A stretch of 64,000 bases of DNA from Beijerinckiaceae bacterium (lineage in GTDB: Bacteria; Pseudomonadota; Alphaproteobacteria; Rhizobiales; Beijerinckiaceae): contig CANGBC010000010.1 in NCBI GenBank assembly GCA_947452005.1, positions 1-64,000 of the forward strand, written 5' to 3'. Positions 1-64,000 of the stretch are shown here, in pieces. The translations under genes and the position numbers were made by a program. Below the pieces are notes generated by a model. It was not told where the DNA came from. It saw only the letters and a list, made by a program, of their open reading frames with translations, and searched no databases. Each line of letters starts with the position of its first letter. Position 1 is the stretch's first letter.

Positions 1-167
1 AGGGCATAGCCCTTGGCGCTCGGGAACCATGGACGCCACTGCCAAACGAGGAAGTGAGCGACCAACGCAACGATGATGTAGCCGATCGTGTAGGTCATGA
101 AGAAAGAGTGATACTCTTTCGCCTCCTCACTGGTCAGCCCCGTTACGGACATATGATTTTCAGCCAT
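1..167 (-). CDS. pufB: Light-harvesting 1 (B870) beta subunit, 3' end cut by window edge
   Basis: Short membrane polypeptide that binds bacteriochlorophyll in the LH1 ring around the reaction centre. The 55 visible residues have a polar N-terminus, one transmembrane helix (about residues 26-44) and the family signature AHFLVWQWRPWF, with His38 as the expected axial ligand of the bacteriochlorophyll. The ATG follows a strong GGAGG ribosome site at about 6 nt spacing. It is the last visible gene of the crtEF-bchCXYZ-pufQB run; pufA, pufL and pufM would be expected beyond position 1. Only the last few codons are missing. Confidence 0.95.
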   Translation of the reverse strand, partial: MAENHMSVTGLTSEEAKEYHSFFMTYTIGYIIVALVAHFLVWQWRPWFPSAKGYA

Positions 168-199
168 TATAAACCTCCGCTGCATGCCTTGCGGCTGCG

Positions 200-218
200 C
201 CGCGCACCTCCCGCGCGG
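200..218 (-). promoter_or_regulatory. GC-rich hairpin in the pufQ-pufB gap
   Basis: The 121-bp gap between pufQ and pufB holds a 6-bp perfect stem (CCGCGC/GCGCGG) with a 7-nt loop, about 33 bp upstream of the pufB start. Structured RNA near puf genes is known to set segment stability in related bacteria. Here that role is inference. I see no PpsR-type palindrome in this gap. Confidence 0.3.
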
Positions 219-288
219 CTGGGACATTACCGGGTACTTGAGATACACGGCACTTCGCCCGCTCAAGACAGGCGAAACTTGAAACTCT

Positions 289-501
289 TCAGCCCATGAA
301 GACCATCGGAATGGTCGCACCCGCGAGTGCTTTTGCATGTGTGTAGAGTGAGAGCTGACCATGCGTGCCCGCCTGCCCTGCAAGGCGCAGAGCAAAGGCC
401 GCAACAAGAAAGAGAGGGAAGCCAGCCAAAAACATCAGCCGATATTGCCGACGTGTGGCGCGCTCGCGCGAATGACGTGATTCATTCATGACAAGGCTCA
501 T
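289..501 (-). CDS. pufQ: PufQ, small membrane protein linked to bacteriochlorophyll supply
   Basis: Seventy residues with a basic N-terminal stretch followed by one hydrophobic helix (about residues 22-40, [20 protein letters not shown]), the recognisable core of the PufQ family. PufQ is reported to promote bacteriochlorophyll formation or delivery to the antenna and reaction-centre proteins. The ATG overlaps the bchZ stop codon (ATGA), so translation is probably coupled. An upstream in-frame ATG would lie inside bchZ and was not used. Its position between bchZ and pufB is the classical one. Confidence 0.88.
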
Positions 502-1952
502 GACGGGCTCCCTTGGAAAATGGTTTCGCGTGCCTTCTGCACACAAGCTTCGGTGACAATCTCCGCACCGCTTCCACGCGCATGGCGCTCGGCGGCATCA
601 CGCAAGCGGCGTGCAGCGGAAATGCGCACGAGCACGGGGCTCTGTGCGAGAACGGAATCAAGAAGTGCCTGGGCTTCGGCATCCCACGGCAACTCGGCCT
701 CAAGCCGCGACGGTGTGGCCTCGATCTTGTCGAGATCAGCGGCCAGCGGAAGAATATTGAACAGCGCATCAAACAGGCCGTTACAAACTTCCTGAATGAG
801 ATAGACCGCGCCCGAATAGCCCATGAAAGGCGTACCCGTGTGGCGGCGAATGATCGCGCCGGGGAAGGACGCCGGAATAAACATGCCGCGTCCGCCAGCT
901 TCCTGCAGATACATGCGCTCGTTAAACGAGCCAAAGAGGATCAGCGGCGTCTTGGCGCGAATGTCATTGCGCACGGTCTGGTTGTCAGGCTTCACGCCTG
1001 CGCGACGCGAGACTGCAAACTGGCAGGGCAGACCCATTTCTTCTTCGAGGAAATGACGCACGCCGCGCGTGTAGGTTTCGCTCGCCACAATGCCGAAAGC
1101 GGCGGTGCCGAAGAAATCCTGCGTCACAGAGCGCCACAGATCCCACAGCGGCTTGATCGTCGTGTGCTTCTCGCGCGCGATGAACGGCTGCGGGTCGATG
1201 CCCAGCAGCTCACCCAAAGTGGTGAGGAATTTTGTTGTCGAATGCAGGCCAATCGGGGCTTGCAGCCACGGACGCTCAAGCGTCTCGCAAAGCAGCGAGC
1301 CAAATTCGCGATACATACAAATGTTGACTTCGGCATCTGCCAGCTTGGCGACATCGGCGAGATGGCTGCCCATCGGGAAGACCATATTGATCTCGCAGCC
1401 AATGCCCTCAACCATGCGCTTGATCTCGGCAAGATCAGACGGCGTGTTGAACGTGCCATAGATCGGGCCAATGATATTGACGCGCGGCTTGGCGCCTTCC
1501 TTGCGCGGCTTCACCTTTGGCACGCGCTTGGCGCCATATTCTTTCCAGAGCCAGACAAGCGCGCGATCAGCGCTCTGCCATTGGTCTTCGTCGATCGTGC
1601 GCGGCAAGAAACGCTGGATGGATGTGCCTTCCGGCGTGGCACCGCCACCGATCATTTCGGCAATCGAGCCCGTCACAACCACGCTCGGCAAATGCGGATC
1701 CAGCGTGCCGTGCGCACGCTTCATGGCGCCTTCTGTGCCGTGCTGGGCGAGTTCTTCTTCGCCCAAGCCAGTCACCACCACCGGCAATTCATGCGGCGGC
1801 AGCGCGTCGGTGTAATGCAACACGGCCGTGACAGGCAGATTCTCGCAACCCACCGGGCCATCGACGATGACCTGCAGCCCCTTGATGGCGCTGAACGCAT
1901 AGACGGCGCCCCAATAGCCACCAGCTCTGTCGTGATCGAGGATCAGCGTCAT
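498..1952 (-). CDS. bchZ: Chlorophyllide a reductase subunit BchZ
   Basis: Catalytic-component subunit of chlorophyllide a oxidoreductase (COR), the nitrogenase-like enzyme that reduces ring B (C7-C8) of chlorin to the bacteriochlorin. It is 484 residues long, full length for the family. The N-terminus has the NifK-like start with Cys36 (VGCEN), expected to help ligate the [4Fe-4S] cluster shared with BchY. The start codon overlaps the bchY stop, and the stop overlaps the pufQ start. It works with BchX (ATP-dependent electron donor) and BchY. Confidence 0.97.
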
Positions 1953-3460
1953 CAGACGGGCTCCTCTGTATGTTTGGCGGCGGCTGCCTTTTCCATCTTG
2001 CGCTTGAACGCATCACGGAATTCGGGGCGAGCCTTGGGCGCATCCTGCCAGACACCGGACGTGTCGCCTGTGCCCACGCCTTCAAAGAAGTCGCGCATCG
2101 TGTCCATGCGGGCTTTGCCAGCAATGGCCGCATTGACCACTTGCGCAAGAGAGCCAGCACCGGCCGGCCCAAACAGCGGACGCGCCGACACAAGATTGGT
2201 GAAATAGAGCGAGGGCGTGCCAGCCTCTTTGGCTTTTTGCACAACCGGCGTTGTGCCGATAGCGAGATCAGGCTGATATTCCTTGATCGCTGCAAGATCC
2301 TGTTCGAGCGAGGCACGGTAGACCACCTGCACGCCTTTGGCTTCGAGCCATTCGCGATCAGCATCCGACCATTGCGTGCGCGCGCACGCTGTGCCGACAT
2401 AACGCACATCCGCACCACTCTCGACGAGCACGCGCGCGACCAGAAGTTCGGAACCTTCATAGCCCGACAAAGTGATGCGGCCCTTCACCGGGGTCGCAGA
2501 CAGCGCGCCACGAATGGCGGGAATGAATTTGTTCTTGGCCGCGTCAATCTTGTCTTGGCCAACGTTGCAAGACGCACCAATCGCCTGCAGCCAGGCTTCC
2601 GTGCCGTCAGCGCCGACCGGACCCGAGCCAACAACCTTGCGCCCAGCGGCTTCAAACTCACGGATCGAGGCTTTGTAGAAAGGATGGATCGCAGCCACCG
2701 TCGCGCAATCAAGCGCTGAATAAAGCTCACGCCATTCGCGCACAGGTACAACCGGACCAGCTGCAAGCCCCATGGGCTCGAGCATGGCGCCAATGCCCAT
2801 CGGATCGGCGGGGAACATTTCTCCCAGAAGCGTGATCGTCGGGCGAGCGCTGCGGCCCGCACGCGGTGCCGCGACTGGCCCCTGCTCGGCTTCATGGCGC
2901 GCATAATTCAGCATGGCGCCGGAGAGAACATCCTTGGCCTCTGCATGCGTCGGCACGCCAAAGCCCGGCACGTCAATGCCAACAATGCGCACACCATTGA
3001 TCTCTTTTGGCAGCAATTGCAGCGGCACGCCAGAGGCTGTGGGCACGCAGAGATTGGTGACGATGATCGTGTCGTAAAGCGCGGGATCTGCCATTTCAAA
3101 GACAGCCGCGCGAATGTCTTCGAACAATTTGCCCGTGACGAGTGTCTCGGAATTGAACGGCACATAACCAACCGTGCGCTTTGCACCATAGAAATGCGAT
3201 GTGAAGGTCAGGCCATACACGCAGCAAGCGGAGCCCGAGAGAATCGTCGCGGTGCGGCGCATGCGCAGACCCACGCGCAAAGACCCGAAAGCCGGGCACA
3301 TGCTTTGGGGCTGATCATGCGGACCTTTGGGATAATCCTGAGCCAAACGATCAAGCATCTCACTCTTGCCAGCGGCTTCAGCCGCACGGCGCATCTCATC
3401 TGCTCCGGCATGACAGCCAGAAAGCGTCTCGATTTTGGAGGGCGAGATGATTTCGTTCAT
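1952..3460 (-). CDS. bchY: Chlorophyllide a reductase subunit BchY
   Basis: NifD/BchN-like subunit of chlorophyllide a oxidoreductase, 502 residues. Cysteines expected to bind the inter-subunit iron-sulfur cluster are visible at Cys55 (CPAFGSL), Cys79-80 (SACCVYG) and Cys138 (NLCVPTASG). The gene starts 3 bp after the bchX stop and ends on the bchZ start, so XYZ are one translational unit. The first ATG (MNEIIS) suits the spacing. No sign of damage. Confidence 0.97.
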
Positions 3461-3463
3461 CGC

Positions 3464-4474
3464 TTACACCGTGTCGTAAACGACTTCGAGGGACGGCTTA
3501 TGCGTGATCGTGCCACCGCACATGTCTTCAGCGGTTGCCGGTTGCAGCACGACGTCGCGACCGACCGTCTCACTGGCAAACAGGCCAAGCAATTCATCCT
3601 GCGTCAAAGGCACCGGGCGCACGGGCGGCGCATCGGCAACATTCTGCGCGAGCTCTTCGAACAGCGAGGCCCATTGCGTATCGGGTCGGCCAATGATTTC
3701 GTAATTCGCGCTCTTGCGGCGAATGTCTTCATCGGCCGGAATGGCGGCCAAAACCGGAATGCCAGCCGCCGCCGCGAAAGCCTGCGCTTCGCCGGTATGA
3801 TCATCCTTGTTGATGACCATGCCCGCCACACCGACATTGCCGCCGAGCTTGCGGAAATATTCCACGGCCGAGCAAACATTGTTGGCGACGTAAAGCGATT
3901 GCAGATCGTTCGAGCCGACCACAATCACCTTCTGGCACATGTCACGTGCAATCGGCAGACCAAAGCCGCCGCAAACCACGTCGCCCAGGAAGTCGAGCAG
4001 AACGTAGTCAAAGCCCCATTCATGGAAGCCGAGCTTTTCGAGCAATTCAAAGCCGTGGATAATGCCGCGTCCGCCGCAACCGCGACCAACTTCCGGGCCA
4101 CCCAGTTCCATCGCAAAGACGCCGTCGCGCTTGAAGCAGACGTCGCCGATCTTCACTTCATCGCCAGCCAGTTTTTTCTTGGACGATGTTTCGATGATGG
4201 TCGGGCAGGCGCGACCACCAAACAGAAGCGATGTCGTGTCGCTCTTGGGGTCGCAGCCGATCAGCAGAACGCGTTTGCCCTGCTGGGCCATCATGTAAGA
4301 GAGATTGGCGAGTGTGAAGCTCTTGCCAATGCCGCCCTTGCCATAGATGGCAATGATCTGTGTTTCTTTTTTCACCGGGCCCGTATGGGGCGCATCGGGT
4401 TCGATCGAGGCCTCATGGCGAAGCGCCGCATCAGCAGCATGCTGCATCGTGCCGTTTGTCGCATTCATTGGCAT
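3464..4474 (-). CDS. bchX: Chlorophyllide a reductase iron protein BchX
   Basis: NifH-like ATPase that passes electrons to BchYZ during reduction of the chlorin B ring. The P-loop GKGGIGKS lies at residues 45-52. The two cysteines that bridge a [4Fe-4S] cluster between subunits are Cys133 (GRGCGGRG) and Cys168 (VVCGGF). At 336 residues it is full length, with the roughly 35-residue N-terminal extension common in BchX. It overlaps bchC by 10 nt. A GGAGG site sits 2 nt before the first ATG and 8 nt before a second in-frame ATG at 4468, so the true start may be 4468. Confidence 0.97.
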   Translation of the reverse strand: MPMNATNGTMQHAADAALRHEASIEPDAPHTGPVKKETQIIAIYGKGGIGKSFTLANLSYMMAQQGKRVLLIGCDPKSDTTSLLFGGRACPTIIETSSKKKLAGDEVKIGDVCFKRDGVFAMELGGPEVGRGCGGRGIIHGFELLEKLGFHEWGFDYVLLDFLGDVVCGGFGLPIARDMCQKVIVVGSNDLQSLYVANNVCSAVEYFRKLGGNVGVAGMVINKDDHTGEAQAFAAAAGIPVLAAIPADEDIRRKSANYEIIGRPDTQWASLFEELAQNVADAPPVRPVPLTQDELLGLFASETVGRDVVLQPATAEDMCGGTITHKPSLEVVYDTV

Positions 4475-5409
4475 GTCCTCCAGTCCAGCACCATTTTCAG
4501 GCAGGACGAATCCTCGAAAGCAGTTCGATAAGCTTCATCCGCTGCGGCGGCTTCGCGCCTGTGCGTGATCAGTCCAGAAAGCAAGAGTGCGCGCGCGTTG
4601 AGCAAGCGCTGCACGTCTGCAAGATCTTGGGGTTGCCATTCAGCGGCGACGCGCAAACGAATCTCGCGCATGAAGGCCGGAACGAAATTAAAAGACGGAC
4701 GCTCGTCGTAGAATCCGGCGAGAACAATCTCGCCGCCGCGTGCAACACGCGAAATGAGCGTGTCAATCAAAGCGGCATCGCCGCTCGCATCATAGATGGA
4801 TGCGTAATCGCGACGCTCGTCTTGCGCTGGATCAATGACGGCATAGCCAAAATCACCGACACGTCGTGTCGCATCAACATCCCAAACGGTGGGAGCAGCA
4901 TGACCATGTGCGATGGTGAGACGTGCAAGCAAGCGGCCAAGTGCGCCGTGACCAATAATCAGTTCAGGTGCGCGCGCACCTTGTGCACCAAGCGCATGTT
5001 GCGCCGTCGCAGCAAGTGCGAGCAACACGCCGTCCTGCGCCGCGCATTCGGTGCCAAGCAAGGCAACACGATGTGAAGGTGTGATGATGCGACGCGCCGC
5101 GCCACCAAAAAGCCCACGCACATCTTTGTAGCAATTGGCGCCAGGCACGAAGACGCGCTGGCCGATGAATGTCTGTGCTGATGATCCGGCATCAACAACG
5201 GTGCCGACCGATTCGTAACCCGGCACCAGCGGATAACCCATGCCCGGGAAAGCCGGCATGCGCCCGTCCCACAGGAGGCGTTCCGTACCGGCGCTGACGC
5301 CGCTCCATTCCACATCAACCACAACGTCTCCGTCGCCCGGCGGATTTAATCCGATCCGGTCGAGGCGAAGCTCACGGGGAGCCTGCATGACGATGGCGAG
5401 CGTATTCAT
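4465..5409 (-). CDS. bchC: Bacteriochlorophyllide (hydroxyethyl) dehydrogenase BchC
   Basis: Medium-chain dehydrogenase that oxidises the C3 1-hydroxyethyl group to acetyl, a late step of bacteriochlorophyll a synthesis. The chosen start (MNTLAIVMQAP) matches the usual N-terminus and gives 314 residues. A longer reading from 5451 would start beside the PpsR operator and was not preferred. The Rossmann segment GHGALGRLLARL is visible. It opens the bchCXYZ-puf part of the operon and has its own PpsR-controlled promoter region just upstream. Confidence 0.93.
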   Translation of the reverse strand: MNTLAIVMQAPRELRLDRIGLNPPGDGDVVVDVEWSGVSAGTERLLWDGRMPAFPGMGYPLVPGYESVGTVVDAGSSAQTFIGQRVFVPGANCYKDVRGLFGGAARRIITPSHRVALLGTECAAQDGVLLALAATAQHALGAQGARAPELIIGHGALGRLLARLTIAHGHAAPTVWDVDATRRVGDFGYAVIDPAQDERRDYASIYDASGDAALIDTLISRVARGGEIVLAGFYDERPSFNFVPAFMREIRLRVAAEWQPQDLADVQRLLNARALLLSGLITHRREAAAADEAYRTAFEDSSCLKMVLDWRTCQ

Positions 5410-5454
5410 GGCTCGGGGCACTCTGGGGCGCGGAGAAACTGCTCCGCTCATGTG

Positions 5455-5498
5455 TGTCAGTAAAGCATGACAAAAATAAGTGTCAAGGAAGCTTTACG
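5455..5498. promoter_or_regulatory. Tandem PpsR/CrtJ operator upstream of bchC
   Basis: Box 1 at 5455-5472 is a perfect TGT-N12-ACA (TGTCAGTAAAGCATGACA). Box 2 at 5481-5498 is TGT-N12-ACG, one mismatch from consensus. They are separated by 8 bp, the spacing known for cooperative CrtJ/PpsR binding at bchC promoters of purple bacteria. Box 2 reaches to within 1 bp of the crtF stop codon. No ppsR gene lies in this window. Confidence 0.85.
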
Positions 5499-5499
5499 G

Positions 5500-6600
5500 T
5501 TAGTGACGGGCTTCGATCACACTCACCAGCAGGGGCCGAGGGGTGGGAATACGCCGCGTCGAGCTGAAGCCGGCGGCCTTGAGCATGGCCTCAATTTCCT
5601 CAGCCGGACGGGGTCGGCCCGACCCCATGGCCAGAAGGTAAAAGCCGAAATAGGCATCGCCCATGGCCTGCGCATCACGTGCTCCGGCCATAGGTTCGGC
5701 AATCACCAGCCGCCCGCCTGGCGCCAGAGACGCATGGATTTTCCTGAGCAACGCCTTTGCCTTATCGTCATCGTGGTCGTGCAATACGCGCACAAGTGAC
5801 ATGACATCGGCACCCTGTGGCAGGCCACCGGCATAGAAATCCCCGCCCTGCCCTTTGGCGCGGCCAGCCAGCCCTTCGGCTTCAAAACGGGCCTGTGCGC
5901 GGGCAGCAACGGCGGGCAGATCGAAGACGGTGACAGAGAGCCCCGGCCAGCGCCGCGCCGCCTCGGCGGCAAAGCTGCCCTCCCCGCCACCGATATCCAC
6001 AAGCTGGCGCGCATCAGCAAAATTGACGACGTCGAGCACATCTTGGCGGACCAAAGTCTGCGATTCGCTCATCAGCTGGCTATAGGCGGCCACTTCATCG
6101 TTCTGAGTCTGCGCCCGATCAGGGTTACGCGCATAGGCCCAATATTGCTGAAGCCGCGTGGGCAGGCCCTGCCCGCGCAGCAGCGCCAGTGGATCGGCGA
6201 GATCAGCATAGAGCATGTTGTGATGGCGGATCATGGCCAGCGCGCCGGGATTGCCGAGCAATGCGGCCCCATGCTGGCCCAGACCAAAGCTCGCCGCACC
6301 ACGCGCCTCAAGAAGTCCTAGCGCCACAGCCGCGCGCAACAAGCGCAGGCTCGCGTCTTCGCTCAAATTCAGAAAGCGTGCGAGATCGCCTATCTCGCGC
6401 GGGCCTGCGCGCAAGTGTTCAAACAGATCGGTGACCACGCAAACATAGAGCACTTGCGAATAGACAAAGCCTGCACACAGATCAAAGACCTGTGCCGCAC
6501 GCTTGCGCGTGATCGCGCGTGTGAGTGGAAAACGCGCGGCAAAGGTCTGAAAGCGAGGATTCGCGAGCAGGTCGTTGCGCCAGTCACGCCAGTTTTTCAT
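5500..6600 (-). CDS. crtF: Hydroxyneurosporene/demethylspheroidene O-methyltransferase CrtF
   Basis: SAM-dependent enzyme that methylates the tertiary C1 hydroxyl of acyclic carotenoids in the spirilloxanthin/spheroidene pathway. It is 366 residues long. The N-terminal half is the helical dimerisation/winged-helix region of plant-type O-methyltransferases. The SAM loop VDIGGGEG is at residues 201-208, and LHDHDDDKA carries the expected catalytic-loop histidine region. It starts 9 bp after the crtE stop, forming the usual crtEF pair, and is read into bchC. Confidence 0.94.
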   Translation of the reverse strand: MKNWRDWRNDLLANPRFQTFAARFPLTRAITRKRAAQVFDLCAGFVYSQVLYVCVVTDLFEHLRAGPREIGDLARFLNLSEDASLRLLRAAVALGLLEARGAASFGLGQHGAALLGNPGALAMIRHHNMLYADLADPLALLRGQGLPTRLQQYWAYARNPDRAQTQNDEVAAYSQLMSESQTLVRQDVLDVVNFADARQLVDIGGGEGSFAAEAARRWPGLSVTVFDLPAVAARAQARFEAEGLAGRAKGQGGDFYAGGLPQGADVMSLVRVLHDHDDDKAKALLRKIHASLAPGGRLVIAEPMAGARDAQAMGDAYFGFYLLAMGSGRPRPAEEIEAMLKAAGFSSTRRIPTPRPLLVSVIEARH

Positions 6601-6609
6601 ATGGGAAAA

Positions 6610-7476
6610 TCAGGCTGCAGCTTGCGCCAGATCGGCGGGCAAAAAGCGCAAAGCTTCCTGCCGCACAAGGCCGCGCAGCTCTTGCACACGTGGGCATTGC
6701 GGAATCGAATCCACCGCCCGCTCGACAAGATCATTCAGCTTGTCGATGGCCCCACGCAAACCAAGCTCACGACACGCACTCGGGCGCATCAAAGCTTCGT
6801 CCTGTCCAATGGGCTTGCCGAGTTCCTGGGCATTGCCGGCGACATCGCGAATATCATCGGCGACCTGATAAGCTTCGCCCACCAATTCACCCAAAGCACG
6901 CCACGGCTCATAGGGAAGCGCGCAAGATGCTGCGCCCGCCATTGTGGCGGCTGAAAAGAGCGCGCCCGTTTTGGCGCGGTGATAGCGCGAGACGTCGACG
7001 CTGGGTTCACATTCCCACGCTTGGCCTGCACAAATGCCACCCGCAGCGCCCGTAGCGCGGCTGACGATGGTGGAAAGCGCGCCCAAGCGATGGGGCGCAC
7101 GTGCGGCACCTGAAGCCAGAGCTTCAAACGCCAGAACGATCAAAGCATCGCCTGAGAGAACCGCGAGCTGCTCGCCGAAAGCCTTATGAACAGAGGCCTT
7201 GCCGCGACGCTCATCGGCATTGTCGAAACAGGGCAAATCGTCGTGGACGAGGGAGGCGCAGTGCAGAAACTCAATGGCCGCCGCGGCGCCATCAACGACA
7301 CGCGGCTCGTCTTCACCACAGGCCCAGGCCACGGCCAGACAAAGCTTGGGGCGCAGACGAGCACCACCCGGAAACACTGCATAGCGCAGCGCTGCCGCTA
7401 ATTTAGGAGGGCAATCGGTCAAGACGCCTGCAAGCGCCTGTTCCAGCGTGAAATCAATCCGGCTCATGGCGTCCAT
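6610..7476 (-). CDS. crtE: Geranylgeranyl diphosphate synthase CrtE
   Basis: Short-chain trans-prenyltransferase that makes C20 GGPP for carotenoids and for the bacteriochlorophyll tail. The first aspartate-rich motif is DDLPCFDNAD and the second is DDIRD, both intact. About 288 residues from the ATG at 7476; an ATG at 7467 is equally possible. The gene is divergent from crtD across a 112-bp region with three PpsR boxes, so both directions are likely repressed together under oxygen. Confidence 0.95.
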   Translation of the reverse strand: MDAMSRIDFTLEQALAGVLTDCPPKLAAALRYAVFPGGARLRPKLCLAVAWACGEDEPRVVDGAAAAIEFLHCASLVHDDLPCFDNADERRGKASVHKAFGEQLAVLSGDALIVLAFEALASGAARAPHRLGALSTIVSRATGAAGGICAGQAWECEPSVDVSRYHRAKTGALFSAATMAGAASCALPYEPWRALGELVGEAYQVADDIRDVAGNAQELGKPIGQDEALMRPSACRELGLRGAIDKLNDLVERAVDSIPQCPRVQELRGLVRQEALRFLPADLAQAAA

Positions 7477-7495
7477 GGCTCGCCCCCATTGCCAA

Positions 7496-7565
7496 TGTCT
7501 CGGGCCTGTGACATTGAACACTGTCCATTATGCTGGACGCTTAGATCTGTTAAGTCAACCTGACA
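7496..7565. promoter_or_regulatory. Triple PpsR/CrtJ operator in the crtE-crtD divergent promoter
   Basis: Three TGT-N12-ACA-type boxes lie at 7496-7513 (perfect), 7522-7539 (TGT-N12-ACG, with arms TGTCC/GGACG) and 7548-7565 (perfect). Each pair is separated by exactly 8 bp, giving a 26-bp period. They fill the space between the crtE start (7476) and the crtD start (7589), so one array can control both directions. Confidence 0.85.
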
Positions 7566-7588
7566 GGTCGTCGGAAGCCGGGAGTACC

Positions 7589-9076
7589 ATGGCAAAAGAC
7601 CGGGTCATCGTGATCGGGGCGGGCATGGGTGGGCTTTCCGCCGCCCTCCTGCTGGCAGCGCGCGGGCTCGATGTCACCGTGCTGGAGCGTGCGGCCACGC
7701 CGGGCGGCAAAATGCGCCTCGTGATGGATGGCGACCACGCCATGGATGCAGGCCCCACCGTCTTCACGCTCAAACGCGTGTTCGAAGAGATCTTTCAGGC
7801 TGCCGGGCTCGATTTCGATGCGCATCTGCCCGTCACCCGTGCCAATATCCTCGCCCGCCATGCGTGGGATGCATCCAGCCGTTTCGATCTTTATGCCGAC
7901 ATGGATGCGTCAGCCGAGGCAGTGACGCGACTGGCCGGGGCAACCGAGGCACAAGGCTTTCGCAATTTCTGCGCAGAGGCCAAACGAATCTGGAAAACCG
8001 TCGAGGGCCCCGTTGTGCGCGCCGAGCGCGCGAGCCTCTTTGGCTTGATCAAAGGCGCTGGCCTGAAAGGCCTGCCTGATCTGCTCGCCACATCGCCATT
8101 CGAGAGCATGTGGCATGGTTTGGGGCGTCACTTCAAAGACAAGCGTCTGCACCAGTTGTTTGGACGTTACGCGACCTATTGCGGCTCCTCGCCCTTTCTC
8201 GCGCCCGCTACCCTCATGTTGATCGCCCATGTCGAACAAGATGGCGTGTGGATGGTCGAGGGCGGGATGCATGCTTTGGCACAGGCCTTTGCCAACGCTG
8301 CTGCGAGCAAGGGTGCGCAAATTCACTATCATGCGCATGTGCAAAATATCACACGCGAAGGAGCGAGCTTTCTCGTCAGCACGGCAACGGGCGAGACATA
8401 TACCGCCGACGACATCGTCTTCAACGGTGATGCGAATGCTTTGGCACAGGGCTTTCTGGGTGATAATCTGCGCACCGCTGCGCCAAAAGTCACTCAGGCG
8501 CAGCGCTCTTTATCAGCGCTCACTTGGACATGCGCAGCCCGCACGCATGGTTTCCCACTCGTGCGGCACAATGTTTTCTTCTCGAATGATTATCAGGCAG
8601 AATTCAAGGCGCTCAGCGCGGGGTCTATGAATTATGATCCGACCGTCTATCTCTGCGCGCAGGACCGTGGTGATGATGATAGCGCCAACGGGCAATCCGA
8701 ACGCTTCCTCGCCCTCATCAATGCGCCAGCTCTTGGCGACACAAAAACACTCTCCGACGCGGAGATCGACCTATGCATGACGCGAATGACAGACCGCATG
8801 GCAGCTTGCGGACTCACGATCGAGCGCACGCCAGAGCGCGCGCAGATCACCACGCCGACGGATTTCCATCGACTTTTCCCGGCCACGGGCGGCGCGATTT
8901 ATGGACGCCCGACACATGGCTGGCGGGCCACCTTCACGAGGCCGGGCATCAGGAGCCCCATTCCGCATTTGTATCTGACGGGGGGCAGCGTGCATCCGGG
9001 TGCGGGGATTCCGATGGCCGCGCTTTCGGGACTCACAGCCGCAGCCTGTATCATGCAGGACCGGATTTCGCGCTAG
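7589..9076 (+). CDS. crtD: Hydroxy/methoxyneurosporene (C3,4) desaturase CrtD
   Basis: FAD-dependent carotenoid desaturase introducing the C3,4 double bond into 1-hydroxy carotenoids. It is 495 residues long. The N-terminal dinucleotide fold VIVIGAGMGGLSAALLLAARG directly follows the start, and the C-terminal FAD signature region (YLTGGSVHPGAGIP) is intact. The ATG at 7589 has GGGAG about 7 nt upstream and matches the family N-terminus; a longer reading would run through the PpsR array. It is followed immediately by crtC. Confidence 0.93.
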   Translation: MAKDRVIVIGAGMGGLSAALLLAARGLDVTVLERAATPGGKMRLVMDGDHAMDAGPTVFTLKRVFEEIFQAAGLDFDAHLPVTRANILARHAWDASSRFDLYADMDASAEAVTRLAGATEAQGFRNFCAEAKRIWKTVEGPVVRAERASLFGLIKGAGLKGLPDLLATSPFESMWHGLGRHFKDKRLHQLFGRYATYCGSSPFLAPATLMLIAHVEQDGVWMVEGGMHALAQAFANAAASKGAQIHYHAHVQNITREGASFLVSTATGETYTADDIVFNGDANALAQGFLGDNLRTAAPKVTQAQRSLSALTWTCAARTHGFPLVRHNVFFSNDYQAEFKALSAGSMNYDPTVYLCAQDRGDDDSANGQSERFLALINAPALGDTKTLSDAEIDLCMTRMTDRMAACGLTIERTPERAQITTPTDFHRLFPATGGAIYGRPTHGWRATFTRPGIRSPIPHLYLTGGSVHPGAGIPMAALSGLTAAACIMQDRISR

Positions 9077-9078
9077 AT

Positions 9079-9996
9079 GTGCCTGAGAATGGCTATGCCT
9101 GGTGGTATATCGATGGCGTCAGCCATGACGGACAATTTGGCATCACGCTGATTGCCTTCATCGGCTCGGTCTTCTCGCCCTATTACAAATCAGCGCGCAA
9201 GAGCGGCTTTGTGAACCCTGAAAATTACTGCGCGATCAATGTCGCGCTTTATGGCGTGCGCGGCAAACGCTGGGCTATGACAGAACGCTCTACGCCCATG
9301 TTGACGCGCACGCGCAACGATTTTGCACTTGGACCCAGCAATCTCACATGGGATGGGACAACGCTCACGGCAGATATCACTGAGACGGCTTTTCCGCTGA
9401 TCTCACCTGTGCGCGGGCGCATTCGTGTCACGCCAAAGATCATGCCTGCCCGCAGTTTTGCGCTCGATGATGCTGGCTGCCATGTCTGGCAACCGATTGT
9501 GCCTATGGCCGATATAGAGGTCGAGATGAACGCGCCTTCCCTCTCATGGCGCGGGCATGGTTATGTCGATCACAACCGTGGACTGGAGCCGATTGAAGAT
9601 GGTTTTGCGGCCTGGGAATGGGCGCGCATGCAGGGCAAAGACCGCAGCCTCATCCACTTCGACATGCAACCGCGGCAAAGCTCGTTGCAACATCTCGCAT
9701 TGAGCTTCTATCAAGACGGACGGATCGACACTTTTGAGGCACCCGAGCGCAAGCCTTTGCGCCGTGGGTTCTGGGGCATGTCGCGTGTCACGCGCAGCCA
9801 ATCAGAAGCAAAACTCTTGCGCACCTTTGAAGATGCGCCGTTCTATACGCGCAATATGGTTGGCGCGCAGATCGATGGAGAGGCCATGACGGGTGTGCAT
9901 GAGAGCCTGTCGCTCGACAAATTCAGCTCACCCATCGTGCAGAAGATGTTGCCATTCCGCATGCCACGCGCCGGAGCCTCACGGCGCTTTTTCTGA
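9079..9996 (+). CDS. crtC: Acyclic carotenoid 1,2-hydratase CrtC, GTG start
   Basis: Adds water across the C1,2 double bond of neurosporene or lycopene ends, the first spirilloxanthin-branch step. The conserved opening GYAWWYIDGVSHDGQFG and the block FIGSVFSPYY are clear. In-frame GTG at 9079 lies 2 bp after the crtD stop, and upstream in-frame ATGs lie deep inside crtD, so GTG is the best start (305 residues). No Shine-Dalgarno is evident, suggesting coupling to crtD. The 3' end overlaps crtB by 18 bp, tail to tail. Confidence 0.88.
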   Translation: MPENGYAWWYIDGVSHDGQFGITLIAFIGSVFSPYYKSARKSGFVNPENYCAINVALYGVRGKRWAMTERSTPMLTRTRNDFALGPSNLTWDGTTLTADITETAFPLISPVRGRIRVTPKIMPARSFALDDAGCHVWQPIVPMADIEVEMNAPSLSWRGHGYVDHNRGLEPIEDGFAAWEWARMQGKDRSLIHFDMQPRQSSLQHLALSFYQDGRIDTFEAPERKPLRRGFWGMSRVTRSQSEAKLLRTFEDAPFYTRNMVGAQIDGEAMTGVHESLSLDKFSSPIVQKMLPFRMPRAGASRRFF

Positions 9997-11016
9997 CGCC
10001 ACGCGCCCCATGGCCATGCGCTCACGGTCGCGCCGCTCGAGCTTTTCGAAAATATCGATGACATTATCAATGCGCTTGCGCCGGATGGGGCGCGGACGCG
10101 CCGCTGCCTGTACAAGGAAAGCGCATTCCGGCAGAGGTGGTGCGCCATAGCCGGGCCCAGAAACAGCGGCCGTCGCCATTGCCTTGCCCAACAAAAACGC
10201 CTTGCGCGGATGCGAAACAACTGCACGGCGTGACACGCTGTCAAAATTGGCCAGCGCCACTTCGCGACCAATCTCTGCATAAATATACCGCGCCGACCAG
10301 ATGGCTGGGCGCACACCCATGGGCAAGAGCGCAATGCCCTGCTCTGCACGCGCATAGAGATATTCAGCTTCCTGCAAGAGGCGGCGCACCATGCGCGCCA
10401 TTTGTGGACTGAAGCTTGGCTCGCGCAGCCAGGCATCAGGATCAATGCCTTCTTCAAAATACCATTCGCGCGGCAGATAAATACGCCCGAGCCGCGCATC
10501 TTCACCAGTGTCACGCGCAATATTGGTCAACTGCATGGCAATGCCGAGATCGCACGCACGTGCGAGCGCTTCAGCTTCCGTCACGCCCATGATGAGAGAC
10601 ATCATCACGCCAACCGTGCCTGCGACGCGCACGGCATAGGCGCATGTGTCAGAGAATGTCTCACAAGGACGCCCGGCAACATCCCATTCGAAGCCTTCAA
10701 TCAGCGCTGCAGGCAGCGCGAAGGGAATCTGGAATTTCTGCACGGTCGCCGCAAAGGCGCGATCCACAGGCCCGTCATGCGGCACGCCCTCGTAAGCTGC
10801 GACCAATCGGCGGCGCAATTGCGCAACAGCGGCAAGGCCAGAGCCTGCGCCATCGACTTCATCATCCGCCACGCGGCAAAAAGCGTAGAGCGCCCAGACG
10901 GCAGGGCGCACTTCGACAGGCAGCAAGAGCGAGGCTGCGTGAAAACTCTTTGAGCCGGCACGCAAGAGATCGCGACAGGCTTCAAAATCGTCAGTTCGTG
11001 CGGTGAAAGAGCTCAT
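9979..11016 (-). CDS. crtB: Phytoene synthase CrtB
   Basis: Condenses two GGPP molecules into phytoene, the first committed carotenoid step. It is 345 residues long. The two aspartate-rich motifs are visible as ADDEVDG and NIARDTGEDA, the latter followed by GRIYLPREW, a strong squalene/phytoene synthase signature. The start ATG overlaps the stop of the ATP-grasp gene (ATGA). crtB is therefore the third gene of a P450/ATP-grasp/crtB operon rather than being paired with crtI as usual. Confidence 0.96.
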   Translation of the reverse strand: MSSFTARTDDFEACRDLLRAGSKSFHAASLLLPVEVRPAVWALYAFCRVADDEVDGAGSGLAAVAQLRRRLVAAYEGVPHDGPVDRAFAATVQKFQIPFALPAALIEGFEWDVAGRPCETFSDTCAYAVRVAGTVGVMMSLIMGVTEAEALARACDLGIAMQLTNIARDTGEDARLGRIYLPREWYFEEGIDPDAWLREPSFSPQMARMVRRLLQEAEYLYARAEQGIALLPMGVRPAIWSARYIYAEIGREVALANFDSVSRRAVVSHPRKAFLLGKAMATAAVSGPGYGAPPLPECAFLVQAAARPRPIRRKRIDNVIDIFEKLERRDRERMAMGRVASEKAP

Positions 11017-12149
11017 GCCGCCTCCAATTCGAGTGCAGCGCGCGGGCTCCAGCCAATATCGGCACTGGCGGCAACCGCCAAGGAAACACGCATGTGAGAA
11101 GCACGGCGCAAAAGTTCACGCGCCGTCCAGGGCATTGAGAGAAGCGGCATCGGGTCATTGCTGGCAAAAGTCACGTCACGCCGTTTGGTCATCGCGTGTA
11201 CGCGACCAGCAAAAACAAAGATGTTTGGCAGAGCGCCTTGGGCTTCCTGCAAACAAGCCCAGAATTGCTGAAGTTCCGTCTCGGGTCGCAGATTCAATCG
11301 CATGCCTTCATCGAGAATAGCCGGTGCCAAACTCGCTTGATCGAAAAAATGGACGCCGCTGGTCAGGCGCGGATTGCATTCAAGGGCAAAAATCGCGCCC
11401 GTCTCATTGCGCATAAAATCGAAGGACAGAAAGCCCGTCCAACCTGTGGCTTGCGCATAGGCCTCGACAAAGCTGCTCACACGGGCGTCTTCTACGCGCG
11501 TAAATCCGACCGCCACAGTCCCCGACATGACGCTGGCGCGGTAAATGGCTGTACCTTGCACCTTGCCATTGTGACACAGCGAACAGGAGGAGAGCTCCTC
11601 ACCCTTGATCATCGTCTGTACAATGGCGCTAGCATTGGCCGGAAAATCTGCGCCGCGCGCCAACAGGCGCGTGCCGCCGCCCCCACAAGAACGGCGCTCC
11701 TTCCAGACAAAATCTGCTTGTGCGGCAATGACTTTTGCCTGATCCACATCAGCACGCGCGGTCAGCGGCACAGACAGGCCCAAAGCCTTTGCCTGGTCTG
11801 CAAAGCGCCATTTGTCGTGCGCCTCATGCAAAGCGGCAGGCGGCATGGTGAAAATCGTCACATCGGGCAATCGCTCGCGCAGATAGGCAGCATAAAGCGT
11901 TTCTTCCGAAACCGGCAGAATGAAGCGCACCTGCTCTTCTCGCGCCAGTGCCTCAATCGCATCCAGCCAGCCCTTCGGATCGTCTGCAGGCGATGGTACT
12001 TGCACGGCACGAGCACAAGATCGCGAGGCGCGCGTCAAATGGTTAGCAAAAGGATCAGCCACAATCACGCGCCACCCAAGCTTGGCAAAAGAGCGCGCCG
12101 GATCAAGCGCCTTGGGCAGGCGCCCGAGTGTGAGCAGGACCGCGCTCAT
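11013..12149 (-). CDS. ATP-grasp domain protein of unknown substrate, in the carotenoid operon
   Basis: A 378-residue protein beginning with a Rossmann-like pre-ATP-grasp segment (MSAVLLTLGRLPKALDPARSF). The ATP-grasp region has a glycine-rich loop at KERRSCGGGGTRLL and the metal-binding ECNPRLTSG near residue 255. ATP-grasp enzymes join a carboxylate, via an acyl phosphate, to an amine, thiol or similar nucleophile. The partner here cannot be read from the sequence. It overlaps both neighbours by 4 nt (ATGA), so it is made together with the P450 and CrtB. No standard spirilloxanthin step needs such an enzyme. Confidence 0.8.
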   Translation of the reverse strand: MSAVLLTLGRLPKALDPARSFAKLGWRVIVADPFANHLTRASRSCARAVQVPSPADDPKGWLDAIEALAREEQVRFILPVSEETLYAAYLRERLPDVTIFTMPPAALHEAHDKWRFADQAKALGLSVPLTARADVDQAKVIAAQADFVWKERRSCGGGGTRLLARGADFPANASAIVQTMIKGEELSSCSLCHNGKVQGTAIYRASVMSGTVAVGFTRVEDARVSSFVEAYAQATGWTGFLSFDFMRNETGAIFALECNPRLTSGVHFFDQASLAPAILDEGMRLNLRPETELQQFWACLQEAQGALPNIFVFAGRVHAMTKRRDVTFASNDPMPLLSMPWTARELLRRASHMRVSLAVAASADIGWSPRAALELEAA

Positions 12150-13504
12150 AGCGCACCTGCTGTATGCACGCGGCACATGACTTGTTTCACGGGGCGCGTG
12201 GTGAGACGAGCAGCCGGGCGCACAGGTTGATCTTCCGCCCGCTCAAAATCAAACGCACGCAGGAGGCTTGCGATGATGAGCACGGCCTCAATACTGGCAA
12301 AAGCTGCACCCGAACAAATGCGCGGGCCTGTGCCGAAGGGAATATAGGCACCGGGCGTCATCTCGGCTTCGCGCTCTGGCAGAAAACGATCTGGATCAAA
12401 CACATCCGGATCACGCCAATAGGTTTCATGGCGATGCAAGACCCAGGGCGAGACAATGACCAAGGCACCTCGCTTTACAAAACGCCCACCAATGGTCGAA
12501 TCTTCCAACGCCACGCGCGGCAGAAAAGTGATCGGCGGATAGAGCCGCACTGTCTCGCGGAACACATTGCGTGTGAAGGTCAGTTTCTTCGTGTGCTCGA
12601 AACTGATCGGCCCATCGCCGCAAATCTGCTCCACTTCCGCGCGGATGCGTTTCACAATGTCGGGCTGCGAAGCCAGAATGAAGAACACCCACGTCAGCGC
12701 CGAGGCACTGGTCTCATGACCCGCCAGAAAAAGCACGCCCAGCTGGTCGATCAGCTCTTCGCGGGTGAAACTCACACCATCCGTATCATGAGCCGCCGCC
12801 AGTGCGCGGGCAATGTCATCACACCCCTGCCCGCTTGTATCTAGCAAAGCGCCAATCTGATCGCGGATGAAGCGGCAGGCTTCCAGCACTTCCGGCTTTT
12901 GCGGAACCTCCGTCCAAGCCTTGTCCAGCACGAGGCGTTTGATTTCGACCTGTGCGACCGAACGCTCAAAGATCGTGAATGCCTTGAACACGTCGTGTGC
13001 TGCGCCTTCATCAAGACGCGTCGTTGAAAAGACCGTGCGGCAGATAATGTCGGCGGTCAGATGCGACATCAGCAGATCAAGACTGAAGGCTTCGCCCCGC
13101 GCGGCTTTGGTTGAAAGCTCGCGCGCGCAATCTTCCACACCCGCCGCCATGGCGGGGAATGCGCGATTGATCCGCATCATGGAGAGTGCGGGGTCGACCA
13201 TTTCGCGCTGGCGCTTCCAGGTCGCACCCGACGACACAAAAATCGAATTGCCGATCAAGGGCTGCAGCGCATGCACCATCAGATCGGACTTGGGGAATAT
13301 GTCTTCCCGCTCCACCAGAACATGGCGCACGAGATCAGGCCGGTTGACGATAAAGGTCGAGCGACGCGACCAGCCCAGCGTGCCAATCTCCATGCGATAG
13401 GCCGCGCCCGGCAGCAGATCGAGCAAATTGCCATCGCCACGCAGAGCCGCCCGCAAAAGCGAGACAACTGCCGGCAAGGGTTTTGGGCGCGGTGGAAGAT
13501 ACAA
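12146..13504 (-). CDS. Cytochrome P450 in the photosynthesis cluster, TTG start
   Basis: Haem monooxygenase with all core motifs: I-helix AGHETSA, K-helix ExxR (ETVRL) and the haem loop FGTGPRICSGAAFA with the axial cysteine. An AGGAGG ribosome site stands 7 nt before a TTG at 13504, giving 452 residues. The ATG at 13543 lacks a site and would place the PpsR box inside the coding region. The general look is of the CYP4/CYP102-like bacterial class; CYP175A1 of Thermus, a carotene hydroxylase, is a precedent for a carotenoid substrate. No ferredoxin or reductase gene is adjacent. The true substrate is unknown. Confidence 0.88.
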   Translation of the reverse strand: MYLPPRPKPLPAVVSLLRAALRGDGNLLDLLPGAAYRMEIGTLGWSRRSTFIVNRPDLVRHVLVEREDIFPKSDLMVHALQPLIGNSIFVSSGATWKRQREMVDPALSMMRINRAFPAMAAGVEDCARELSTKAARGEAFSLDLLMSHLTADIICRTVFSTTRLDEGAAHDVFKAFTIFERSVAQVEIKRLVLDKAWTEVPQKPEVLEACRFIRDQIGALLDTSGQGCDDIARALAAAHDTDGVSFTREELIDQLGVLFLAGHETSASALTWVFFILASQPDIVKRIRAEVEQICGDGPISFEHTKKLTFTRNVFRETVRLYPPITFLPRVALEDSTIGGRFVKRGALVIVSPWVLHRHETYWRDPDVFDPDRFLPEREAEMTPGAYIPFGTGPRICSGAAFASIEAVLIIASLLRAFDFERAEDQPVRPAARLTTRPVKQVMCRVHTAGAL

Positions 13505-13516
13505 GTTCGGACCTCC

Positions 13517-13560
13517 TGTCCAAATCTCTTTACAGTCGATCATGTCAAAACGTAAACTGC
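13517..13560. promoter_or_regulatory. PpsR/CrtJ box between the P450 gene and the divergent membrane-protein gene
   Basis: 13517-13534 is a perfect TGT-N12-ACA (TGTCCAAATCTCTTTACA). Exactly 8 bp further, at 13543, a second TGT begins, but its distal half reads TGC instead of ACA, so this is at best a half-site. The perfect box lies just upstream of the AGGAGG of the P450 gene and 51 bp before the ATG of the divergent gene, so it could control both. Confidence 0.75.
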
Positions 13561-13584
13561 AACCCTCGTAGGCTGGGTGACCCC

Positions 13585-14334
13585 ATGGTTCGCATGCTCT
13601 TTGAAGCCCTGATCGCGCTGCATATTCTGGGTGGCGTCACAGGTGCGCTTGCCTTCTGGGTTCCGGTCATCGGCCAGAAGGGCGGCGACAGGCATCGCAA
13701 GGCGGGGCGCATCTTTGTAAAGGCGCTCACCCTCACAGGCTTTTGCGCTATGGCCATGAGCTTGCTGACGCTTTGGGAGCCGATCACCACGCACCCGCAT
13801 CTGGAGGGGAAATTCGAGCCTAGCTTCATTCGCGGCATTTTTGGCTGGATGATGCTCTATCTGGGCGTGCTCACGCTCAATCTCATTCGCTATGGCTGGC
13901 TGTGCGCGTATTATCCGCGTGATCGGCTGGCGCTGCGTGAGCCCGTCAATCTCGCTCTGCAACCGCTTCTTGTCATCGCGGCCGCCAATTGCGCCTGGCA
14001 GGGCTGGCGCATTGATCAGGTGCTGATGATCGCCATTTCCTTCATCGGCTTTGCAACTGTGGCCACAAACCTCTGGTACATGTTCAAGCCCAAACCCTCT
14101 GCCGTGGATTGGCAGAAGGAACATCTCAAAGCGCTCGTCGGCGCGGGCATTTCTGTCTACACGGCCTTCATGGCCTTCGGTTCTGTGCGCATTCTTCCCG
14201 AACTCGCGCTCAATCCGATCATGTGGGCGATTCCATTGACGATTGGCGTCAGCATCATCCTCTACCAATGGGCGCGGCTGGATGGGCGCTTGCGCAAATC
14301 TCACACGCGTCCTTTACCCGCGACGAAATCCTGA
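13585..14334 (+). CDS. Multi-pass membrane protein, DUF2306-like
   Basis: About 249 residues with roughly six to seven hydrophobic segments. The early block HRKAGRIFVKALTLTG resembles the conserved HR-x-x-G-R motif of DUF2306-type membrane proteins, some of which are thought to bind haem. That link is tentative. The ATG at 13585 is used; 13594 is an alternative. It is divergent from the P450 gene across a PpsR box and converges on crtI with a 34-bp overlap. Its placement suggests a role tied to phototrophic growth, but no function can be read from sequence. Confidence 0.65.
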   Translation: MVRMLFEALIALHILGGVTGALAFWVPVIGQKGGDRHRKAGRIFVKALTLTGFCAMAMSLLTLWEPITTHPHLEGKFEPSFIRGIFGWMMLYLGVLTLNLIRYGWLCAYYPRDRLALREPVNLALQPLLVIAAANCAWQGWRIDQVLMIAISFIGFATVATNLWYMFKPKPSAVDWQKEHLKALVGAGISVYTAFMAFGSVRILPELALNPIMWAIPLTIGVSIILYQWARLDGRLRKSHTRPLPATKS

Positions 14335-15824
14335 GCTGTCGGCACAAGGTCGCCGACGATCTTGGCTGACGAGATCACACCGGGAAGCCCGGCGCCAGGG
14401 TGCGTACCTGCGCCTACCAGATAAAGCCCCTTCACTTCTTCGCTCACATTATGCGGGCGGAACCATGCACTCTGGAAGAGTTGCGGCTCCAGCGAAAAGG
14501 CAGCGCCTTTCACCGAGCAAAGTCGGTCACGGAAATCAATGGGTGTCATGAGGCGTGAGGTGACAATGTGTTTGGACAGATCAGGCATCAGCGTCTCTTC
14601 AAGGCGCTTTTCAATCGCCTTGCGATAGGTCTCCGAGATCTCATCCCAATCCGTGCCGCTATCGAGATGCGGTACAGGGGCGAGCACATAAAAGGAATCA
14701 CAACCTTCAGGAGCCAGTGACGGGTCCGTCATTGTCGGGCGATGCAGATAGAGACTGAAATCAGGCGCCAATTTCTTGCGTGTGAAAATGTCTTTCAGCA
14801 GCTCTTCATAGCGCGGACCCAGCACCATCATGTGATGATAAACATCGTCGTAGCGGCGATTGGTGCCGAAATACCAGACGAAAAGACTCATGGAAAAATT
14901 GGCGCGCTCAATCTTGGCATCGGTCCAGCGGCGGCGCGGATAGTCTTTCAACAGCTTCGAATAGGTCCAGGCCGGATCAGCGTTGGAGACAATCAGATCG
15001 GCTTCCAGTGTCTCGCCACCCTTCAGGCGCAAGCCTGTCGTGCGCCCATCCTTCACCAGAATTTCTTCGACCTCCGCGCCATAGCGCATGAGGCCCCCCT
15101 GTCGCTCGATCAACTTCACCATGCCACGCGCAATGGCACCCGTGCCGCCCATGGCAAAATGCACAAGATGCATGCGCTCCAGATGCGAGATCAGGCAATA
15201 ATAGGCCGTGGTCGTCAGCGGATTGCCGCCAATGAGCAAGGGGTGAAACGAAAAGGCAATCCGCAATTTCGGATGTTTGAAATAGCGACAGACTTCCGAA
15301 TAGACCGAGCGATAACCGCGCAGCCGCACGAGATCGGGTGCTGCCGTGATGACGGATGAGAATTTGTGAAACGGCACATCAGCAAGTTGTTTGAAGGCCA
15401 CTTCATAAATATCAGCACTGGCTGCAATGAATCGGTCGAAATTATCAGCATCTTCCGGCGAGATGCGCGCGACTTCGGCGCGCATGCCCTCAAGATCAGA
15501 GACGCAGCGCATGGTGTCGCCATCGTCAAATCGGATCAGATAGAAAGGATCGATAGGGCGCAGATCAACATCATCAGCAAAATTGGCTCCTGCCTCCTGC
15601 CAAAGTTCTTCGAGCAGATAAGGCGCTGTAATGATGGTCGGACCCGCATCAAACGTGAACCCATCCTGCTTGAACACATAAGCACGGCCACCCGGCCCGT
15701 CGAGCTTGTCGACAATTGTGACGCGCCAGCCCTTCGCACCCAGCCGAATGGCAGCCGCCAAACCACCAAAGCCTGCGCCAATGACAATGGCATGGGGCGC
15801 ATTCGCATTGGGCGCGTCAAACAT
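14301..15824 (-). CDS. crtI: Phytoene desaturase CrtI
   Basis: FAD-dependent desaturase that converts phytoene to neurosporene or lycopene. It is 507 residues long. The dinucleotide fold IVIGAGFGGLAAAIRLGAKG is at the N-terminus and the C-terminal signature YLVGAGTHPGAGLPGV is intact. Its start overlaps the bchO stop (TGATG), so it is the third gene of dxs-bchO-crtI. It is separated from crtB, its usual partner, by three genes. Confidence 0.95.
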   Translation of the reverse strand: MFDAPNANAPHAIVIGAGFGGLAAAIRLGAKGWRVTIVDKLDGPGGRAYVFKQDGFTFDAGPTIITAPYLLEELWQEAGANFADDVDLRPIDPFYLIRFDDGDTMRCVSDLEGMRAEVARISPEDADNFDRFIAASADIYEVAFKQLADVPFHKFSSVITAAPDLVRLRGYRSVYSEVCRYFKHPKLRIAFSFHPLLIGGNPLTTTAYYCLISHLERMHLVHFAMGGTGAIARGMVKLIERQGGLMRYGAEVEEILVKDGRTTGLRLKGGETLEADLIVSNADPAWTYSKLLKDYPRRRWTDAKIERANFSMSLFVWYFGTNRRYDDVYHHMMVLGPRYEELLKDIFTRKKLAPDFSLYLHRPTMTDPSLAPEGCDSFYVLAPVPHLDSGTDWDEISETYRKAIEKRLEETLMPDLSKHIVTSRLMTPIDFRDRLCSVKGAAFSLEPQLFQSAWFRPHNVSEEVKGLYLVGAGTHPGAGLPGVISSAKIVGDLVPTAQDFVAGKGRV

Positions 15825-16714
15825 CAGACTTCTCCCAAAACATGAAAGCGATTGGCCAGCCGCATAATATCACCCACAAAAATTTCTGGTCGCTCTTCAT
15901 GCGCCAGATGGCCAAGGCCCGGCACACTGATCACTTCAACATCGGGCAGTATTTTGCGGATCTCCCGCGCGCGTTCAGGGTCAATCGTGCGATCGCGTGA
16001 ACCGACCATTAAGACAAGCGGCGTCTTCAGCTGAGTGAGGTCCGCGCGCAAGCGGTCCAGATCCCAATTGGCCATCATCCGCAACGTGCCTGCGACATGC
16101 GATGAATTTTGCGCCAGATGCCGATAAAGCGCGATGCCCATCGTATCAAGGCGCGAACCTGTCTCGTCGATCAGCCGCTCCACGATGCCCGATTGACGCG
16201 CCTGTGAGGAGACAAACCAAGGCACGAGCGAGTTGAAGGCGAGTAATTTGGCAAGTCCCGAGTAAAGCGTGTTGACCGCATGAAAAGGCAGCAATGCCGC
16301 ATTCAATCCAACCAGCAAACGTGGGTGGATCAAATGATCAAGCGTCATACGCACAGCCACTGCACATCCTGCTGAATGGCCAACAACCATTGCAGGCTCT
16401 GCTTTCAGCACAAGCAGGAGGTCAGCCAAAGCGCGCGCCATGCCGGGCAATGTGAAGGTCGATGAACGCCTTGGTTGGCTCGAAAATCCCTGACCCGGGA
16501 AATCAGGCGCAATCACGCGAAATGATTTGGCAAGTTCAGGCATCAGATCACGCCACGTATGTGAGGATGCGCCAGCGCCATGCAATAACAGCAGCACTGG
16601 ACCATCTCCCATCATCTGCACATGCCAATCGACACCGCCCGCACTGACAAATTGGCTTGCAGCGCGATGTGGCCAATCTTGCTTGTCACGTCCGAAGACG
16701 AGTCTTTCGCTCAT
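15824..16714 (-). CDS. bchO: Alpha/beta hydrolase BchO (magnesium chelatase accessory protein)
   Basis: A 296-residue alpha/beta-fold protein with the BchO opening ([21 protein letters not shown]), the oxyanion loop LLLHGAGAS, nucleophile elbow GHSAGC and a late histidine in GLGHLAHEE. BchO is found with magnesium chelatase genes and is thought to aid Mg insertion; its reaction is not established. The family N-terminus points to the ATG at 16714, inside the last 29 bp of dxs. It normally follows bchI-bchD; here it sits between dxs and crtI. Confidence 0.87.
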
Positions 16715-18653
16715 CTTGCGTGTCACTCTTGCTGCGCGTCCTGCGTCGCGTCTCAATACGTTCGACGCCGAGCGCGCCGAGAACTTTGCCAACAATGGCC
16801 GTTGCATCAAGACCCGCAACACGGATCATTTCAGCAGGTGTATCCTGCTCGATAAAGCTGTCTGGCAGACACATGCTGCGGAGTTTCACGCGGCCGCTGT
16901 CGAGCACGCCCTCATCCGACAGCTCTTTCATGACAAGGCCACCAAAGCCGCCCGTTGAGCCTTCTTCAATCGTCACCAAAAGATCATGCGTGCGCGCCAA
17001 TTCATGCACCAGCTCGCGATCAATCGGCTTGGCAAAACGTGCGTCAGCAACGGTGACAGAAAAGCCCGCTTCTTCCAGCTGATCAGCGGCGGCCAATGCT
17101 TCTGCCAAACGCGTGCCCAGAGACAGTAGCGCGATATCACGCCCGCAACGCACGACACGCCCGCGCCCGATCTCCCAGACGCGACCCTTTTCAGGCAGCA
17201 TCACACCATTGCCCTCGCCACGCGGGAAACGAAAGGCAATCGGCCCCTTGTCATAAGCAACCGCAGTTGCCACGGCATCAACAAGCTCAGCCTCATCGGC
17301 TGGTGCCATCACCGTCATATTGGGCAAGCAAGTGAGATAAGCGAGATCAAACGCACCGGCATGGGTCGGCCCATCAGCACCCACCAGACCTGCGCGATCA
17401 ATGGCAAAGCGCACATTTAAGTTTTGAAGCGCGACATCATGGACGATCTGGTCATAGCCACGCTGCAGGAAGGTCGAATAGATCGCACAAAACGGCTTCA
17501 TCCCGCGCGCGGCCAAGCCGGCAGCAAATGTCACGGCATGCTGTTCGGCAATACCAACGTCAAAGACGCGTGTGGGGTGAGCCTTGGCAAACACATCAAG
17601 GCCCGTGCCGCCCGGCATGGCAGCCGTAATGGCAACAATACGCGGATCACGATTGGCTTCGCGTGTCAGCGCGTCGGCAAATACGCGCGTGTAGGCGGGC
17701 GCCTTGGGCGCGGCTTTCGCCTGAACGCCTGTCGCCACGTCAAATTTCACCACGCCATGATATTTGTCGACGGAGGCTTCAGCGGGCGCATAGCCTTTGC
17801 CCTTCTGCGTTTTGACATGCAGCAGAATGGGGCCTTTGCCGGCATCGCGGATATTTTCCAAAATCGGCACGAGCGTCTTCAGATCATGGCCATCGACTGG
17901 CCCGATATAGAAGAAACCCATTTCTTCAAAAATGGTCCCGCCGGTCAAAAATGTGCGCGTATGGCTGATGGCGCGCGTGATCGTGCGATCAATCTTTTCC
18001 GGCAGGCGACGCGTCAACCGTTTGCCCGCATCGCGCAGCGAAAGATAGCGGCGGCCCGACACGAGACGCGCAAGATGTTCAGAGACCGCCCCCACAGGGG
18101 GTGCAATCGACATGTCATTGTCATTCAGCACAACGAGCAAACGGCTTTTCAGCTCGCCTGCATTGTTCATCGCTTCATAAGCGAGGCCCGCCGACATGGC
18201 GCCATCGCCGATGACAGCCACAACTTTCTCGTCGCCACCCAAAAGATCGCGGCCCACAGCAAAGCCAAGGCCTGCAGAAATGGAGGTGGAGGAATGGCCC
18301 GCGCCAAAGGGATCGTAATCGCTTTCCGCACGGCGCGTGAAACCAGCAAGGCCCCCGCCCTGGCGGATCGTGTTCATACGCTCACGGCGACCGGTGAGAA
18401 TTTTGTGCGGATAGGCCTGATGGCCGACATCCCAGATCAGCGTGTCGCGCGGCGTGTCGAAGACATAATGCAAAGCCACCGTCAGCTCGACGACACCAAG
18501 GCCAGCGCCCAGATGCCCACCCGTCTGGGCGACCGACTCGATCATGCTGGCGCGCACCTCTTCGGCGACGCGTTTGAGCTTGGCGGGCGGAAGTTTGCGG
18601 AGATCCGACGGGCGGTTGATCCGCTCGAGAAGCGTTGCCGGGGCCTGTGTCAC
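16686..18653 (-). CDS. dxs: 1-deoxy-D-xylulose-5-phosphate synthase, GTG start
   Basis: Thiamine-diphosphate enzyme that condenses pyruvate and glyceraldehyde 3-phosphate, the entry step of the MEP isoprenoid pathway. It is 655 residues from a GTG at 18653, which has AGGAGG 6 nt upstream; a longer ATG reading would cross the regulatory region. The TPP motif [18 protein letters not shown] and the PVDGHD block are present. Its place in the photosynthesis cluster and the PpsR-like sites upstream suggest a copy that boosts isoprenoid supply for pigments; another copy could exist elsewhere. Confidence 0.95.
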
Positions 18654-18674
18654 GATCGACCTCCTGGATAAGAG

Positions 18675-18750
18675 CGTAAGGTCGAGCTTACACAAGCACC
18701 CGGAAGGTGACAACTCAAGTTTACACAAAAGAGTGTCAACCTAATGGACA
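18675..18750. promoter_or_regulatory. Three degenerate PpsR/CrtJ-like sites upstream of dxs
   Basis: 18675-18692 reads CGT-N12-ACA, 18708-18725 reads TGA-N12-ACA, and 18734-18750 reads TGTC-N9-GACA, one base short of the usual spacing. The last two are 8 bp apart, as in the perfect arrays at bchC and crtED. Each has a single deviation from consensus, so binding is plausible but weaker. Confidence 0.5.
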
Positions 18751-18820
18751 GGGCGGGATAGCGACAAAGGCATGCGCGGCCCGAACAGAGCCTGCAGTTC
18801 ACCAAACCTTTGAAAGGAAA

Positions 18821-18897
<77 letters not shown>

Positions 18898-19020
18898 GCG
18901 TGCCAGTGACCGTTGAACGGTCTCCGTCGGCAGAGGATGGTCGAATAAGGCCGCAGGCCGCTGAAGTCAACTCGAAATCGGCAAAGCCTTGCCATTTCCG
19001 ATGGTGTTGGGCCTCTGGAT

Positions 19021-19689
19021 TTACAGCTTTGGGCCAGCCAGCTTCCAGCGGCGCAATTCAGCGGCTGAAACAATGTGAATCTGGTCTGGATTGATGCTCT
19101 CGGCCTTGCGCACGAGATCTGTCGAAACGCCCATCATCTGGGCATATTCGCTCAATCGCGCCACCAAAGGCTCGGCCGCAAAGACGCGCTCGCGCGGCTC
19201 GCGGGCATCGGGGCTCATCGAGGCCTCATACATAAACATGCGGTGGATGCCCACACGGCTCTGGGGCAGCGCCACGCGCTTCTTGGCGCCCATGAGCGCA
19301 TAGACGCAGGCCGAATAGCAGCGGCCGGGAATCACCCAGAGATCCGCCTTCTTGGCGCCGGGCACGACCTTGGCCACAACCGCGGCCATGCCGAGCTTGC
19401 GCAAGGCGCGTCCCCATTCCATGGCCGCCACCACCCGCCCGCCGGGGGAATTGATTAGCACGATGGAATGGAGCTGCCCTGACTGGATATGGGCGCCAAC
19501 AAAATCGGTGAAAGCCTGCGGCGTCTTGGCGGTGATTTCTCCCTCAGCGGCAATCACCTGCGGGCATTTGGCTCCGCATCCCTGCCCGTAACCAACCAGC
19601 GAAAAACGCATGTCCGTAGCCGCAGCCGATCCGGCAGCAAACGCGGCGCAGAGCATTACGAGGGGCAGGATGAGCGTCGGCCGTGTCAT
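19021..19689 (-). CDS. Periplasmic ClpP/crotonase-fold protein (COG3904-like)
   Basis: A 222-residue secreted protein; the first 25 residues form a signal peptide ending around SAAA. The mature part has the ClpP-like block VLINSPGGRVVAAMEWGRALRKLG and the segment GRCYSACVYALMGA, where the Ser within CYSAC is in the position expected for a catalytic serine. Such proteins resemble serine peptidases, but no substrate is known. The start at 19689 gives a proper signal peptide; upstream in-frame sequence lacks one. It stands alone between tRNA-Asp and a divergent LprI-like gene. Confidence 0.75.
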   Translation of the reverse strand: MTRPTLILPLVMLCAAFAAGSAAATDMRFSLVGYGQGCGAKCPQVIAAEGEITAKTPQAFTDFVGAHIQSGQLHSIVLINSPGGRVVAAMEWGRALRKLGMAAVVAKVVPGAKKADLWVIPGRCYSACVYALMGAKKRVALPQSRVGIHRMFMYEASMSPDAREPRERVFAAEPLVARLSEYAQMMGVSTDLVRKAESINPDQIHIVSAAELRRWKLAGPKL

Positions 19690-19832
19690 GGAAGCCAAGT
19701 CTGACCCGACCCCGCCACTCAGGCAAGGCCCCAAATTGAAAGCGCGCCCACAGCATGGGGGACCACCCCACTGCCCCACACCAGCAAGAGGCTTAAAACA
19801 TCGGGCAAAGACGCCTCGGGGAAGAATCATCC

Positions 19833-20231
19833 ATGATCAAGCGACTCGCTGCTGCGCTCCTGTTCGCCCTGCCGTTGGCAGGCGAGCCTGCGCTCGCCGA
19901 CAAGGTGCAAGAGACCCCGCTGTTTCAGGCCTGCATGGATCATGTCGATTTCGGCGCGCTGAAAAACTCGCAATGGCTCGCCTGCTACAAAGAAGAGCTG
20001 GGCCGTCAGGACAAGGCTCTGAACGCCGAATATCGCGCCCTTCAGGGGCGCATCCCGCCGGAAGCCAAAGAGCCTCTGATCAAAGCCCAGCGCGCCTGGA
20101 TCGCCGCTCGTGAAGCCTGGTGCAGGCTGGAGCAGGACCTGCCCAATGCACCCGGTGGCGAGGTGAACTACCAAGCCTGCCTGCTTGAGCAGACGCTCAC
20201 CCAGATCAACAAACTGAAAGACGTGTTCTGA
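19833..20231 (+). CDS. LprI-like secreted protein (DUF1311)
   Basis: 132 residues with a cleavable signal peptide (cleavage near ALA, residues 20-22). The mature part has four cysteines and the WIAAREAWC motif seen in the lysozyme-inhibitor LprI N-terminal family. Members are periplasmic or lipid-anchored; lysozyme inhibition has been shown for only a few. The stop overlaps the start of the next gene (TGATG), so the pair is coupled. Confidence 0.75.
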   Translation: MIKRLAAALLFALPLAGEPALADKVQETPLFQACMDHVDFGALKNSQWLACYKEELGRQDKALNAEYRALQGRIPPEAKEPLIKAQRAWIAAREAWCRLEQDLPNAPGGEVNYQACLLEQTLTQINKLKDVF

Positions 20232-20524
20232 TGAATCGCTATGTCGCAGGCGCCTTCGCCTCAATCCTCTCGCTTGTTCATGTGGCTGTTCTGCTGGCGC
20301 TCGGCGGCGCGACGCTCTTGCTCTTTTCTGACGACAAGCGGCTGATCCTGCAGATCACCAACATCTTCGGCGTCAGCCCGGAAGTCATGATTCTGGTGAT
20401 CATCGCCATCTGGGTCGGCTATGTGCTGGTCATGGGATTTCTGGCCACGATCATTGCCATGAATGAAAATCTGGAGCGGCTCAACACGACCGTCCGGGAA
20501 CTGGCGGCGAAAATTCCAGATTGA
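20231..20524 (+). CDS. Small two-helix membrane protein, unknown function
   Basis: 97 residues with two hydrophobic helices (about residues 10-32 and 50-74) and a charged C-terminal tail (NENLERLNTTVRELAAKI) that could form a short coiled coil. It is translationally coupled to the LprI-like gene upstream. I do not recognise a named family. Confidence 0.6.
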   Translation: MNRYVAGAFASILSLVHVAVLLALGGATLLLFSDDKRLILQITNIFGVSPEVMILVIIAIWVGYVLVMGFLATIIAMNENLERLNTTVRELAAKIPD

Positions 20525-20619
20525 ATGAAGCGGCGCCCGAGCGGGCCGAGAACTGGTCAATTGGACGCATTTCTGGCAAAAACCTCTTCCCATTGGCGGT
20601 TGACCCTAGGAACAGCTTG

Positions 20620-21660
20620 TTGACCAAAGTCTCCTTTATTGTCCCGACCCTGAATCGCGGCCAGTACATTGTGCGCGCCGTCGCCTCCTGCCTGAAAGCT
20701 GGAGAGGCCGTTCAGAACATTGAGACAGAAGTCATCGTGCTCGACAGCCAGAGCGACGATGGCTCCTGGGAACTTCTGCAAGACAGATTTCACGCAGACC
20801 CAAGAGTGAAACTTGTCCAAAACCAGCGCGGCCTTGGTCCAACGCATTCATGGATCGACGGCGTTCACTGCGCCACGGGCGATTACATGACCTTTGTCTG
20901 GTCGGACGATTATGTTTCACCGCGATTTCTGTCGCGCCTCTTGCCCTTGATGAATGATGAAACACATGTTGCGATTGGCGCAGCCATCATGCGCAACGTG
21001 GACGAAGACTCGCCCTTCCCCACGGACGACACCTCTTTTGTGGCTTCAGCATCCGATTACCTTGCAGGTTTCTTCCCGCCCTTCGCAGGCAAAACACCAA
21101 ACACAGTGAGCCCAGCCTGCGCCCTGTTTAGCAAAGCCTGCTTTGAACGATGGACAGTGGCGGCCCAAAATTGGGGACGCGCCACACCCCTTCGCGAGCA
21201 AGTGATCTGGAAACGAGCCATTGGCCCTGATCTGATGCTCTATTTTATGGCGGCTCTTGCAGGCGAAAAAATCGCCTATACGCCCGAGACCGTTGCGCAA
21301 TTTTCAGCGCACCCGGGCTCCATCAGCATCTCGGTTTCAAAATATCTTCTTCGCGCTGGATATTGGTTGGCGCGAAGCTGGCTTGTCAAAGACGCTGGTC
21401 TGACACATGAAAAAAGTCACGGTCGGCTGTTGCGCCTGTCTGCAGAAACACTCTGGATGGGGTGGCTTTTGAAGCGCAGATTTCCAGCCGATGCCATCAA
21501 GCTCGACAAGGCTGAAGCGCGCCGCCTGATATCTGAAGAACTATCTTCCATCTGGCACAATATGCGGGCTCACAACTCCTTGCCTGACTGCCTCATAGCA
21601 ATCGCATGCAGCGTGTTTTGGCGCGCCATACCCAGGCGCTATCGCAGAGCGGCCACGTAA
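20620..21660 (+). CDS. Family 2 glycosyltransferase
   Basis: GT-A fold transferase of about 346 residues beginning with the usual KVSFIVPTLNRGQYI. The nucleotide-sugar pocket is marked by DSQSDDGSWE, and the metal motif is WSDDY. No ATG is available near the 5' end: a TTG at 20620 has AGGA 8 nt upstream and gives the family N-terminus, while a TTG at 20521 would add 33 unlikely residues and has no ribosome site. The end overlaps the convergent epimerase gene by 22 bp. It probably transfers a sugar in cell-surface polysaccharide synthesis; donor and acceptor are unknown. Confidence 0.82.
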   Translation: MTKVSFIVPTLNRGQYIVRAVASCLKAGEAVQNIETEVIVLDSQSDDGSWELLQDRFHADPRVKLVQNQRGLGPTHSWIDGVHCATGDYMTFVWSDDYVSPRFLSRLLPLMNDETHVAIGAAIMRNVDEDSPFPTDDTSFVASASDYLAGFFPPFAGKTPNTVSPACALFSKACFERWTVAAQNWGRATPLREQVIWKRAIGPDLMLYFMAALAGEKIAYTPETVAQFSAHPGSISISVSKYLLRAGYWLARSWLVKDAGLTHEKSHGRLLRLSAETLWMGWLLKRRFPADAIKLDKAEARRLISEELSSIWHNMRAHNSLPDCLIAIACSVFWRAIPRRYRRAAT

Positions 21661-22469
21661 TCGGCCAACGATTGATCAAGGTCGAAGGCAGGCGCCTGGC
21701 CAAGGGCTTGCGCCAGTTTGGTCGTGTCGGCCACCAAAGCATTGACCGGATCGTCTGCGAACCCCTGCCAAGATAAATCGGCTCGTCCCATTGCGATGGA
21801 CAGGCGTTCTGCGATGTTTCGAACAAGAAACCCCTGCCCCGTTCCGCAATTCACAATCCCCTGTGCCTGACGGGTGACCAATTCAGCGCACAATCCTGCA
21901 AGCCAGGATGCATCTGCTATGTCACGGCTGCATTGCGCACCACGCAGCGGCAAGACAGCAGCAGGATCAGCAGACCGGATACGTGCCGTCAAAGCCGGAA
22001 CCAGATAGGACACTGGTTGGCGTGGATCAAAAAAGCTGAAAACACGAAGCGAAAGCGCATCTGGCAAGACCGAACGAACCCAACTTTCGCCTTGGAGTTT
22101 CGTAAGACCATATTGGGACGCAGGCTGTGTGGGCGCATCTTCGGGTAGTGGCTGATCAGACGGCGCATAGACATGCGACGACGAAATATATGCAAAGCCA
22201 CATGAGCCTTTTTTCGCGACTGCTTCGGCCATGTTCAATGAGCCGATAACATTGACATGAAGGGCGTTGGCAAGATCGTCACGCACCTGATCAACGGGCA
22301 CGACAGCTGCGCAATGAATCACATAATCCAGCCCATCGAGAAAGGGTTTGATCATGTCACGCTGACGAACATCGCCAGCAAACGGGACAACCTTATGACC
22401 CAACGCCACCAGTCGCTCGGCTATGCGATGGCCAAACGTTCCGCGTGCGCCTGTCAATCCAATCTGCAT
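21639..22469 (-). CDS. NAD(P)-dependent epimerase/dehydratase (probable sugar 4-ketoreductase)
   Basis: Extended short-chain dehydrogenase of 276 residues. The N-terminal nucleotide loop is GARGTFGHR and the active-site pair is YGLTK, with the upstream serine region AYISSSHVYAP. Its start overlaps the stop of the PLP-enzyme gene (TGATG), so the two act in one pathway. With a 3-dehydratase-like neighbour, reduction of a 4-keto-3,6-dideoxy sugar nucleotide is a reasonable guess. The exact sugar cannot be read. Confidence 0.8.
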   Translation of the reverse strand: MQIGLTGARGTFGHRIAERLVALGHKVVPFAGDVRQRDMIKPFLDGLDYVIHCAAVVPVDQVRDDLANALHVNVIGSLNMAEAVAKKGSCGFAYISSSHVYAPSDQPLPEDAPTQPASQYGLTKLQGESWVRSVLPDALSLRVFSFFDPRQPVSYLVPALTARIRSADPAAVLPLRGAQCSRDIADASWLAGLCAELVTRQAQGIVNCGTGQGFLVRNIAERLSIAMGRADLSWQGFADDPVNALVADTTKLAQALGQAPAFDLDQSLADYVAALR

Positions 22470-23677
22470 CAGTCAACAATGCTTCTGCGCAGGACGTCGG
22501 CAATGAACGCTTCTTCCTCATCGCTCGACAAGGGATTGAGGCCCAGCATGATACCGCGCTCAAAAATGGCATCGCAATGAGGAAGCGAAGGCTGATCAGC
22601 ATTGACGCCCAGCCACTCCATGAGCGGATGACGCAGAATATTTCCAACGATCACCGGGCGCGTTTCGACCCCACCAGCTTCGATGGCTTTTTGCGCCCGC
22701 TCCCGCAATTGCGAATTTGCAAACAGCATCGGGAAGGTCATCCAGCTATGGCGATCCACGATGTCTGCGCCCGGTACGACAACCTTGTCAGTCAAATCGG
22801 CAATGGCTGAAATGCGCCCTTTTGCGATGCGACGGCGATGCGCGAGAAAATCTGGAACGCGCTTGAGCTGTTCCAAGCCAATCGCAGCATTGATCTCTGT
22901 CGCGCGCACATTGTAGCCCGGCAAAACAAAACAGAAGCGCGGGTCAATGCCCTGCAGTTTTTCGTCTTGTTCAAACCGGTTCAATTTGAAATGTCGTGTC
23001 CAGCCATGTGAGCGAAGCGCGTAGCAAAGGTCCGCCACTTCCGCAGAGTCCGTCAGGATCGCGCCACCTTCAATCGTCGAGATGTGATGCGAAAAGTAAA
23101 AGCTGAACGCAGACGCCATGCCAACGCGGCCGACATTTTTTCCAGACGGCGTGACCGCACCGAAGCTCTCGCAAGAATCCTCGAACATCAAAAGGCCATT
23201 AGCATCGCACCAGGCGCGGATTTCATCCAGGCCCGACGGATTTCCAAGCACCGGAACGGCAACAACCCCGCGCGTGCGCTTGGTCCGCACTTTTTCCATG
23301 TCTTCAACTGTCGCGTTGAGCGTGCCCAGATCGATATCGCAAAAGACCGGACGCAGCCCATGATTCAACAGCGGCTTGAGTGTCGTGGGCCAGCTCAACC
23401 CCGGCGTGATGATCTCGTCGCCCGGATTCAACGGGCCATGAGTCAAATCAGGCCGCATGCGGCTCAGATAGACCAGCGCCTCGATGCCGATCAGATTGGC
23501 AGAGGAGCCAGAGTTGACGAAAATTGCGTAAGAGGCGCCAGACCACTCGGCGAGTGCTTTTTCGAACGCCTCGACCTGCCGCCCCTGAGTGAGCATGCCC
23601 GTGTCGACGGTGGACTGAATAGCAGCCAGTTCAGCCGGTCCAAAATTGTTGTAAGCAAGCGGGATTCGAAACGACAT
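22469..23677 (-). CDS. PLP-dependent sugar enzyme of the DegT/AHBA family, histidine in place of the Schiff-base lysine
   Basis: 402 residues of the fold-type I DegT/DnrJ/EryC1/StrS family: substrate-loop start GPAELAAIQ, PLP phosphate region NSGSSANL, PLP-ring aspartate in FEDSCESFGA. At the usual lysine (S-F-H-x-x-K) the sequence is SFYFSHHIST, so His197 replaces lysine. That exchange is the hallmark of the 3-dehydratases E1 (RfbH/DdhC) and ColD, which remove the C3 hydroxyl of a 4-keto-6-deoxy sugar. I see no cysteine pattern like the E1 iron-sulfur motif, so a ColD-like enzyme is more likely. It heads a two-gene operon with the epimerase. Confidence 0.8.
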   Translation of the reverse strand: MSFRIPLAYNNFGPAELAAIQSTVDTGMLTQGRQVEAFEKALAEWSGASYAIFVNSGSSANLIGIEALVYLSRMRPDLTHGPLNPGDEIITPGLSWPTTLKPLLNHGLRPVFCDIDLGTLNATVEDMEKVRTKRTRGVVAVPVLGNPSGLDEIRAWCDANGLLMFEDSCESFGAVTPSGKNVGRVGMASAFSFYFSHHISTIEGGAILTDSAEVADLCYALRSHGWTRHFKLNRFEQDEKLQGIDPRFCFVLPGYNVRATEINAAIGLEQLKRVPDFLAHRRRIAKGRISAIADLTDKVVVPGADIVDRHSWMTFPMLFANSQLRERAQKAIEAGGVETRPVIVGNILRHPLMEWLGVNADQPSLPHCDAIFERGIMLGLNPLSSDEEEAFIADVLRRSIVD

Positions 23678-23763
23678 TATATGGGCTCAAGCTGGAATGA
23701 GCCCTCGTTTTAATCCGGTTAGCTAATACCAAGCAAGCATTAGCTCGTATCACAACTTAAACA

Positions 23764-23839
23764 TGGTGGGCGGTGACGGGCTCGAACCGCCGACCCTCTC
23801 CGTGTAAAGGAGACGCTCTACCAACTGAGCTAACCGCCC
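23764..23839 (-). tRNA. tRNA-Val (TAC)
   Basis: A 76-nt minus-strand gene with perfect acceptor stem GGGCGGT/ACCGCCC, the D-arm AGCTCAGTTGGTAGAGC, anticodon TAC within loop TTTACAC, the T-arm GGTTCGAGCC, and encoded CCA. Confidence 0.97.
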
Positions 23840-23976
23840 GCTTGCCCCAGATTTGAGGCGGGTTGGAAATCGCATGCCCTGCCGGGCGCGTCAATGCCGC
23901 AGCGCTTGATGCCACGCCAAAGGGAACTGACCCCCGCCTGCCGGATTGTCTGCCCACAACCACACAGGAGGGATCT

Positions 23977-24192
23977 ATGGGTTCGACAAGCGATAAAGCA
24001 TCAGGCATCGGCAACGACGCCATGGGCAAGGTCAAACAGGGCATTGGCAATCTGACAGACGATGAAAAGATGAAAGCCGAAGGCGCTGCCCAAGAGCTTA
24101 AAGGCAAAGGTCAGAAAGCCATGGGTGACGCCAAGGATGCGGTCAAAGACGCCGCTGAAAAAGGTGCGGATGCGCTGAACAGAAAATTGTAA
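23977..24192 (+). CDS. CsbD family stress-response protein
   Basis: A 71-residue, very hydrophilic Lys/Ala/Asp/Gly-rich protein ([25 protein letters not shown]), the classical CsbD pattern. Members are abundant under general stress, but their biochemical role is unknown. AGGAGGG lies about 5 nt before the ATG, a strong site. A clear terminator follows. Confidence 0.9.
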
Positions 24193-24220
24193 GGCCAGCC
24201 AGCCCGACTTTTAAGAAAAA

Positions 24221-24250
24221 AGCCGCAGTCTCGATGACTGCGGCTTTGTT
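24221..24250 (+). terminator. Rho-independent terminator after csbD
   Basis: A 10-bp perfect stem AGCCGCAGTC/GACTGCGGCT with a 5-nt loop, followed by TTGTTG and preceded by an A-run. It lies between convergent csbD and lon, so it may serve both strands; the A-run makes a U-tract for the lon transcript. Confidence 0.85.
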
Positions 24251-24268
24251 GCTTGAACGCTCTCGCGC

Positions 24269-26689
24269 TTAATGCGCGATCACGCCGGCCTCGTCGCCAG
24301 GCGCCGTCGGCGCGCCCTTAGCGGGCAGCACTTCTTCCCACGTGATCGGCACAGGCTGGCGGATCAGCGCATGCGCTAGCACTTCATCCATGCGTGACAC
24401 AGGCACGATCTCCAGCGCATTTTTCACATTGTCTGGAATGTCAGCGAGATCCTTGGCATTTTCTGCCGGGATCAGCACTTTTTTCAGACCACCGCGCAAG
24501 GCCGCCAGCAGCTTTTCCTTCAAGCCACCAATCGGCAACACGCGGCCACGCAGCGTGACTTCACCCGTCATGGCAATGTCACGACGCACCGGAATGCCCG
24601 TCAGCACCGAGACGATGGTGGTGGCCATGGCGATACCAGCGGACGGTCCATCCTTCGGTGTCGCGCCTTCTGGCACGTGCACGTGAATGTCGCGACGATC
24701 AAACAGCGGCGGTTCAATGCCGAAATCAACCGCACGCGAGCGCACATAAGATGCGGCCGCTGAAATCGATTCCTTCATCACATCGCGCAGATTGCCCGTC
24801 ACCGTCATCTTGCCCTTACCCGGCATCATGACGCCTTCAATGGTGAGCAATTCGCCACCCACTTCCGTCCAGGCAAGACCGGTCACAGCCCCCACCTGAT
24901 CTTCCGTCTCGGCCTCACCGAAGCGATATTTCGGCACGCCGAGATAGTCAGAAAGATTTTCTGTGGTGACGACGACCTTCTTCTTTTTCGAGGTGAGAAT
25001 TTCCTTCACCGCCTTGCGGGCGAGGTTGGAAATTTCACGCTCAAGATTGCGCACGCCCGCTTCGCGCGTGTAGCGACGAATGAGGAGCATCAAGGCATCG
25101 TTTTCGATCGACCATTCCTTGATGTTCAGGCCATGCTTTGTGGTCGCTGTCGGGATGAGATGCTTCTTGGCAATCTCAGCCTTTTCATCTTCCGTGTAGC
25201 CCGCAATACGAATGATCTCCATGCGGTCCATCAAGGGGCCTGGAATGTTCAGCGTATTGGCAGTGGTCACAAACATCACGTTCGACAGATCATAATCGAC
25301 TTCCAGATAATGATCAGAGAAGGTCGAGTTCTGTTCGGGATCGAGCACTTCGAGCAAAGCCGATGACGGATCGCCCCGGAAATCCATGCCCATCTTGTCG
25401 ATCTCGTCGAGCAGGAAGAGCGGATTGGTGCTCTTGGCCTTGCGCATCGACTGGATGATCTTGCCGGGCATGGAGCCGATATAGGTGCGGCGATGTCCGC
25501 GGATTTCGGCTTCATCGCGCACGCCGCCCAAAGACATGCGCACGAATTCGCGGCCCGTCGCCTTGGCGATGGAGCGACCAAGCGAGGTCTTGCCAACGCC
25601 CGGAGGACCGACCAAGCACAGGATCGGACCCGTCAGCTTGTTGGCGCGCTGCTGCACGGCCAGATATTCGACAATGCGTTCCTTGACCTTGTCGAGACCG
25701 AAGTGATCGAGGTCGAGCACGTCTTGCGCAAGTTTCAGGTCTTTCTTGACCTTCGACTTCTTGCCCCACGGAATCGACAAGACCCAATCGAGATAATTGC
25801 GCACGACTGTAGCTTCCGCCGACATCGGTGACATCTGGCGCAGCTTCTTCAGCTCGGCGAGTGCCTTGTCGCGTGCCTCTTTCGACAGTTTGGTATTCTT
25901 GATGCGCTCTTCGATTTCGGCGAGATCATCCTTGCCGTCTTCGTCGCCCAATTCCTTCTGAATGGCCTTCATCTGCTCATTCAAATAATATTCGCGCTGG
26001 GTCTTTTCCATCTGGCGCTTGACGCGCGTGCGGATGCGCTTCTCGACCTGCAAGACCGAGACTTCGCTTTCCATTAGCGCAAGGCACTTTTCCAGACGCT
26101 TGGCGACCGCGGGTGTCTCCAGCAATTCCTGCTTGTCCGAAATCTTGATCGCCAGATGCGAGGCGACCGTGTCGGCGAGCTTGGCAAAATCTTCGATCTG
26201 CGTGACAGCTGCCACGACTTCAGGCGAGATCTTCTTGTTGAGCTTCACATAGCCTTCGAACTCGGACACGACCGACCGCGACAAAGCCTGCACTTCGACG
26301 GGATCGGGAATCTCTTCCGCGGTCACTTCGGCATCGGCTTCGTAATATTCTTCGGTGCGGGTGTATTTGCGCACCTTCGCACGCGCGGCGCCCTCAACCA
26401 GCACTTTCACTGTGCCATCGGGCAGCTTCAAAAGCTGCAGCACGGAGGCCAATGTGCCGGTCGTGAAAATCGCATCGGTGGCCGGGTCATCATCCGCCGC
26501 ATTCATTTGCGTGGCGAGCAGGATGTGCTTGTCCGCCTTCATCACCTCTTCGAGCGCACGGATCGATTTCTCGCGCCCCACAAACAGCGGCACGATCATG
26601 TGCGGAAAGACGACAATGTCGCGCAGCGGCAGAACCGGATAGCTCTCGATGGTGCCGGGTGAGGCGAGAACGCGCTTCTGGGTTGTCAT
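24269..26689 (-). CDS. lon: ATP-dependent protease Lon
   Basis: Cytosolic AAA+ serine protease for damaged and regulatory proteins. 806 residues, the usual length: the N-terminal substrate domain begins [23 protein letters not shown], Walker A is [11 protein letters not shown], and the proteolytic Ser is in [11 protein letters not shown] with the Lys in [10 protein letters not shown]. It is the last gene of the tig-clpP-clpX-lon quality-control block, with its own 270-bp upstream region. That region holds the clpX terminator and nothing else I can identify. Confidence 0.97.
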
Positions 26690-26900
26690 TCGCTTTTCCT
26701 GTTCCTGGTCAGCCTGCCCTGCGCCTCTTCACGAAGCCGCAAGACCGGCGGGACGCCCTCGTGGACAAGCACGATTCGGACCGTCTGTGAGGTTACGTCC
26801 CCATGGCGAGGCCTGAAAGCGCCTCCCATCTCTTCGACAAGGGAAATGGTCATCTCTGCACGGTTTTTCAACACTCCCGCACCCCGGAACGAGGCATAAA

Positions 26901-26931
26901 CCAAAAGAAAAGGCCGCCCGAAGGCGGCCTT
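26901..26931 (-). terminator. Rho-independent terminator after clpX
   Basis: A 9-bp perfect stem AAGGCCGCC/GGCGGCCTT with the CGAA loop at 26910-26931. On the minus strand it is followed by TTTCTTTTGG. It lies 29 bp beyond the clpX stop codon. Confidence 0.85.
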
Positions 26932-26959
26932 GAACTGTGCAGACGGAAATTGGAGCCGA

Positions 26960-28228
26960 TCAGGCGGCGCCGCCGCTGCTCTTTTCGTTGCGTTCTGCAT
27001 AAATATAGAGCGGACGTGCCTTGCCCTCGACCACTTCCGGGCCAATGACCACCTGCTCCACGCCCTCAAGGCCCGGCAGGTCGAACATCGTATCAAGCAG
27101 AATGCCTTCCATGATGGAACGCAGACCGCGTGCACCCGTCTTGCGCTCGATGGCCTTCTTGGCAATCGAGGAAAGCGCCTCTTCCTGGAAGGTGAGCTCG
27201 GTGTTCTCCATCTCGAAGAGACGCTGGTACTGCTTCACCAGCGCGTTCTTCGGCTCCATCAGGATCTTCTTCAGAGCATCTTCATCGAGGTCTTCCAGCG
27301 TCGCAATGACCGGCAGACGACCGACGAATTCCGGAATGAGACCGAACTTCAACAGATCTTCCGGCTCAACCTTGCGGAACACTTCGCCCGAGCGGCGCTC
27401 ATCTGGCCCCTCGACGGCGGCGGCAAAGCCGATGGACGTTCCCTTGCCACGCTGCGAGATGATTTTCTCAAGGCCGGCAAAGGCGCCGCCACAGATGAAC
27501 AGAATGTTCGTCGTGTCGACCTGCAGGAATTCCTGCTGCGGATGTTTGCGCCCACCCTGCGGGGGAACGCTGGCAACCGTGCCTTCCATAATCTTCAAAA
27601 GTGCCTGCTGCACACCTTCGCCCGACACATCGCGGGTGATCGAAGGATTGTCGGACTTGCGCGAAATCTTGTCGATTTCGTCGATATAGACAATGCCGCG
27701 CTGCGCGCGTTCGACATTGTAATCGGACGCCTGCAACAGCTTCAGGATGATGTTTTCGACGTCTTCACCGACATAACCGGCTTCGGTCAGTGTCGTGGCA
27801 TCAGCCATGGTGAAGGGCACATCGAGAATGCGCGCGAGCGTCTGCGCCAGCAACGTCTTGCCCGAACCCGTCGGGCCCATCAGCAGGATGTTGGACTTGG
27901 CCAGCTCAACGTCATTGTGCTTGGTCGCATGCGCCAGGCGCTTGTAGTGATTGTGCACGGCGACAGACAGCACACGCTTGGCCTGCGGCTGACCGATGAC
28001 ATAGTCATCCAGCACTTTGCAGATCTCGCGCGGCGTCGGAATGCCTTCCTTGCCCTTCACGAGCGAGGATTTGTTCTCCTCGCGGATAATGTCCATGCAG
28101 AGTTCGACGCATTCATCACAGATGAAAACCGTCGGTCCCGCGATGAGCTTGCGAACCTCGTGCTGGCTCTTGCCGCAAAACGAGCAGTAGAGCGTGTTCT
28201 TCGAGTCGCTTGCGCCGACCTTGCTCAT
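26960..28228 (-). CDS. clpX: ClpX, ATPase/unfoldase of ClpXP
   Basis: AAA+ unfoldase that delivers tagged proteins to ClpP. 422 residues from the ATG at 28228; an ATG directly before it at 28231 is also possible, and GGAG lies just upstream. The N-terminal zinc finger is CSFC...CDEC, Walker A is [11 protein letters not shown], Walker B is IVYIDEIDK. It lies downstream of clpP after a 254-bp gap that holds no recognisable gene, so it may have its own promoter. Confidence 0.97.
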
Positions 28229-28482
28229 CATGTTCTCCGTTACGACGCGGCCCACCATACAGGCCCCGTCCGTCTCAAACCTAAAAGCGCCAGCCTAACA
28301 AAGCGTAGACGCCATACCGGAAATGCGTGCCAAATTGGCCCTTATCCACGCCCGGTGATCTGAACGCGACCAACCCGATGCAAACAGAATGCTCGCTCCG
28401 GATCAAGGCGGGACCTGGCCCCGCCTCGCGCTCGAATGACCCCTCGACCTTCAACCATCTGAAAGCAAAGAGTTTTCTTAAA

Positions 28483-29112
28483 TTACTTAGCCTCGGGCTC
28501 TTCCGGGCGCTTTTCGAGCACCTGGTCAACCAGACCAAAATCCTTGGCCTCAGAAGCGGCCATGAAGTGATCGCGATCCAATGTGCGCTCAATCGTGTCA
28601 TAATCACGACCAGTGTGCTTCACATAGATCTCGTTGAGGCGACGCTTCACCTTCATGATGTCTTCGGCATGGCGCAGGATGTCTGACGCCTGACCCTGGA
28701 AGCCTCCTGAGGGCTGATGGACCATGACGCGCGCGTTGGGCAGGCAGAAACGCATGCCGGCTTCACCCGCGCACAAAAGCAGCGAACCCATCGAGGCCGC
28801 CTGGCCGATGCACAGGGTCGAGACCTTCGGCTTGATGAACTGCATCGTGTCATAGATCGCCAGACCCGCTGTCACCACGCCGCCGGGCGAGTTGATGTAC
28901 ATGGCGATCTCTTTCTTCGGGTTTTCAGCCTCGAGGAAGAGCAATTGGGCGATAATGACCGAGGCCATGTGGTCTTCGACCGGGCCTGTCAGGAAGATGA
29001 TTCGTTCGCGCAGCAGGCGAGAATAAATGTCGAAGCCACGTTCGCCGCGGCTCGTGTTCTCAATAACCTGCGGAATCAGGTAGTTGGCATAGGTTTCGAC
29101 GGGATCACGCAT
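28483..29112 (-). CDS. clpP: ClpP, proteolytic subunit
   Basis: Tetradecameric serine peptidase of ClpXP/ClpAP. The ATG at 29112 ([15 protein letters not shown]) matches the family N-terminus and has AGGA about 8 nt upstream, giving 209 residues; an earlier in-frame ATG pair would add 11. The catalytic triad is visible: Ser in [10 protein letters not shown], His in VMVHQPSGG, Asp in RTLDRDHFM. It lies between tig and clpX, the classical order. Confidence 0.97.
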
Positions 29113-29184
29113 CCGTTCAGTCCTCGAGCGGTCAAAAGCCATCATCGGCCCTGTTCATTAGCATTGCTGGGCCTAACATAATGA

Positions 29185-29215
29185 CGCCGGCAGCCTTGCG
29201 CAAAGGCTGCCGGCG
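29185..29215. terminator. Strong hairpin between tig and clpP
   Basis: A 13-bp perfect inverted repeat (CGCCGGCAGCCTT/AAGGCTGCCGGCG) with a 5-nt loop. On the minus strand the sequence after it (TCATTATGTTAGG) has no real U-tract. It may slow or partly end transcription from tig, or protect the tig 3' end, rather than be a classical terminator. Confidence 0.55.
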
Positions 29216-29286
29216 CAAATTCAGTCCGGAAAGGCACCTGCGAGACAGAAAGCCGCGCCTGCGGCTGACTGCCCCAACGTCAGGCT

Positions 29287-30642
29287 TCAGGCCTTTTCGT
29301 CTTCGTCGACCTTGAAGAGCTCTTCCTTGGACACGGTCTGGTCCGTGACCTTGGCCTGGGCGACGATGTGATCGACGACCTTCTCTTCATAGAGCGGCGC
29401 GCGCAGCTCGTTCAGAGCCTCGCGGTTGTTGCGATAATAATCCCAGACCATCTTTTCCTGACCGGGGAACTGACGCGCACGCTCGAGAAGAGCCTGCGTC
29501 ATTTCATCGTCGGTGATCTGGATCTCGTTCACGCGGCCGACTTCAGCCAGCACGAGGCCCAGACGCACGCGGCGTTCGGCAATCTTGCGATAGTCGAGGC
29601 GCGCGGCTTCTTCCGTTGTGCCTTCTTCAGCAAACGACTTCCCACCAGCCTTCTGGCCAGATTCAACCTGCGCCCAGATGCCATCGAACTCTTGGCTGAC
29701 GAGGCCTCCGGGAAGCTCGAAGGAATACTTCTTGTCGAGTGCATCGAGCAGCGAACGCTTCACCTTGTCACGACCAGCGCGGATGAAGTCTTTTTCAATG
29801 TTCGACTTGATCGCGTCCTTCAGCTTGGCCAATTCGTCAAAGCCAAACTGCTTGGCGAATTCATCATCAAGCTTCAGTTCGCCCGGTGCTGCAACGGCTT
29901 TCACGGTCACGGCGAAAGATGCGTCGCGGCCAGCGAGATTGGTTGCGGTGTAGTTTTCCGGGAACTTCACGTTGACGGTGCGCTCATCGCCAGCCTTGGC
30001 GCCCATGAGCTGCTCTTCAAAGCCCGGAATGAACTGGCCTGAACCCAACACCAGATCGATGTCGGCGCCCGTGCCGCCTTCAAACAATTCCTCACCCAGC
30101 TTGCCAACGAAATCGATGGTCAGCTTGTCGCCCTTTTCAGACGCAGCACCTTCAGCCTTGGTCTCATAGGTGCGGTTCTGCGAGGCCATGCGATCGATGG
30201 TCTGCTGAATTTCTTCTTCCGGCACATCGGCCTTCAGACGCGTGATCTCGACATCAGCAAAAGACGTGACATCGAAATCGGGAATGACTTCGATCTTCAC
30301 GGCAATGGAGAGGTCGCCCTTGGCTTCCAGAGCGGCTTCAACTTCGGCCTGGTTCTCAGGGAAATCGACCTTTGGCTCCATCGCGATCTTGAGGCTGTTG
30401 TCCTCGATGATCTTGCGATTGGCTTCATTGATGGCCGCCTGCAGCACGTCAGCCATGACCGAGCGGCCATAAAGGCGCTTCAGATGGGCGGACGGGACTT
30501 TGCCCGGACGAAAGCCGTTGATGCGGACCTTGTCCTTCATCTCAGCGAGCTGCCCATCGAGGCGCTGCGCCAGATCCTTGGCCGGGAAGACCACTTTATA
30601 TTCGCGCTTCAGGCCCTGCGACAGGGTTTCGGTCACCTGCAT
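29287..30642 (-). CDS. tig: Trigger factor
   Basis: Ribosome-bound chaperone with peptidyl-prolyl isomerase activity. 451 residues, three domains in order: the N-terminal ribosome-binding domain ([16 protein letters not shown] signature loop), the FKBP-like domain ([20 protein letters not shown], about residues 160-250), and the helical C-terminal chaperone arm. The C-terminus ends in an acidic tail. First gene of the tig-clpP-clpX-lon set. Confidence 0.96.
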
Positions 30643-30731
30643 TGAACTTGCCTTCTTACAACGGCGGCGAGCGGGGCGAGCCCCGCGCGCGATTGAAAAC
30701 TCTTCGAAATCCGTGAGTTAGGCCACTTATT

Positions 30732-30816
30732 TGGTGCGGGCGGAGGGACTCGAACCCCCACGCTTTTCGGCGGTGGAACCTAAATCCACTGCGTCTACCA
30801 ATTCCGCCACGCCCGC
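30732..30816 (-). tRNA. tRNA-Leu (TAG)
   Basis: An 85-nt class II tRNA on the minus strand: acceptor stem GCGGGCG/CGCCCGC, D-arm with TGGCGGAATTGGTAGAC, anticodon TAG in loop TTTAGGT flanked by GTGGA/TCCAC, a long variable arm, T-arm GGTTCGAGTCC and encoded CCA. Confidence 0.97.
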
Positions 30817-30914
30817 GAATATTCCTTCCGCAAGGGACGGATCCCGGCCGCTCACTGCTTCGGGTGGTGGTCTATACCAATGGAGCGTCCCCATTGCGAC
30901 AAAAAAGTGCGGGA

Positions 30915-31376
30915 TCAGGCGCTGCTTGTTTCCGAGGCGACGAATGGCGGCTCACAACGGACTTGAAGCGAACCAGCGCGGAGCTCTTGCTCCCCTAAAA
31001 TCACCCTTACACGTATCGCCCCCTCGGACTTGATTTCCAAAGGGGACAAAACAAACGTCTGCCTTACCCGCAAGATCGGTTGCGCCCCAAAAGGATCATC
31101 CGGATCCGCCTGGGGCGGGCTTGTCTTAGGTAAAGAACCAGAAGATGCGACAGAAGCCGCTCCGGGAGCGTCTCCGGGCAGGAAAATTCTCGTATCTATG
31201 AGCGTATCCTCCGTGGGGAAATCGCGCAAATGTAACTCCACGGAGATACAAAATTTTGGGAGAACAATTGGTAGCTCAGGCACTACGAGTTGTGCCTCGT
31301 AGCACCCTACATAGGTGTGCTTATTGCCCACCTCCAATCGAATATCATCACAGAACAGAGCTGACGCAAAATTCAC
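30915..31376 (-). CDS. DUF6941-like protein, third gene of an accessory cassette
   Basis: 153 residues. The N-terminal half (ALFCDDIRLEVGNKHTYVGCYEAQLVVPELPIVLPKFCISVELH) matches the pattern I associate with DUF6941: a CDDIR start, then a beta-rich body. A proline/serine-rich linker (about residues 75-95) leads to a second beta-rich part. Function unknown. Its ATG overlaps the stop of the helix-turn-helix gene (ATGA), so the two are coupled. It lies 98 bp from tRNA-Leu. Confidence 0.65.
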   Translation of the reverse strand: MNFASALFCDDIRLEVGNKHTYVGCYEAQLVVPELPIVLPKFCISVELHLRDFPTEDTLIDTRIFLPGDAPGAASVASSGSLPKTSPPQADPDDPFGAQPILRVRQTFVLSPLEIKSEGAIRVRVILGEQELRAGSLQVRCEPPFVASETSSA

Positions 31377-31756
31377 AGAACATCCTCCGTAGCGTCAAAC
31401 GTCTGTTTCTCAACACGTGTTTTCCTGAGCTTAGGCCCCGCGCTTTCGGAGACGATTGAAAGAGTAACGACATTACTCCCATCGCGCTCAACGGGTCTGC
31501 GCAACTCGAAAATCAAGTCGCGATTTAGAGCCCAAGCCAAATCAGCGATTGAGCGCAAAGTAAGATTTGCTTCGCCTGTGAGCCATCGATTCACTACTGA
31601 ACGATCAACGCCAAGCTTCTGAGCGATTGATTGTTGTGTGATGCGACCTCCTGAACTCTTGTCGTCTGAAATCGCGCGAAGGAAGGCGTCACGTACTTGT
31701 CCAATGAAACGCCCAGCCTTTCGTTGTCGCGGAGCGATCCTAAGTCGATAAGACAT
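31373..31756 (-). CDS. Helix-turn-helix (XRE-type) DNA-binding protein, possible antitoxin/regulator
   Basis: 127 residues. Residues about 38-78 form an XRE helix-turn-helix: ITQQSIAQKLGVDRSVVNRWLTGEANLTLRSIADLAWALN (read in two parts, TQQSIAQKLGV and RSVVNRWLTG). The C-terminal third is basic. The ATG at 31756 lies 8 nt after GAGG and inside the end of the upstream gene; 31762 is an alternative. Its position right after a RelE/HigB-like gene resembles an antitoxin or operon autorepressor. Confidence 0.75.
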   Translation of the reverse strand: MSYRLRIAPRQRKAGRFIGQVRDAFLRAISDDKSSGGRITQQSIAQKLGVDRSVVNRWLTGEANLTLRSIADLAWALNRDLIFELRRPVERDGSNVVTLSIVSESAGPKLRKTRVEKQTFDATEDVL

Positions 31757-32294
31757 CTTCATACCCTCCCGCAATTGCTTTGGGCCCATCTAAGTCGAGC
31801 CTCTCCCGCAATTGAACACACACATCTCTCATCGCTCGGTACAAACCGTGATCTTTGATCACCTTTGCGGACCCAGCTTGAGCAATTACAAAGACATCCT
31901 TTTTGGGGAACCAACCGAAGAACCTGACGTCCGCCGTTTTGAGCTCCCAAATATGGTGGAAGCCCGGCTCGGGCTTCATGATATGGCAAAATTTCCAGTG
32001 CGCGACATTCGACCCAGAGATGAACTCGCTGAAAAGAAAATCAACTTGTTCAAGAGGGGATTGCCTTCCTTCTCCCCACTGAGGTGGAAGTTCCGGAAGT
32101 TCCTCATCCAGCCATGAGATCACGCAAGGCAGGGCATAAATTGATCGTTGCGGAAGACTGTCACCGTCAAGAGCAACCTCGACCTGCTCCAGAACTCCTT
32201 TGGAAACCAAATTAAGCAATGTTGCCATATAAGTCAACAATTTTGAAGTGGCGCAATCTGAGCAATGTAGCTCTAAATCAGTTGGGTTGAACAT
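31740..32294 (-). CDS. Unknown protein, C-terminal half resembling RelE/HigB (Gp49-like) toxins
   Basis: 184 residues from the ATG at 32294; another ATG at 32228 gives 162. Neither has a clear ribosome site. The C-terminal part has the pattern IWELKTADVRFFGWFPKKD, then VFVIAQAGSAKVIK, then a helix RAMRDVCVQLRERL. This order of strands and basic residues is reminiscent of RelE/HigB-type mRNA interferases, which often precede an XRE antitoxin gene. The N-terminal 70 residues are unfamiliar. The toxin assignment is inference from weak similarity and context. Confidence 0.45.
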   Translation of the reverse strand: MFNPTDLELHCSDCATSKLLTYMATLLNLVSKGVLEQVEVALDGDSLPQRSIYALPCVISWLDEELPELPPQWGEGRQSPLEQVDFLFSEFISGSNVAHWKFCHIMKPEPGFHHIWELKTADVRFFGWFPKKDVFVIAQAGSAKVIKDHGLYRAMRDVCVQLRERLDLDGPKAIAGGYEDVLST

Positions 32295-32335
32295 AAAAAA
32301 AGCGCCCGGTCCGCCTCCCCACGGCCCGGGCGCTT
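32295..32335 (-). terminator. Rho-independent terminator after the TauD-type gene
   Basis: A 10-bp stem AAGCGCCCGG/CCGGGCGCTT (32300-32309 with 32326-32335) with an inner CCG/CGG pairing in the loop. On the minus strand it runs into a T-stretch at 32300-32295. The candidate start codon of the next gene follows directly at 32294. Confidence 0.85.
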
Positions 32336-32383
32336 GGTCTGACAGGCCCGATGTTTCCCGGGTTTGTCCTGACAGAACGAAAC

Positions 32384-33232
32384 TCAAAATTGCATCGACT
32401 GCCCTTCAATGGTCAGACGGCGCATCAGGCGGGGCTCTTCGCGCGGGAAATCCTTGCGCGCATGGATCGAGCACCAATTGTCCCAGATCACCATGTCGCC
32501 CAGCGCCCATTTGTGCTCGTAGACGATGGAGGGATCTTCGGAAATGTCGAACAGATCTTCGAGAATGGCCTCGCTGTCAGCGCGCGAGAAGCCTTCAATG
32601 CGTGCGGTCATCAGGCGGCTCACGTAGAGCGCCTTTTTGCCGGTTGCGGGATGGGTCACAAAGATCGGCTGCTCGTGGTGGCGGATTTTTGAAATATCGA
32701 CCGTGTCGAGATCGAGCCGCTCACGGCGCTTGTAATCGTGCATTTGCAGCACTTTTTTGCCTTCGAGCCGGTCGCGCAACGCGCGCGGGATCATCTCATA
32801 GGCTTTGTACATATTGGAGAAGCAGGTCTCGCCGCCCCAGCTCGTCAGCTTCATCGCATAGAGAAGCGTCGCGCGGTGGGGCTCGGGATAATAGCTCGTG
32901 TCGTGATGGAACCACATTTCCCCGTCGCCAAAGGCGCCGATGGATTTGCCGTTCTCAACGATATTGGTGACGAGCATAAAGGGGGTGTCAAAATCGCCTC
33001 CGGGCCCGGGACCGTTCACCGGTCTCTTGCGAAGGGCTACCTTGCCGAACATCTCGGCAGCCCGGAGCTGATCCTGTTCAGTCAATTCCTGCTCACGAAA
33101 GACAAGGACGATATTCTCGTCAAAGGCTTTCCGGACCGCATTCACCGTCTCCGCATCCAAGGGCTGGCGCAGGTCCAGACCTTGAACTTCCGCCCCGCAA
33201 GCGGGGGAAAGCGAAACCAGCGACAGGGACAT
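32384..33232 (-). CDS. TauD/TfdA-family Fe(II)/2-oxoglutarate dioxygenase
   Basis: 282 residues. The iron facial triad is visible as HHDTSY (His-x-Asp, about residue 108) and the distal His in WCSIHARKDF, with the 2-oxoglutarate arginine in RLMRRLTIEG. Members hydroxylate taurine, alkyl sulfonates/sulfates or aryloxyacetates; the substrate here cannot be told. The start at 33232 has AGGAGAGG about 7 nt upstream. It is divergent from a LysR regulator, which may control it. Confidence 0.88.
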   Translation of the reverse strand: MSLSLVSLSPACGAEVQGLDLRQPLDAETVNAVRKAFDENIVLVFREQELTEQDQLRAAEMFGKVALRKRPVNGPGPGGDFDTPFMLVTNIVENGKSIGAFGDGEMWFHHDTSYYPEPHRATLLYAMKLTSWGGETCFSNMYKAYEMIPRALRDRLEGKKVLQMHDYKRRERLDLDTVDISKIRHHEQPIFVTHPATGKKALYVSRLMTARIEGFSRADSEAILEDLFDISEDPSIVYEHKWALGDMVIWDNWCSIHARKDFPREEPRLMRRLTIEGQSMQF

Positions 33233-33407
33233 TGATGTCCTCTCCTTGGGCGTTTCCTCTAGATCTTCATTGTTAACCGGACAAAGAGAGTCGGAAAGAG
33301 CGCTTTCCTGACATGATTGATCAGTATTTTTTGACAATCAGCTTGGACCGGGAGAGATTGGGGCACGGCGCGCCCTTGGCAGGGCATGCGCCTCGAGAGG
33401 ACGGAAC

Positions 33408-34310
33408 ATGGACCGGCTTAAAGCCATTGAGACCTTTGTGCGCATTGCCCAGACGGGCAGCCTGTCCAAGGCGGCCCAAGAGCTTGGCACATCACGCGCG
33501 CTGGCCTCCTCTCATCTCAAGCAGCTGGAAGATCATCTGGGCGTGCGTCTGATCAACCGCACCACGCGGCAATTGTCGCTGACGGAAAGCGGGCAGGAAT
33601 ATCTCGCCTTCTGTCAGTCAACCTTGGCCGCATTTGATGAAGCAGAGCATTCTTTGGCGCGCTCGCGTGAAGAGCCGCGCGGCACGCTGAAAATTCTGGC
33701 CTCCATGGCTTTCGCCAATGTGCATCTGGCACCTGTTGCCGCAGACTTTTCGCGCACGCACCCTGACATCAAGATCTCGCTCATCACCACAGACACGAGT
33801 TTTTCGCCCTTCGAGCTGATTGAACAAGGCTATGATCTCGCGGTCTGGATGCGCCCCATCGAAGATTTGAGCATCATCTCGACAAAACTGGGCGAGGTGC
33901 GCTGGCCAGCCCTTGCCAGCCCCGCCTATCTGGACAAACACGGGCGACCGGAAAGCCCTGCCGATCTCGTCGATCATGCCTGTTTGTTGCACCGCTCGAT
34001 TGCACCCGATGGCGTGTGGCGGTTTCACAGCGTTGATGGCGATGTGTCGGTAAAAGTGGTGGGCCCCTTGGTCACAAACTCGGTCTTTGCCTTGCGCGCT
34101 TCGGCTATGGCGGATCTCGGCGTGACTTTGCTGCCCACCTATTTCATCCAGGATGAAATCGAGAGTGGCAAACTCGTTGAACTTTTTCCTGAATATGGCG
34201 CGCCGCGCCGCCCCATCTATATTCTTTATCCGCATGCGCGCTATTTGCCGCTGAAGACGCGCCTCTTCATCGACTACCTGCGCGCCTATGTGCGGAAACA
34301 ATCATGGTGA
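33408..34310 (+). CDS. LysR-type transcriptional regulator
   Basis: 300 residues. N-terminal winged helix-turn-helix (MDRLKAIETFVRIAQTGSLSKAAQELGTS, then a recognition helix ending LEDHLGVRLINRTTRQLSLT), then a substrate-binding domain from about residue 90. The 175-bp divergent gap to the dioxygenase gene is the likely binding region. It overlaps the next gene by 7 nt, so the multicopper-oxidase-like protein is in its operon. Confidence 0.9.
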   Translation: MDRLKAIETFVRIAQTGSLSKAAQELGTSRALASSHLKQLEDHLGVRLINRTTRQLSLTESGQEYLAFCQSTLAAFDEAEHSLARSREEPRGTLKILASMAFANVHLAPVAADFSRTHPDIKISLITTDTSFSPFELIEQGYDLAVWMRPIEDLSIISTKLGEVRWPALASPAYLDKHGRPESPADLVDHACLLHRSIAPDGVWRFHSVDGDVSVKVVGPLVTNSVFALRASAMADLGVTLLPTYFIQDEIESGKLVELFPEYGAPRRPIYILYPHARYLPLKTRLFIDYLRAYVRKQSW

Positions 34311-35542
34311 AAAACGCTACTTTCACAAGGCGATCTGTACTTTCGGCCACGCTTTGGGCCGGCCTCGTACCGTTGCGCGCGCAGGCGCAGATGGCGCCAA
34401 ATCTTGTGCTGCAAGATGGCCCCATGACATTACCCCCGCTGAAGGCCAAACGCGGCGAGATATTTCAGCTGCGTGTCAAAAATGAGCGGCGTGAGCCAAC
34501 AGCCTTGCATTGGCGTGGCCTGCGGCTACGCAACGACATGGATGGCGGCGCTCCGCTGACGCAAAAACCCATCGCGCCGGGCGATATGTTTGACATTGCT
34601 TTCACGCCACCCGACGCAGGCACGTTTTTATGCCACGCCAATTGGCGCGAAAATGCAGCCCGCCAGATTGCCGATGGTGTGATCTTTCCGGTAATCGTTG
34701 AAGACGACACAGATCCCGCCGTCGAGCTTGATCTCATCTGCCTGCTGCAAGAAAAAATGGAACACGCCACGTCATCGCCACGCATGACCATCAATGGCGC
34801 CGATGGGGCGCTGGCCCACGATCTGCGCCCGGGCGCGCGCGTGCGGCTGCGCCTGATCAGCGGCTCCACGCAACGGATGATGTCGGTGGCGCTGGAGGGC
34901 GCGACATCAAAAGTCGCCGCGATCGATGGTCAGCCATGCGGGCTGTTTGAGCCTGAACGCCAAACCCTGCCGCTGGCACCGGGGCAGAGATATGACCTGT
35001 TCGTCGATTTGCCCCGCATGGCTAAACAAGAGGTCTCGCTTCATCTGCGCAGCCTTGGCAGTGACACGACAATGGGGCGCCTGCTCGCTGTCATGCGCAC
35101 GTCAGGGGAGCCCGTCGCGGAACGCGCCACCTTTGAGGGCTTGGCCCCCAATCCGCTGCTGCCGGAAAAAATCGCCCTGCAAAACGCCACCCGCCGCGAT
35201 CTGGTGCTGACGCGGGACGCATCCGCCGGCTGGCAGATCAATGGCGCCTCTGCGGAGAGCTTCGCCCCCGAGCCGCTCTTTTCAGTCAAACGGGGCACGC
35301 CGGTCGCGCTTGGCTTCATCAACAAGACGGGCCAGCCCCAGCTGATCCATCTGCATGGCCATGTCCTGCGGCATATCCACCTCTTCGATGATGGCTGGGA
35401 TCCTTATTGGCGCGACACGGTCATCGTGCCCGACGGGCGAACGATACGGGTCGCGTTTGTCGCGGATAATCCGGGCCGCTGGCCCCTCACCGGCGGCATG
35501 GATAGCCGCGACGGGCCAACAGGCTGGTTCGAAGTCACCTGA
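34304..35542 (+). CDS. Multicopper-oxidase-fold protein lacking most copper ligands (SufI/FtsP-like)
   Basis: 412 residues with a twin-arginine signal (TRRSVLSATLW, cleavage near AQA). The three-cupredoxin layout is kept, but the copper motifs are degraded: HWHG reads HWRG, the HxH of domain 1 reads CHANW, and the C-terminal HCH-x3-H motif reads PLTGGMDSRDG. Only HLHGH in domain 3 is intact. Loss of the type 1 and trinuclear ligands suggests no oxidase activity, as in the cell-division protein SufI/FtsP. It overlaps the LysR gene. Confidence 0.82.
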   Translation: MVKNATFTRRSVLSATLWAGLVPLRAQAQMAPNLVLQDGPMTLPPLKAKRGEIFQLRVKNERREPTALHWRGLRLRNDMDGGAPLTQKPIAPGDMFDIAFTPPDAGTFLCHANWRENAARQIADGVIFPVIVEDDTDPAVELDLICLLQEKMEHATSSPRMTINGADGALAHDLRPGARVRLRLISGSTQRMMSVALEGATSKVAAIDGQPCGLFEPERQTLPLAPGQRYDLFVDLPRMAKQEVSLHLRSLGSDTTMGRLLAVMRTSGEPVAERATFEGLAPNPLLPEKIALQNATRRDLVLTRDASAGWQINGASAESFAPEPLFSVKRGTPVALGFINKTGQPQLIHLHGHVLRHIHLFDDGWDPYWRDTVIVPDGRTIRVAFVADNPGRWPLTGGMDSRDGPTGWFEVT

Positions 35543-35686
35543 TGAGACAAGCCAAGCTCTGCAATAGACGCATGACGGCCATGCGAACTTTCCGCTGGTT
35601 GTAGTGCGCCGCACAATCCATATTGTTGTCACGGTCTGGCGTTCGCGCCGACCTCGCCCTCCTTGGGCGTTTCCTCCCTAGACTTG

Positions 35687-35722
35687 GGCCGCTGGTGCAA
35701 ACCGGCGGCCTCCTTTCTTTTT
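35687..35722 (+). terminator. Possible terminator downstream of the multicopper-oxidase-like gene
   Basis: Stem GGCCGC...GCGGCC with an inner GGT/ACC pairing (35687-35710), followed by the T-rich TCCTTTCTTTTT. It lies 145 bp after the upstream stop codon and just before the convergent nnrD end. The remaining bases of this gap hold nothing I recognise. Confidence 0.5.
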
Positions 35723-35739
35723 GGGGTCTCTTTTCCCGC

Positions 35740-37311
35740 TCAGAGTTCGGCCAGAACGCAGGCCAAAGCGGCGGGCAGATCATCCGCCACAAGCCCGCGC
35801 CCCGCCAGATCGCCTGCCCGGCCATGCAGCCAGACAGCCGCGCTGGCCGCCTCAAAGGCGGGCATGCCTTGCGCGAGCAGGCCACCTATCATCCCCGCGA
35901 GAACATCCCCCGATCCAGCACTGGCCAAGTCCGGCGGCAGATCTGTCGCGATGGATGCACGCCCATCGGGCATGGCCACCATACTGTCAGCCCCTTTGAG
36001 CAAAATGGTTGCACCCGTTGCGGCGGCCAGCCAGCGCGCCCGCTCAAGTTTTGAATCTGTTTCTTGTGAAACTGATTCAGGTGCTTGCGAAAATGATTCA
36101 GGTTCGCGACTCAAACCTTTGATGAGTCGACTAAATTCACCTTCGTGTGGTGTCAGAACAACAGCCCCTGAACGGGCCTTGATCACCTGCGAGAGGCGCT
36201 GGGCATCGCTGGCCATCAGGGTCAGAGCGTCAGCATCCAGCACCAGAGCGCGGGCGGGATCTGACTGCAGCACCGCTTCCAGCAGCGCCCGGGCCTCATG
36301 ATCAAGGCCAAGGCCCGGGCCGATGACCACCGTGTTTTTCCGCGCATCGCCCAGCAGCCGGACGAAATCAGACGCGCCACCGATTGGGGCGCACATGATG
36401 GCCGTCACCTGAGCGGCATGTTCGTGCAAAGCCTCAGGCGTGCCGGCCAAAGTGACCAGCCCCGCCCCCGCCCGCGCCGCCCCTTGCGCCGACAGGCGCG
36501 CGGCGCCCGTACGAAAGGCTGCGCCTGAAACAACCAGCGCATGACCCCGGGCATATTTATGGGCGTGCCTTTGAGGCCGCGGCAGATGCTCTTGCCAGAG
36601 CGCAGGCCCGTTCAGGAATGTTGCAATTGCGAAAACATTCAGAAGACCTTCAGGCATGCCGATATGCGCCAGATGCAAATCGCCACAGAGCGCGCGGCCG
36701 GGCATCAGGACATGCCCGGGCTTCAACCGGAAGAAGGTGACCGTGGCATCCGCCTCAATCGCCGTGCCCCGCGCCTGCCCCGTGCGCCCATCCAGACCCG
36801 AGGGCACATCAACCGCCAGGACGCGCCCGCCACGCATGCGCCAGTCCACGATCCGCGCGGCCACCTCAGCAGCCTCGCCATCGAGATCACGGGTCAGACC
36901 CGCACCAAACAAAGCATCGATGACAAGGTCGAACCTGTCCGGATCGAATGCCCGCAAAGCATGGCGCGGACCGGTCCAAGCGGCGGCGGCTGAGGCCGCA
37001 TCGCCATTCAGCTTGGTCGGGTCACCCAGCGTGAAACAGGTCATCGCCATGCCCCGCCCGGCCAGCAGGCGGGCTGCCACATAGCCATCGCCGCCATTAT
37101 TGCCCGGGCCGCAGAGCACAGCGATGCGCGGTTTGGCGCGGCTGAGCGGCAGAACGAGCTGCGCAGCGACATCCGCCACCGCCTCGCCCGCCTTTTCCAT
37201 CAGAGCGAAACCCGGCACGCCGGCTGCAATGGTTGCCGCATCGGCGCGGGCCATCTCGTCAGGGGTCAGCAATTCGCGTGTTTTGGGCCAGGAAATCATC
37301 AGGGCTGTCAT
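35740..37311 (-). CDS. nnrDE: Bifunctional NAD(P)H-hydrate epimerase / ADP-dependent dehydratase
   Basis: Repairs hydrated NAD(P)H. 523 residues. The N-terminal YjeF epimerase domain (about 1-215) contains [16 protein letters not shown] and VDVPSGLDG. The C-terminal ribokinase-like dehydratase domain (about 225-523) contains [11 protein letters not shown] and the catalytic [13 protein letters not shown]. Between the last two motifs, an extra Ser/Glu/Gln-rich stretch ([17 protein letters not shown]) is encoded by 21-nt tandem units. The start MTALMISWP fits; nothing is missing. Confidence 0.93.
36053..36115 (-). repeat. Three 21-nt degenerate tandem units inside nnrD
   Basis: Units at 36053-36073, 36074-36094 and 36095-36115 share the GATTC...(G/C)GA core; the first two inter-unit borders are clearest. 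On the coding strand each unit encodes about seven residues ([14 protein letters not shown], then a diverged TDSK-containing unit). The length keeps the frame. The stretch is visibly more A/T-rich than the flanking coding sequence. Confidence 0.6.
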
Positions 37312-37432
37312 GCGCCCATGGTGCGGCCTGTGCGGACCTGAGGCAAGCGACAGCGACGCGACCCCGCAAAAAGGCCAAATAGACGCGCGACCAGATCTCG
37401 GCCATGCTGCACTGCGAAACCGGAGTTACGAC

Positions 37433-38479
37433 ATGGTGAGCAAGACGCCGCGCAAATTTTTCGAGCCCCTCGCTGCGGGTGCCCCTGCCCCTTATCGCGA
37501 ATTGCCCGTGCGTCTGGAGCGCATGATTCATTTCGTGCCGCCCCATGTCGGAAAACTCCGCGCGCGAGCAGGCGAGCTCGCAAAAGAGGTCGATGTGGTG
37601 CTCGGCAATCTTGAAGATGCGGTCGCCGTGGAATCGAAAGAAGCCGCGCGTGCGGGCTTTATCGAGATGCTGAAGACCACAGACTTTGGCACAGCAGGTG
37701 TGTGGACGCGCATCAATGCGCTCAACTCGCCATGGGTGCTCGATGATGTCACGCAGATTGTTGGCAGCGTTGGCAACAAGCTTGATGTGATCATGCTCCC
37801 CAAGGTCGAGGGGCCGTGGGACATCCACTATCTCGATCAGCTTCTCGCACAGCTTGAGGCGCGCCATGGCGTGCAAAAGCCCATTCTCATTCACGCCATT
37901 CTGGAAACCGCTGAAGGCGTGAAGAATGTTGACGAGATTGCTGTGGCTTCGCCGCGCATGCATGGCATGAGTCTGGGGCCCGCCGATCTCGCCGCCTCGC
38001 GCGCGATGAAAACCACACGTGTTGGCGGCGGTCATCCCGAATATAAAGTGCTGGCGGATGCTCAAGGCGATGCACCGCGCACCGGCTACCAACAGGACCT
38101 ATGGCATTACACGGTTGCCAAAATGGTCGATGCTTGTGCAGCGGCCGGCATCAAACCCTTCTACGGCCCGTTTGGTGACTTCTCCGATACAGCCGCTTGC
38201 GAGGCGCAATTCCGCAATGCGTTTTTGATGGGCTGCGCAGGTGCATGGACCTTGCATCCAAGCCAGATCGCCATCGCCAAGCGCGTCTTCTCACCCGATC
38301 CGGCGGAAGTGGCCTTTGCCATGAAGATTCTGCAAGCCATGCCCAATGGCACAGGCGCTGTGATGATCGACGGCAAGATGCAGGATGATGCGACCTGGAA
38401 ACAGGCCAAAGTCATGGTCGATCTGGCGCGTCAGGTGGCAGCGACCAACAAGGACTTTGCGGCAAAGGCGGGATTGTAA
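37433..38479 (+). CDS. HpcH/HpaI family CoA-ester lyase, probable malyl-CoA/beta-methylmalyl-CoA lyase
   Basis: 348 residues of the CitE/Mcl TIM-barrel family. Visible landmarks are LEDAV (metal/CoA region), [23 protein letters not shown] with the metal-binding Glu, [11 protein letters not shown], and the late block [10 protein letters not shown], which is typical of malyl-CoA lyases. These enzymes cleave malyl-CoA to acetyl-CoA and glyoxylate in the ethylmalonyl-CoA or serine pathways. It is about 25-30 residues longer than well-studied Mcl1/MclA, so the exact substrate is uncertain. It stands alone, divergent from nnrDE. Confidence 0.85.
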
Positions 38480-38493
38480 GTCCGGCTACTTGA

Positions 38494-38640
38494 CTAGAAT
38501 GTATTGGGTTTTCTGACATGCCCCGTCTCAGCTGGGGTCTTTACGTGTATCCAATCAGGATTTTTCCGTGTTTCTTGATAGGGATCTTTGACACAACCGC
38601 TGATCATCACAACGAAACAGCAAGCAAAAAGTATGCGCAT
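38494..38640 (-). CDS. Small 48-residue lipoprotein
   Basis: The gene opens MRILFACCFVVMISGCVKDP: basic start, short hydrophobic core and a lipobox ISGC with Cys16 as the lipidated residue. The remaining 32 residues are polar (QETRKNPDW, then TPAETGHVRKPNTF). GAGGA lies about 7 nt before the ATG, and the upstream 60 bp are A/T-rich, as expected of a promoter region. It converges on the lyase gene with 14 bp between stops. I know no named family; function unknown. It is too short for many gene finders. Confidence 0.75.
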   Translation of the reverse strand: MRILFACCFVVMISGCVKDPYQETRKNPDWIHVKTPAETGHVRKPNTF

Positions 38641-39051
38641 GAAGCTTCCTCAAAACAGTCAATAAGAAAATAAAAAATGAACGATATTAAAGTGAGCTGA
38701 TGTGAATTTCCCTGTCAAGAAGATGGAACTGACTGTTTCGCCCTTGCTCAGTAAATGGATGACACATCGTGGCTATCCATTGGCCTTTGCGATGTGGCCA
38801 AAGGCGTGGCGGTAATCCGGATGTGACATGTGAGGCTCGTCTGGATTGCTTCGCTTCGCTCGCACTGACGAAGGAAACGTCACGCTTGCCAGCTCGTCAT
38901 TGCGAGGAGGCCGCAAGGCCGACGCGGCAATCCATGGCGCCAATCTCGTAAGCTAGGTGGTATGGATTGCCGCGTCGCTTCGCTCCTCGCAATGACGAGG
39001 GAGAGGCCCTCCATTTGACAGGGAGCCCCGCCCCGTCTTAACCCACGCATC
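38641..39051. other. 411-bp gene-free region between two divergent genes
   Basis: It separates the small lipoprotein (minus strand) from hspQ (plus strand). The first 130 bp are A/T-rich and should carry the lipoprotein promoter. The second half is occupied by copies of the CGTCATTGCGAG inverted repeat. I find no further reading frame with a ribosome site. Confidence 0.6.
38841..38997. repeat. Dispersed inverted-repeat element (copy 1, with an extra half copy)
   Basis: 38895-38997 is an inverted repeat of about 100 bp with ends CGTCATTGCGAGGAG and CTCCTCGCAATGACG, and inner arms GACGCGGCAATCCAT/ATGGATTGCCGCGTC. A lone right-hand half (CTGGATTGCTTCGC, then TCGCACTGACG) precedes it at 38841-38870. 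Confidence 0.85.
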
Positions 39052-39384
39052 ATGGAAAGCCGCACCGCCAAATTCCGCATCGGCCAGGTTGTGAAGCATC
39101 GGAAGTTTCCCTTCCGGGGCGTGATCTTTGATGTCGATCCCGTCTTCAACAATACCGAAGACTGGTGGCTGGCCATCCCCGCCGACGTGCGCCCGACCAA
39201 AGACCAGCCCTATTACCATCTGCTCGCGGAAAACGCGGAGACGGAATATATCGCCTACGTATCAGAGCAGAACCTTCTGCCCGATGACAGCGGCCAGCCC
39301 GTGCGCCACCCGCAAGTGCGCGACATGTTCGAAGTCGGGCGCGATGGCAGTTACAAACTGCGCGCCACGAACCAATTCTCCTGA
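39052..39384 (+). CDS. hspQ: Heat shock protein HspQ
   Basis: 110 residues with the conserved HspQ pattern: KFRIGQVVKHRKFPFRGVIFDVDP, EDWW, RPTKDQPYYHLLAEN and AYVSEQNLLPD. HspQ binds hemimethylated DNA and, in enteric bacteria, modulates Lon specificity. It is followed directly by a terminator shared with the convergent ialB-like gene. Confidence 0.95.
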   Translation: MESRTAKFRIGQVVKHRKFPFRGVIFDVDPVFNNTEDWWLAIPADVRPTKDQPYYHLLAENAETEYIAYVSEQNLLPDDSGQPVRHPQVRDMFEVGRDGSYKLRATNQFS

Positions 39385-39418
39385 CAAAAAAACGGCGGCC
39401 CGAGAGCCGCCGTTTCTG
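39385..39418. terminator. Bidirectional terminator between hspQ and the IalB-like gene
   Basis: A 9-bp perfect stem AACGGCGGC/GCCGCCGTT (39391-39399 with 39406-39414), flanked by an A-run on the left and TTTCT on the right, so it can act on both convergent transcripts. Confidence 0.85.
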
Positions 39419-39439
39419 ATGTGCGAAATAGAAGACCGC

Positions 39440-40138
39440 TTACTTGGCGGCGGGTGCTGCACCCGGCTGTGCTTCAATTGCCTTGCGCTGCTCTTCCGCG
39501 CGCTTCTGCAATTCCTGCTCAAGCTTCTTCTGCTGGTCTTCAAGAACCTTGGGATCAATCGGCGCGCCGTCAAAAGCTTTGGCAAAGCCCGCCAGCGGCA
39601 GCACGAAGTTCACTTCGTTATTGGCCTGGTTCTTCACCATGACATTGAGCGACGTGCCCTTCTTCATCTGATCGATGGTCGGGCCCTTCACCTTGGATTC
39701 AGCAAAGCAGCCGTTCGGGAAGCAGATTTCAAAGCCGCCTTCCTGCGTGGCGCCCTTGTCGATCGAGAAGCGGAAGCCCGGACGCAGCATCAAAGCCACC
39801 GGCAAAAGCAAACGCACGATGCGCTGATCGTCGCCCTTCACGTCATAGACAGCGAGTGCGAGCACCGGCGGCTGATCAGCAGCCTGACCGAAATCACGCG
39901 TCGTGTAGCAAATATCTTTGCCTGCCGCCTGATCGCGGCCGCAGACCTTGGTCCATTCACCTTGCGAAGGCTGCAGCTCAACGCGCAGCGGACCCTGCGG
40001 GGCTTGCGCGGGGGCAGCTGGCGCCGGGGCGGCCGGCGGAGTCGCGGGCTTCTGCTGGGCGAAGGCGTCAATGGCGCCCGAGAGCAACAGGCTCGCGGCC
40101 AAAGCGGCAGCGCCGAGGCGCTTGGTGGACAGGGACAT
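39440..40138 (-). CDS. Invasion-associated locus B (IalB) family secreted protein
   Basis: 232 residues. Signal peptide (KRLGAAALAASLLLSGAIDAFAQ), then a long Pro/Ala/Gln linker, then the IalB domain from about residue 50 (GEWTKVCGRDQAAGKDICYTTRDF ... GFEICFPNGCFAES) with two cysteine pairs. The C-terminal 45 residues are a charged helix rich in Gln, Lys and Glu, likely a coiled coil. The start at 40138 has AAGGAAG about 5 nt upstream. The family is common in Alphaproteobacteria, mostly of unknown role outside Bartonella. Confidence 0.85.
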   Translation of the reverse strand: MSLSTKRLGAAALAASLLLSGAIDAFAQQKPATPPAAPAPAAPAQAPQGPLRVELQPSQGEWTKVCGRDQAAGKDICYTTRDFGQAADQPPVLALAVYDVKGDDQRIVRLLLPVALMLRPGFRFSIDKGATQEGGFEICFPNGCFAESKVKGPTIDQMKKGTSLNVMVKNQANNEVNFVLPLAGFAKAFDGAPIDPKVLEDQQKKLEQELQKRAEEQRKAIEAQPGAAPAAK

Positions 40139-40366
40139 TGATCTTCCTTTCATGACCGGCCTCATGCGACCGAAAAGCTTGCGTCACCGCTCATCACGTC
40201 TGATTGCGGCGAGAGATAGGCGTGGCGCTTCTTTATCCCCTTCGGGCGAAGCTTTCCAGACCTCCCCTTGGCTATCCTCAGAAAGCCGCGTCTCCAGAGC
40301 ATGAGGCAAGGGATTGGCCGCCCGGGCCGACTTTCGCCACCTCCCGCCAGCCCCTAGTGTCCCCCC

Positions 40367-42196
40367 ATGAGACCCCGCGCGATTCGCCTTGCGGCCCTGG
40401 CCTGCCTTTTGTGGGCCAGCGCCATCAGCCCCGCCCCGGCCGGTGAGACCACCGGCCCCCGCCATGGCATTGCCATGCATGGCGAGCCTGCTTTGCCGCC
40501 CGATTTCACCCATCTGCACTATGCCAACCCAGATGCCCCCAAGGGAGGACGTCTGTCGATTGGCTTTCAGGGCACGTTCGACAGTCTCAACCCATTCAAC
40601 CTGAAAGCGGGCTCGACCGCGCAGGGGCTCAACACCAATGTCTTCCAGACACTCATGGTGCGCTCGCTCGACGAGCCCTTCACGCTCTACGGATTGATCG
40701 CGCAATCCATAGAGACCGATGAAGCGCGAGAACATGTAACCTTCCGGCTGGATCCCCGCGCGCGCTTTTCAGACGGCACGCCCATCACAGCCGCCGATGT
40801 GCTGTTCACCTTTGAACTTTTAAAAAGCAAAGGCCGCCCGCAACAGCGCGCGGCTTATGCGCAGGTGAAAAAGATCGACGCCAAAGACGCGCTCACGATT
40901 GCCTATGATCTCACCGGCATAGACGATCGCGAATTGCCACTCACGCTGGCGCTGATGCCCGTCTTGTCCCGCCAGCACACAGATGCCGAGCGTTTCAATG
41001 AGACGAGTCTCGATATTCCGTTGGGCTCTGGCCCCTATCGCATCGATTCCATCAAGCCCGGCGAAATCCTGAACCTGAAACGCAACCCCGATTATTGGGG
41101 CAAGGACCTGCCGGTTCATCGCGGCATGTTCAATTTTGACGAGATCCGCATCGAATATTTTCGCGATGCAGCCGCTCTCTATGAAGCGTTCAAAGGCGGG
41201 TTGGTCGATTATCGCGAAGAGACCAATCCGACGCGTTGGCTAACCGGCTATGATTTTCCGGCGATGAAATCTGGAAAACTCATCAAGGAAAGCCTGCCCA
41301 TCGGCGTGCCCAAGGGCATGACAGGCTTTGCTTTCAACACACGCCGCCCCCTGTTCAAAGACGCGCGCACACGCGAAGCCCTTGGCCTGATGTTTGACTT
41401 TGAATGGGTCAATGCCAAGCTCTACGGCGGACTTTATCAGCGCACCAAAAGCTTTTTCGATGACAGCGACCTCTCCTCGCATGGGCGCGCGGCATCCGCG
41501 CATGAGCGCGCGCTTCTTGCGCCCTTCCCCGGCGCTGTGCGTGCTGACATTCTCGAAGGCCAATGGGCACCGCCCAAGACCGATGGTACAGGCCGCGACC
41601 GCAGCACCGCGCGACGCGCGCTTGATCTGTTGAAAGAGGCTGGCTTCACGTTGAGCGAGGGCGTGCTGATAGAGCGCGCCAGCGGCAAGCCCGTCGACTT
41701 TGAAATAATGGTCACTGATCGAAACCAGGAACGGCTCGCGCTGAATTATGCGGAGTCACTCAAGCGCATTGGCGTCATCATGCGCGTGCGGCTGGTGGAT
41801 GAAGTGCAATATCAGCGTCGCCGCCAGAAATTCGATTTCGACATGATGCTCGGATTTTGGGCGGCCTCCGCATCACCGGGCGCCGAGCAGCGCGGCCGCT
41901 GGGGATCAACCAGCGCGCAACAAGAAGCCTCGTTCAATCTGACAGGCGCGGCCTCGCCCGCCATTGACGCCATGATTGCAGCGCTCCTTGCGGCCAAGAC
42001 GCAGGCTGGCTTTACGGATGCCGTGCGCGCTCTTGACCGCGTTCTGCTTTCGGGTTTTTACATCGTGCCGCTGTATCATGCGGCTGATCAATGGTTCGCC
42101 CATTCGACAAACTTGGCGCGCCCGCAGCGCAGCGCGCAATTTGCAGCGCCCCTTTTCGGGGCCACACTCGACACCTGGTGGCGCAAGGCGCCGTGA
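40367..42196 (+). CDS. ABC transporter substrate-binding protein, family 5 (YejA-like peptide binding)
   Basis: 609 residues with a signal peptide ending near APAG (residues 1-25). Opening blocks HGIAMHGEPALPPDFTHLHYANPDAPKGGRL, FDSLNPF and FSDGTPITAADVLFTFELL are typical of family 5 binding proteins; the length and first block fit the YejA group, which binds oligopeptides including microcin C. No permease or ATPase gene is adjacent here, so it is an orphan binding protein or its partners lie elsewhere. Confidence 0.88.
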   Translation: MRPRAIRLAALACLLWASAISPAPAGETTGPRHGIAMHGEPALPPDFTHLHYANPDAPKGGRLSIGFQGTFDSLNPFNLKAGSTAQGLNTNVFQTLMVRSLDEPFTLYGLIAQSIETDEAREHVTFRLDPRARFSDGTPITAADVLFTFELLKSKGRPQQRAAYAQVKKIDAKDALTIAYDLTGIDDRELPLTLALMPVLSRQHTDAERFNETSLDIPLGSGPYRIDSIKPGEILNLKRNPDYWGKDLPVHRGMFNFDEIRIEYFRDAAALYEAFKGGLVDYREETNPTRWLTGYDFPAMKSGKLIKESLPIGVPKGMTGFAFNTRRPLFKDARTREALGLMFDFEWVNAKLYGGLYQRTKSFFDDSDLSSHGRAASAHERALLAPFPGAVRADILEGQWAPPKTDGTGRDRSTARRALDLLKEAGFTLSEGVLIERASGKPVDFEIMVTDRNQERLALNYAESLKRIGVIMRVRLVDEVQYQRRRQKFDFDMMLGFWAASASPGAEQRGRWGSTSAQQEASFNLTGAASPAIDAMIAALLAAKTQAGFTDAVRALDRVLLSGFYIVPLYHAADQWFAHSTNLARPQRSAQFAAPLFGATLDTWWRKAP

Positions 42197-42205
42197 GAGA
42201 ATTCT

Positions 42206-42847
42206 ATGCCAACACTTGAAATTGATGTCGTCTCGGATGTCGTCTGCCCATGGTGCTATTTGGGCAAACGCAAGCTCGACGCCGCGATGAAGCAAGTTGC
42301 ACCATTTGAGTATGACGTGCGCTGGCGGCCCTTTCAGCTGGATCCCACCATCCCGCCAGAGGGCATTGCGCGCGTTGACTATATGTCGCGCAAATTTGGG
42401 CCTGAGAAAATCGCAGCCATTCACGCGCGCCTCGAAGAGGCTGGCAAGGAAGATGGAATTGCTTTCGCCTTTGACAAGATCACACGTTCGCCCAATACGC
42501 TCGATGCGCATCGCCTGATCCGCTGGGCGCAAGGCAGCGGCAAGCAAAGCGAGATCGTCGAGCGTCTGTTCAGCAATTATTTCGTCGAAGGTCAGGACAT
42601 TGGTGACCGTCAGGTGCTCATCGACATTGCGCGCGATGTCGGGCTTGATGTCGATCTCATCACGCGTCTGTTTGTCGAAGGCGTCGATATTGTGCCGGTG
42701 CGCGAAGAAATCTCCACCGCCGCCCGCATGGGCATTTCCGGCGTACCGTTTTTTATTTTCGGCGGCAAATATGCGGTGTCAGGCGCACAACCCGTGGACG
42801 CGCTGGTGGGTGTGATCTGGAAGGCCGGGAGCGAGTTGGAAGGGTAA
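42206..42847 (+). CDS. DsbA/FrnE-family oxidoreductase
   Basis: 213 residues of the thioredoxin-like DsbA-DSBA superfamily. The redox motif CPWC is at residues 15-18 (SDVVCPWCYLGK) and the cis-proline loop is GISGVPFFIF. No signal peptide, so it acts in the cytosol; FrnE members are disulfide isomerases or oxidoreductases. It follows the binding-protein gene by 9 bp, so the two may be co-transcribed. Confidence 0.9.
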   Translation: MPTLEIDVVSDVVCPWCYLGKRKLDAAMKQVAPFEYDVRWRPFQLDPTIPPEGIARVDYMSRKFGPEKIAAIHARLEEAGKEDGIAFAFDKITRSPNTLDAHRLIRWAQGSGKQSEIVERLFSNYFVEGQDIGDRQVLIDIARDVGLDVDLITRLFVEGVDIVPVREEISTAARMGISGVPFFIFGGKYAVSGAQPVDALVGVIWKAGSELEG

Positions 42848-42856
42848 GCGCCCTCG

Positions 42857-42948
42857 CTCGTCATTGCGAGGAGCCGAAGGCGACGCGGCAATCCAGAGGC
42901 CTCACGTGGAGCCTTCTGGATTGCTTCGCTGCGCTCGCAATGACGAGC
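42857..42948. repeat. Dispersed inverted-repeat element (copy 2)
   Basis: A 92-bp inverted repeat with ends GCTCGTCATTGCGAG/CTCGCAATGACGAGC and inner arm CAATCCAGA/TCTGGATTG. It fills the space between the convergent frnE-like and mfd genes, where it could also act as a transcription barrier. Confidence 0.85.
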
Positions 42949-42952
42949 GTCT

Positions 42953-45900
42953 TCAAGTCGCCTTTTTCTTCTCGGCAATCGCCACCAGCGTCCGCAAGAT
43001 CTGGCGCGTGCCTTCGAGCCGCTGCGCGGGCGTTTCAAAATCACGCATGAAGACCACGCGCATGTCAGGGCGCACTTTTGCGTCTGGTCCCTGCTCGGCG
43101 AGAAAGCGCACGAGACCTTGCGGATTGGCGAAAGAATTGTCGCGGAAGGCCAAAATAGCGCCCTTCGGACCGGCATCCACCTTCTCGACATGGGCACGGC
43201 GGCAAAGCGCTTTGATCGCGACCAGCTTGAACAATTGCTCGACGATTTCAGGCGGTGGGCCAAAACGGTCAATCATTTCTGCTGCAAAAGTTTCAATCTC
43301 TTCATCTGTGCTGAGCGTCGACATGCGGCGATAGAGGCTCATGCGCAGCGGCAGATCAGGCACATAATCTTCCGGAATCATGACAGGCGTGCCAACCGTA
43401 ATCGTTGGCGACCATTGTTCTTCTTCCGGTGCCTCGAGCCCTTCCTTCAGTGCGTTCACGGCATCTTGCAGCATCTGCTGATAAAGCTCGTAGCCGACTT
43501 CCTTGATATGGCCCGATTGCTCATCGCCCAAGAGATTGCCCGCGCCGCGAATGTCGAGATCATGGCTCGCGAGCTGGAAGCCTGCGCCCAACGTATCAAG
43601 CGATTGGAGAACCTTCAGGCGCTTTTCAGCCTGCGGCGTGATGGTGCGATTGGCGGGCGTCGTGAACAAGGCATAGGCGCGCGTTTTGGAGCGCCCCACA
43701 CGTCCGCGCAGCTGATAGAGCGCGGCAAGTCCAAACATATCCGCCCGCCAGATGATCATTGTATTGGCGGTGGGAATATCGAGGCCTGATTCCACAATCG
43801 CGGTCGAGACCAGAATGTCATATTTGCCGTCATAGAAGGCTGACATTTTATCTTCGAGTTCACCTGCCGCCATCTGGCCATGGGCCACAACGCATTTAGC
43901 TTCCGGTACGGCTTTGCGCAGGAAGGCTGTGACATCTTCAATGTCTTCGATACGCGGGCAGACAAAGAAGCTCTGACCACCGCGATAGCGCTCACGCAGC
44001 AAAGCCTCGCGCACCAGCAATTCATCGAAGGGCGAGATGAAGGTGCGCACAGCCAGACGATCAACAGGTGGTGTGGCAATGATCGACAGCTCGCGCACGC
44101 CGGTCATGGCGAGCTGCAAGGTGCGCGGGATCGGCGTGGCCGAGAGCGTCAGCACATGCACATCAGCCTGCAGGCTCTTTAAGCGCTCTTTATGCGCCAC
44201 GCCAAAGTGCTGCTCCTCATCGACGATGACGAGGCCCAGATCCTTGAACTCAATGCCCTTGCCCAGCACCGCATGGGTGCCGACAATAATATCGACCGCG
44301 CCCTCTGCCAGCCCCTGCTTGGCCAGCCGCATATCAGCGGCTGTGACCATGCGCGACATTTGCGCGACCTTGATCGGCAGGCCTGCAAAGCGCTGCGAGA
44401 ACGTCTTGTAATGCTGGCGCGCGAGCAAAGTGGTGGGCACAACCACAGCCACCTGCTTGCCATTGATGGCAGCAGCAAAAGCTGCGCGTAGCGCCACTTC
44501 AGTTTTGCCAAAGCCCACGTCACCACACACGAGACGATCCATCGGGCGACCGGCCGCAAGATCTTCCAGCACGGATTCAATCGCATGCAGCTGATCATCG
44601 GTCTCGTCATAAGGGAAGCGGGCACAAAATTCTTCGTACAACCCTTCAGGGGGAAGCAGTTTGGGCGCTTCGCGTGTCATGCGCGCAGCCGCAATTTTGA
44701 TCAGCTCATGCGCCATTTCGCGGATGCGCTTCTTCATCCGCGATTTGCGCGTCTGCCAACCCACGCCACCCAATCTGTCAAGCTGGGCTTCTGTATCTTC
44801 CGATCCATAGCGCGACAAAAGTTCGATATTTTCGACCGGCAAGAACAGCTTGTCGCCGCCCGAATAGTGAATTTCGAGGCAATCATGCGGCGCGCCCGAT
44901 ACGTCGATCGCTTTCAGCCCCTCAAAACGCCCAATGCCGTGATCGACATGCACAACCAGATCGCCCGCCGACAGCGAGGCGACTTCGCTCAGGAAATCTG
45001 CCGCCTTTTTCGTGCGGCGGCGCTGGCGCACCAAACGGTCGCCCAGAATGTCCTGCTCGGACATGACAACCAGATCGCCCGCCTCAAAACCCTGTTCGAG
45101 ACCGGCAACAGCAAGGGCCACTTTTTGTGGAGTCACGCCCAAGGCTTGCGTGAGCGACGAGACAGCTTCCGTGCCCTTCAGCCCGTGCTCACCCAGCACC
45201 GAAGCGAGACGATCACGCGACCCGTCCGACCAACCCGCCAGAATGACGCGACGCTTGTCGGCCTGCAGCCCGCGGATATGCGCCACCACGGCCTCGAACA
45301 CATTGATATTTTCGTCAGCACGCTCAGGCGCAAAATTGCGACCAAGCCTTGCGCCGCAATCAAAAATGCCGCGCGCCTCAGGTTGCGCAAACGGCGTCAG
45401 TTTGATGCAGACGCGATCATCCAGCGTTTTACGCCAATCTTCTGCTGAAAGATAAAGCTCAGACGGCGGCAAGGGTTTGTAGGGCGAGCGGGCCGGGTCA
45501 GCATCATGCTGCTCCTTGCGCGCATCATAATAATCCTTGACCAGCGCCAGTCGCTCGCCTGCTGCATCATCGACCAAGTGATCGAGGAAAAGCGGCGCAT
45601 CGCCGACATAGTCGAACAATGTGTCTGTCTGCGTAAAAAACAGCGGCAGCCAATGTTCCATGCCCGCATGGCGGCGGCCTTCGCTGATCGCCTCATACAG
45701 ACCGTCACCACGCGTCTGCGCACCAAAATGCGCGACATAGGACTGACGGAACCGGCGCATGCTCTCGCTGGTGAGTTGCACCTCACTCATCGGCACAAGA
45801 TCAAGCGCGCGCAATTGGCCAGTGGTGCGTTGTGTCTCTGGATCAAAAGTGCGGATTGATTCCAGCGTATCGCCAAAGAAATCGAGCCGCACAGGTGCCG

Positions 45901-46468
45901 CCATGCCGGGCGCCTGCAGATCGAGAATACCGCCACGCACCGCATATTCGCCGGTTTCGCGCACAGAGCTTGCCCGCAAGAAGCCGTTATTCTCGAGCCA
46001 GCGCACCAGCTCGTCCATATTGACCGCATTGCCGGGCGCAGCCGAAAAACTTTCCGCTGCAATCCATTTCAGCGGCGACACACGCTGCAAGAGCGCGGCG
46101 ACTGTCGTGGAGAGCACACGCGGGCGCTCTTCGGAGGATTGCGATTTGGCAAGTCGCGCCAGAACCGTCACGCGGCGCGCGGCAATCGCCGCATTGGGCG
46201 AGACGCGATCATAGGGCTGGCAATCCCATTCGGGAAAATCAAGCAGCTCCAATTCGGGCGCAGCAAATGTAAAGGCTTCCTGAAACGCACGCGCCCGCTG
46301 GCTATCACGCGCCACATGGACGAGCACAGCCGCGCGCCCATGCGCTTCCCCTGCCATCAGGCGTGCAAAATCAGCCGCCACAAAGGCATCGAAACCATCA
46401 GGCACCGAGCTCAGCGTCAGACTGCGTCCGGCTTTGATCTCGGCGAGCGCTTTTTTGAAATCTGTCAC
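42953..46468 (-). CDS. mfd: Transcription-repair coupling factor Mfd
   Basis: 1171 residues. Removes stalled RNA polymerase and recruits UvrA. Domains in order: N-terminal UvrB-like region, the CarD-like RNA-polymerase interaction domain (GDLVVHVDHGIGRFEGL, about residue 500), RecG-like helicase with Walker A GDVGFGKTEVA and DEEQHFG box, then the C-terminal TRCF domain. Full length. It follows sdhE by 10 bp on the same strand. Confidence 0.97.
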   Translation of the reverse strand: MTDFKKALAEIKAGRSLTLSSVPDGFDAFVAADFARLMAGEAHGRAAVLVHVARDSQRARAFQEAFTFAAPELELLDFPEWDCQPYDRVSPNAAIAARRVTVLARLAKSQSSEERPRVLSTTVAALLQRVSPLKWIAAESFSAAPGNAVNMDELVRWLENNGFLRASSVRETGEYAVRGGILDLQAPGMAAPVRLDFFGDTLESIRTFDPETQRTTGQLRALDLVPMSEVQLTSESMRRFRQSYVAHFGAQTRGDGLYEAISEGRRHAGMEHWLPLFFTQTDTLFDYVGDAPLFLDHLVDDAAGERLALVKDYYDARKEQHDADPARSPYKPLPPSELYLSAEDWRKTLDDRVCIKLTPFAQPEARGIFDCGARLGRNFAPERADENINVFEAVVAHIRGLQADKRRVILAGWSDGSRDRLASVLGEHGLKGTEAVSSLTQALGVTPQKVALAVAGLEQGFEAGDLVVMSEQDILGDRLVRQRRRTKKAADFLSEVASLSAGDLVVHVDHGIGRFEGLKAIDVSGAPHDCLEIHYSGGDKLFLPVENIELLSRYGSEDTEAQLDRLGGVGWQTRKSRMKKRIREMAHELIKIAAARMTREAPKLLPPEGLYEEFCARFPYDETDDQLHAIESVLEDLAAGRPMDRLVCGDVGFGKTEVALRAAFAAAINGKQVAVVVPTTLLARQHYKTFSQRFAGLPIKVAQMSRMVTAADMRLAKQGLAEGAVDIIVGTHAVLGKGIEFKDLGLVIVDEEQHFGVAHKERLKSLQADVHVLTLSATPIPRTLQLAMTGVRELSIIATPPVDRLAVRTFISPFDELLVREALLRERYRGGQSFFVCPRIEDIEDVTAFLRKAVPEAKCVVAHGQMAAGELEDKMSAFYDGKYDILVSTAIVESGLDIPTANTMIIWRADMFGLAALYQLRGRVGRSKTRAYALFTTPANRTITPQAEKRLKVLQSLDTLGAGFQLASHDLDIRGAGNLLGDEQSGHIKEVGYELYQQMLQDAVNALKEGLEAPEEEQWSPTITVGTPVMIPEDYVPDLPLRMSLYRRMSTLSTDEEIETFAAEMIDRFGPPPEIVEQLFKLVAIKALCRRAHVEKVDAGPKGAILAFRDNSFANPQGLVRFLAEQGPDAKVRPDMRVVFMRDFETPAQRLEGTRQILRTLVAIAEKKKAT

Positions 46469-46478
46469 AACAATCCTG

Positions 46479-46775
46479 TCAGCCGAAGATCGGGCCCGCG
46501 TGATTGTGGAACTCTTTCAGCTTGCGGAAGAGCGGCGTGTTAAATTCGTCAGGCGTAGGCGCCTCACCCGTGATGAACATCAGCACATCGCGATCGGGCA
46601 GATCCATCAACGCCTCAAAATCATCAAGCTCGGCATCGGTGAGCTTGGCCATCTCGCCGTCGGCAAACTTTCCATAGAGAATGTCCATCTCGCGCATGCC
46701 GCGGTGCCAGGCGCGATAAAAGGCGGCGCGGCGGCGATCATCGAGACCAGCGCTGGAGATCGTGGATTCGGTCAC
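46479..46775 (-). CDS. sdhE: FAD assembly factor SdhE (succinate dehydrogenase assembly factor 2)
   Basis: 98 residues from a GTG at 46775 with GAGGA about 8 nt upstream. The RGMREMDILYGKFA block is the hallmark of the family that helps attach FAD covalently to SdhA. Upstream in-frame ATG would add a hydrophobic stretch not typical of the family. It sits between divergent recG and mfd, a common alphaproteobacterial arrangement. Confidence 0.93.
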   Translation of the reverse strand: MTESTISSAGLDDRRRAAFYRAWHRGMREMDILYGKFADGEMAKLTDAELDDFEALMDLPDRDVLMFITGEAPTPDEFNTPLFRKLKEFHNHAGPIFG

Positions 46776-46888
46776 GGGCGAATTCCTCACAATAATGATA
46801 GCGCCGGACGGCCAAACCACCCTGCGTTCCCCCCTTTATAGGGCAGGTGCTTGCGCCTGTCAGGGGGTTGGCTAAAGCTAGGGGCGAA

Positions 46889-48997
46889 ATGCGCCCAGAT
46901 CTCCTCAATCCCCTCTTCGCTGATGTGGCAACCCTGCCTGGCGTCGGCCCCAAAACCTCGAAACTCTTCGAGCGCGCTTTGGCGACGCCCCATGGCGGCG
47001 AGCCGCGTGTGGCCGATCTGCTCTTCCACCTGCCCCATTCGGGCATTGATCGGCGAGCGCGGCCCAAAATCATGGATGCGCCGCGCGACCAAGTCGTGCT
47101 GCTTGAAGTCACCGTGGTCGAACTTCGGCCTCCCTCCAGCAATACGCGCGGCAAAGCGCCCTATCGCGTGGTGGTGGAGGATGACACGGGTGACATGGCG
47201 CTCGTTTTCTTTCTCGCTAATCACCAATGGATCGAACGCGCGCTGCCGCTTGGCGCCAAGCGCTGGGTATCGGGCAAACTCGAATTGTGGGACGGCCATT
47301 TGCAAATGGTCCATCCCGACAAGGTTCTGGATGAAGCGGCACTGGCCAAACTGCCGCCTGTGGAACCCGTCTATGGTTTGACCGAAGGCCTGACGCAGCG
47401 CGCCGTGCAGAAAGCTGCCGAAGGCGCGCTGGCCAAATTGCCAGAGCTGCCCGAATGGATTGATCTCCCGCTCGTCGCACAGCACCGCTGGCCAACCTTC
47501 CGCGATGCGTTGGAGCGCGTGCATCGCCCGCAGGGACCTGAGATTTTCGATCCGCAAAACCCGGCGCGCCTGCGGCTTGCTTATGATGAATTGCTGGCAA
47601 GCCAAGTGGCGCTCGGCCTTGTACGTGCACGCATGAAGAAACTGGGCGGGCGTGCCAGTGTTGGCGATGGCAAAATCTCCGAAAAGCTTCTCGCACAGCT
47701 CCCCTTCTCGCTGACGGGCGCGCAAGTTGAGGCTTTGAAAGAGATCCGCACCGATATGGCCTCAGGCGAGCGCATGTTGCGTTTGCTGCAAGGGGATGTG
47801 GGCTCAGGCAAGACGCTGGTCGCGCTTCTCGCCATGGCAACCATGGTGGAAGCGGGCCGACAAGCCGCCATGATGGCGCCAACAGAAATCCTTGCCCGCC
47901 AACATTACGAGCGCATGTTGCCTATGTGCGAAGCCGCGCGCGTGAAACTGGCGCTTCTCACGGGGCGCGACAAAGCGGCCGAGCGCCGCAAGACGCTCGA
48001 AGCCTTGGAAGCTGGCAATATCGACATGGTGATCGGTACGCATGCCTTGTTCCAAGAGGCTGTCGCCTTCCGTGATCTCGGCCTTGCCGTGGTCGACGAG
48101 CAGCATCGCTTTGGCGTGCATCAGCGCTTGGCACTCGGCTCCAAAGGCGAGGCTGTTGATATTCTCGTCATGACCGCCACGCCCATCCCGCGGACTTTGG
48201 TGCTCACTTATTTTGGCGACATGGACGTGTCGCTCCTGCGCGAAAAGCCTGCAGGGCGCCAGCCGATTGATACGCGGGCACTTCCCATTGAGCGGCTCGA
48301 CGAAGTGGTAGCGGGTATTGGCCGCGCCATTCAGGCAGGTGCGCGCGTCTATTGGGTCTGCCCGCTTGTCGATGAAAACGAAGAGCTGGATCTCGCCGCT
48401 GCGACAGAACGCGCCGAAGTGCTTCGCCAATTTTTTGGCGATCAAGTCGGGCTTGTCCACGGCCAGATGAAGGGCAAAGACAAGGACGCGGCGATGGAAT
48501 CCTTCCAGCGCGGCGAGACCAAGATTTTGGTGGCCACCACCGTGATCGAAGTGGGCGTCGACGTGCCAGAGGCCACCATTATGGTGATCGAACATGCGGA
48601 GCGTTTTGGTTTGGCGCAATTGCACCAGCTGCGCGGCCGCGTGGGGCGTGGCAAAGGCCGCTCGACTTGCCTGCTTCTCTACAAGACGCCGCTGGGCGAA
48701 GTGGCGGAAGCGCGGATCACCATTATGCGCGAAACGGAAGACGGCTTCCGCATTGCCGAAGAAGATCTGAAATTACGCGGTGAAGGCGAAGTGCTAGGCA
48801 CGCGCCAATCCGGCACACCGGGCTTTCGCCTAGCCAGCCTCGACGTGCATGGGGCACTTCTGCCCGTGGCGCGCGACGATGCGCGCATGATTGTTGAGCG
48901 CAATCCAGAGCTTTCCAGCGAACGCGGACAAGCCGTGCGCGCACTGCTCTATCTGTTTGGGCGTGATGAAGCGGTGAAGCTGTTGCGGGCGGGCTGA
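46889..48997 (+). CDS. recG: ATP-dependent DNA helicase RecG
   Basis: Branch-migration helicase for stalled forks and Holliday junctions. 702 residues from the ATG at 46889 (MRPDLLNPLFADVATLPGVG). The wedge OB-fold domain spans about residues 60-170; Walker A is GDVGSGKT, the DExH box is DEQHRFGV, and motif VI is QLRGRVGRG. An upstream ATG at 46847 is in frame but lacks a ribosome site. Confidence 0.96.
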   Translation: MRPDLLNPLFADVATLPGVGPKTSKLFERALATPHGGEPRVADLLFHLPHSGIDRRARPKIMDAPRDQVVLLEVTVVELRPPSSNTRGKAPYRVVVEDDTGDMALVFFLANHQWIERALPLGAKRWVSGKLELWDGHLQMVHPDKVLDEAALAKLPPVEPVYGLTEGLTQRAVQKAAEGALAKLPELPEWIDLPLVAQHRWPTFRDALERVHRPQGPEIFDPQNPARLRLAYDELLASQVALGLVRARMKKLGGRASVGDGKISEKLLAQLPFSLTGAQVEALKEIRTDMASGERMLRLLQGDVGSGKTLVALLAMATMVEAGRQAAMMAPTEILARQHYERMLPMCEAARVKLALLTGRDKAAERRKTLEALEAGNIDMVIGTHALFQEAVAFRDLGLAVVDEQHRFGVHQRLALGSKGEAVDILVMTATPIPRTLVLTYFGDMDVSLLREKPAGRQPIDTRALPIERLDEVVAGIGRAIQAGARVYWVCPLVDENEELDLAAATERAEVLRQFFGDQVGLVHGQMKGKDKDAAMESFQRGETKILVATTVIEVGVDVPEATIMVIEHAERFGLAQLHQLRGRVGRGKGRSTCLLLYKTPLGEVAEARITIMRETEDGFRIAEEDLKLRGEGEVLGTRQSGTPGFRLASLDVHGALLPVARDDARMIVERNPELSSERGQAVRALLYLFGRDEAVKLLRAG

Positions 48998-49005
48998 CGG
49001 AGACC

Positions 49006-49084
49006 CGTCATTGCGAGCCGAAGGCGAAGCAATCCAGAGCCTCACGTGTTGCCTCTGGATTGCTTCGCTTCGCTCGCAATGACG
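49006..49084. repeat. Dispersed inverted-repeat element (copy 3)
   Basis: A 79-bp inverted repeat with ends CGTCATTGCGAGC/GCTCGCAATGACG and inner arms CGAAGCAATCCAGAG/CTCTGGATTGCTTCG. It lies between the convergent recG and DUF502 genes. Confidence 0.88.
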
Positions 49085-49110
49085 AGCCTGTCGACTGAAG
49101 CCTTTCGCGC

Positions 49111-49830
49111 TTACTCCGCCTTTTCCAATTCCTTCGACGCCTTGGCCTTGTCGGCCATATCCGACAGTGTCCCCTGCATTTCCGGCTGGATCAGACCCGC
49201 TGACATAATCAGCTTGGCTGCATCGTCGGGCGTCATCGGGATTTCAATGACATCCTTGGCCGGGAGGAAGAAGTAGAAGCCTGTCGTCGGATTGGGCGTG
49301 CAGGGCAAGAAGACGGACACGTGCTCGCCAGGGGGCAATGCGCCACTCAGCGACGCAGCGGGTGGTGCAGAGATAAAGACAATACTCCACATGCCGGGCG
49401 CTGGATATTGCACCAGACCCACCTTGCGAAAACTCGTGCCCGATTGCGAAAAAATCGTTTCGAAAATCTGCTTAACGCTTTTGTACAGGCCCCGCACGAC
49501 CGGCATGCGATCGAGCATGGCCTCGCCAATGCGGATGAAAGCACGCCCGGCAAAATTGGCGGCCAGAAACCCTAAAAACGTCAGCCCGAGAAAGGCCACG
49601 ACCACGCCCACGCCCGGAATATGAAAATGCGTATAGGCATCGGGCGACAAGAAGGGCGGCATCAATGGCTTCACCCAATTGTCGACCGTGTCGACAAACC
49701 ACCAGACCAGCCAAATGGTCACGGTCAAGGGACCGGTGATGATCAGACCTGTGAAAAACCACGCACGCACGCGCGCGCCGAAGCTTGGCCGATGCAAGGC
49801 TTCGACATTTGGAAATTCAATCTGGTTCAT
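49111..49830 (-). CDS. DUF502 family membrane protein
   Basis: 239 residues. Two transmembrane helices near residues 23-45 and 68-90, then the conserved DUF502 segment MPVVRGLYKSVKQIFETIF and a soluble C-terminal domain with PCTPNPTTGFYFFLPAKDV. The family is widespread and uncharacterised. Start MNQIEFPN chosen at 49830; the ribosome site is weak. It lies 46 bp after glmS on the same strand. Confidence 0.85.
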   Translation of the reverse strand: MNQIEFPNVEALHRPSFGARVRAWFFTGLIITGPLTVTIWLVWWFVDTVDNWVKPLMPPFLSPDAYTHFHIPGVGVVVAFLGLTFLGFLAANFAGRAFIRIGEAMLDRMPVVRGLYKSVKQIFETIFSQSGTSFRKVGLVQYPAPGMWSIVFISAPPAASLSGALPPGEHVSVFLPCTPNPTTGFYFFLPAKDVIEIPMTPDDAAKLIMSAGLIQPEMQGTLSDMADKAKASKELEKAE

Positions 49831-49876
49831 GTTTTGCCCGTCAAGCGCAAAGGAGAAAGCGGCGCTAGGCCCTAAT

Positions 49877-51703
49877 CTATTCCACCGTGACGCTTTTGGC
49901 GAGGTTTCTGGGCTGGTCCACGTCCTTACCCATGACCACAGCTGTGTGATAGGCGAGCATTTGCACAGGCACAGCATAGGGAATGGCTGCGAAATCGGGT
50001 GCCATCTCCGGCATGGTGATCGCCCGGAAGACATTCACTGCCGATTCATGCTCAGCACGCTTGTCGCCAATCAGCACAATCTTGCCCCCGCGCGCTGCCA
50101 CTTCCTGCATGTTGGACACGGTTTTTTCAAAGACGCTGTCATAAGGCGCCAGCACGATGACGGGCATCTTCTCGTCAATCAACGCAATCGGCCCGTGCTT
50201 CAACTCACCCGCCGCATAACCCTCAGCATGGATATAGGAAATTTCCTTGAGCTTGAGCGCGCCTTCCAGAGCCAGCGGATAATTGGTGCCGCGGCCGAGA
50301 TAGAGCACATCGGTTGCCTTGGCGAGATCGCGGGCCAATGACTCAAGCTGCGGCTCGAGCTTGAAAGATTCAGCCATCAAGCCGGGCGTTGCCATCAGCT
50401 CGGCGACCAAAGCCTGTTCCTGCGCAGACGTCAGCGTACCGCGCGCGCGACCCATGCCGACCGCCAGACAAGCCAGCACGGCCAGCTGGCAGGTAAAGGC
50501 TTTGGTCGAGGCCACACCAATTTCAGGCCCGGCCAAAATGGGGGCCACAACATCGCTCTCGCGCGCAATGGTAGAGGTTGTCACATTGACGATCGACAGG
50601 ATTTTCTGGCCCTGCTCCTTGGCATAGCGCAGCGAGGCCAAAGTGTCGGCTGTCTCGCCCGATTGCGAGACCACGATCATCAAACCATTTTCAGGCAATG
50701 GCGCATCGCGATAGCGGAATTCGCTCGCAACATCGATTTCCACCGGCAAACGCGCATAGCGTTCAATCCAGTATTTGGCGATGAGCCCCGCATAATAGGC
50801 TGTGCCGCAGGCAGATATCGTGACCCGCGACAGTTTGGTCACATCAAAGGGCAGATCAAACGGCAGCCGCACGGCCCCCGCTGACATATCCAGATAATGA
50901 GCCAGCGTGCGGCCGACGACTTCCGGCTGCTCGTGAATTTCTTTCGCCATGAAGTGCTGATAATTGCCTTTATCAACGAGCGAGGAGAAGGCTTGAATCT
51001 TCTGCTTCGCGCGTTTGACCGGCCGGCCGACGCCGTCAAAAAACTCGGCACTGGCGGGTGTCATCACCACCCAATCGCCATCTTCGAGATAGGTGATCAT
51101 GTCGGTGAAAGGAGCGAGCGCCAGCGCATCCGAGCCCAGATACATTTCGCCATCGCCATAACCAATGGCGAGCGGCGCACCTTGGCGGGCGCCGATGAGC
51201 AGATTTTCTGAACCTTCAAAAATAAAACCCAGCGCAAAGGCACCGCGCAATTTCGGCAGGGCCGCGGCGACGGCTTCGCGCGGCTGATGGCCTTTCATCA
51301 TCTCGTCGGTGACCAGATGGGCCACAGTTTCCGTATCCGTCTCCGTCACGAAAACATGGCCCTTGGCGGTCAGCTCTTCGCGCAGTTCGCGGAAATTTTC
51401 GATAATCCCGTTATGGACCACGGCCACTTTTTGCGTGGCATGCGGATGGGCATTGTTTTCGGTCGGGCGGCCATGTGTGGCCCAGCGCGTGTGGCCAATG
51501 CCCACCGTGCCAGACAGCGGCGCAGCGGCGAGTTTTTCCGCGAGGTTCTTCAGCTTGCCTTCCGCCCGCACGCGGGTCAGGCGGCCGTGCTCGAGTGTGG
51601 CAACGCCAGCCGAATCATAGCCGCGATATTCCAGACGACGGAGCGATTCCACGATCTCTCCGGCGACAGGCGCGCGCCCAACAATGCCGACAATTCCGCA
51701 CAT
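49877..51703 (-). CDS. glmS: Glutamine-fructose-6-phosphate aminotransferase (isomerizing)
   Basis: First enzyme of UDP-GlcNAc synthesis. 608 residues. Cys2 after removal of Met is the glutaminase nucleophile (MCGIVGIVG); HTRWATHG and the two SIS sugar-isomerase domains (SACGTAYYAG and YLGRGTNYPLALEGALKLKE) are intact, ending in AKSVTVE. It lies 77 bp after glmU on the same strand. I see no glmS ribozyme, as expected in this phylum. Confidence 0.97.
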   Translation of the reverse strand: MCGIVGIVGRAPVAGEIVESLRRLEYRGYDSAGVATLEHGRLTRVRAEGKLKNLAEKLAAAPLSGTVGIGHTRWATHGRPTENNAHPHATQKVAVVHNGIIENFRELREELTAKGHVFVTETDTETVAHLVTDEMMKGHQPREAVAAALPKLRGAFALGFIFEGSENLLIGARQGAPLAIGYGDGEMYLGSDALALAPFTDMITYLEDGDWVVMTPASAEFFDGVGRPVKRAKQKIQAFSSLVDKGNYQHFMAKEIHEQPEVVGRTLAHYLDMSAGAVRLPFDLPFDVTKLSRVTISACGTAYYAGLIAKYWIERYARLPVEIDVASEFRYRDAPLPENGLMIVVSQSGETADTLASLRYAKEQGQKILSIVNVTTSTIARESDVVAPILAGPEIGVASTKAFTCQLAVLACLAVGMGRARGTLTSAQEQALVAELMATPGLMAESFKLEPQLESLARDLAKATDVLYLGRGTNYPLALEGALKLKEISYIHAEGYAAGELKHGPIALIDEKMPVIVLAPYDSVFEKTVSNMQEVAARGGKIVLIGDKRAEHESAVNVFRAITMPEMAPDFAAIPYAVPVQMLAYHTAVVMGKDVDQPRNLAKSVTVE

Positions 51704-51780
51704 TCTTCAAAAACTCCGCTGGTTGCAGCCTTGCTAGACGGCGTCTGAAGGCAGATCAACACACTTTGCGTTACCTTATT

Positions 51781-53142
51781 TTACGGGCGCTTTTTGGGGG
51801 CCTTGGCCAGATCTGCCCGGAAACGGGTCGCCCAGCCGGGCTTTTCGACCTGCTGCCCACGCCCCAGCGCCAGGGCATTGGGCGATACGTCTTGTGTGAT
51901 CACAGAACCCGAACCGACATAGGCGCCATCGCCGATTTTGACGGGCGCAACGAGCGAGGAATTGGAGCCCACAAAAGCCCCGGCCCCGATCTCGGTCTTG
52001 TATTTGTTGTAGCCGTCATAATTGCAGGTGATCGTGCCTGCACCAATATTGGCATCAGCCCCCACGCTTGCGTCACCAATATAAGAGAGGTGGCTGATCT
52101 TGGCGCCAGCCCCCACTTGCGCGGATTTGATCTCGACGAAATTGCCCACTTTCGCGCCCTCGCCCAGATCAGCGCCCGGGCGCAGACGCGCATAGGGTCC
52201 GACGGTCGCACGCGCACGCACATGCGCGCCTTCCAGATGCGAAAAGGCATGAATGATCGCGCCATCTTCCACAATGCAGCCGCGCCCAAACACAACATGG
52301 GGCTCGATGAGAACATCGCGGCCGATCTTGGTGTCGAAAGAAAAGAACACGGTCTCCGGCGCAATCAATGTCGCGCCTTCACGCATGGCGGTCTCGCGCA
52401 TGCGGTTTTGAAACACGGCTTCGGCAGCGGCCAGCTGCACGCGATCATTGACGCCCATCACCTCTTGCGCGCTGGCCAGCACATGCACGACTTTCAAACC
52501 GGCCTTGCGCGCCACTTCCACCGCATCGGTGAGATAAAATTCTTTCTGCACATTGGCATTGCCAATGGCCTCCAGCAGCGCCAAAGCATGCGGGCCTGAC
52601 AAGGCCATCAAGCCTGCATTGCAAAGCGTGATCTGGCGTTCCGCTTCGCTGGCGTCCTTATGCTCGCGAATGGCGACAAGCTCGCCGCCCTCGACTACCA
52701 AGCGGCCATAGCCTGTCGGATCGGCAGGCTCGAAACCAAGCGCCGCCAAAGCTGCCCCGTCGGCCAGCGCAGCGCGCAGCCGGGCCAGCGTCGCAGCTGA
52801 GACGAGTGGCGTGTCGGCAAACAGCACCAGCACATCATCAGGCTTGGCCTGCAAGGCAGCTTTGGCCGCCAGCACGGCATGCGCCGTGCCCAGACGCTCG
52901 GTCTGTACGAAAATCTGCGCCCCGCTTGCGGCTTGGCGGGCCGCATGCGCCACGTCCTCACGACCCGGACCAACCACCACCGCGACCGCCTGCGCGCCCG
53001 CTTCTGCAACAAGCGCAAGCACATGGGCGAGCATTGGCTGACCGCCGACCTCGTGCAAAACCTTCGGGCGTGCCGATTTCATCCGGGTGCCCTCGCCGGC
53101 GGCGAGAACAATGGCGAGGCACTGGCGGGACGGGCTCATCAT
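51781..53142 (-). CDS. glmU: Bifunctional GlcN-1-P acetyltransferase / UDP-GlcNAc pyrophosphorylase
   Basis: 453 residues. N-terminal pyrophosphorylase with [11 protein letters not shown], then a left-handed beta-helix acetyltransferase domain (about residues 250-453) made of hexapeptide repeats, including the NFVEIK and GTITCNYDG blocks. It acts with GlmS directly downstream in the same pathway. Two adjacent ATGs give a one-residue uncertainty in start. Confidence 0.97.
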
Positions 53143-53329
53143 CGGCTCCAGTTGAGGCTACGGGAAAAAGACATCCCGAGGTCACCGTGGCGGGTTAACC
53201 TAAACACATCATGAATCATTGCCGTTTATAAAATCAGTCTCGCGAAATGCCATTTTTGCGATTAGATAAGCAAGGCGCGACTCCAAAGCATTTGGGCGCT
53301 CCTGCGTACCGGAGCCAAAAATAGTCAAA

Positions 53330-54895
53330 ATGCTGAAGCGTAGGGACCTGCTGAAACTCGCCGCCGGCTCCGTCGCGGCTGCCGCCGCGCTTGAGGCGCC
53401 TCGCGCGCTTGCGCAAGAGACTGTGCCGTCGCCCGCGCCCCCATCGCCTGAGCCGACCCCCGCCCAGTTTGACCCGGGCAGCGTCGTCGATCTGGCCCGC
53501 AATCTGTCGAAAAAGCCCTACAAGGCTCCGTCTGCGCCTTTGCCAGACGTCTTTGCCACCCTCACACAGGACGCCTATGCGGGCATCCAGTCGCGGCCGG
53601 AAAGCCGCATTTGGGCGGGCGACAATACGGGCTTTATGCTCGAGCCGTTGCACCGGGGCTCGGTCTTCTCCGCGCCCTTGGCCATCAGCGTCATCGAAAA
53701 CGGCTTCGAGCGCCGCCTCACCTATAGTCCCGATCAATTCGAATTCGGCAAAATCACCCCGCCCGCCAATCTCGGCGACATCGGCTTTTCAGGCTTTCGC
53801 CTGCTCGTGCCGTTTGAAAATGAACAGCGCGAAGTCGCTGTCTTTCAGGGCGCCAGCTTTTTCCGCGCGCGGGCCAGCTATCAGCTGTTTGGCACGGTGG
53901 CGCGTGGGCTCTCGATCCGCACCGCGGATCCGCGTGGCGAAGAGACGCCAACCTTCCGCCAGGTCTGGATTGAAAAGCCCAATCTCGCCGCCAATGCCAT
54001 TGTTATCCACGCGCTGCTCGATTCCGAAAGCGTGACGGGTGCCTATCGCTTCACGCTGCGCCCGGGTGACGCGACGATCATCGATACGGAATGCACCTTG
54101 TTTGCGCGCGTCAATGTGGATCATTTCGGCATTGCGACCATGGCCAGCACGTTTGTGTATGGCCCACTGGATCGCCGCCGCGACGACATTCGCCCCGCTG
54201 TGCATGAAATCAGCGGGCTGCAAATTCTCAACGGCAATAATGAATGGATCTGGCGCCCGGTCAGCAATCGCGAAACCTTGCAGGCCTCAGCCTTTGTCGA
54301 CACCAACCCAAAGGGTTTTGGTTTCCTGCAGCGTGAGCGCAATTTTGGTGCCTATCAGGATGATGTCGCCCATTGGGAATGGCGGCCATCTTTGTGGATT
54401 GAACCGATTGGCGAATGGGGTGCTGGCGAAGTCACGCTCGTCGAAATCCCCTCCGAATCCGAAGTGAACGACAATATGGTCGCCTATTGGCGGTCCAAGG
54501 CCCCGCTCAGTGCGGGCTCTGAGACATCCTTTGCCTATCGCCAATTCTGGTGCTGGCAGGCACCCAGCCGCCCGCCGATGGCGCAAGTCGCCGCGTCACG
54601 CTCGGGGCGGGCCTCCACAGGTGGGCAATCTGGTGGCAAGCGCCGCCGTTTTCTTGTCGACTTTTCAGGCGATGTCTTTGCTGACCCGCAACGCAACGCC
54701 GAGATCACCCCCAATTTGACCGCCTCGCCCGGTACCATTTCAACAGTGCGCAGCTTCCTCGACCGCGATCGCAAAAGCATGCGTGTCATTTTCGACATGG
54801 ATGCCGGCAATGATGCGGTGAGCGAATTGCGCCTTGTTCTGGAATCGCAGGGCAAGCCAGTCAGCGAGACCTGGCTTTATCGATGGACACCATGA
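53330..54895 (+). CDS. opgG: Periplasmic glucan biosynthesis protein OpgG/OpgD
   Basis: 521 residues. Twin-arginine-like signal (KRRDLLKLAAGSVAAAAAL, cleavage near ALAQ) followed by the MdoG beta-sandwich domain; typical blocks are GFRLLVPF, ASFFRARA, ARGLSIRTADPRGEE and RQFW. It works in osmoregulated periplasmic glucan assembly. The Tat signal is more like OpgD than OpgG of enterics. It overlaps opgH by 4 nt. Confidence 0.93.
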   Translation: MLKRRDLLKLAAGSVAAAAALEAPRALAQETVPSPAPPSPEPTPAQFDPGSVVDLARNLSKKPYKAPSAPLPDVFATLTQDAYAGIQSRPESRIWAGDNTGFMLEPLHRGSVFSAPLAISVIENGFERRLTYSPDQFEFGKITPPANLGDIGFSGFRLLVPFENEQREVAVFQGASFFRARASYQLFGTVARGLSIRTADPRGEETPTFRQVWIEKPNLAANAIVIHALLDSESVTGAYRFTLRPGDATIIDTECTLFARVNVDHFGIATMASTFVYGPLDRRRDDIRPAVHEISGLQILNGNNEWIWRPVSNRETLQASAFVDTNPKGFGFLQRERNFGAYQDDVAHWEWRPSLWIEPIGEWGAGEVTLVEIPSESEVNDNMVAYWRSKAPLSAGSETSFAYRQFWCWQAPSRPPMAQVAASRSGRASTGGQSGGKRRRFLVDFSGDVFADPQRNAEITPNLTASPGTISTVRSFLDRDRKSMRVIFDMDAGNDAVSELRLVLESQGKPVSETWLYRWTP

Positions 54896-57075
54896 CGACC
54901 GACGCTTCCCTGCGCGACGAGACGCAAGCGCAGGCGGATGTGCGCGCTTCCATGCCGCCCGAATCTGCACTCGCCATGCCCGTGCAAAGCTTCCGCTCGT
55001 TTGGGCCCAGCGAGCGACGCCCATGGGCGGTGCCAAAGCTCGCCTATACGCCCTGGCTCTCGCGCCTGCTCGTGTTTGGCGGCGGCCTGCTGCTCACCGC
55101 CTATGGCGCGACAGAAATGTATGCGGTTGTGAACGTCGGCACGATCACGACTTTGAAATGGGCTTTGCTCATTCTCTTCGTTGCCAATTTTTCCTGGATC
55201 GCGATTGCCTTTACCAGCGGCGTGCTGGGCTTTTTCTGGCTTTTGTTCCAAGCACCCAAAGTCCCGGCCCTGCCCGCTGCGCTCAGCGAGCGCACTGCTG
55301 TGGTGATGCCCATTTATAATGAAGCGCCCAGCCGCGTCTTTGGTGCCGTGCAGGCGATGATTGAAGATGTCGAGCGCACGGGGCTGGCTGCCCATTTCGA
55401 TTGGTTCTTCCTGTCCGACACCACCAACCCGGACGTGTGGATTGCTGAAGAGCGTGCTTTTCTGGCCATGCGTGCACGGCTCGGTGAGCGCGCGCGCGTC
55501 TATTATCGCCATCGCCCGAAAAACACGGCGCGCAAGGCTGGCAATATCGGCGATTTCGTCGCCCGCTGGGGCGGCGCATACGCCCATATGGTCGTGCTGG
55601 ATGCCGACAGTCTGATGACCGGGCATTCCATTGTCTCGCTTGCTGCCGCCATGGAAGCGGATGCGGATTCAGGCATCATCCAGACACTGCCGCTCATCAT
55701 CAATCGCAACACGATGTTTGCGCGCGTCCAGCAATTTGCCGCGCGTATTTATGGGCCGATCATTGCCTCGGGTCTGGCTGTCTGGTCGGGACGCGATGGC
55801 AATTATTGGGGCCACAATGCGATCATCCGCACCAAGGCTTTTGCTGATCATTGCGGCCTGCCCGATCTGCGCGGACGCCCGCCCTTTGGCGGCCATGTGC
55901 TGAGCCATGATTTTGTTGAAGCCGCTCTCATTCGCCGCGCGGGCTATGCCGTTTACATGTTGCCTGTGCTCGGCGGATCCTTTGAAGAAAGCCCGCCTTC
56001 GCTGATTGATCTGGCGACCCGTGATCGACGCTGGTGCCAAGGCAATCTGCAGCATTCGCGCATTATGACGGCCAAGGGTTTTACGCTGCCCACGCGCCAG
56101 CATTTTGCGACTGGCATTATGGGCTATCTGGCCTCGCCCTTCTGGATGGCACAATTGATTGTCGGTATCGTGCTGGTGCTGCAATCAACCTACATCCGGC
56201 CGGAATATTTCACCGACGAGTTTCGCCTCTTCCCGGCTTGGCCGCGCTTTGATGCGGAACGCGCGCTGGCTTTGTTTGGCGTCACCATGGCGGTCCTGCT
56301 GGCGCCGAAACTGTTTGGCCTGATCATCGCGCTCTGGGAGAGCGAAACACGCAAAGCCTGCGGCGGTGCGCTGCGCCTCATCGTCTCGACGCTTCTCGAA
56401 GTGCTGATCTCGGCGCTGCTCGCCCCCATCATGATGGTGATCCAGACTGGCTCCGTGATGCAGATCATCTTTGGTCGTGACACGGGCTGGAACCCGCAAC
56501 GGCGCGATGATGGCTCGATCCCGCTGCGCGACATTATCCGCCGTCACCGCTCGCATGTGGGCTTGGGTGTCGTCACGCTCATCGCCGGCATGTTGATCTC
56601 GCCGTCTCTTGTGGCGTGGATGTCACCCACGATTGCGGGTCTGATCCTGGCCATTCCGATTTCCTGGGCGAGCGGCCAGCTGGGCATTGGCCTTGCGTTG
56701 AAGCGCATGGGCCTGCTGCTGACGCCAGAAGAGGCTACCCCGCCGGCCATTGCCACGCGCGCCAATGCGCTCACCAGCCAGCTGGCGGCTGAGGGGGGCG
56801 ATGAATCCGATGGCATTCGCGCCATTCATGACGATGCGCATTTGCGCGACAATCATGATCTTTTCCTGCCGCCTGCCCAGCCACGCCTGCGCGGCCATAT
56901 CGACACAGACCGCGCCTTGGCCGAAGCCAAACTGGGCGATGCGCAGACGCTGGATGAGGCGATCACCTGGCTGAAGCCCAAAGAGCGCATGGTTGTGCTG
57001 CACGACCGCGCGCTGATCGACATGCTGGCGCGGCTGCCCGCCGTGCGGGACACGGAAGAAACCCCGAAAAGCTGA
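54892..57075 (+). CDS. opgH: Glucans biosynthesis glucosyltransferase OpgH
   Basis: Inner-membrane family 2 glucosyltransferase that makes the linear glucan backbone. About 727 residues from the ATG that overlaps the opgG stop (ATGA); an ATG at 54883 is an alternative. Two N-terminal helices (about 60-110), catalytic domain with VVMPIYNEAPSR, LDADSLMTGHS and RDRRWCQGN, then several C-terminal helices and a cytosolic tail. Shorter than enteric OpgH (about 850), mainly at the N-terminus. Confidence 0.94.
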   Translation: MTTDASLRDETQAQADVRASMPPESALAMPVQSFRSFGPSERRPWAVPKLAYTPWLSRLLVFGGGLLLTAYGATEMYAVVNVGTITTLKWALLILFVANFSWIAIAFTSGVLGFFWLLFQAPKVPALPAALSERTAVVMPIYNEAPSRVFGAVQAMIEDVERTGLAAHFDWFFLSDTTNPDVWIAEERAFLAMRARLGERARVYYRHRPKNTARKAGNIGDFVARWGGAYAHMVVLDADSLMTGHSIVSLAAAMEADADSGIIQTLPLIINRNTMFARVQQFAARIYGPIIASGLAVWSGRDGNYWGHNAIIRTKAFADHCGLPDLRGRPPFGGHVLSHDFVEAALIRRAGYAVYMLPVLGGSFEESPPSLIDLATRDRRWCQGNLQHSRIMTAKGFTLPTRQHFATGIMGYLASPFWMAQLIVGIVLVLQSTYIRPEYFTDEFRLFPAWPRFDAERALALFGVTMAVLLAPKLFGLIIALWESETRKACGGALRLIVSTLLEVLISALLAPIMMVIQTGSVMQIIFGRDTGWNPQRRDDGSIPLRDIIRRHRSHVGLGVVTLIAGMLISPSLVAWMSPTIAGLILAIPISWASGQLGIGLALKRMGLLLTPEEATPPAIATRANALTSQLAAEGGDESDGIRAIHDDAHLRDNHDLFLPPAQPRLRGHIDTDRALAEAKLGDAQTLDEAITWLKPKERMVVLHDRALIDMLARLPAVRDTEETPKS

Positions 57076-57157
57076 AACCAACAGGTCGCCCTTGATATTT
57101 ATCAAGGCGGCCATGGCCCGCATGGCGCAGTCTGCCCTGACACGATCAGGAGGCCCC

Positions 57158-57868
57158 ATGGAAGCCCGGCAAATTATGACGTCCCCCGTCCTCACCATTT
57201 CGCCCGGCGCCACATTGCGCCAGGCCATTGAGATGATGCTGGAAAAACGCGTGAGCGGTTTGCCCGTGGTCGATGAAATCGGCCAGCTCGTTGGGCTTAT
57301 CAGTGAAGGCGATCTGCTGCACCGCTCGGAAATAGGCACGGAAAAACATCGCTCAAAATGGCTCGACTTTCTCTTGGGGCCAGCCCGCAGCGCCAATGAT
57401 TATGTGCACGCCCATTCGCGCCGCATCGGCGATGTGATGACAACCGAACTGGTCACAGCCGAGGAATCGACATCGCTCGAAGACATTGTCCGGCTGATGG
57501 AGAAACGAAACATCAAACGCATTCCCATTTTGCGCGATGGTGGCGTGTCGGGCATCATCACCCGCTCAGATCTCTTGCGCGCTTTTGTGACGGCAACGGA
57601 TGCGATCAATGCGAAAAGCGCGAGCGACGACGACATCCGCCAATGCGTTCTGGACACGATCGACGCGCAAGGCTGGGCGCCCGCTGGTTCCATCCATGTG
57701 AAAGTCGTGGATGGTCACGTGACCTTGTCGGGCACGATTTTTGAGGAGAGCGAGCGCGACGCCATTCGTGTCTGCGCTGAAAACCAGCCCGGCGTGACCG
57801 GCGTGACAGACGATCTCATCTGGGTTGAGACAACCACGGGCGATTTCATCGCTCCGAGCGCGTCGTGA
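57158..57868 (+). CDS. CBS-CBS-BON domain protein
   Basis: 236 residues: CBS 1 (IMTSPVLTISPGATLRQAIEMML, about 6-60), CBS 2 (VMTTELVTAEESTSLEDIVRLM, about 92-150) and a C-terminal BON domain (WAPAGSIHVKVVDGHVTLSGTIFEE, about 168-230). CBS pairs bind adenosyl ligands; BON binds phospholipid or acts in envelope proteins. The start has AGGAGG 4-5 nt upstream. Role unknown. Confidence 0.88.
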   Translation: MEARQIMTSPVLTISPGATLRQAIEMMLEKRVSGLPVVDEIGQLVGLISEGDLLHRSEIGTEKHRSKWLDFLLGPARSANDYVHAHSRRIGDVMTTELVTAEESTSLEDIVRLMEKRNIKRIPILRDGGVSGIITRSDLLRAFVTATDAINAKSASDDDIRQCVLDTIDAQGWAPAGSIHVKVVDGHVTLSGTIFEESERDAIRVCAENQPGVTGVTDDLIWVETTTGDFIAPSAS

Positions 57869-57871
57869 GTC

Positions 57872-59101
57872 TCAAATTTTCTGGCGGTCGCGCAGGCCGG
57901 GGAATAGGCGCATCCAGACGAGTGCGGCCACAATCGCGCTGACGCCACCAAAGATGACCGTTGGCACCGCGCCAATGAACAGCGCGAGGGCGCCCGATTC
58001 AAACTCGCCCAATTGATTGGACGTGCCCGTCAAAATCGTATGCACGGCGATGACGCGACCACGCATGTCGTTGGGCGTCTCGCTCTGGATCAGCGATTGG
58101 CGTATGACCACGCTCACCATATCTGCCGCGCCCAAAGTCAGCAGGAAGAGGGCCGCCGGAATAATGTTGGTGGACAGGCCAAAGCCCACGGTGCAGGCGC
58201 CATAAATCATCACGCAGATGAACATGGTGCGCCCCGCATGGCTTCGCAAAGGATAATGTGCCAGCACCAGCGCCGCACAAATCGAGCCCACCGACGACAT
58301 GGAGCGCAACAGCCCGAGCCCCCAAGCGTCGGTTTCGAAAATATCCTTGGCGAAAACTGGCAGCAAAGCCGTCGCGCCACCCAGAAGAACAGCGACCAGA
58401 TCCAGCGTGATCGCGCCGAGGATCACAGGCTGCGTCCAGATGAATTTATATCCTGCGACAATCACCGACCATGTCGCGCGAATTTTTTCAGCACGCGGCG
58501 GGCGGGCCCGAATGACCCAAGCGCCACCCACTGACAGAATGAAACAGGCAATCGCGAAAGCGAAGGGCACGGCCGGATCAACCGCCACAAGCACACCGCC
58601 CAATGCCGGACCACTGACGCTGGCCACCTGATTGGTCGTGTTGTTCCACGCCACAGCGCTTTGATATTCTTCATCCGGCACAAGATTGGTCATCAAGGCC
58701 TGGCCTGCCGGATTGGCAAAAGCGCGCGCGGACCCCAACAGCACCACGGTGAGATAGATCGGCAGCATGCGCCCAGGTGCCAGAGCGCCGCCCAGCACCA
58801 AGGCCAACATCAACGCGCCACAAAACACCATCACGCCGCAAGACAGGAGAATGATGCGACGACGATCATAGCGGTCAGCTGCCGGGCCGGTGACAAGTGA
58901 CAAAGGCACCGTTGGGATGAAAGCGCACAGGCCAATCAGGCCCAGCGCCAAAGTGTCTTTGGTGACGAGATAGACGAGCCATGCAATGGCGACATTTTGC
59001 ACCTGCAGGCCAAGCGTCCACAAAAAGCGGCATGTGACAAAGGCCCGAAAATCATGGTGCCGAAACACCGCGCGCCCGCCCTTGGCTTCCTGATCACTCA
59101 T
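57872..59101 (-). CDS. MFS transporter (EntS-like MFS_3 group)
   Basis: About 409 residues with 11-12 transmembrane helices. N-terminal blocks FRAFVTCRFLWTLGLQVQNVAIAW and the loop GPAADRYDRRRIILLS are typical of the EntS/MFS_3 exporters, which release siderophores or drugs. Start MSDQEAKGG chosen; an in-frame ATG 4 codons earlier is possible. It converges on the CBS gene with 3 bp between stops. Substrate unknown. Confidence 0.85.
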   Translation of the reverse strand: MSDQEAKGGRAVFRHHDFRAFVTCRFLWTLGLQVQNVAIAWLVYLVTKDTLALGLIGLCAFIPTVPLSLVTGPAADRYDRRRIILLSCGVMVFCGALMLALVLGGALAPGRMLPIYLTVVLLGSARAFANPAGQALMTNLVPDEEYQSAVAWNNTTNQVASVSGPALGGVLVAVDPAVPFAFAIACFILSVGGAWVIRARPPRAEKIRATWSVIVAGYKFIWTQPVILGAITLDLVAVLLGGATALLPVFAKDIFETDAWGLGLLRSMSSVGSICAALVLAHYPLRSHAGRTMFICVMIYGACTVGFGLSTNIIPAALFLLTLGAADMVSVVIRQSLIQSETPNDMRGRVIAVHTILTGTSNQLGEFESGALALFIGAVPTVIFGGVSAIVAALVWMRLFPGLRDRQKI

Positions 59102-59133
59102 GCTGCTTCTCATCCCCTCACGCCTGCCCGGCT

Positions 59134-61212
59134 CTAGCGCCACAGCACGCGGATGTCGAGAGCCACCACGCCACGGCCATTCTCGCGGGCCACAAGCGGA
59201 TTGATTTCGATGTCTGAAATCTTTTCGCGATGATCGAGGAAGAAACGACCAAGGGCCGCTGATGTCTTGACCAGCGCCGCCTGATCAGCGGCAGGCCGCC
59301 CGCGATAGCCCGCCAGTAATTTCGCGAGTTTGAGCGAAGAGATGCGCTGTGCGATCTCGTCTTCCTCCAGCGGCAACATGGCGAGCGCCACATCTTCCAG
59401 CAATTCGACCAGCACGCCGCCCGAGCCCACCAGCAACATCGGGCCATAAAGCGCATCCTCGCGCGCGCCCACAATGGCTTCGACGCCACCTGTCACCATT
59501 TCATGCACTTCAATGCCATCAATGCGCGCATCAGCTTTATAGGCTTTGGCGTTGGCCAAGATCTGCGTTGCGGCTGCCTCGACACTTGCCGCGTCGCGCA
59601 GGTCGAGCATCACGCCGCCAGCTTCCGTCTTGTGCAGAATGTCGGCGGAGCGGATTTTCAGCACAACAGGGAAGCCAATCTTTACTGCCTGCGCTGCTGC
59701 CTCTTGTGGTGTCTTGGCCAGCGCTTGTGCTGGCGCATGTATTCCATAGGCAGCGAGTTTTTCGTTCAGGTTATCGGGCGACAGATCCGATTTGGGTGCG
59801 GGCCCCGGCAGACGCGGGCTTTTGCCTTGGCGTTGTGCATGGAACCACAGCGCATTGATCGCACGCAGAGAGGGCTGCAATTCCTGCAAGAAGGGGAAGC
59901 CCGCTTCCTGCTGCATCAGCTGCGCTTCTTGTGTCATCGGATAAGACATGCGCGCGAAGCCAATCACCGGCTTGTCGGTTGCCTCATGCATGGCGCGCAA
60001 GAGCGCGGTCTCTTCCCAGACCTTAGTGCGCTTGCCCGGCAATTGCGCGGCCCAAGCCAGAACGTCAACATTGGGATCAGCCGCGACAATGGCGCACAGA
60101 TCAGCGGCTGCTTTCAGATTGGATGGAATGCCAACATCGAGCGGATTACGCGGCTTGATCTCGTCTTGCATGTAAGGGCGCAAGGCTGCGTCAGTCTGCG
60201 GCGAGAATTGTGCCAGCGTCGCGCCTTCTGTCTCGACATAATCATAGAGCATGTCGACGGTGCCACCGGACGTGGTGACAAAACCAATGCGCGGCCCCTT
60301 GGGGCGGCGCGGTGACTGGAAGGCCAGTGTGGCTTCCACCATGTCGTCGAGATTTTCGCAGCGAATAATGCCGTGGCGCTCACACATGGCGAGATAGGCA
60401 GCATAATCACCCGCAATGGCGCCGGTATGCGATTGCGCAGCATCGCGTGAATTCTGCGTCTGGCCGGTCTTCAAGGTCAGGATTGGTTTGCCAGCCTCAA
60501 GCGCGCGCGCAGCCGCTTTCATAAACGCCTTGGGGCGACGAATGCCTTCAACAAAGCAGACGATCTGTTTGGTGTGTTCATCATCAACAAGGAAGTTGAT
60601 GTAATCGGCCAGATCAAGATCCAGCTCATTGCCTGACGAAATGCCGTAGGAATAGCGCAAGCCGCGCGAGGCACCGGTCTTCATGAAAAACTGCAGCGTG
60701 CCACCGGATTGGAACACGCAAGCGACAGAACCAGGTTCCAGCTTGGCGAGATCGGGATTGGGATAGGCAAAGAGCTTTTCGCGATATGAATGCGCGCCCA
60801 TGCAATTGGGGCCAGCCAGCCGCAGGTTCGTGCGCGCCAGAACCTCGCGCACCGTGCGACCACGTGCCTGCGAGGCTTCATCAGCGCCATCGCCCACGCC
60901 GCCTGCGTAAATCGTCATGGATTTCACGCCACGCGCGGCACCATCTTCCACCACAGCAGGCACAGCATCGGCTGGCACAATGACAATGGCATGATCGACG
61001 GGCTCAGGCAGATCGCGCAGCGAGGGATAGGCTTTCTCACCGAAGACTTCCGCCTGACGCGGATTGATCAGATAGATTTTGCCGTCATAGCCTTGGTCGC
61101 GCATGGCACCCAGAATTTGCCCGGGCCAGCGTCCCCGCTCGGAAGCGCCCACCAGCGCAACAGAGCGCGCGCGCAGCGTATGTTCGACAGAGCGGAAATC
61201 ATCCCCAGACAT
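59134..61212 (-). CDS. Acyl-CoA synthetase (NDP-forming), acetate-CoA ligase family
   Basis: 692 residues in the fused arrangement: CoA-binding Rossmann domain (SVALVGASERGRWPG), succinyl-CoA-ligase-like domain with the phosphohistidine motif QSHTGAIAG, and a C-terminal ATP-grasp subdomain (GFPVVLKIRSADILHKTEAGGV). Such enzymes interconvert acyl-CoA plus NDP with acid plus NTP; the acid is not predictable. It lies 32 bp before the MFS gene on the same strand, so they may be one operon. Confidence 0.9.
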   Translation of the reverse strand: MSGDDFRSVEHTLRARSVALVGASERGRWPGQILGAMRDQGYDGKIYLINPRQAEVFGEKAYPSLRDLPEPVDHAIVIVPADAVPAVVEDGAARGVKSMTIYAGGVGDGADEASQARGRTVREVLARTNLRLAGPNCMGAHSYREKLFAYPNPDLAKLEPGSVACVFQSGGTLQFFMKTGASRGLRYSYGISSGNELDLDLADYINFLVDDEHTKQIVCFVEGIRRPKAFMKAAARALEAGKPILTLKTGQTQNSRDAAQSHTGAIAGDYAAYLAMCERHGIIRCENLDDMVEATLAFQSPRRPKGPRIGFVTTSGGTVDMLYDYVETEGATLAQFSPQTDAALRPYMQDEIKPRNPLDVGIPSNLKAAADLCAIVAADPNVDVLAWAAQLPGKRTKVWEETALLRAMHEATDKPVIGFARMSYPMTQEAQLMQQEAGFPFLQELQPSLRAINALWFHAQRQGKSPRLPGPAPKSDLSPDNLNEKLAAYGIHAPAQALAKTPQEAAAQAVKIGFPVVLKIRSADILHKTEAGGVMLDLRDAASVEAAATQILANAKAYKADARIDGIEVHEMVTGGVEAIVGAREDALYGPMLLVGSGGVLVELLEDVALAMLPLEEDEIAQRISSLKLAKLLAGYRGRPAADQAALVKTSAALGRFFLDHREKISDIEINPLVARENGRGVVALDIRVLWR

Positions 61213-61287
61213 ATGCGTCTCCCTTTTCTTGTTCTTGTTGGCCGCAACCTCTGACGGGCGTTCAGCCTTGGCTTATTCTAAGTGCGT

Positions 61288-61971
61288 TCAGCGCAGATCC
61301 GCAATCTCGGCGATGAGTTTGCGCAGGACAGCATCCCCGAATGTCTCAAAATTCTTCGCCACGATCATAAAAGCCCCCTCGCCCCCGATGACCTCCTGCT
61401 CATAATGCTGATCAAGATAGGGCTCAAAAGCCAGAATCGGCAGGCCATTGATGACAATGCCCTGTGCCACGGCGGCATCGCGGGCTACGCGCGCCATGCG
61501 CCCGCTCGTGTTCTCGCCATCGCCAGAGACATCAATCACCCGGCGCGCAGCCTGATGGGGCGCTTCTTCCAACATGCGCACACCGTGATCAATCGCCCCG
61601 CTGATGGATGTGCCGCCGCCAAACAGCTGGCGCGGCCCCTCCTCAATCGCTTTGGCAAACGCCTCGGCGCTGGCTTGATCGCGGATGATCGTCCAGCCCA
61701 CGGACTCACGCTGCAAGAAAGGGCCGGTCCATTGGAACATCTGCACAGCAATGGCGCCGCGCATGCCCGATTGAATGGCGCGCCACACACGTGGATTGCG
61801 GAAGGCTTCCACATAGCCGCGTTTTTGCAATTCGAAACGGGGTTGATTGACGCTGCCGGAGGCATCGACAGCCAGCACCAGCGCGAGATCGACCTCTTCA
61901 GCGCGCGCACCAAGGGGCTGCGCGACATGTGTAGAAAATAGAATGACGAGCGCAACAAGCCAACGCTGCAT
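61288..61971 (-). CDS. DUF1194 (von Willebrand A-like) secreted protein
   Basis: 227 residues with a signal peptide (MQRWLVALVILFSTHVAQPLGARA) and a VWA-type domain; the metal-site motif is DASGSV, with FGGGTSISGAID and DVSGDGENTSG further on. The family is found in Alphaproteobacteria; function is unknown, though a metal-dependent adhesion role is plausible. The start at 61971 gives a proper signal peptide. Confidence 0.88.
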   Translation of the reverse strand: MQRWLVALVILFSTHVAQPLGARAEEVDLALVLAVDASGSVNQPRFELQKRGYVEAFRNPRVWRAIQSGMRGAIAVQMFQWTGPFLQRESVGWTIIRDQASAEAFAKAIEEGPRQLFGGGTSISGAIDHGVRMLEEAPHQAARRVIDVSGDGENTSGRMARVARDAAVAQGIVINGLPILAFEPYLDQHYEQEVIGGEGAFMIVAKNFETFGDAVLRKLIAEIADLR

Positions 61972-61983
61972 AACGCCTCCCGC

Positions 61984-62065
61984 CGTCATTGCGAGCGAAG
62001 CGAAGCAATCCAGATGCGTCACGCGAGGCATGGATTGCTTCGTCGCTTCGCTCCTCGCAATGACG
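61984..62065. repeat. Dispersed inverted-repeat element (copy 4)
   Basis: An 82-bp inverted repeat with ends CGTCATTGCGAG/CTCGCAATGACG and inner arms GAAGCAATCCA/TGGATTGCTTC. It lies between coxM-like and DUF1194 genes on the same strand, 12 bp upstream of the DUF1194 start. Confidence 0.88.
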
Positions 62066-62090
62066 CAGTGAGCGAAGCGACGAGTTTTAA

Positions 62091-62885
62091 CTAGCCCTTT
62101 GCGGCAACAGCGCGCTTGGCGAGAACCGTCACGACATGGGCGCGATAATCAGCGCTGGCGTGAATGTCATTGTTGAGGTCGCCGGCATCCACCTTGATGT
62201 TCTCAATGGCTTTGGCCGAAAAATCCTTCGCAAGCGCCTCTTCCATCGCGCTGATGCGGAAAGCGGACGGGCCTGCGCCCGTCACCGCCACACGCACGCC
62301 AGCCTTGGTCTGCGCGACAAACACGCCAACCACCGCATAGCCAGACGCGGGATGACGCAGCTTCTGGTAATGCGACCAGACCGGGATCGGGAAACGCACA
62401 CCCACAATAATTTCTGATGGCTCCAGCGCGGTCTCAAAGAGGCCCACAAAGAAATCATCCGCCGCAATCTTGCGCTTGTTGGTGACAAAGGTCGCCCCAA
62501 GGCCAACCGTGCCAGCCGGATAATCGGCTGCCGGATCGGCATTGGCGCAAGAGCCGCCAATCGTGCCGCGATGGCGCACAGCCGGATCACCGATCTGGCC
62601 CGCAAGGCTCGCAAGACCGGGAATGAGCTCGCGCACCAGCGCGTTTTCATGCACGTCTGCATGGGTTGTCATGGCGCCGATGACGAGCTCATCGCCATCA
62701 CGGCACACGCCCTTGATGTCGGGCACTTTGGCCAGATCAATGAGATCAGTCGGCGCGGCAAGGCGCTGCTTCAATGTCGGCAGAAGCGTCATGCCGCCCG
62801 ACATCAGCTTGGCATCCTCATGCGCCTCGAGAAACTTGGCCGCATCAGCCACGGAGGCTGGTGTGTGATAGGCAAAATTTTCCAT
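62091..62885 (-). CDS. Molybdenum hydroxylase FAD subunit (CoxM-like)
   Basis: 264 residues. The FAD-binding medium subunit of the xanthine dehydrogenase / CO dehydrogenase family: LMSGGMTLLPTLKQRLAAP and GTIGGSCANADPAADYPA are the two FAD loops. It takes electrons from the 2Fe-2S subunit. Its ATG overlaps the stop of the small-subunit gene. Substrate of the complex cannot be told from this subunit. Confidence 0.9.
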   Translation of the reverse strand: MENFAYHTPASVADAAKFLEAHEDAKLMSGGMTLLPTLKQRLAAPTDLIDLAKVPDIKGVCRDGDELVIGAMTTHADVHENALVRELIPGLASLAGQIGDPAVRHRGTIGGSCANADPAADYPAGTVGLGATFVTNKRKIAADDFFVGLFETALEPSEIIVGVRFPIPVWSHYQKLRHPASGYAVVGVFVAQTKAGVRVAVTGAGPSAFRISAMEEALAKDFSAKAIENIKVDAGDLNNDIHASADYRAHVVTVLAKRAVAAKG

Positions 62886-63367
62886 CAGGCCTGTTCTCCC
62901 GCCATTTTCGCGCTGGCATCCACAATGGCTTCGACAATGCCCTGATAGCCCGTGCAGCGGCAGATATTGCCTTCGAGCTCCAAGCGCACGGTGTGCTCAT
63001 CCGCATTGGGGTGACGGCGGCAAATGTCGACGCCCACCATCACCATGCCCGGCGTACAGAAGCCGCATTGCAGACCATGATGCTCGCGGAAAGCTTCCTG
63101 CACAGGGTGCAGCGTTCCATCTGCCTTAGCGAGACCTTCAATGGTGAGGATCTCTTTACCGACCGCCTGAACGGCCAGCATGGTGCAGCTCTTCACCGCC
63201 TTGCCATCGACATGCACGGTGCAGCAACCACATTGCGTGGTGTCGCAACCGACATGCGTGCCGGTGAGCTTCTGATGGTCGCGGATAAATTCAACGAGGA
63301 GCGTGCGCGCTTCGACTTGTCCCGAAACGGCCTTCCCGTTGATCGTCATGTTCACATTGATGAGCAC
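62885..63367 (-). CDS. Molybdenum hydroxylase [2Fe-2S] subunit (CoxS-like), GTG start
   Basis: 160 residues from a GTG at 63367, preceded by AAGAGG; an ATG at 63349 is the alternative. Four cysteines in [12 protein letters not shown]... form the plant-type ferredoxin cluster, and [10 protein letters not shown] with CRCTGYQGI form the second cluster. It carries electrons between the molybdenum subunit upstream and the FAD subunit downstream. Confidence 0.93.
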
Positions 63368-63397
63368 GATAAACCTCTTGTCGTCTTGATGGGGCAA

Positions 63398-64000
63398 TCA
63401 GGCTGCTGTTGCAGCCTTGGCCTTTTGAATGGTGTTCCAGACGCGGTCCGGCGTCAGTGGCATGTCGATGTGGCGGATGCCATAGTCTTTCAGCGCGTCA
63501 CAAACGGCCGAGACGAACGCGCCCGGTGCACCACAGGCACCGGCTTCACCCGCGCCCTTGACGCCCAGATCATTGGTCTTGCAAGCCACTTCATTGAAGA
63601 GCGCATCAATCATCGACAGATGATGCGCACGTGGCATGCCGTAATCCATGAAGGAGCCAGTCACGAGCTGACCTTCGTCATCATAGACCGTCATTTCCGT
63701 CATCGCCTGACCAATGCCCTGTGCGACACCGCCATAGACCTGACCATGCACGATGAAAGGATTGAGCACTTTGCCGCAATCATCCACCGCGATGTAATTC
63801 AGCATTTCGATCTTGCCGAGATCAGGGTCCACTTCCACTTCGATCACATGCGTGCCGTTGGGATAGTTGAATTCTTCCGGATCACGCTTGAGGAAATAGC
63901 TTTCATCCAAGCCAGGCTCGACTCCATCGGGGAGATTCTTCAGCTCATAAGAGGCTTTTGCCACTTCGGCCATCGTCACCGACGACGTGCCCGCGCTGAA
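63398..64000 (-). CDS. Molybdenum hydroxylase large subunit (CoxL-like), 5' part outside window
   Basis: The last 200 residues or so of the molybdopterin-binding subunit; the frame runs on past position 64000. Blocks HVIEVEVDPDLGKIEMLNYIAVDDCGKVLNP, GQVYGGVAQGIGQAMTEMTVYDDEGQLVTGSFMDYGMPRA and VKGAGEAGACGAPGAFVSAVCDAL are standard for the family. The active-site loop that separates true CO dehydrogenase (form I) from others is not in the window. Confidence 0.93.
   Translation of the reverse strand, partial: FSAGTSSVTMAEVAKASYELKNLPDGVEPGLDESYFLKRDPEEFNYPNGTHVIEVEVDPDLGKIEMLNYIAVDDCGKVLNPFIVHGQVYGGVAQGIGQAMTEMTVYDDEGQLVTGSFMDYGMPRAHHLSMIDALFNEVACKTNDLGVKGAGEAGACGAPGAFVSAVCDALKDYGIRHIDMPLTPDRVWNTIQKAKAATAA

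What the first reader, a model, noticed from the sequence alone, without database searches (positions are those of the whole stretch)
11013..14334. P450, ATP-grasp enzyme and membrane protein embedded in the photosynthesis regulon
A P450, an ATP-grasp protein and crtB are joined by two ATGA overlaps, so they are one translational unit. A perfect PpsR box lies directly before the P450 ribosome site and between it and a divergent DUF2306-like membrane protein. No known bacteriochlorophyll a or spirilloxanthin step needs a P450 plus an ATP-grasp ligase. Together these point to an undescribed light/oxygen-regulated modification, perhaps of a carotenoid end group (hydroxylation, then ATP-dependent coupling) or of another isoprenoid.
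Basis: partly seen in the sequence, partly recalled or inferred. Interest (0 to 1): 0.75.

Follow-up and report, generated by a model that had tools for sequence, protein, structure and literature searches.

The report
Carotenoid-linked P450/ATP-grasp cassette in phototrophs
Next to the pigment genes of this light-harvesting bacterium sits a three-gene set (an oxygen-using P450 enzyme, an ATP-dependent ligase-like enzyme and a membrane protein) that recurs beside carotenoid genes in many other light-harvesting bacteria, and it probably makes a chemically modified carotenoid.

Summary
P450 (12146-13504, -), ATP-grasp (11013-12149, -) and crtB are joined by two 4-bp ATGA overlaps; a TGT-N12-ACA box (13517-13534) lies between the P450 and a divergent, predicted 7-TM, DUF2306-like protein. 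The trio is a conserved cassette: all three occur in 73 of 88 loci examined (the window, the best 80 of 178 GTDB loci, 7 others), with crt genes in the flank of 72 of the 80. The P450/ATP-grasp overlap recurs in 49 of 74 same-strand pairs, the box in 25 of 72 intergenic regions (shuffles: mean 1.6, maximum 6). Reaction-centre genes were found in 48 of 49 carrier genomes searched. The ATP-grasp is not obligatory: 5 of 18 P450-orthologue genomes in a phototroph set lack it, and in two of these crtA stands directly upstream of the P450. The best solved P450 match is the carotene hydroxylase LUT5; the ATP-grasp has a canonical fold and invariant catalytic residues. Best reading: an accessory carotenoid-tailoring module, the P450 oxidising an acyclic carotenoid and the ATP-grasp coupling the product, plausibly a carotenoic acid. 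Gemmatoxanthin shows that such acids occur in photosystems. Substrate and product are inferred. No paper found in the held library describes the cassette.

The parts
13585..14334 (+). DUF2306-like membrane protein (249 aa, predicted 7-TM), divergent from the P450; 3' end overlaps the 3' end of crtI by 34 bp
   Evidence: 40-77% identical to 73 other members; histidines 13, 70 and 180 invariant in 74 of 74, histidine 37 in 73 of 74; AF2 pLDDT 92
13517..13534 (.). TGT-N12-ACA (PpsR/CrtJ-type) box between P450 and membrane protein
   Evidence: consensus recalled, recurrence computed
13511..13517 (-). Shine-Dalgarno AGGAGGT of the P450 (TTG start 13504-13502)
   Evidence: relatives start at or near the same place
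12146..13504 (-). Cytochrome P450 (452 aa from TTG); AGHET, ExxR and Cys-ligand motifs intact
12146..12149 (-). ATGA overlap, P450 stop / ATP-grasp start
   Evidence: ATGA (45) or GTGA (4) overlap in 49 of 74 same-strand pairs
11013..12149 (-). ATP-grasp protein (378 aa); K113, K150, D244, E257, N259, R261 invariant in 85 of 85
11013..11016 (-). ATGA overlap, ATP-grasp stop / crtB start
   Evidence: in 5 of 30 loci with both genes
9979..11016 (-). crtB, phytoene synthase
14301..15824 (-). crtI, phytoene desaturase family (TIGR02734 over cut-off)
15824..16822 (-). bchO (TIGR03056 over cut-off)
9109..9996 (+). crtC, carotenoid 1,2-hydratase family (270 bits, cut-off 400; start uncertain)
7580..9076 (+). 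crtD, 1-hydroxycarotenoid 3,4-desaturase (NF045637 over cut-off; start uncertain)
4465..5451 (-). bchC (TIGR01202 over cut-off)
10..404 (-). frame ending in pufB, LH1 beta subunit (NF040862 over cut-off), at the left edge of the window

Best explanation
An accessory carotenoid-tailoring module of aerobic phototrophs. SHOWN: three genes conserved and linked to each other and to crt genes, strongly associated with reaction-centre genomes in the samples searched, P450 and ATP-grasp often translationally coupled, catalytic residues intact. INFERRED: the P450 uses O2 to oxidise an acyclic C40 carotenoid. The most likely site is an allylic terminal methyl of a psi end group left unhydrated by CrtC, taken to a carboxylic acid, or else an in-chain methyl taken to an aldehyde. 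The ATP-grasp then activates the carboxylate as an acyl phosphate and couples it to a small nucleophile, probably an amine. The 7-TM protein, with four conserved histidines, assists the P450 in the membrane, perhaps by supplying electrons. PpsR-type control would tie this to oxygen and light.
Against: No substrate or product was tested. LUT5 similarity is distant and P450 specificity cannot be read from it. Gemmatoxanthin carries a free acid, which needs no ATP-grasp; its authors propose two cruH-like genes for the carboxyl step, and the Gemmatimonas genome could not be searched here. The Roseococcus dioate is described as C30, which other enzymes could make. The ATP-grasp is missing in 5 of 18 P450-orthologue genomes and in G402 and G144. 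Carriers without a reaction-centre match: G441, G966, and G012, G022, G024 of the window's genus (63, 76 and 93% complete). The window's own 58%-complete assembly has none either, though pufB is in the window. In the window's genus only 5 of 24 other genomes match the ATP-grasp (one a fragment).
Confidence: 0.45

Rival explanations
1. The P450 alone tailors the carotenoid, making a hydroxyl, a keto group or a cross-conjugated aldehyde such as a 19-al; the ATP-grasp serves a separate photosynthesis-linked reaction, for example on a lipid, quinone or tetrapyrrole side chain.
For: P450 occurs without the ATP-grasp in 5 of 18 genomes of the phototroph set, three of these with the DUF2306-like gene and two beside crtA. 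Enzymes for C19/C20 methyl oxidation and the steps to rhodopinal are stated to be unknown (PMC8342508 passages; PMC10604819 passages).
Against: Frequent coupling of P450 and ATP-grasp (49 of 74) and shared crt context suggest one pathway; all 13 ATP-grasp genomes of the family sample also have P450 and membrane protein.
Confidence: 0.3
2. The module modifies a non-carotenoid photosynthetic molecule (bacteriochlorophyll, quinone, hopanoid or antenna lipid) and sits among crt genes only because they are co-regulated.
For: Reaction-centre linkage is as strong as crt linkage; in G402 the P450/membrane-protein pair lies about 475 kb from the reaction-centre genes with no crt homologue seen in the 20 kb read.
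Against: Neighbours are mostly crtI, crtD and crtC rather than the bch genes probed (bchO 17, bchC 11 of 80); P450 stands beside crtA in two genomes and beside crtC or near crtI/crtD in others; best solved P450 match is a carotene hydroxylase.
Confidence: 0.15
3. Ordinary hitch-hiking: three unrelated genes trapped in the photosynthesis gene cluster and inherited with it.
For: Photosynthesis gene clusters move and rearrange as blocks (general knowledge).
Against: The trio stays together through different orientations and neighbours in alpha-, beta- and gammaproteobacterial records, and the P450/membrane-protein pair persists away from the cluster in G402.
Confidence: 0.04

Closest known systems
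CYP97 carotene hydroxylases (LUT5, LUT1)
   Same: P450 fold and motifs; LUT5 is the best solved match by profile (E 1.8e-68), LUT1 also listed (E 5.7e-49)
   Different: The plant enzymes hydroxylate cyclic end groups (general knowledge); here the neighbouring genes belong to the acyclic spirilloxanthin route; similarity is distant
CrtA spheroidene monooxygenase
   Same: O2-dependent tailoring of acyclic carotenoids in photosynthesis gene clusters; adjacent to the P450 in L158 and L159
   Different: CrtA is not a P450 (PMC10604819 passages); not found by tblastn in the window or in the other loci held
Gemmatoxanthin biosynthesis (Gemmatimonas phototrophica)
   Same: Linear C40 carotenoid with methoxy end, C16 carboxyl and C19' aldehyde in the photosynthetic complex; genes for the C19 oxidation stated to be unknown (PMC8342508)
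   Different: Different phylum; authors propose cruH-like genes for the carboxyl; presence of the cassette there could not be tested; the acid is free
ATP-grasp carboxylate ligases (GAR synthetase, PurK, PylC)
   Same: Same fold and invariant ATP/Mg-type residues
   Different: 11-21% identity over the VIA rows; substrate unknown; the best solved match by sequence is 2pn1, titled carbamoylphosphate synthase large subunit
ATP-grasp proteins in KAS III / NAD(P)-oxidoreductase / MBL-fold / CoF- or F390-synthetase / GNAT operons
   Same: Nearest annotated relatives in the plasmid collection (29-37% identity)
   Different: No P450, DUF2306 or crt gene annotated in the stretches read; a different pathway

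Membership tests
Cytochrome P450 (PF00067) | Family score and AGxET, ExxR, FxxGxRxCxG | tested here: met
   261.5 bits against cut-off 22.8; AGxET in 74 of 74, E317/R320/C397 in 74 of 74, full Cys motif in 72 of 74 (motif roles recalled)
CYP97-type carotene hydroxylase | Closer to CYP97 than to other P450 families, and carotene ring hydroxylation | tested here: inconclusive
   LUT5 ranks first among solved chains, ahead of 7wzl and CYP46A1; no family tree was built and no assay is possible
ATP-grasp superfamily | ATP-grasp fold with ATP lysines and Mg-binding Asp/Glu/Asn | tested here: met
NF005315 / PRK06849 equivalog | Score over the curated cut-off | tested here: not met
   221.3 bits against 406; L013 220.2
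DUF2306 (PF10067) | Score over Pfam gathering threshold | tested here: not met
   window protein 18.5 bits against 31.6; 22 of 74 members match at E <= 0.01, best 6.5e-5
CrtA (NF045923) | A CrtA gene in the window | tested here: not met
   tblastn of two CrtA proteins against window and loci held hits only L158 and L159
PpsR/CrtJ regulon | TGT-N12-ACA box in the promoter region | tested here: met
   13517-13534; recurs in 25 of 72 regions
PpsR/CrtJ regulon | PpsR binding and oxygen/light-dependent expression | not testable with these tools
   needs footprinting and transcript data
Gemmatoxanthin-type carotenoic acid pathway | Enzyme converting a terminal methyl of a linear carotenoid to a carboxyl | not testable with these tools

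The most novel reading that the evidence does not exclude
The first ATP-dependent carotenoid ligation: a P450 oxidises one end of an acyclic carotenoid to a carboxylic acid and a dedicated ATP-grasp ligase conjugates it (amide, or ester or thioester), giving an amphipathic, charge-transfer-type carotenoid for the antenna or membrane of aerobic phototrophs; the same P450 family also supplies the unidentified oxidase step behind free carotenoic acids and carotenals of other phototrophs.
Probability: 0.28. Interest if true: 0.82.

Novelty: new variant of a known kind. Interest (0 to 1): 0.62.

Why it matters
The genes for methyl-group oxidation of purple-bacterial carotenoids (rhodopinal, C19/C20 carotenals) are stated to be unknown (PMC10604819 and PMC8342508 passages). 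This cassette gives concrete, widely distributed candidates, with named carriers (for example Roseococcus thiosulfatophilus, Rubritepida flocculans, Paracraurococcus ruber, Novosphingobium fuchskuhlense). An ATP-grasp in a carotenoid operon would, to my knowledge, be a new reaction type for these pigments; carbonyl and carboxyl groups are expected to change energy transfer and solubility. The question becomes testable by gene deletion and LC-MS.

Tried and rejected
Chance or artefact: rejected by recurrence of order, overlap and box. My first overlap count (58 of 74) looked only at the last four bases of the P450 frame, which also asks that the start codon be in frame with the ATP-grasp, gives 49 of 74 (24 adjacent without overlap, 1 not adjacent) and is the number used.

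Gene set special to the window's genus: rejected; record titles include Acetobacteraceae, Sphingomonadales, Beijerinckiaceae, a Rhizobiaceae group, and beta- and gammaproteobacterial MAGs.

General phototroph gene: rejected. Only 12 of 59 reaction-centre genomes in the family sample carry the ATP-grasp. In a 385-genome class sample 25 have PF00124 and only the window's own genome has a strong ATP-grasp match; three weaker ones (G572, G776, G791; G791 has PF00124) show no P450, membrane-protein or crt homologue in about 20 kb.

A recurrent fourth gene (glycosyltransferase, aldehyde dehydrogenase, redox partner): none recognised by eye among the 80 largest clusters of flanking ORFs. These clusters were not annotated by family search and the largest merge shadow frames, so a gene could be missed.

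Plasmid collection: no match for the membrane protein; every ATP-grasp (17 records) and P450 (823 records) match is under 60% identity, at most 37.5% and 39.3% in the rows listed. The Deinococcus ATP-grasp relative has only a GNAT gene beside it.

Literature: ten searches of the held PMC library. 'ATP-grasp' with 'bacteriochlorophyll' gave two cyanobacterial papers; 'P450', 'anoxygenic phototroph' and 'crtD' gave two, on algal carotenoids and bioprocess engineering; listings and abstract starts only, not opened. 'P450' has no occurrence in the main texts of PMC5989583, PMC3176799, PMC12654162, PMC8781829, PMC8342508 and PMC7844134 (term look-ups). Passages only were seen of PMC10949492, PMC11406998 and PMC12817894. 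Subscription papers are mostly not held.
Full report
WHAT IS THERE. The window is the start of an 84.5-kb contig of a 58%-complete assembly. The first 19 kb are one edge of a photosynthesis gene cluster: pufB (at the contig end), bchC, crtF, crtE, crtD, crtC, crtB, ATP-grasp, P450, the divergent membrane protein, crtI, bchO, dxs. The assembly has no reaction-centre (PF00124) match, as expected if the rest of the puf genes lies beyond the contig end. The P450 probably starts at TTG 13504, directly behind AGGAGGT, rather than at ATG 13543, because relatives start at or near that place and the box would otherwise lie in coding sequence.

CONSERVATION. The single scan of the GTDB genome collection with the ATP-grasp family found 178 relatives, of which the best 80 were kept. 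With the window and seven loci ascertained by the P450 I examined 88: ATP-grasp in 87, P450 in 84, membrane protein in 75, all three in 73. Of the 15 incomplete loci, 13 lie within 1.5 kb of a contig end; L126 lacks the membrane protein and L128 the ATP-grasp inside the 20 kb read. crt genes lie in the flank of 72 of 80 (crtD 55, crtI 54, crtC 43, crtB 27); the eight without are loci of 4.8 to 12.3 kb. P450 and ATP-grasp are on the same strand in 74 of 83 pairs, with an in-frame ATGA (45) or GTGA (4) overlap. The ATP-grasp/crtB overlap of the window recurs only in 5 of 30 loci. Arrangements differ: the ATP-grasp can be opposite to the P450 or displaced. In the window's own genus only 5 of 24 other genomes match the ATP-grasp, one with a fragment at a contig end. 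Median identities are P450 0.68, membrane protein 0.58, ATP-grasp 0.51, and pairwise distances correlate at 0.85-0.88 over 70 loci; common descent alone contributes to that.

LINK TO PHOTOTROPHY. PF00124 was found in 48 of 49 carrier genomes searched (50 of 80 given, one not held); the miss is G441. In 170 genomes drawn from the family of L030's genome (Neoroseomonas alkaliterrae), 59 have PF00124 over cut-off and 13 the ATP-grasp; 12 of the 13 are among the 59, the exception being G966 (Fisher p 1.3e-5, not corrected for kinship). In 397 genomes of the window's order P450 matches fall into a strong group and a weak tail. All seven strong non-self genomes and G144 have PF00124, while G352, G172 and G384 from the top of the tail have none (G377 was not tested). 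Of the seven, six carry the ATP-grasp nearby. A further set of 80 genomes was chosen for PF00124 (79, one probably counted twice) plus G966, so it cannot test the link itself, only what goes with what: a P450 orthologue at E <= 1e-190 is in 18, namely all 13 ATP-grasp genomes plus G596, G949, G955, G564 and G573. The membrane protein is in the 13, in G596, G949 and G955, and weakly in G613. ATP-grasp absence in those five and in G402 and G144 was rechecked with the larger profile (no match).

WHAT STANDS IN WHEN THE ATP-GRASP IS MISSING. In G564 and G573 the gene directly upstream of the P450 is crtA, spheroidene monooxygenase (NF045923; 307.6 bits, over the cut-off of 300, in G573 and 294.6, just below it, in G564), with crtI and crtB nearby in G573. 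In G955 the P450 follows crtC and converges on the membrane protein; in G596 it is near crtI and bchO; in G949 it shares a contig with crtD. In G402 the P450/membrane-protein pair stands apart, about 475 kb from the reaction-centre genes. So the P450 is the core, the membrane protein its usual partner, and the ATP-grasp an add-on in a large subset.

REGULATION. TGT-N12-ACA occurs in 25 of 72 P450/membrane-protein intergenic regions against a shuffle mean of 1.56 and maximum of 6 (mononucleotide shuffles). Related species share sequence, so these are not 25 independent events, and 47 regions have no perfect box. In the window the same pattern also lies upstream of bchC (5455-5472) and twice in the crtE/crtD divergent region (7496-7513, 7548-7565; start codons uncertain).

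MECHANISM. crtC and crtD, which prepare the hydroxy/methoxy end, are often neighbours of the cassette (43 and 55 of 80). A P450 acting on a psi end group before hydration would give an asymmetric carotenoid: methoxy at one end, oxidised at the other. [quoted passage not shown] Its authors say the genes for the C19 oxidation are not known and propose two cruH-like genes for the carboxyl (PMC8342508, abstract and passages). A 2023 review says nothing is known about the genes to rhodopinal (PMC10604819, passages). A 2025 review reports a C30 carotenedioate and its diglucosyl ester in Roseococcus thiosulfatophilus (PMC12654162, section 14), whose genome carries the cassette (L072). These parallels motivate, but do not prove, carotenoic-acid formation followed by ATP-dependent coupling. 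I give 0.45 to the full statement and about 0.75 to the narrower claim that the P450 acts on a carotenoid.

NOVELTY. No held paper found describes the cassette (searches listed under Tried and rejected). It is a carotenoid-tailoring module, a known kind, with a pairing of enzymes that I know from no other carotenoid pathway; the ligation step would be new if shown.

Noticed in passing
L158:8384-9151 and L159:8198-8977: crtA (spheroidene monooxygenase) lies directly upstream of a P450 of the same family in two phototroph genomes without the ATP-grasp, suggesting a second P450-using carotenoid tailoring route.
   Followed up: partly
L162, L163, L165 (plasmids of Shinella, Rhizobium, Paenibacillus); L144: An ATP-grasp relative sits in a recurrent operon with KAS III, epimerase-type oxidoreductase, MBL-fold, CoF/F390-synthetase-like and GNAT proteins, with a Rieske protein in some; pathway not identified.
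   Followed up: no
L128 (G402): A phototroph in which the P450/membrane-protein pair lies about 475 kb from the reaction-centre genes, with a LysE-family gene between them and no crt homologue or ATP-grasp in the 20 kb read.
   Followed up: partly
L069, L073, L076, L085, L088, L089 (Novosphingobium/Sphingomonadales): The cassette is accompanied by divergent crtI-like (43-44%) and crtB-like (34-41%) genes and crtD, perhaps a dedicated acyclic pathway in bacteria known for cyclic carotenoids.
   Followed up: no
window 13539-13548 (-) and relatives: A TTGACATGAT-type element recurs in several of the 14 P450/membrane-protein intergenic regions printed, also where the perfect PpsR box is missing; possibly a shared promoter.
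   Followed up: no
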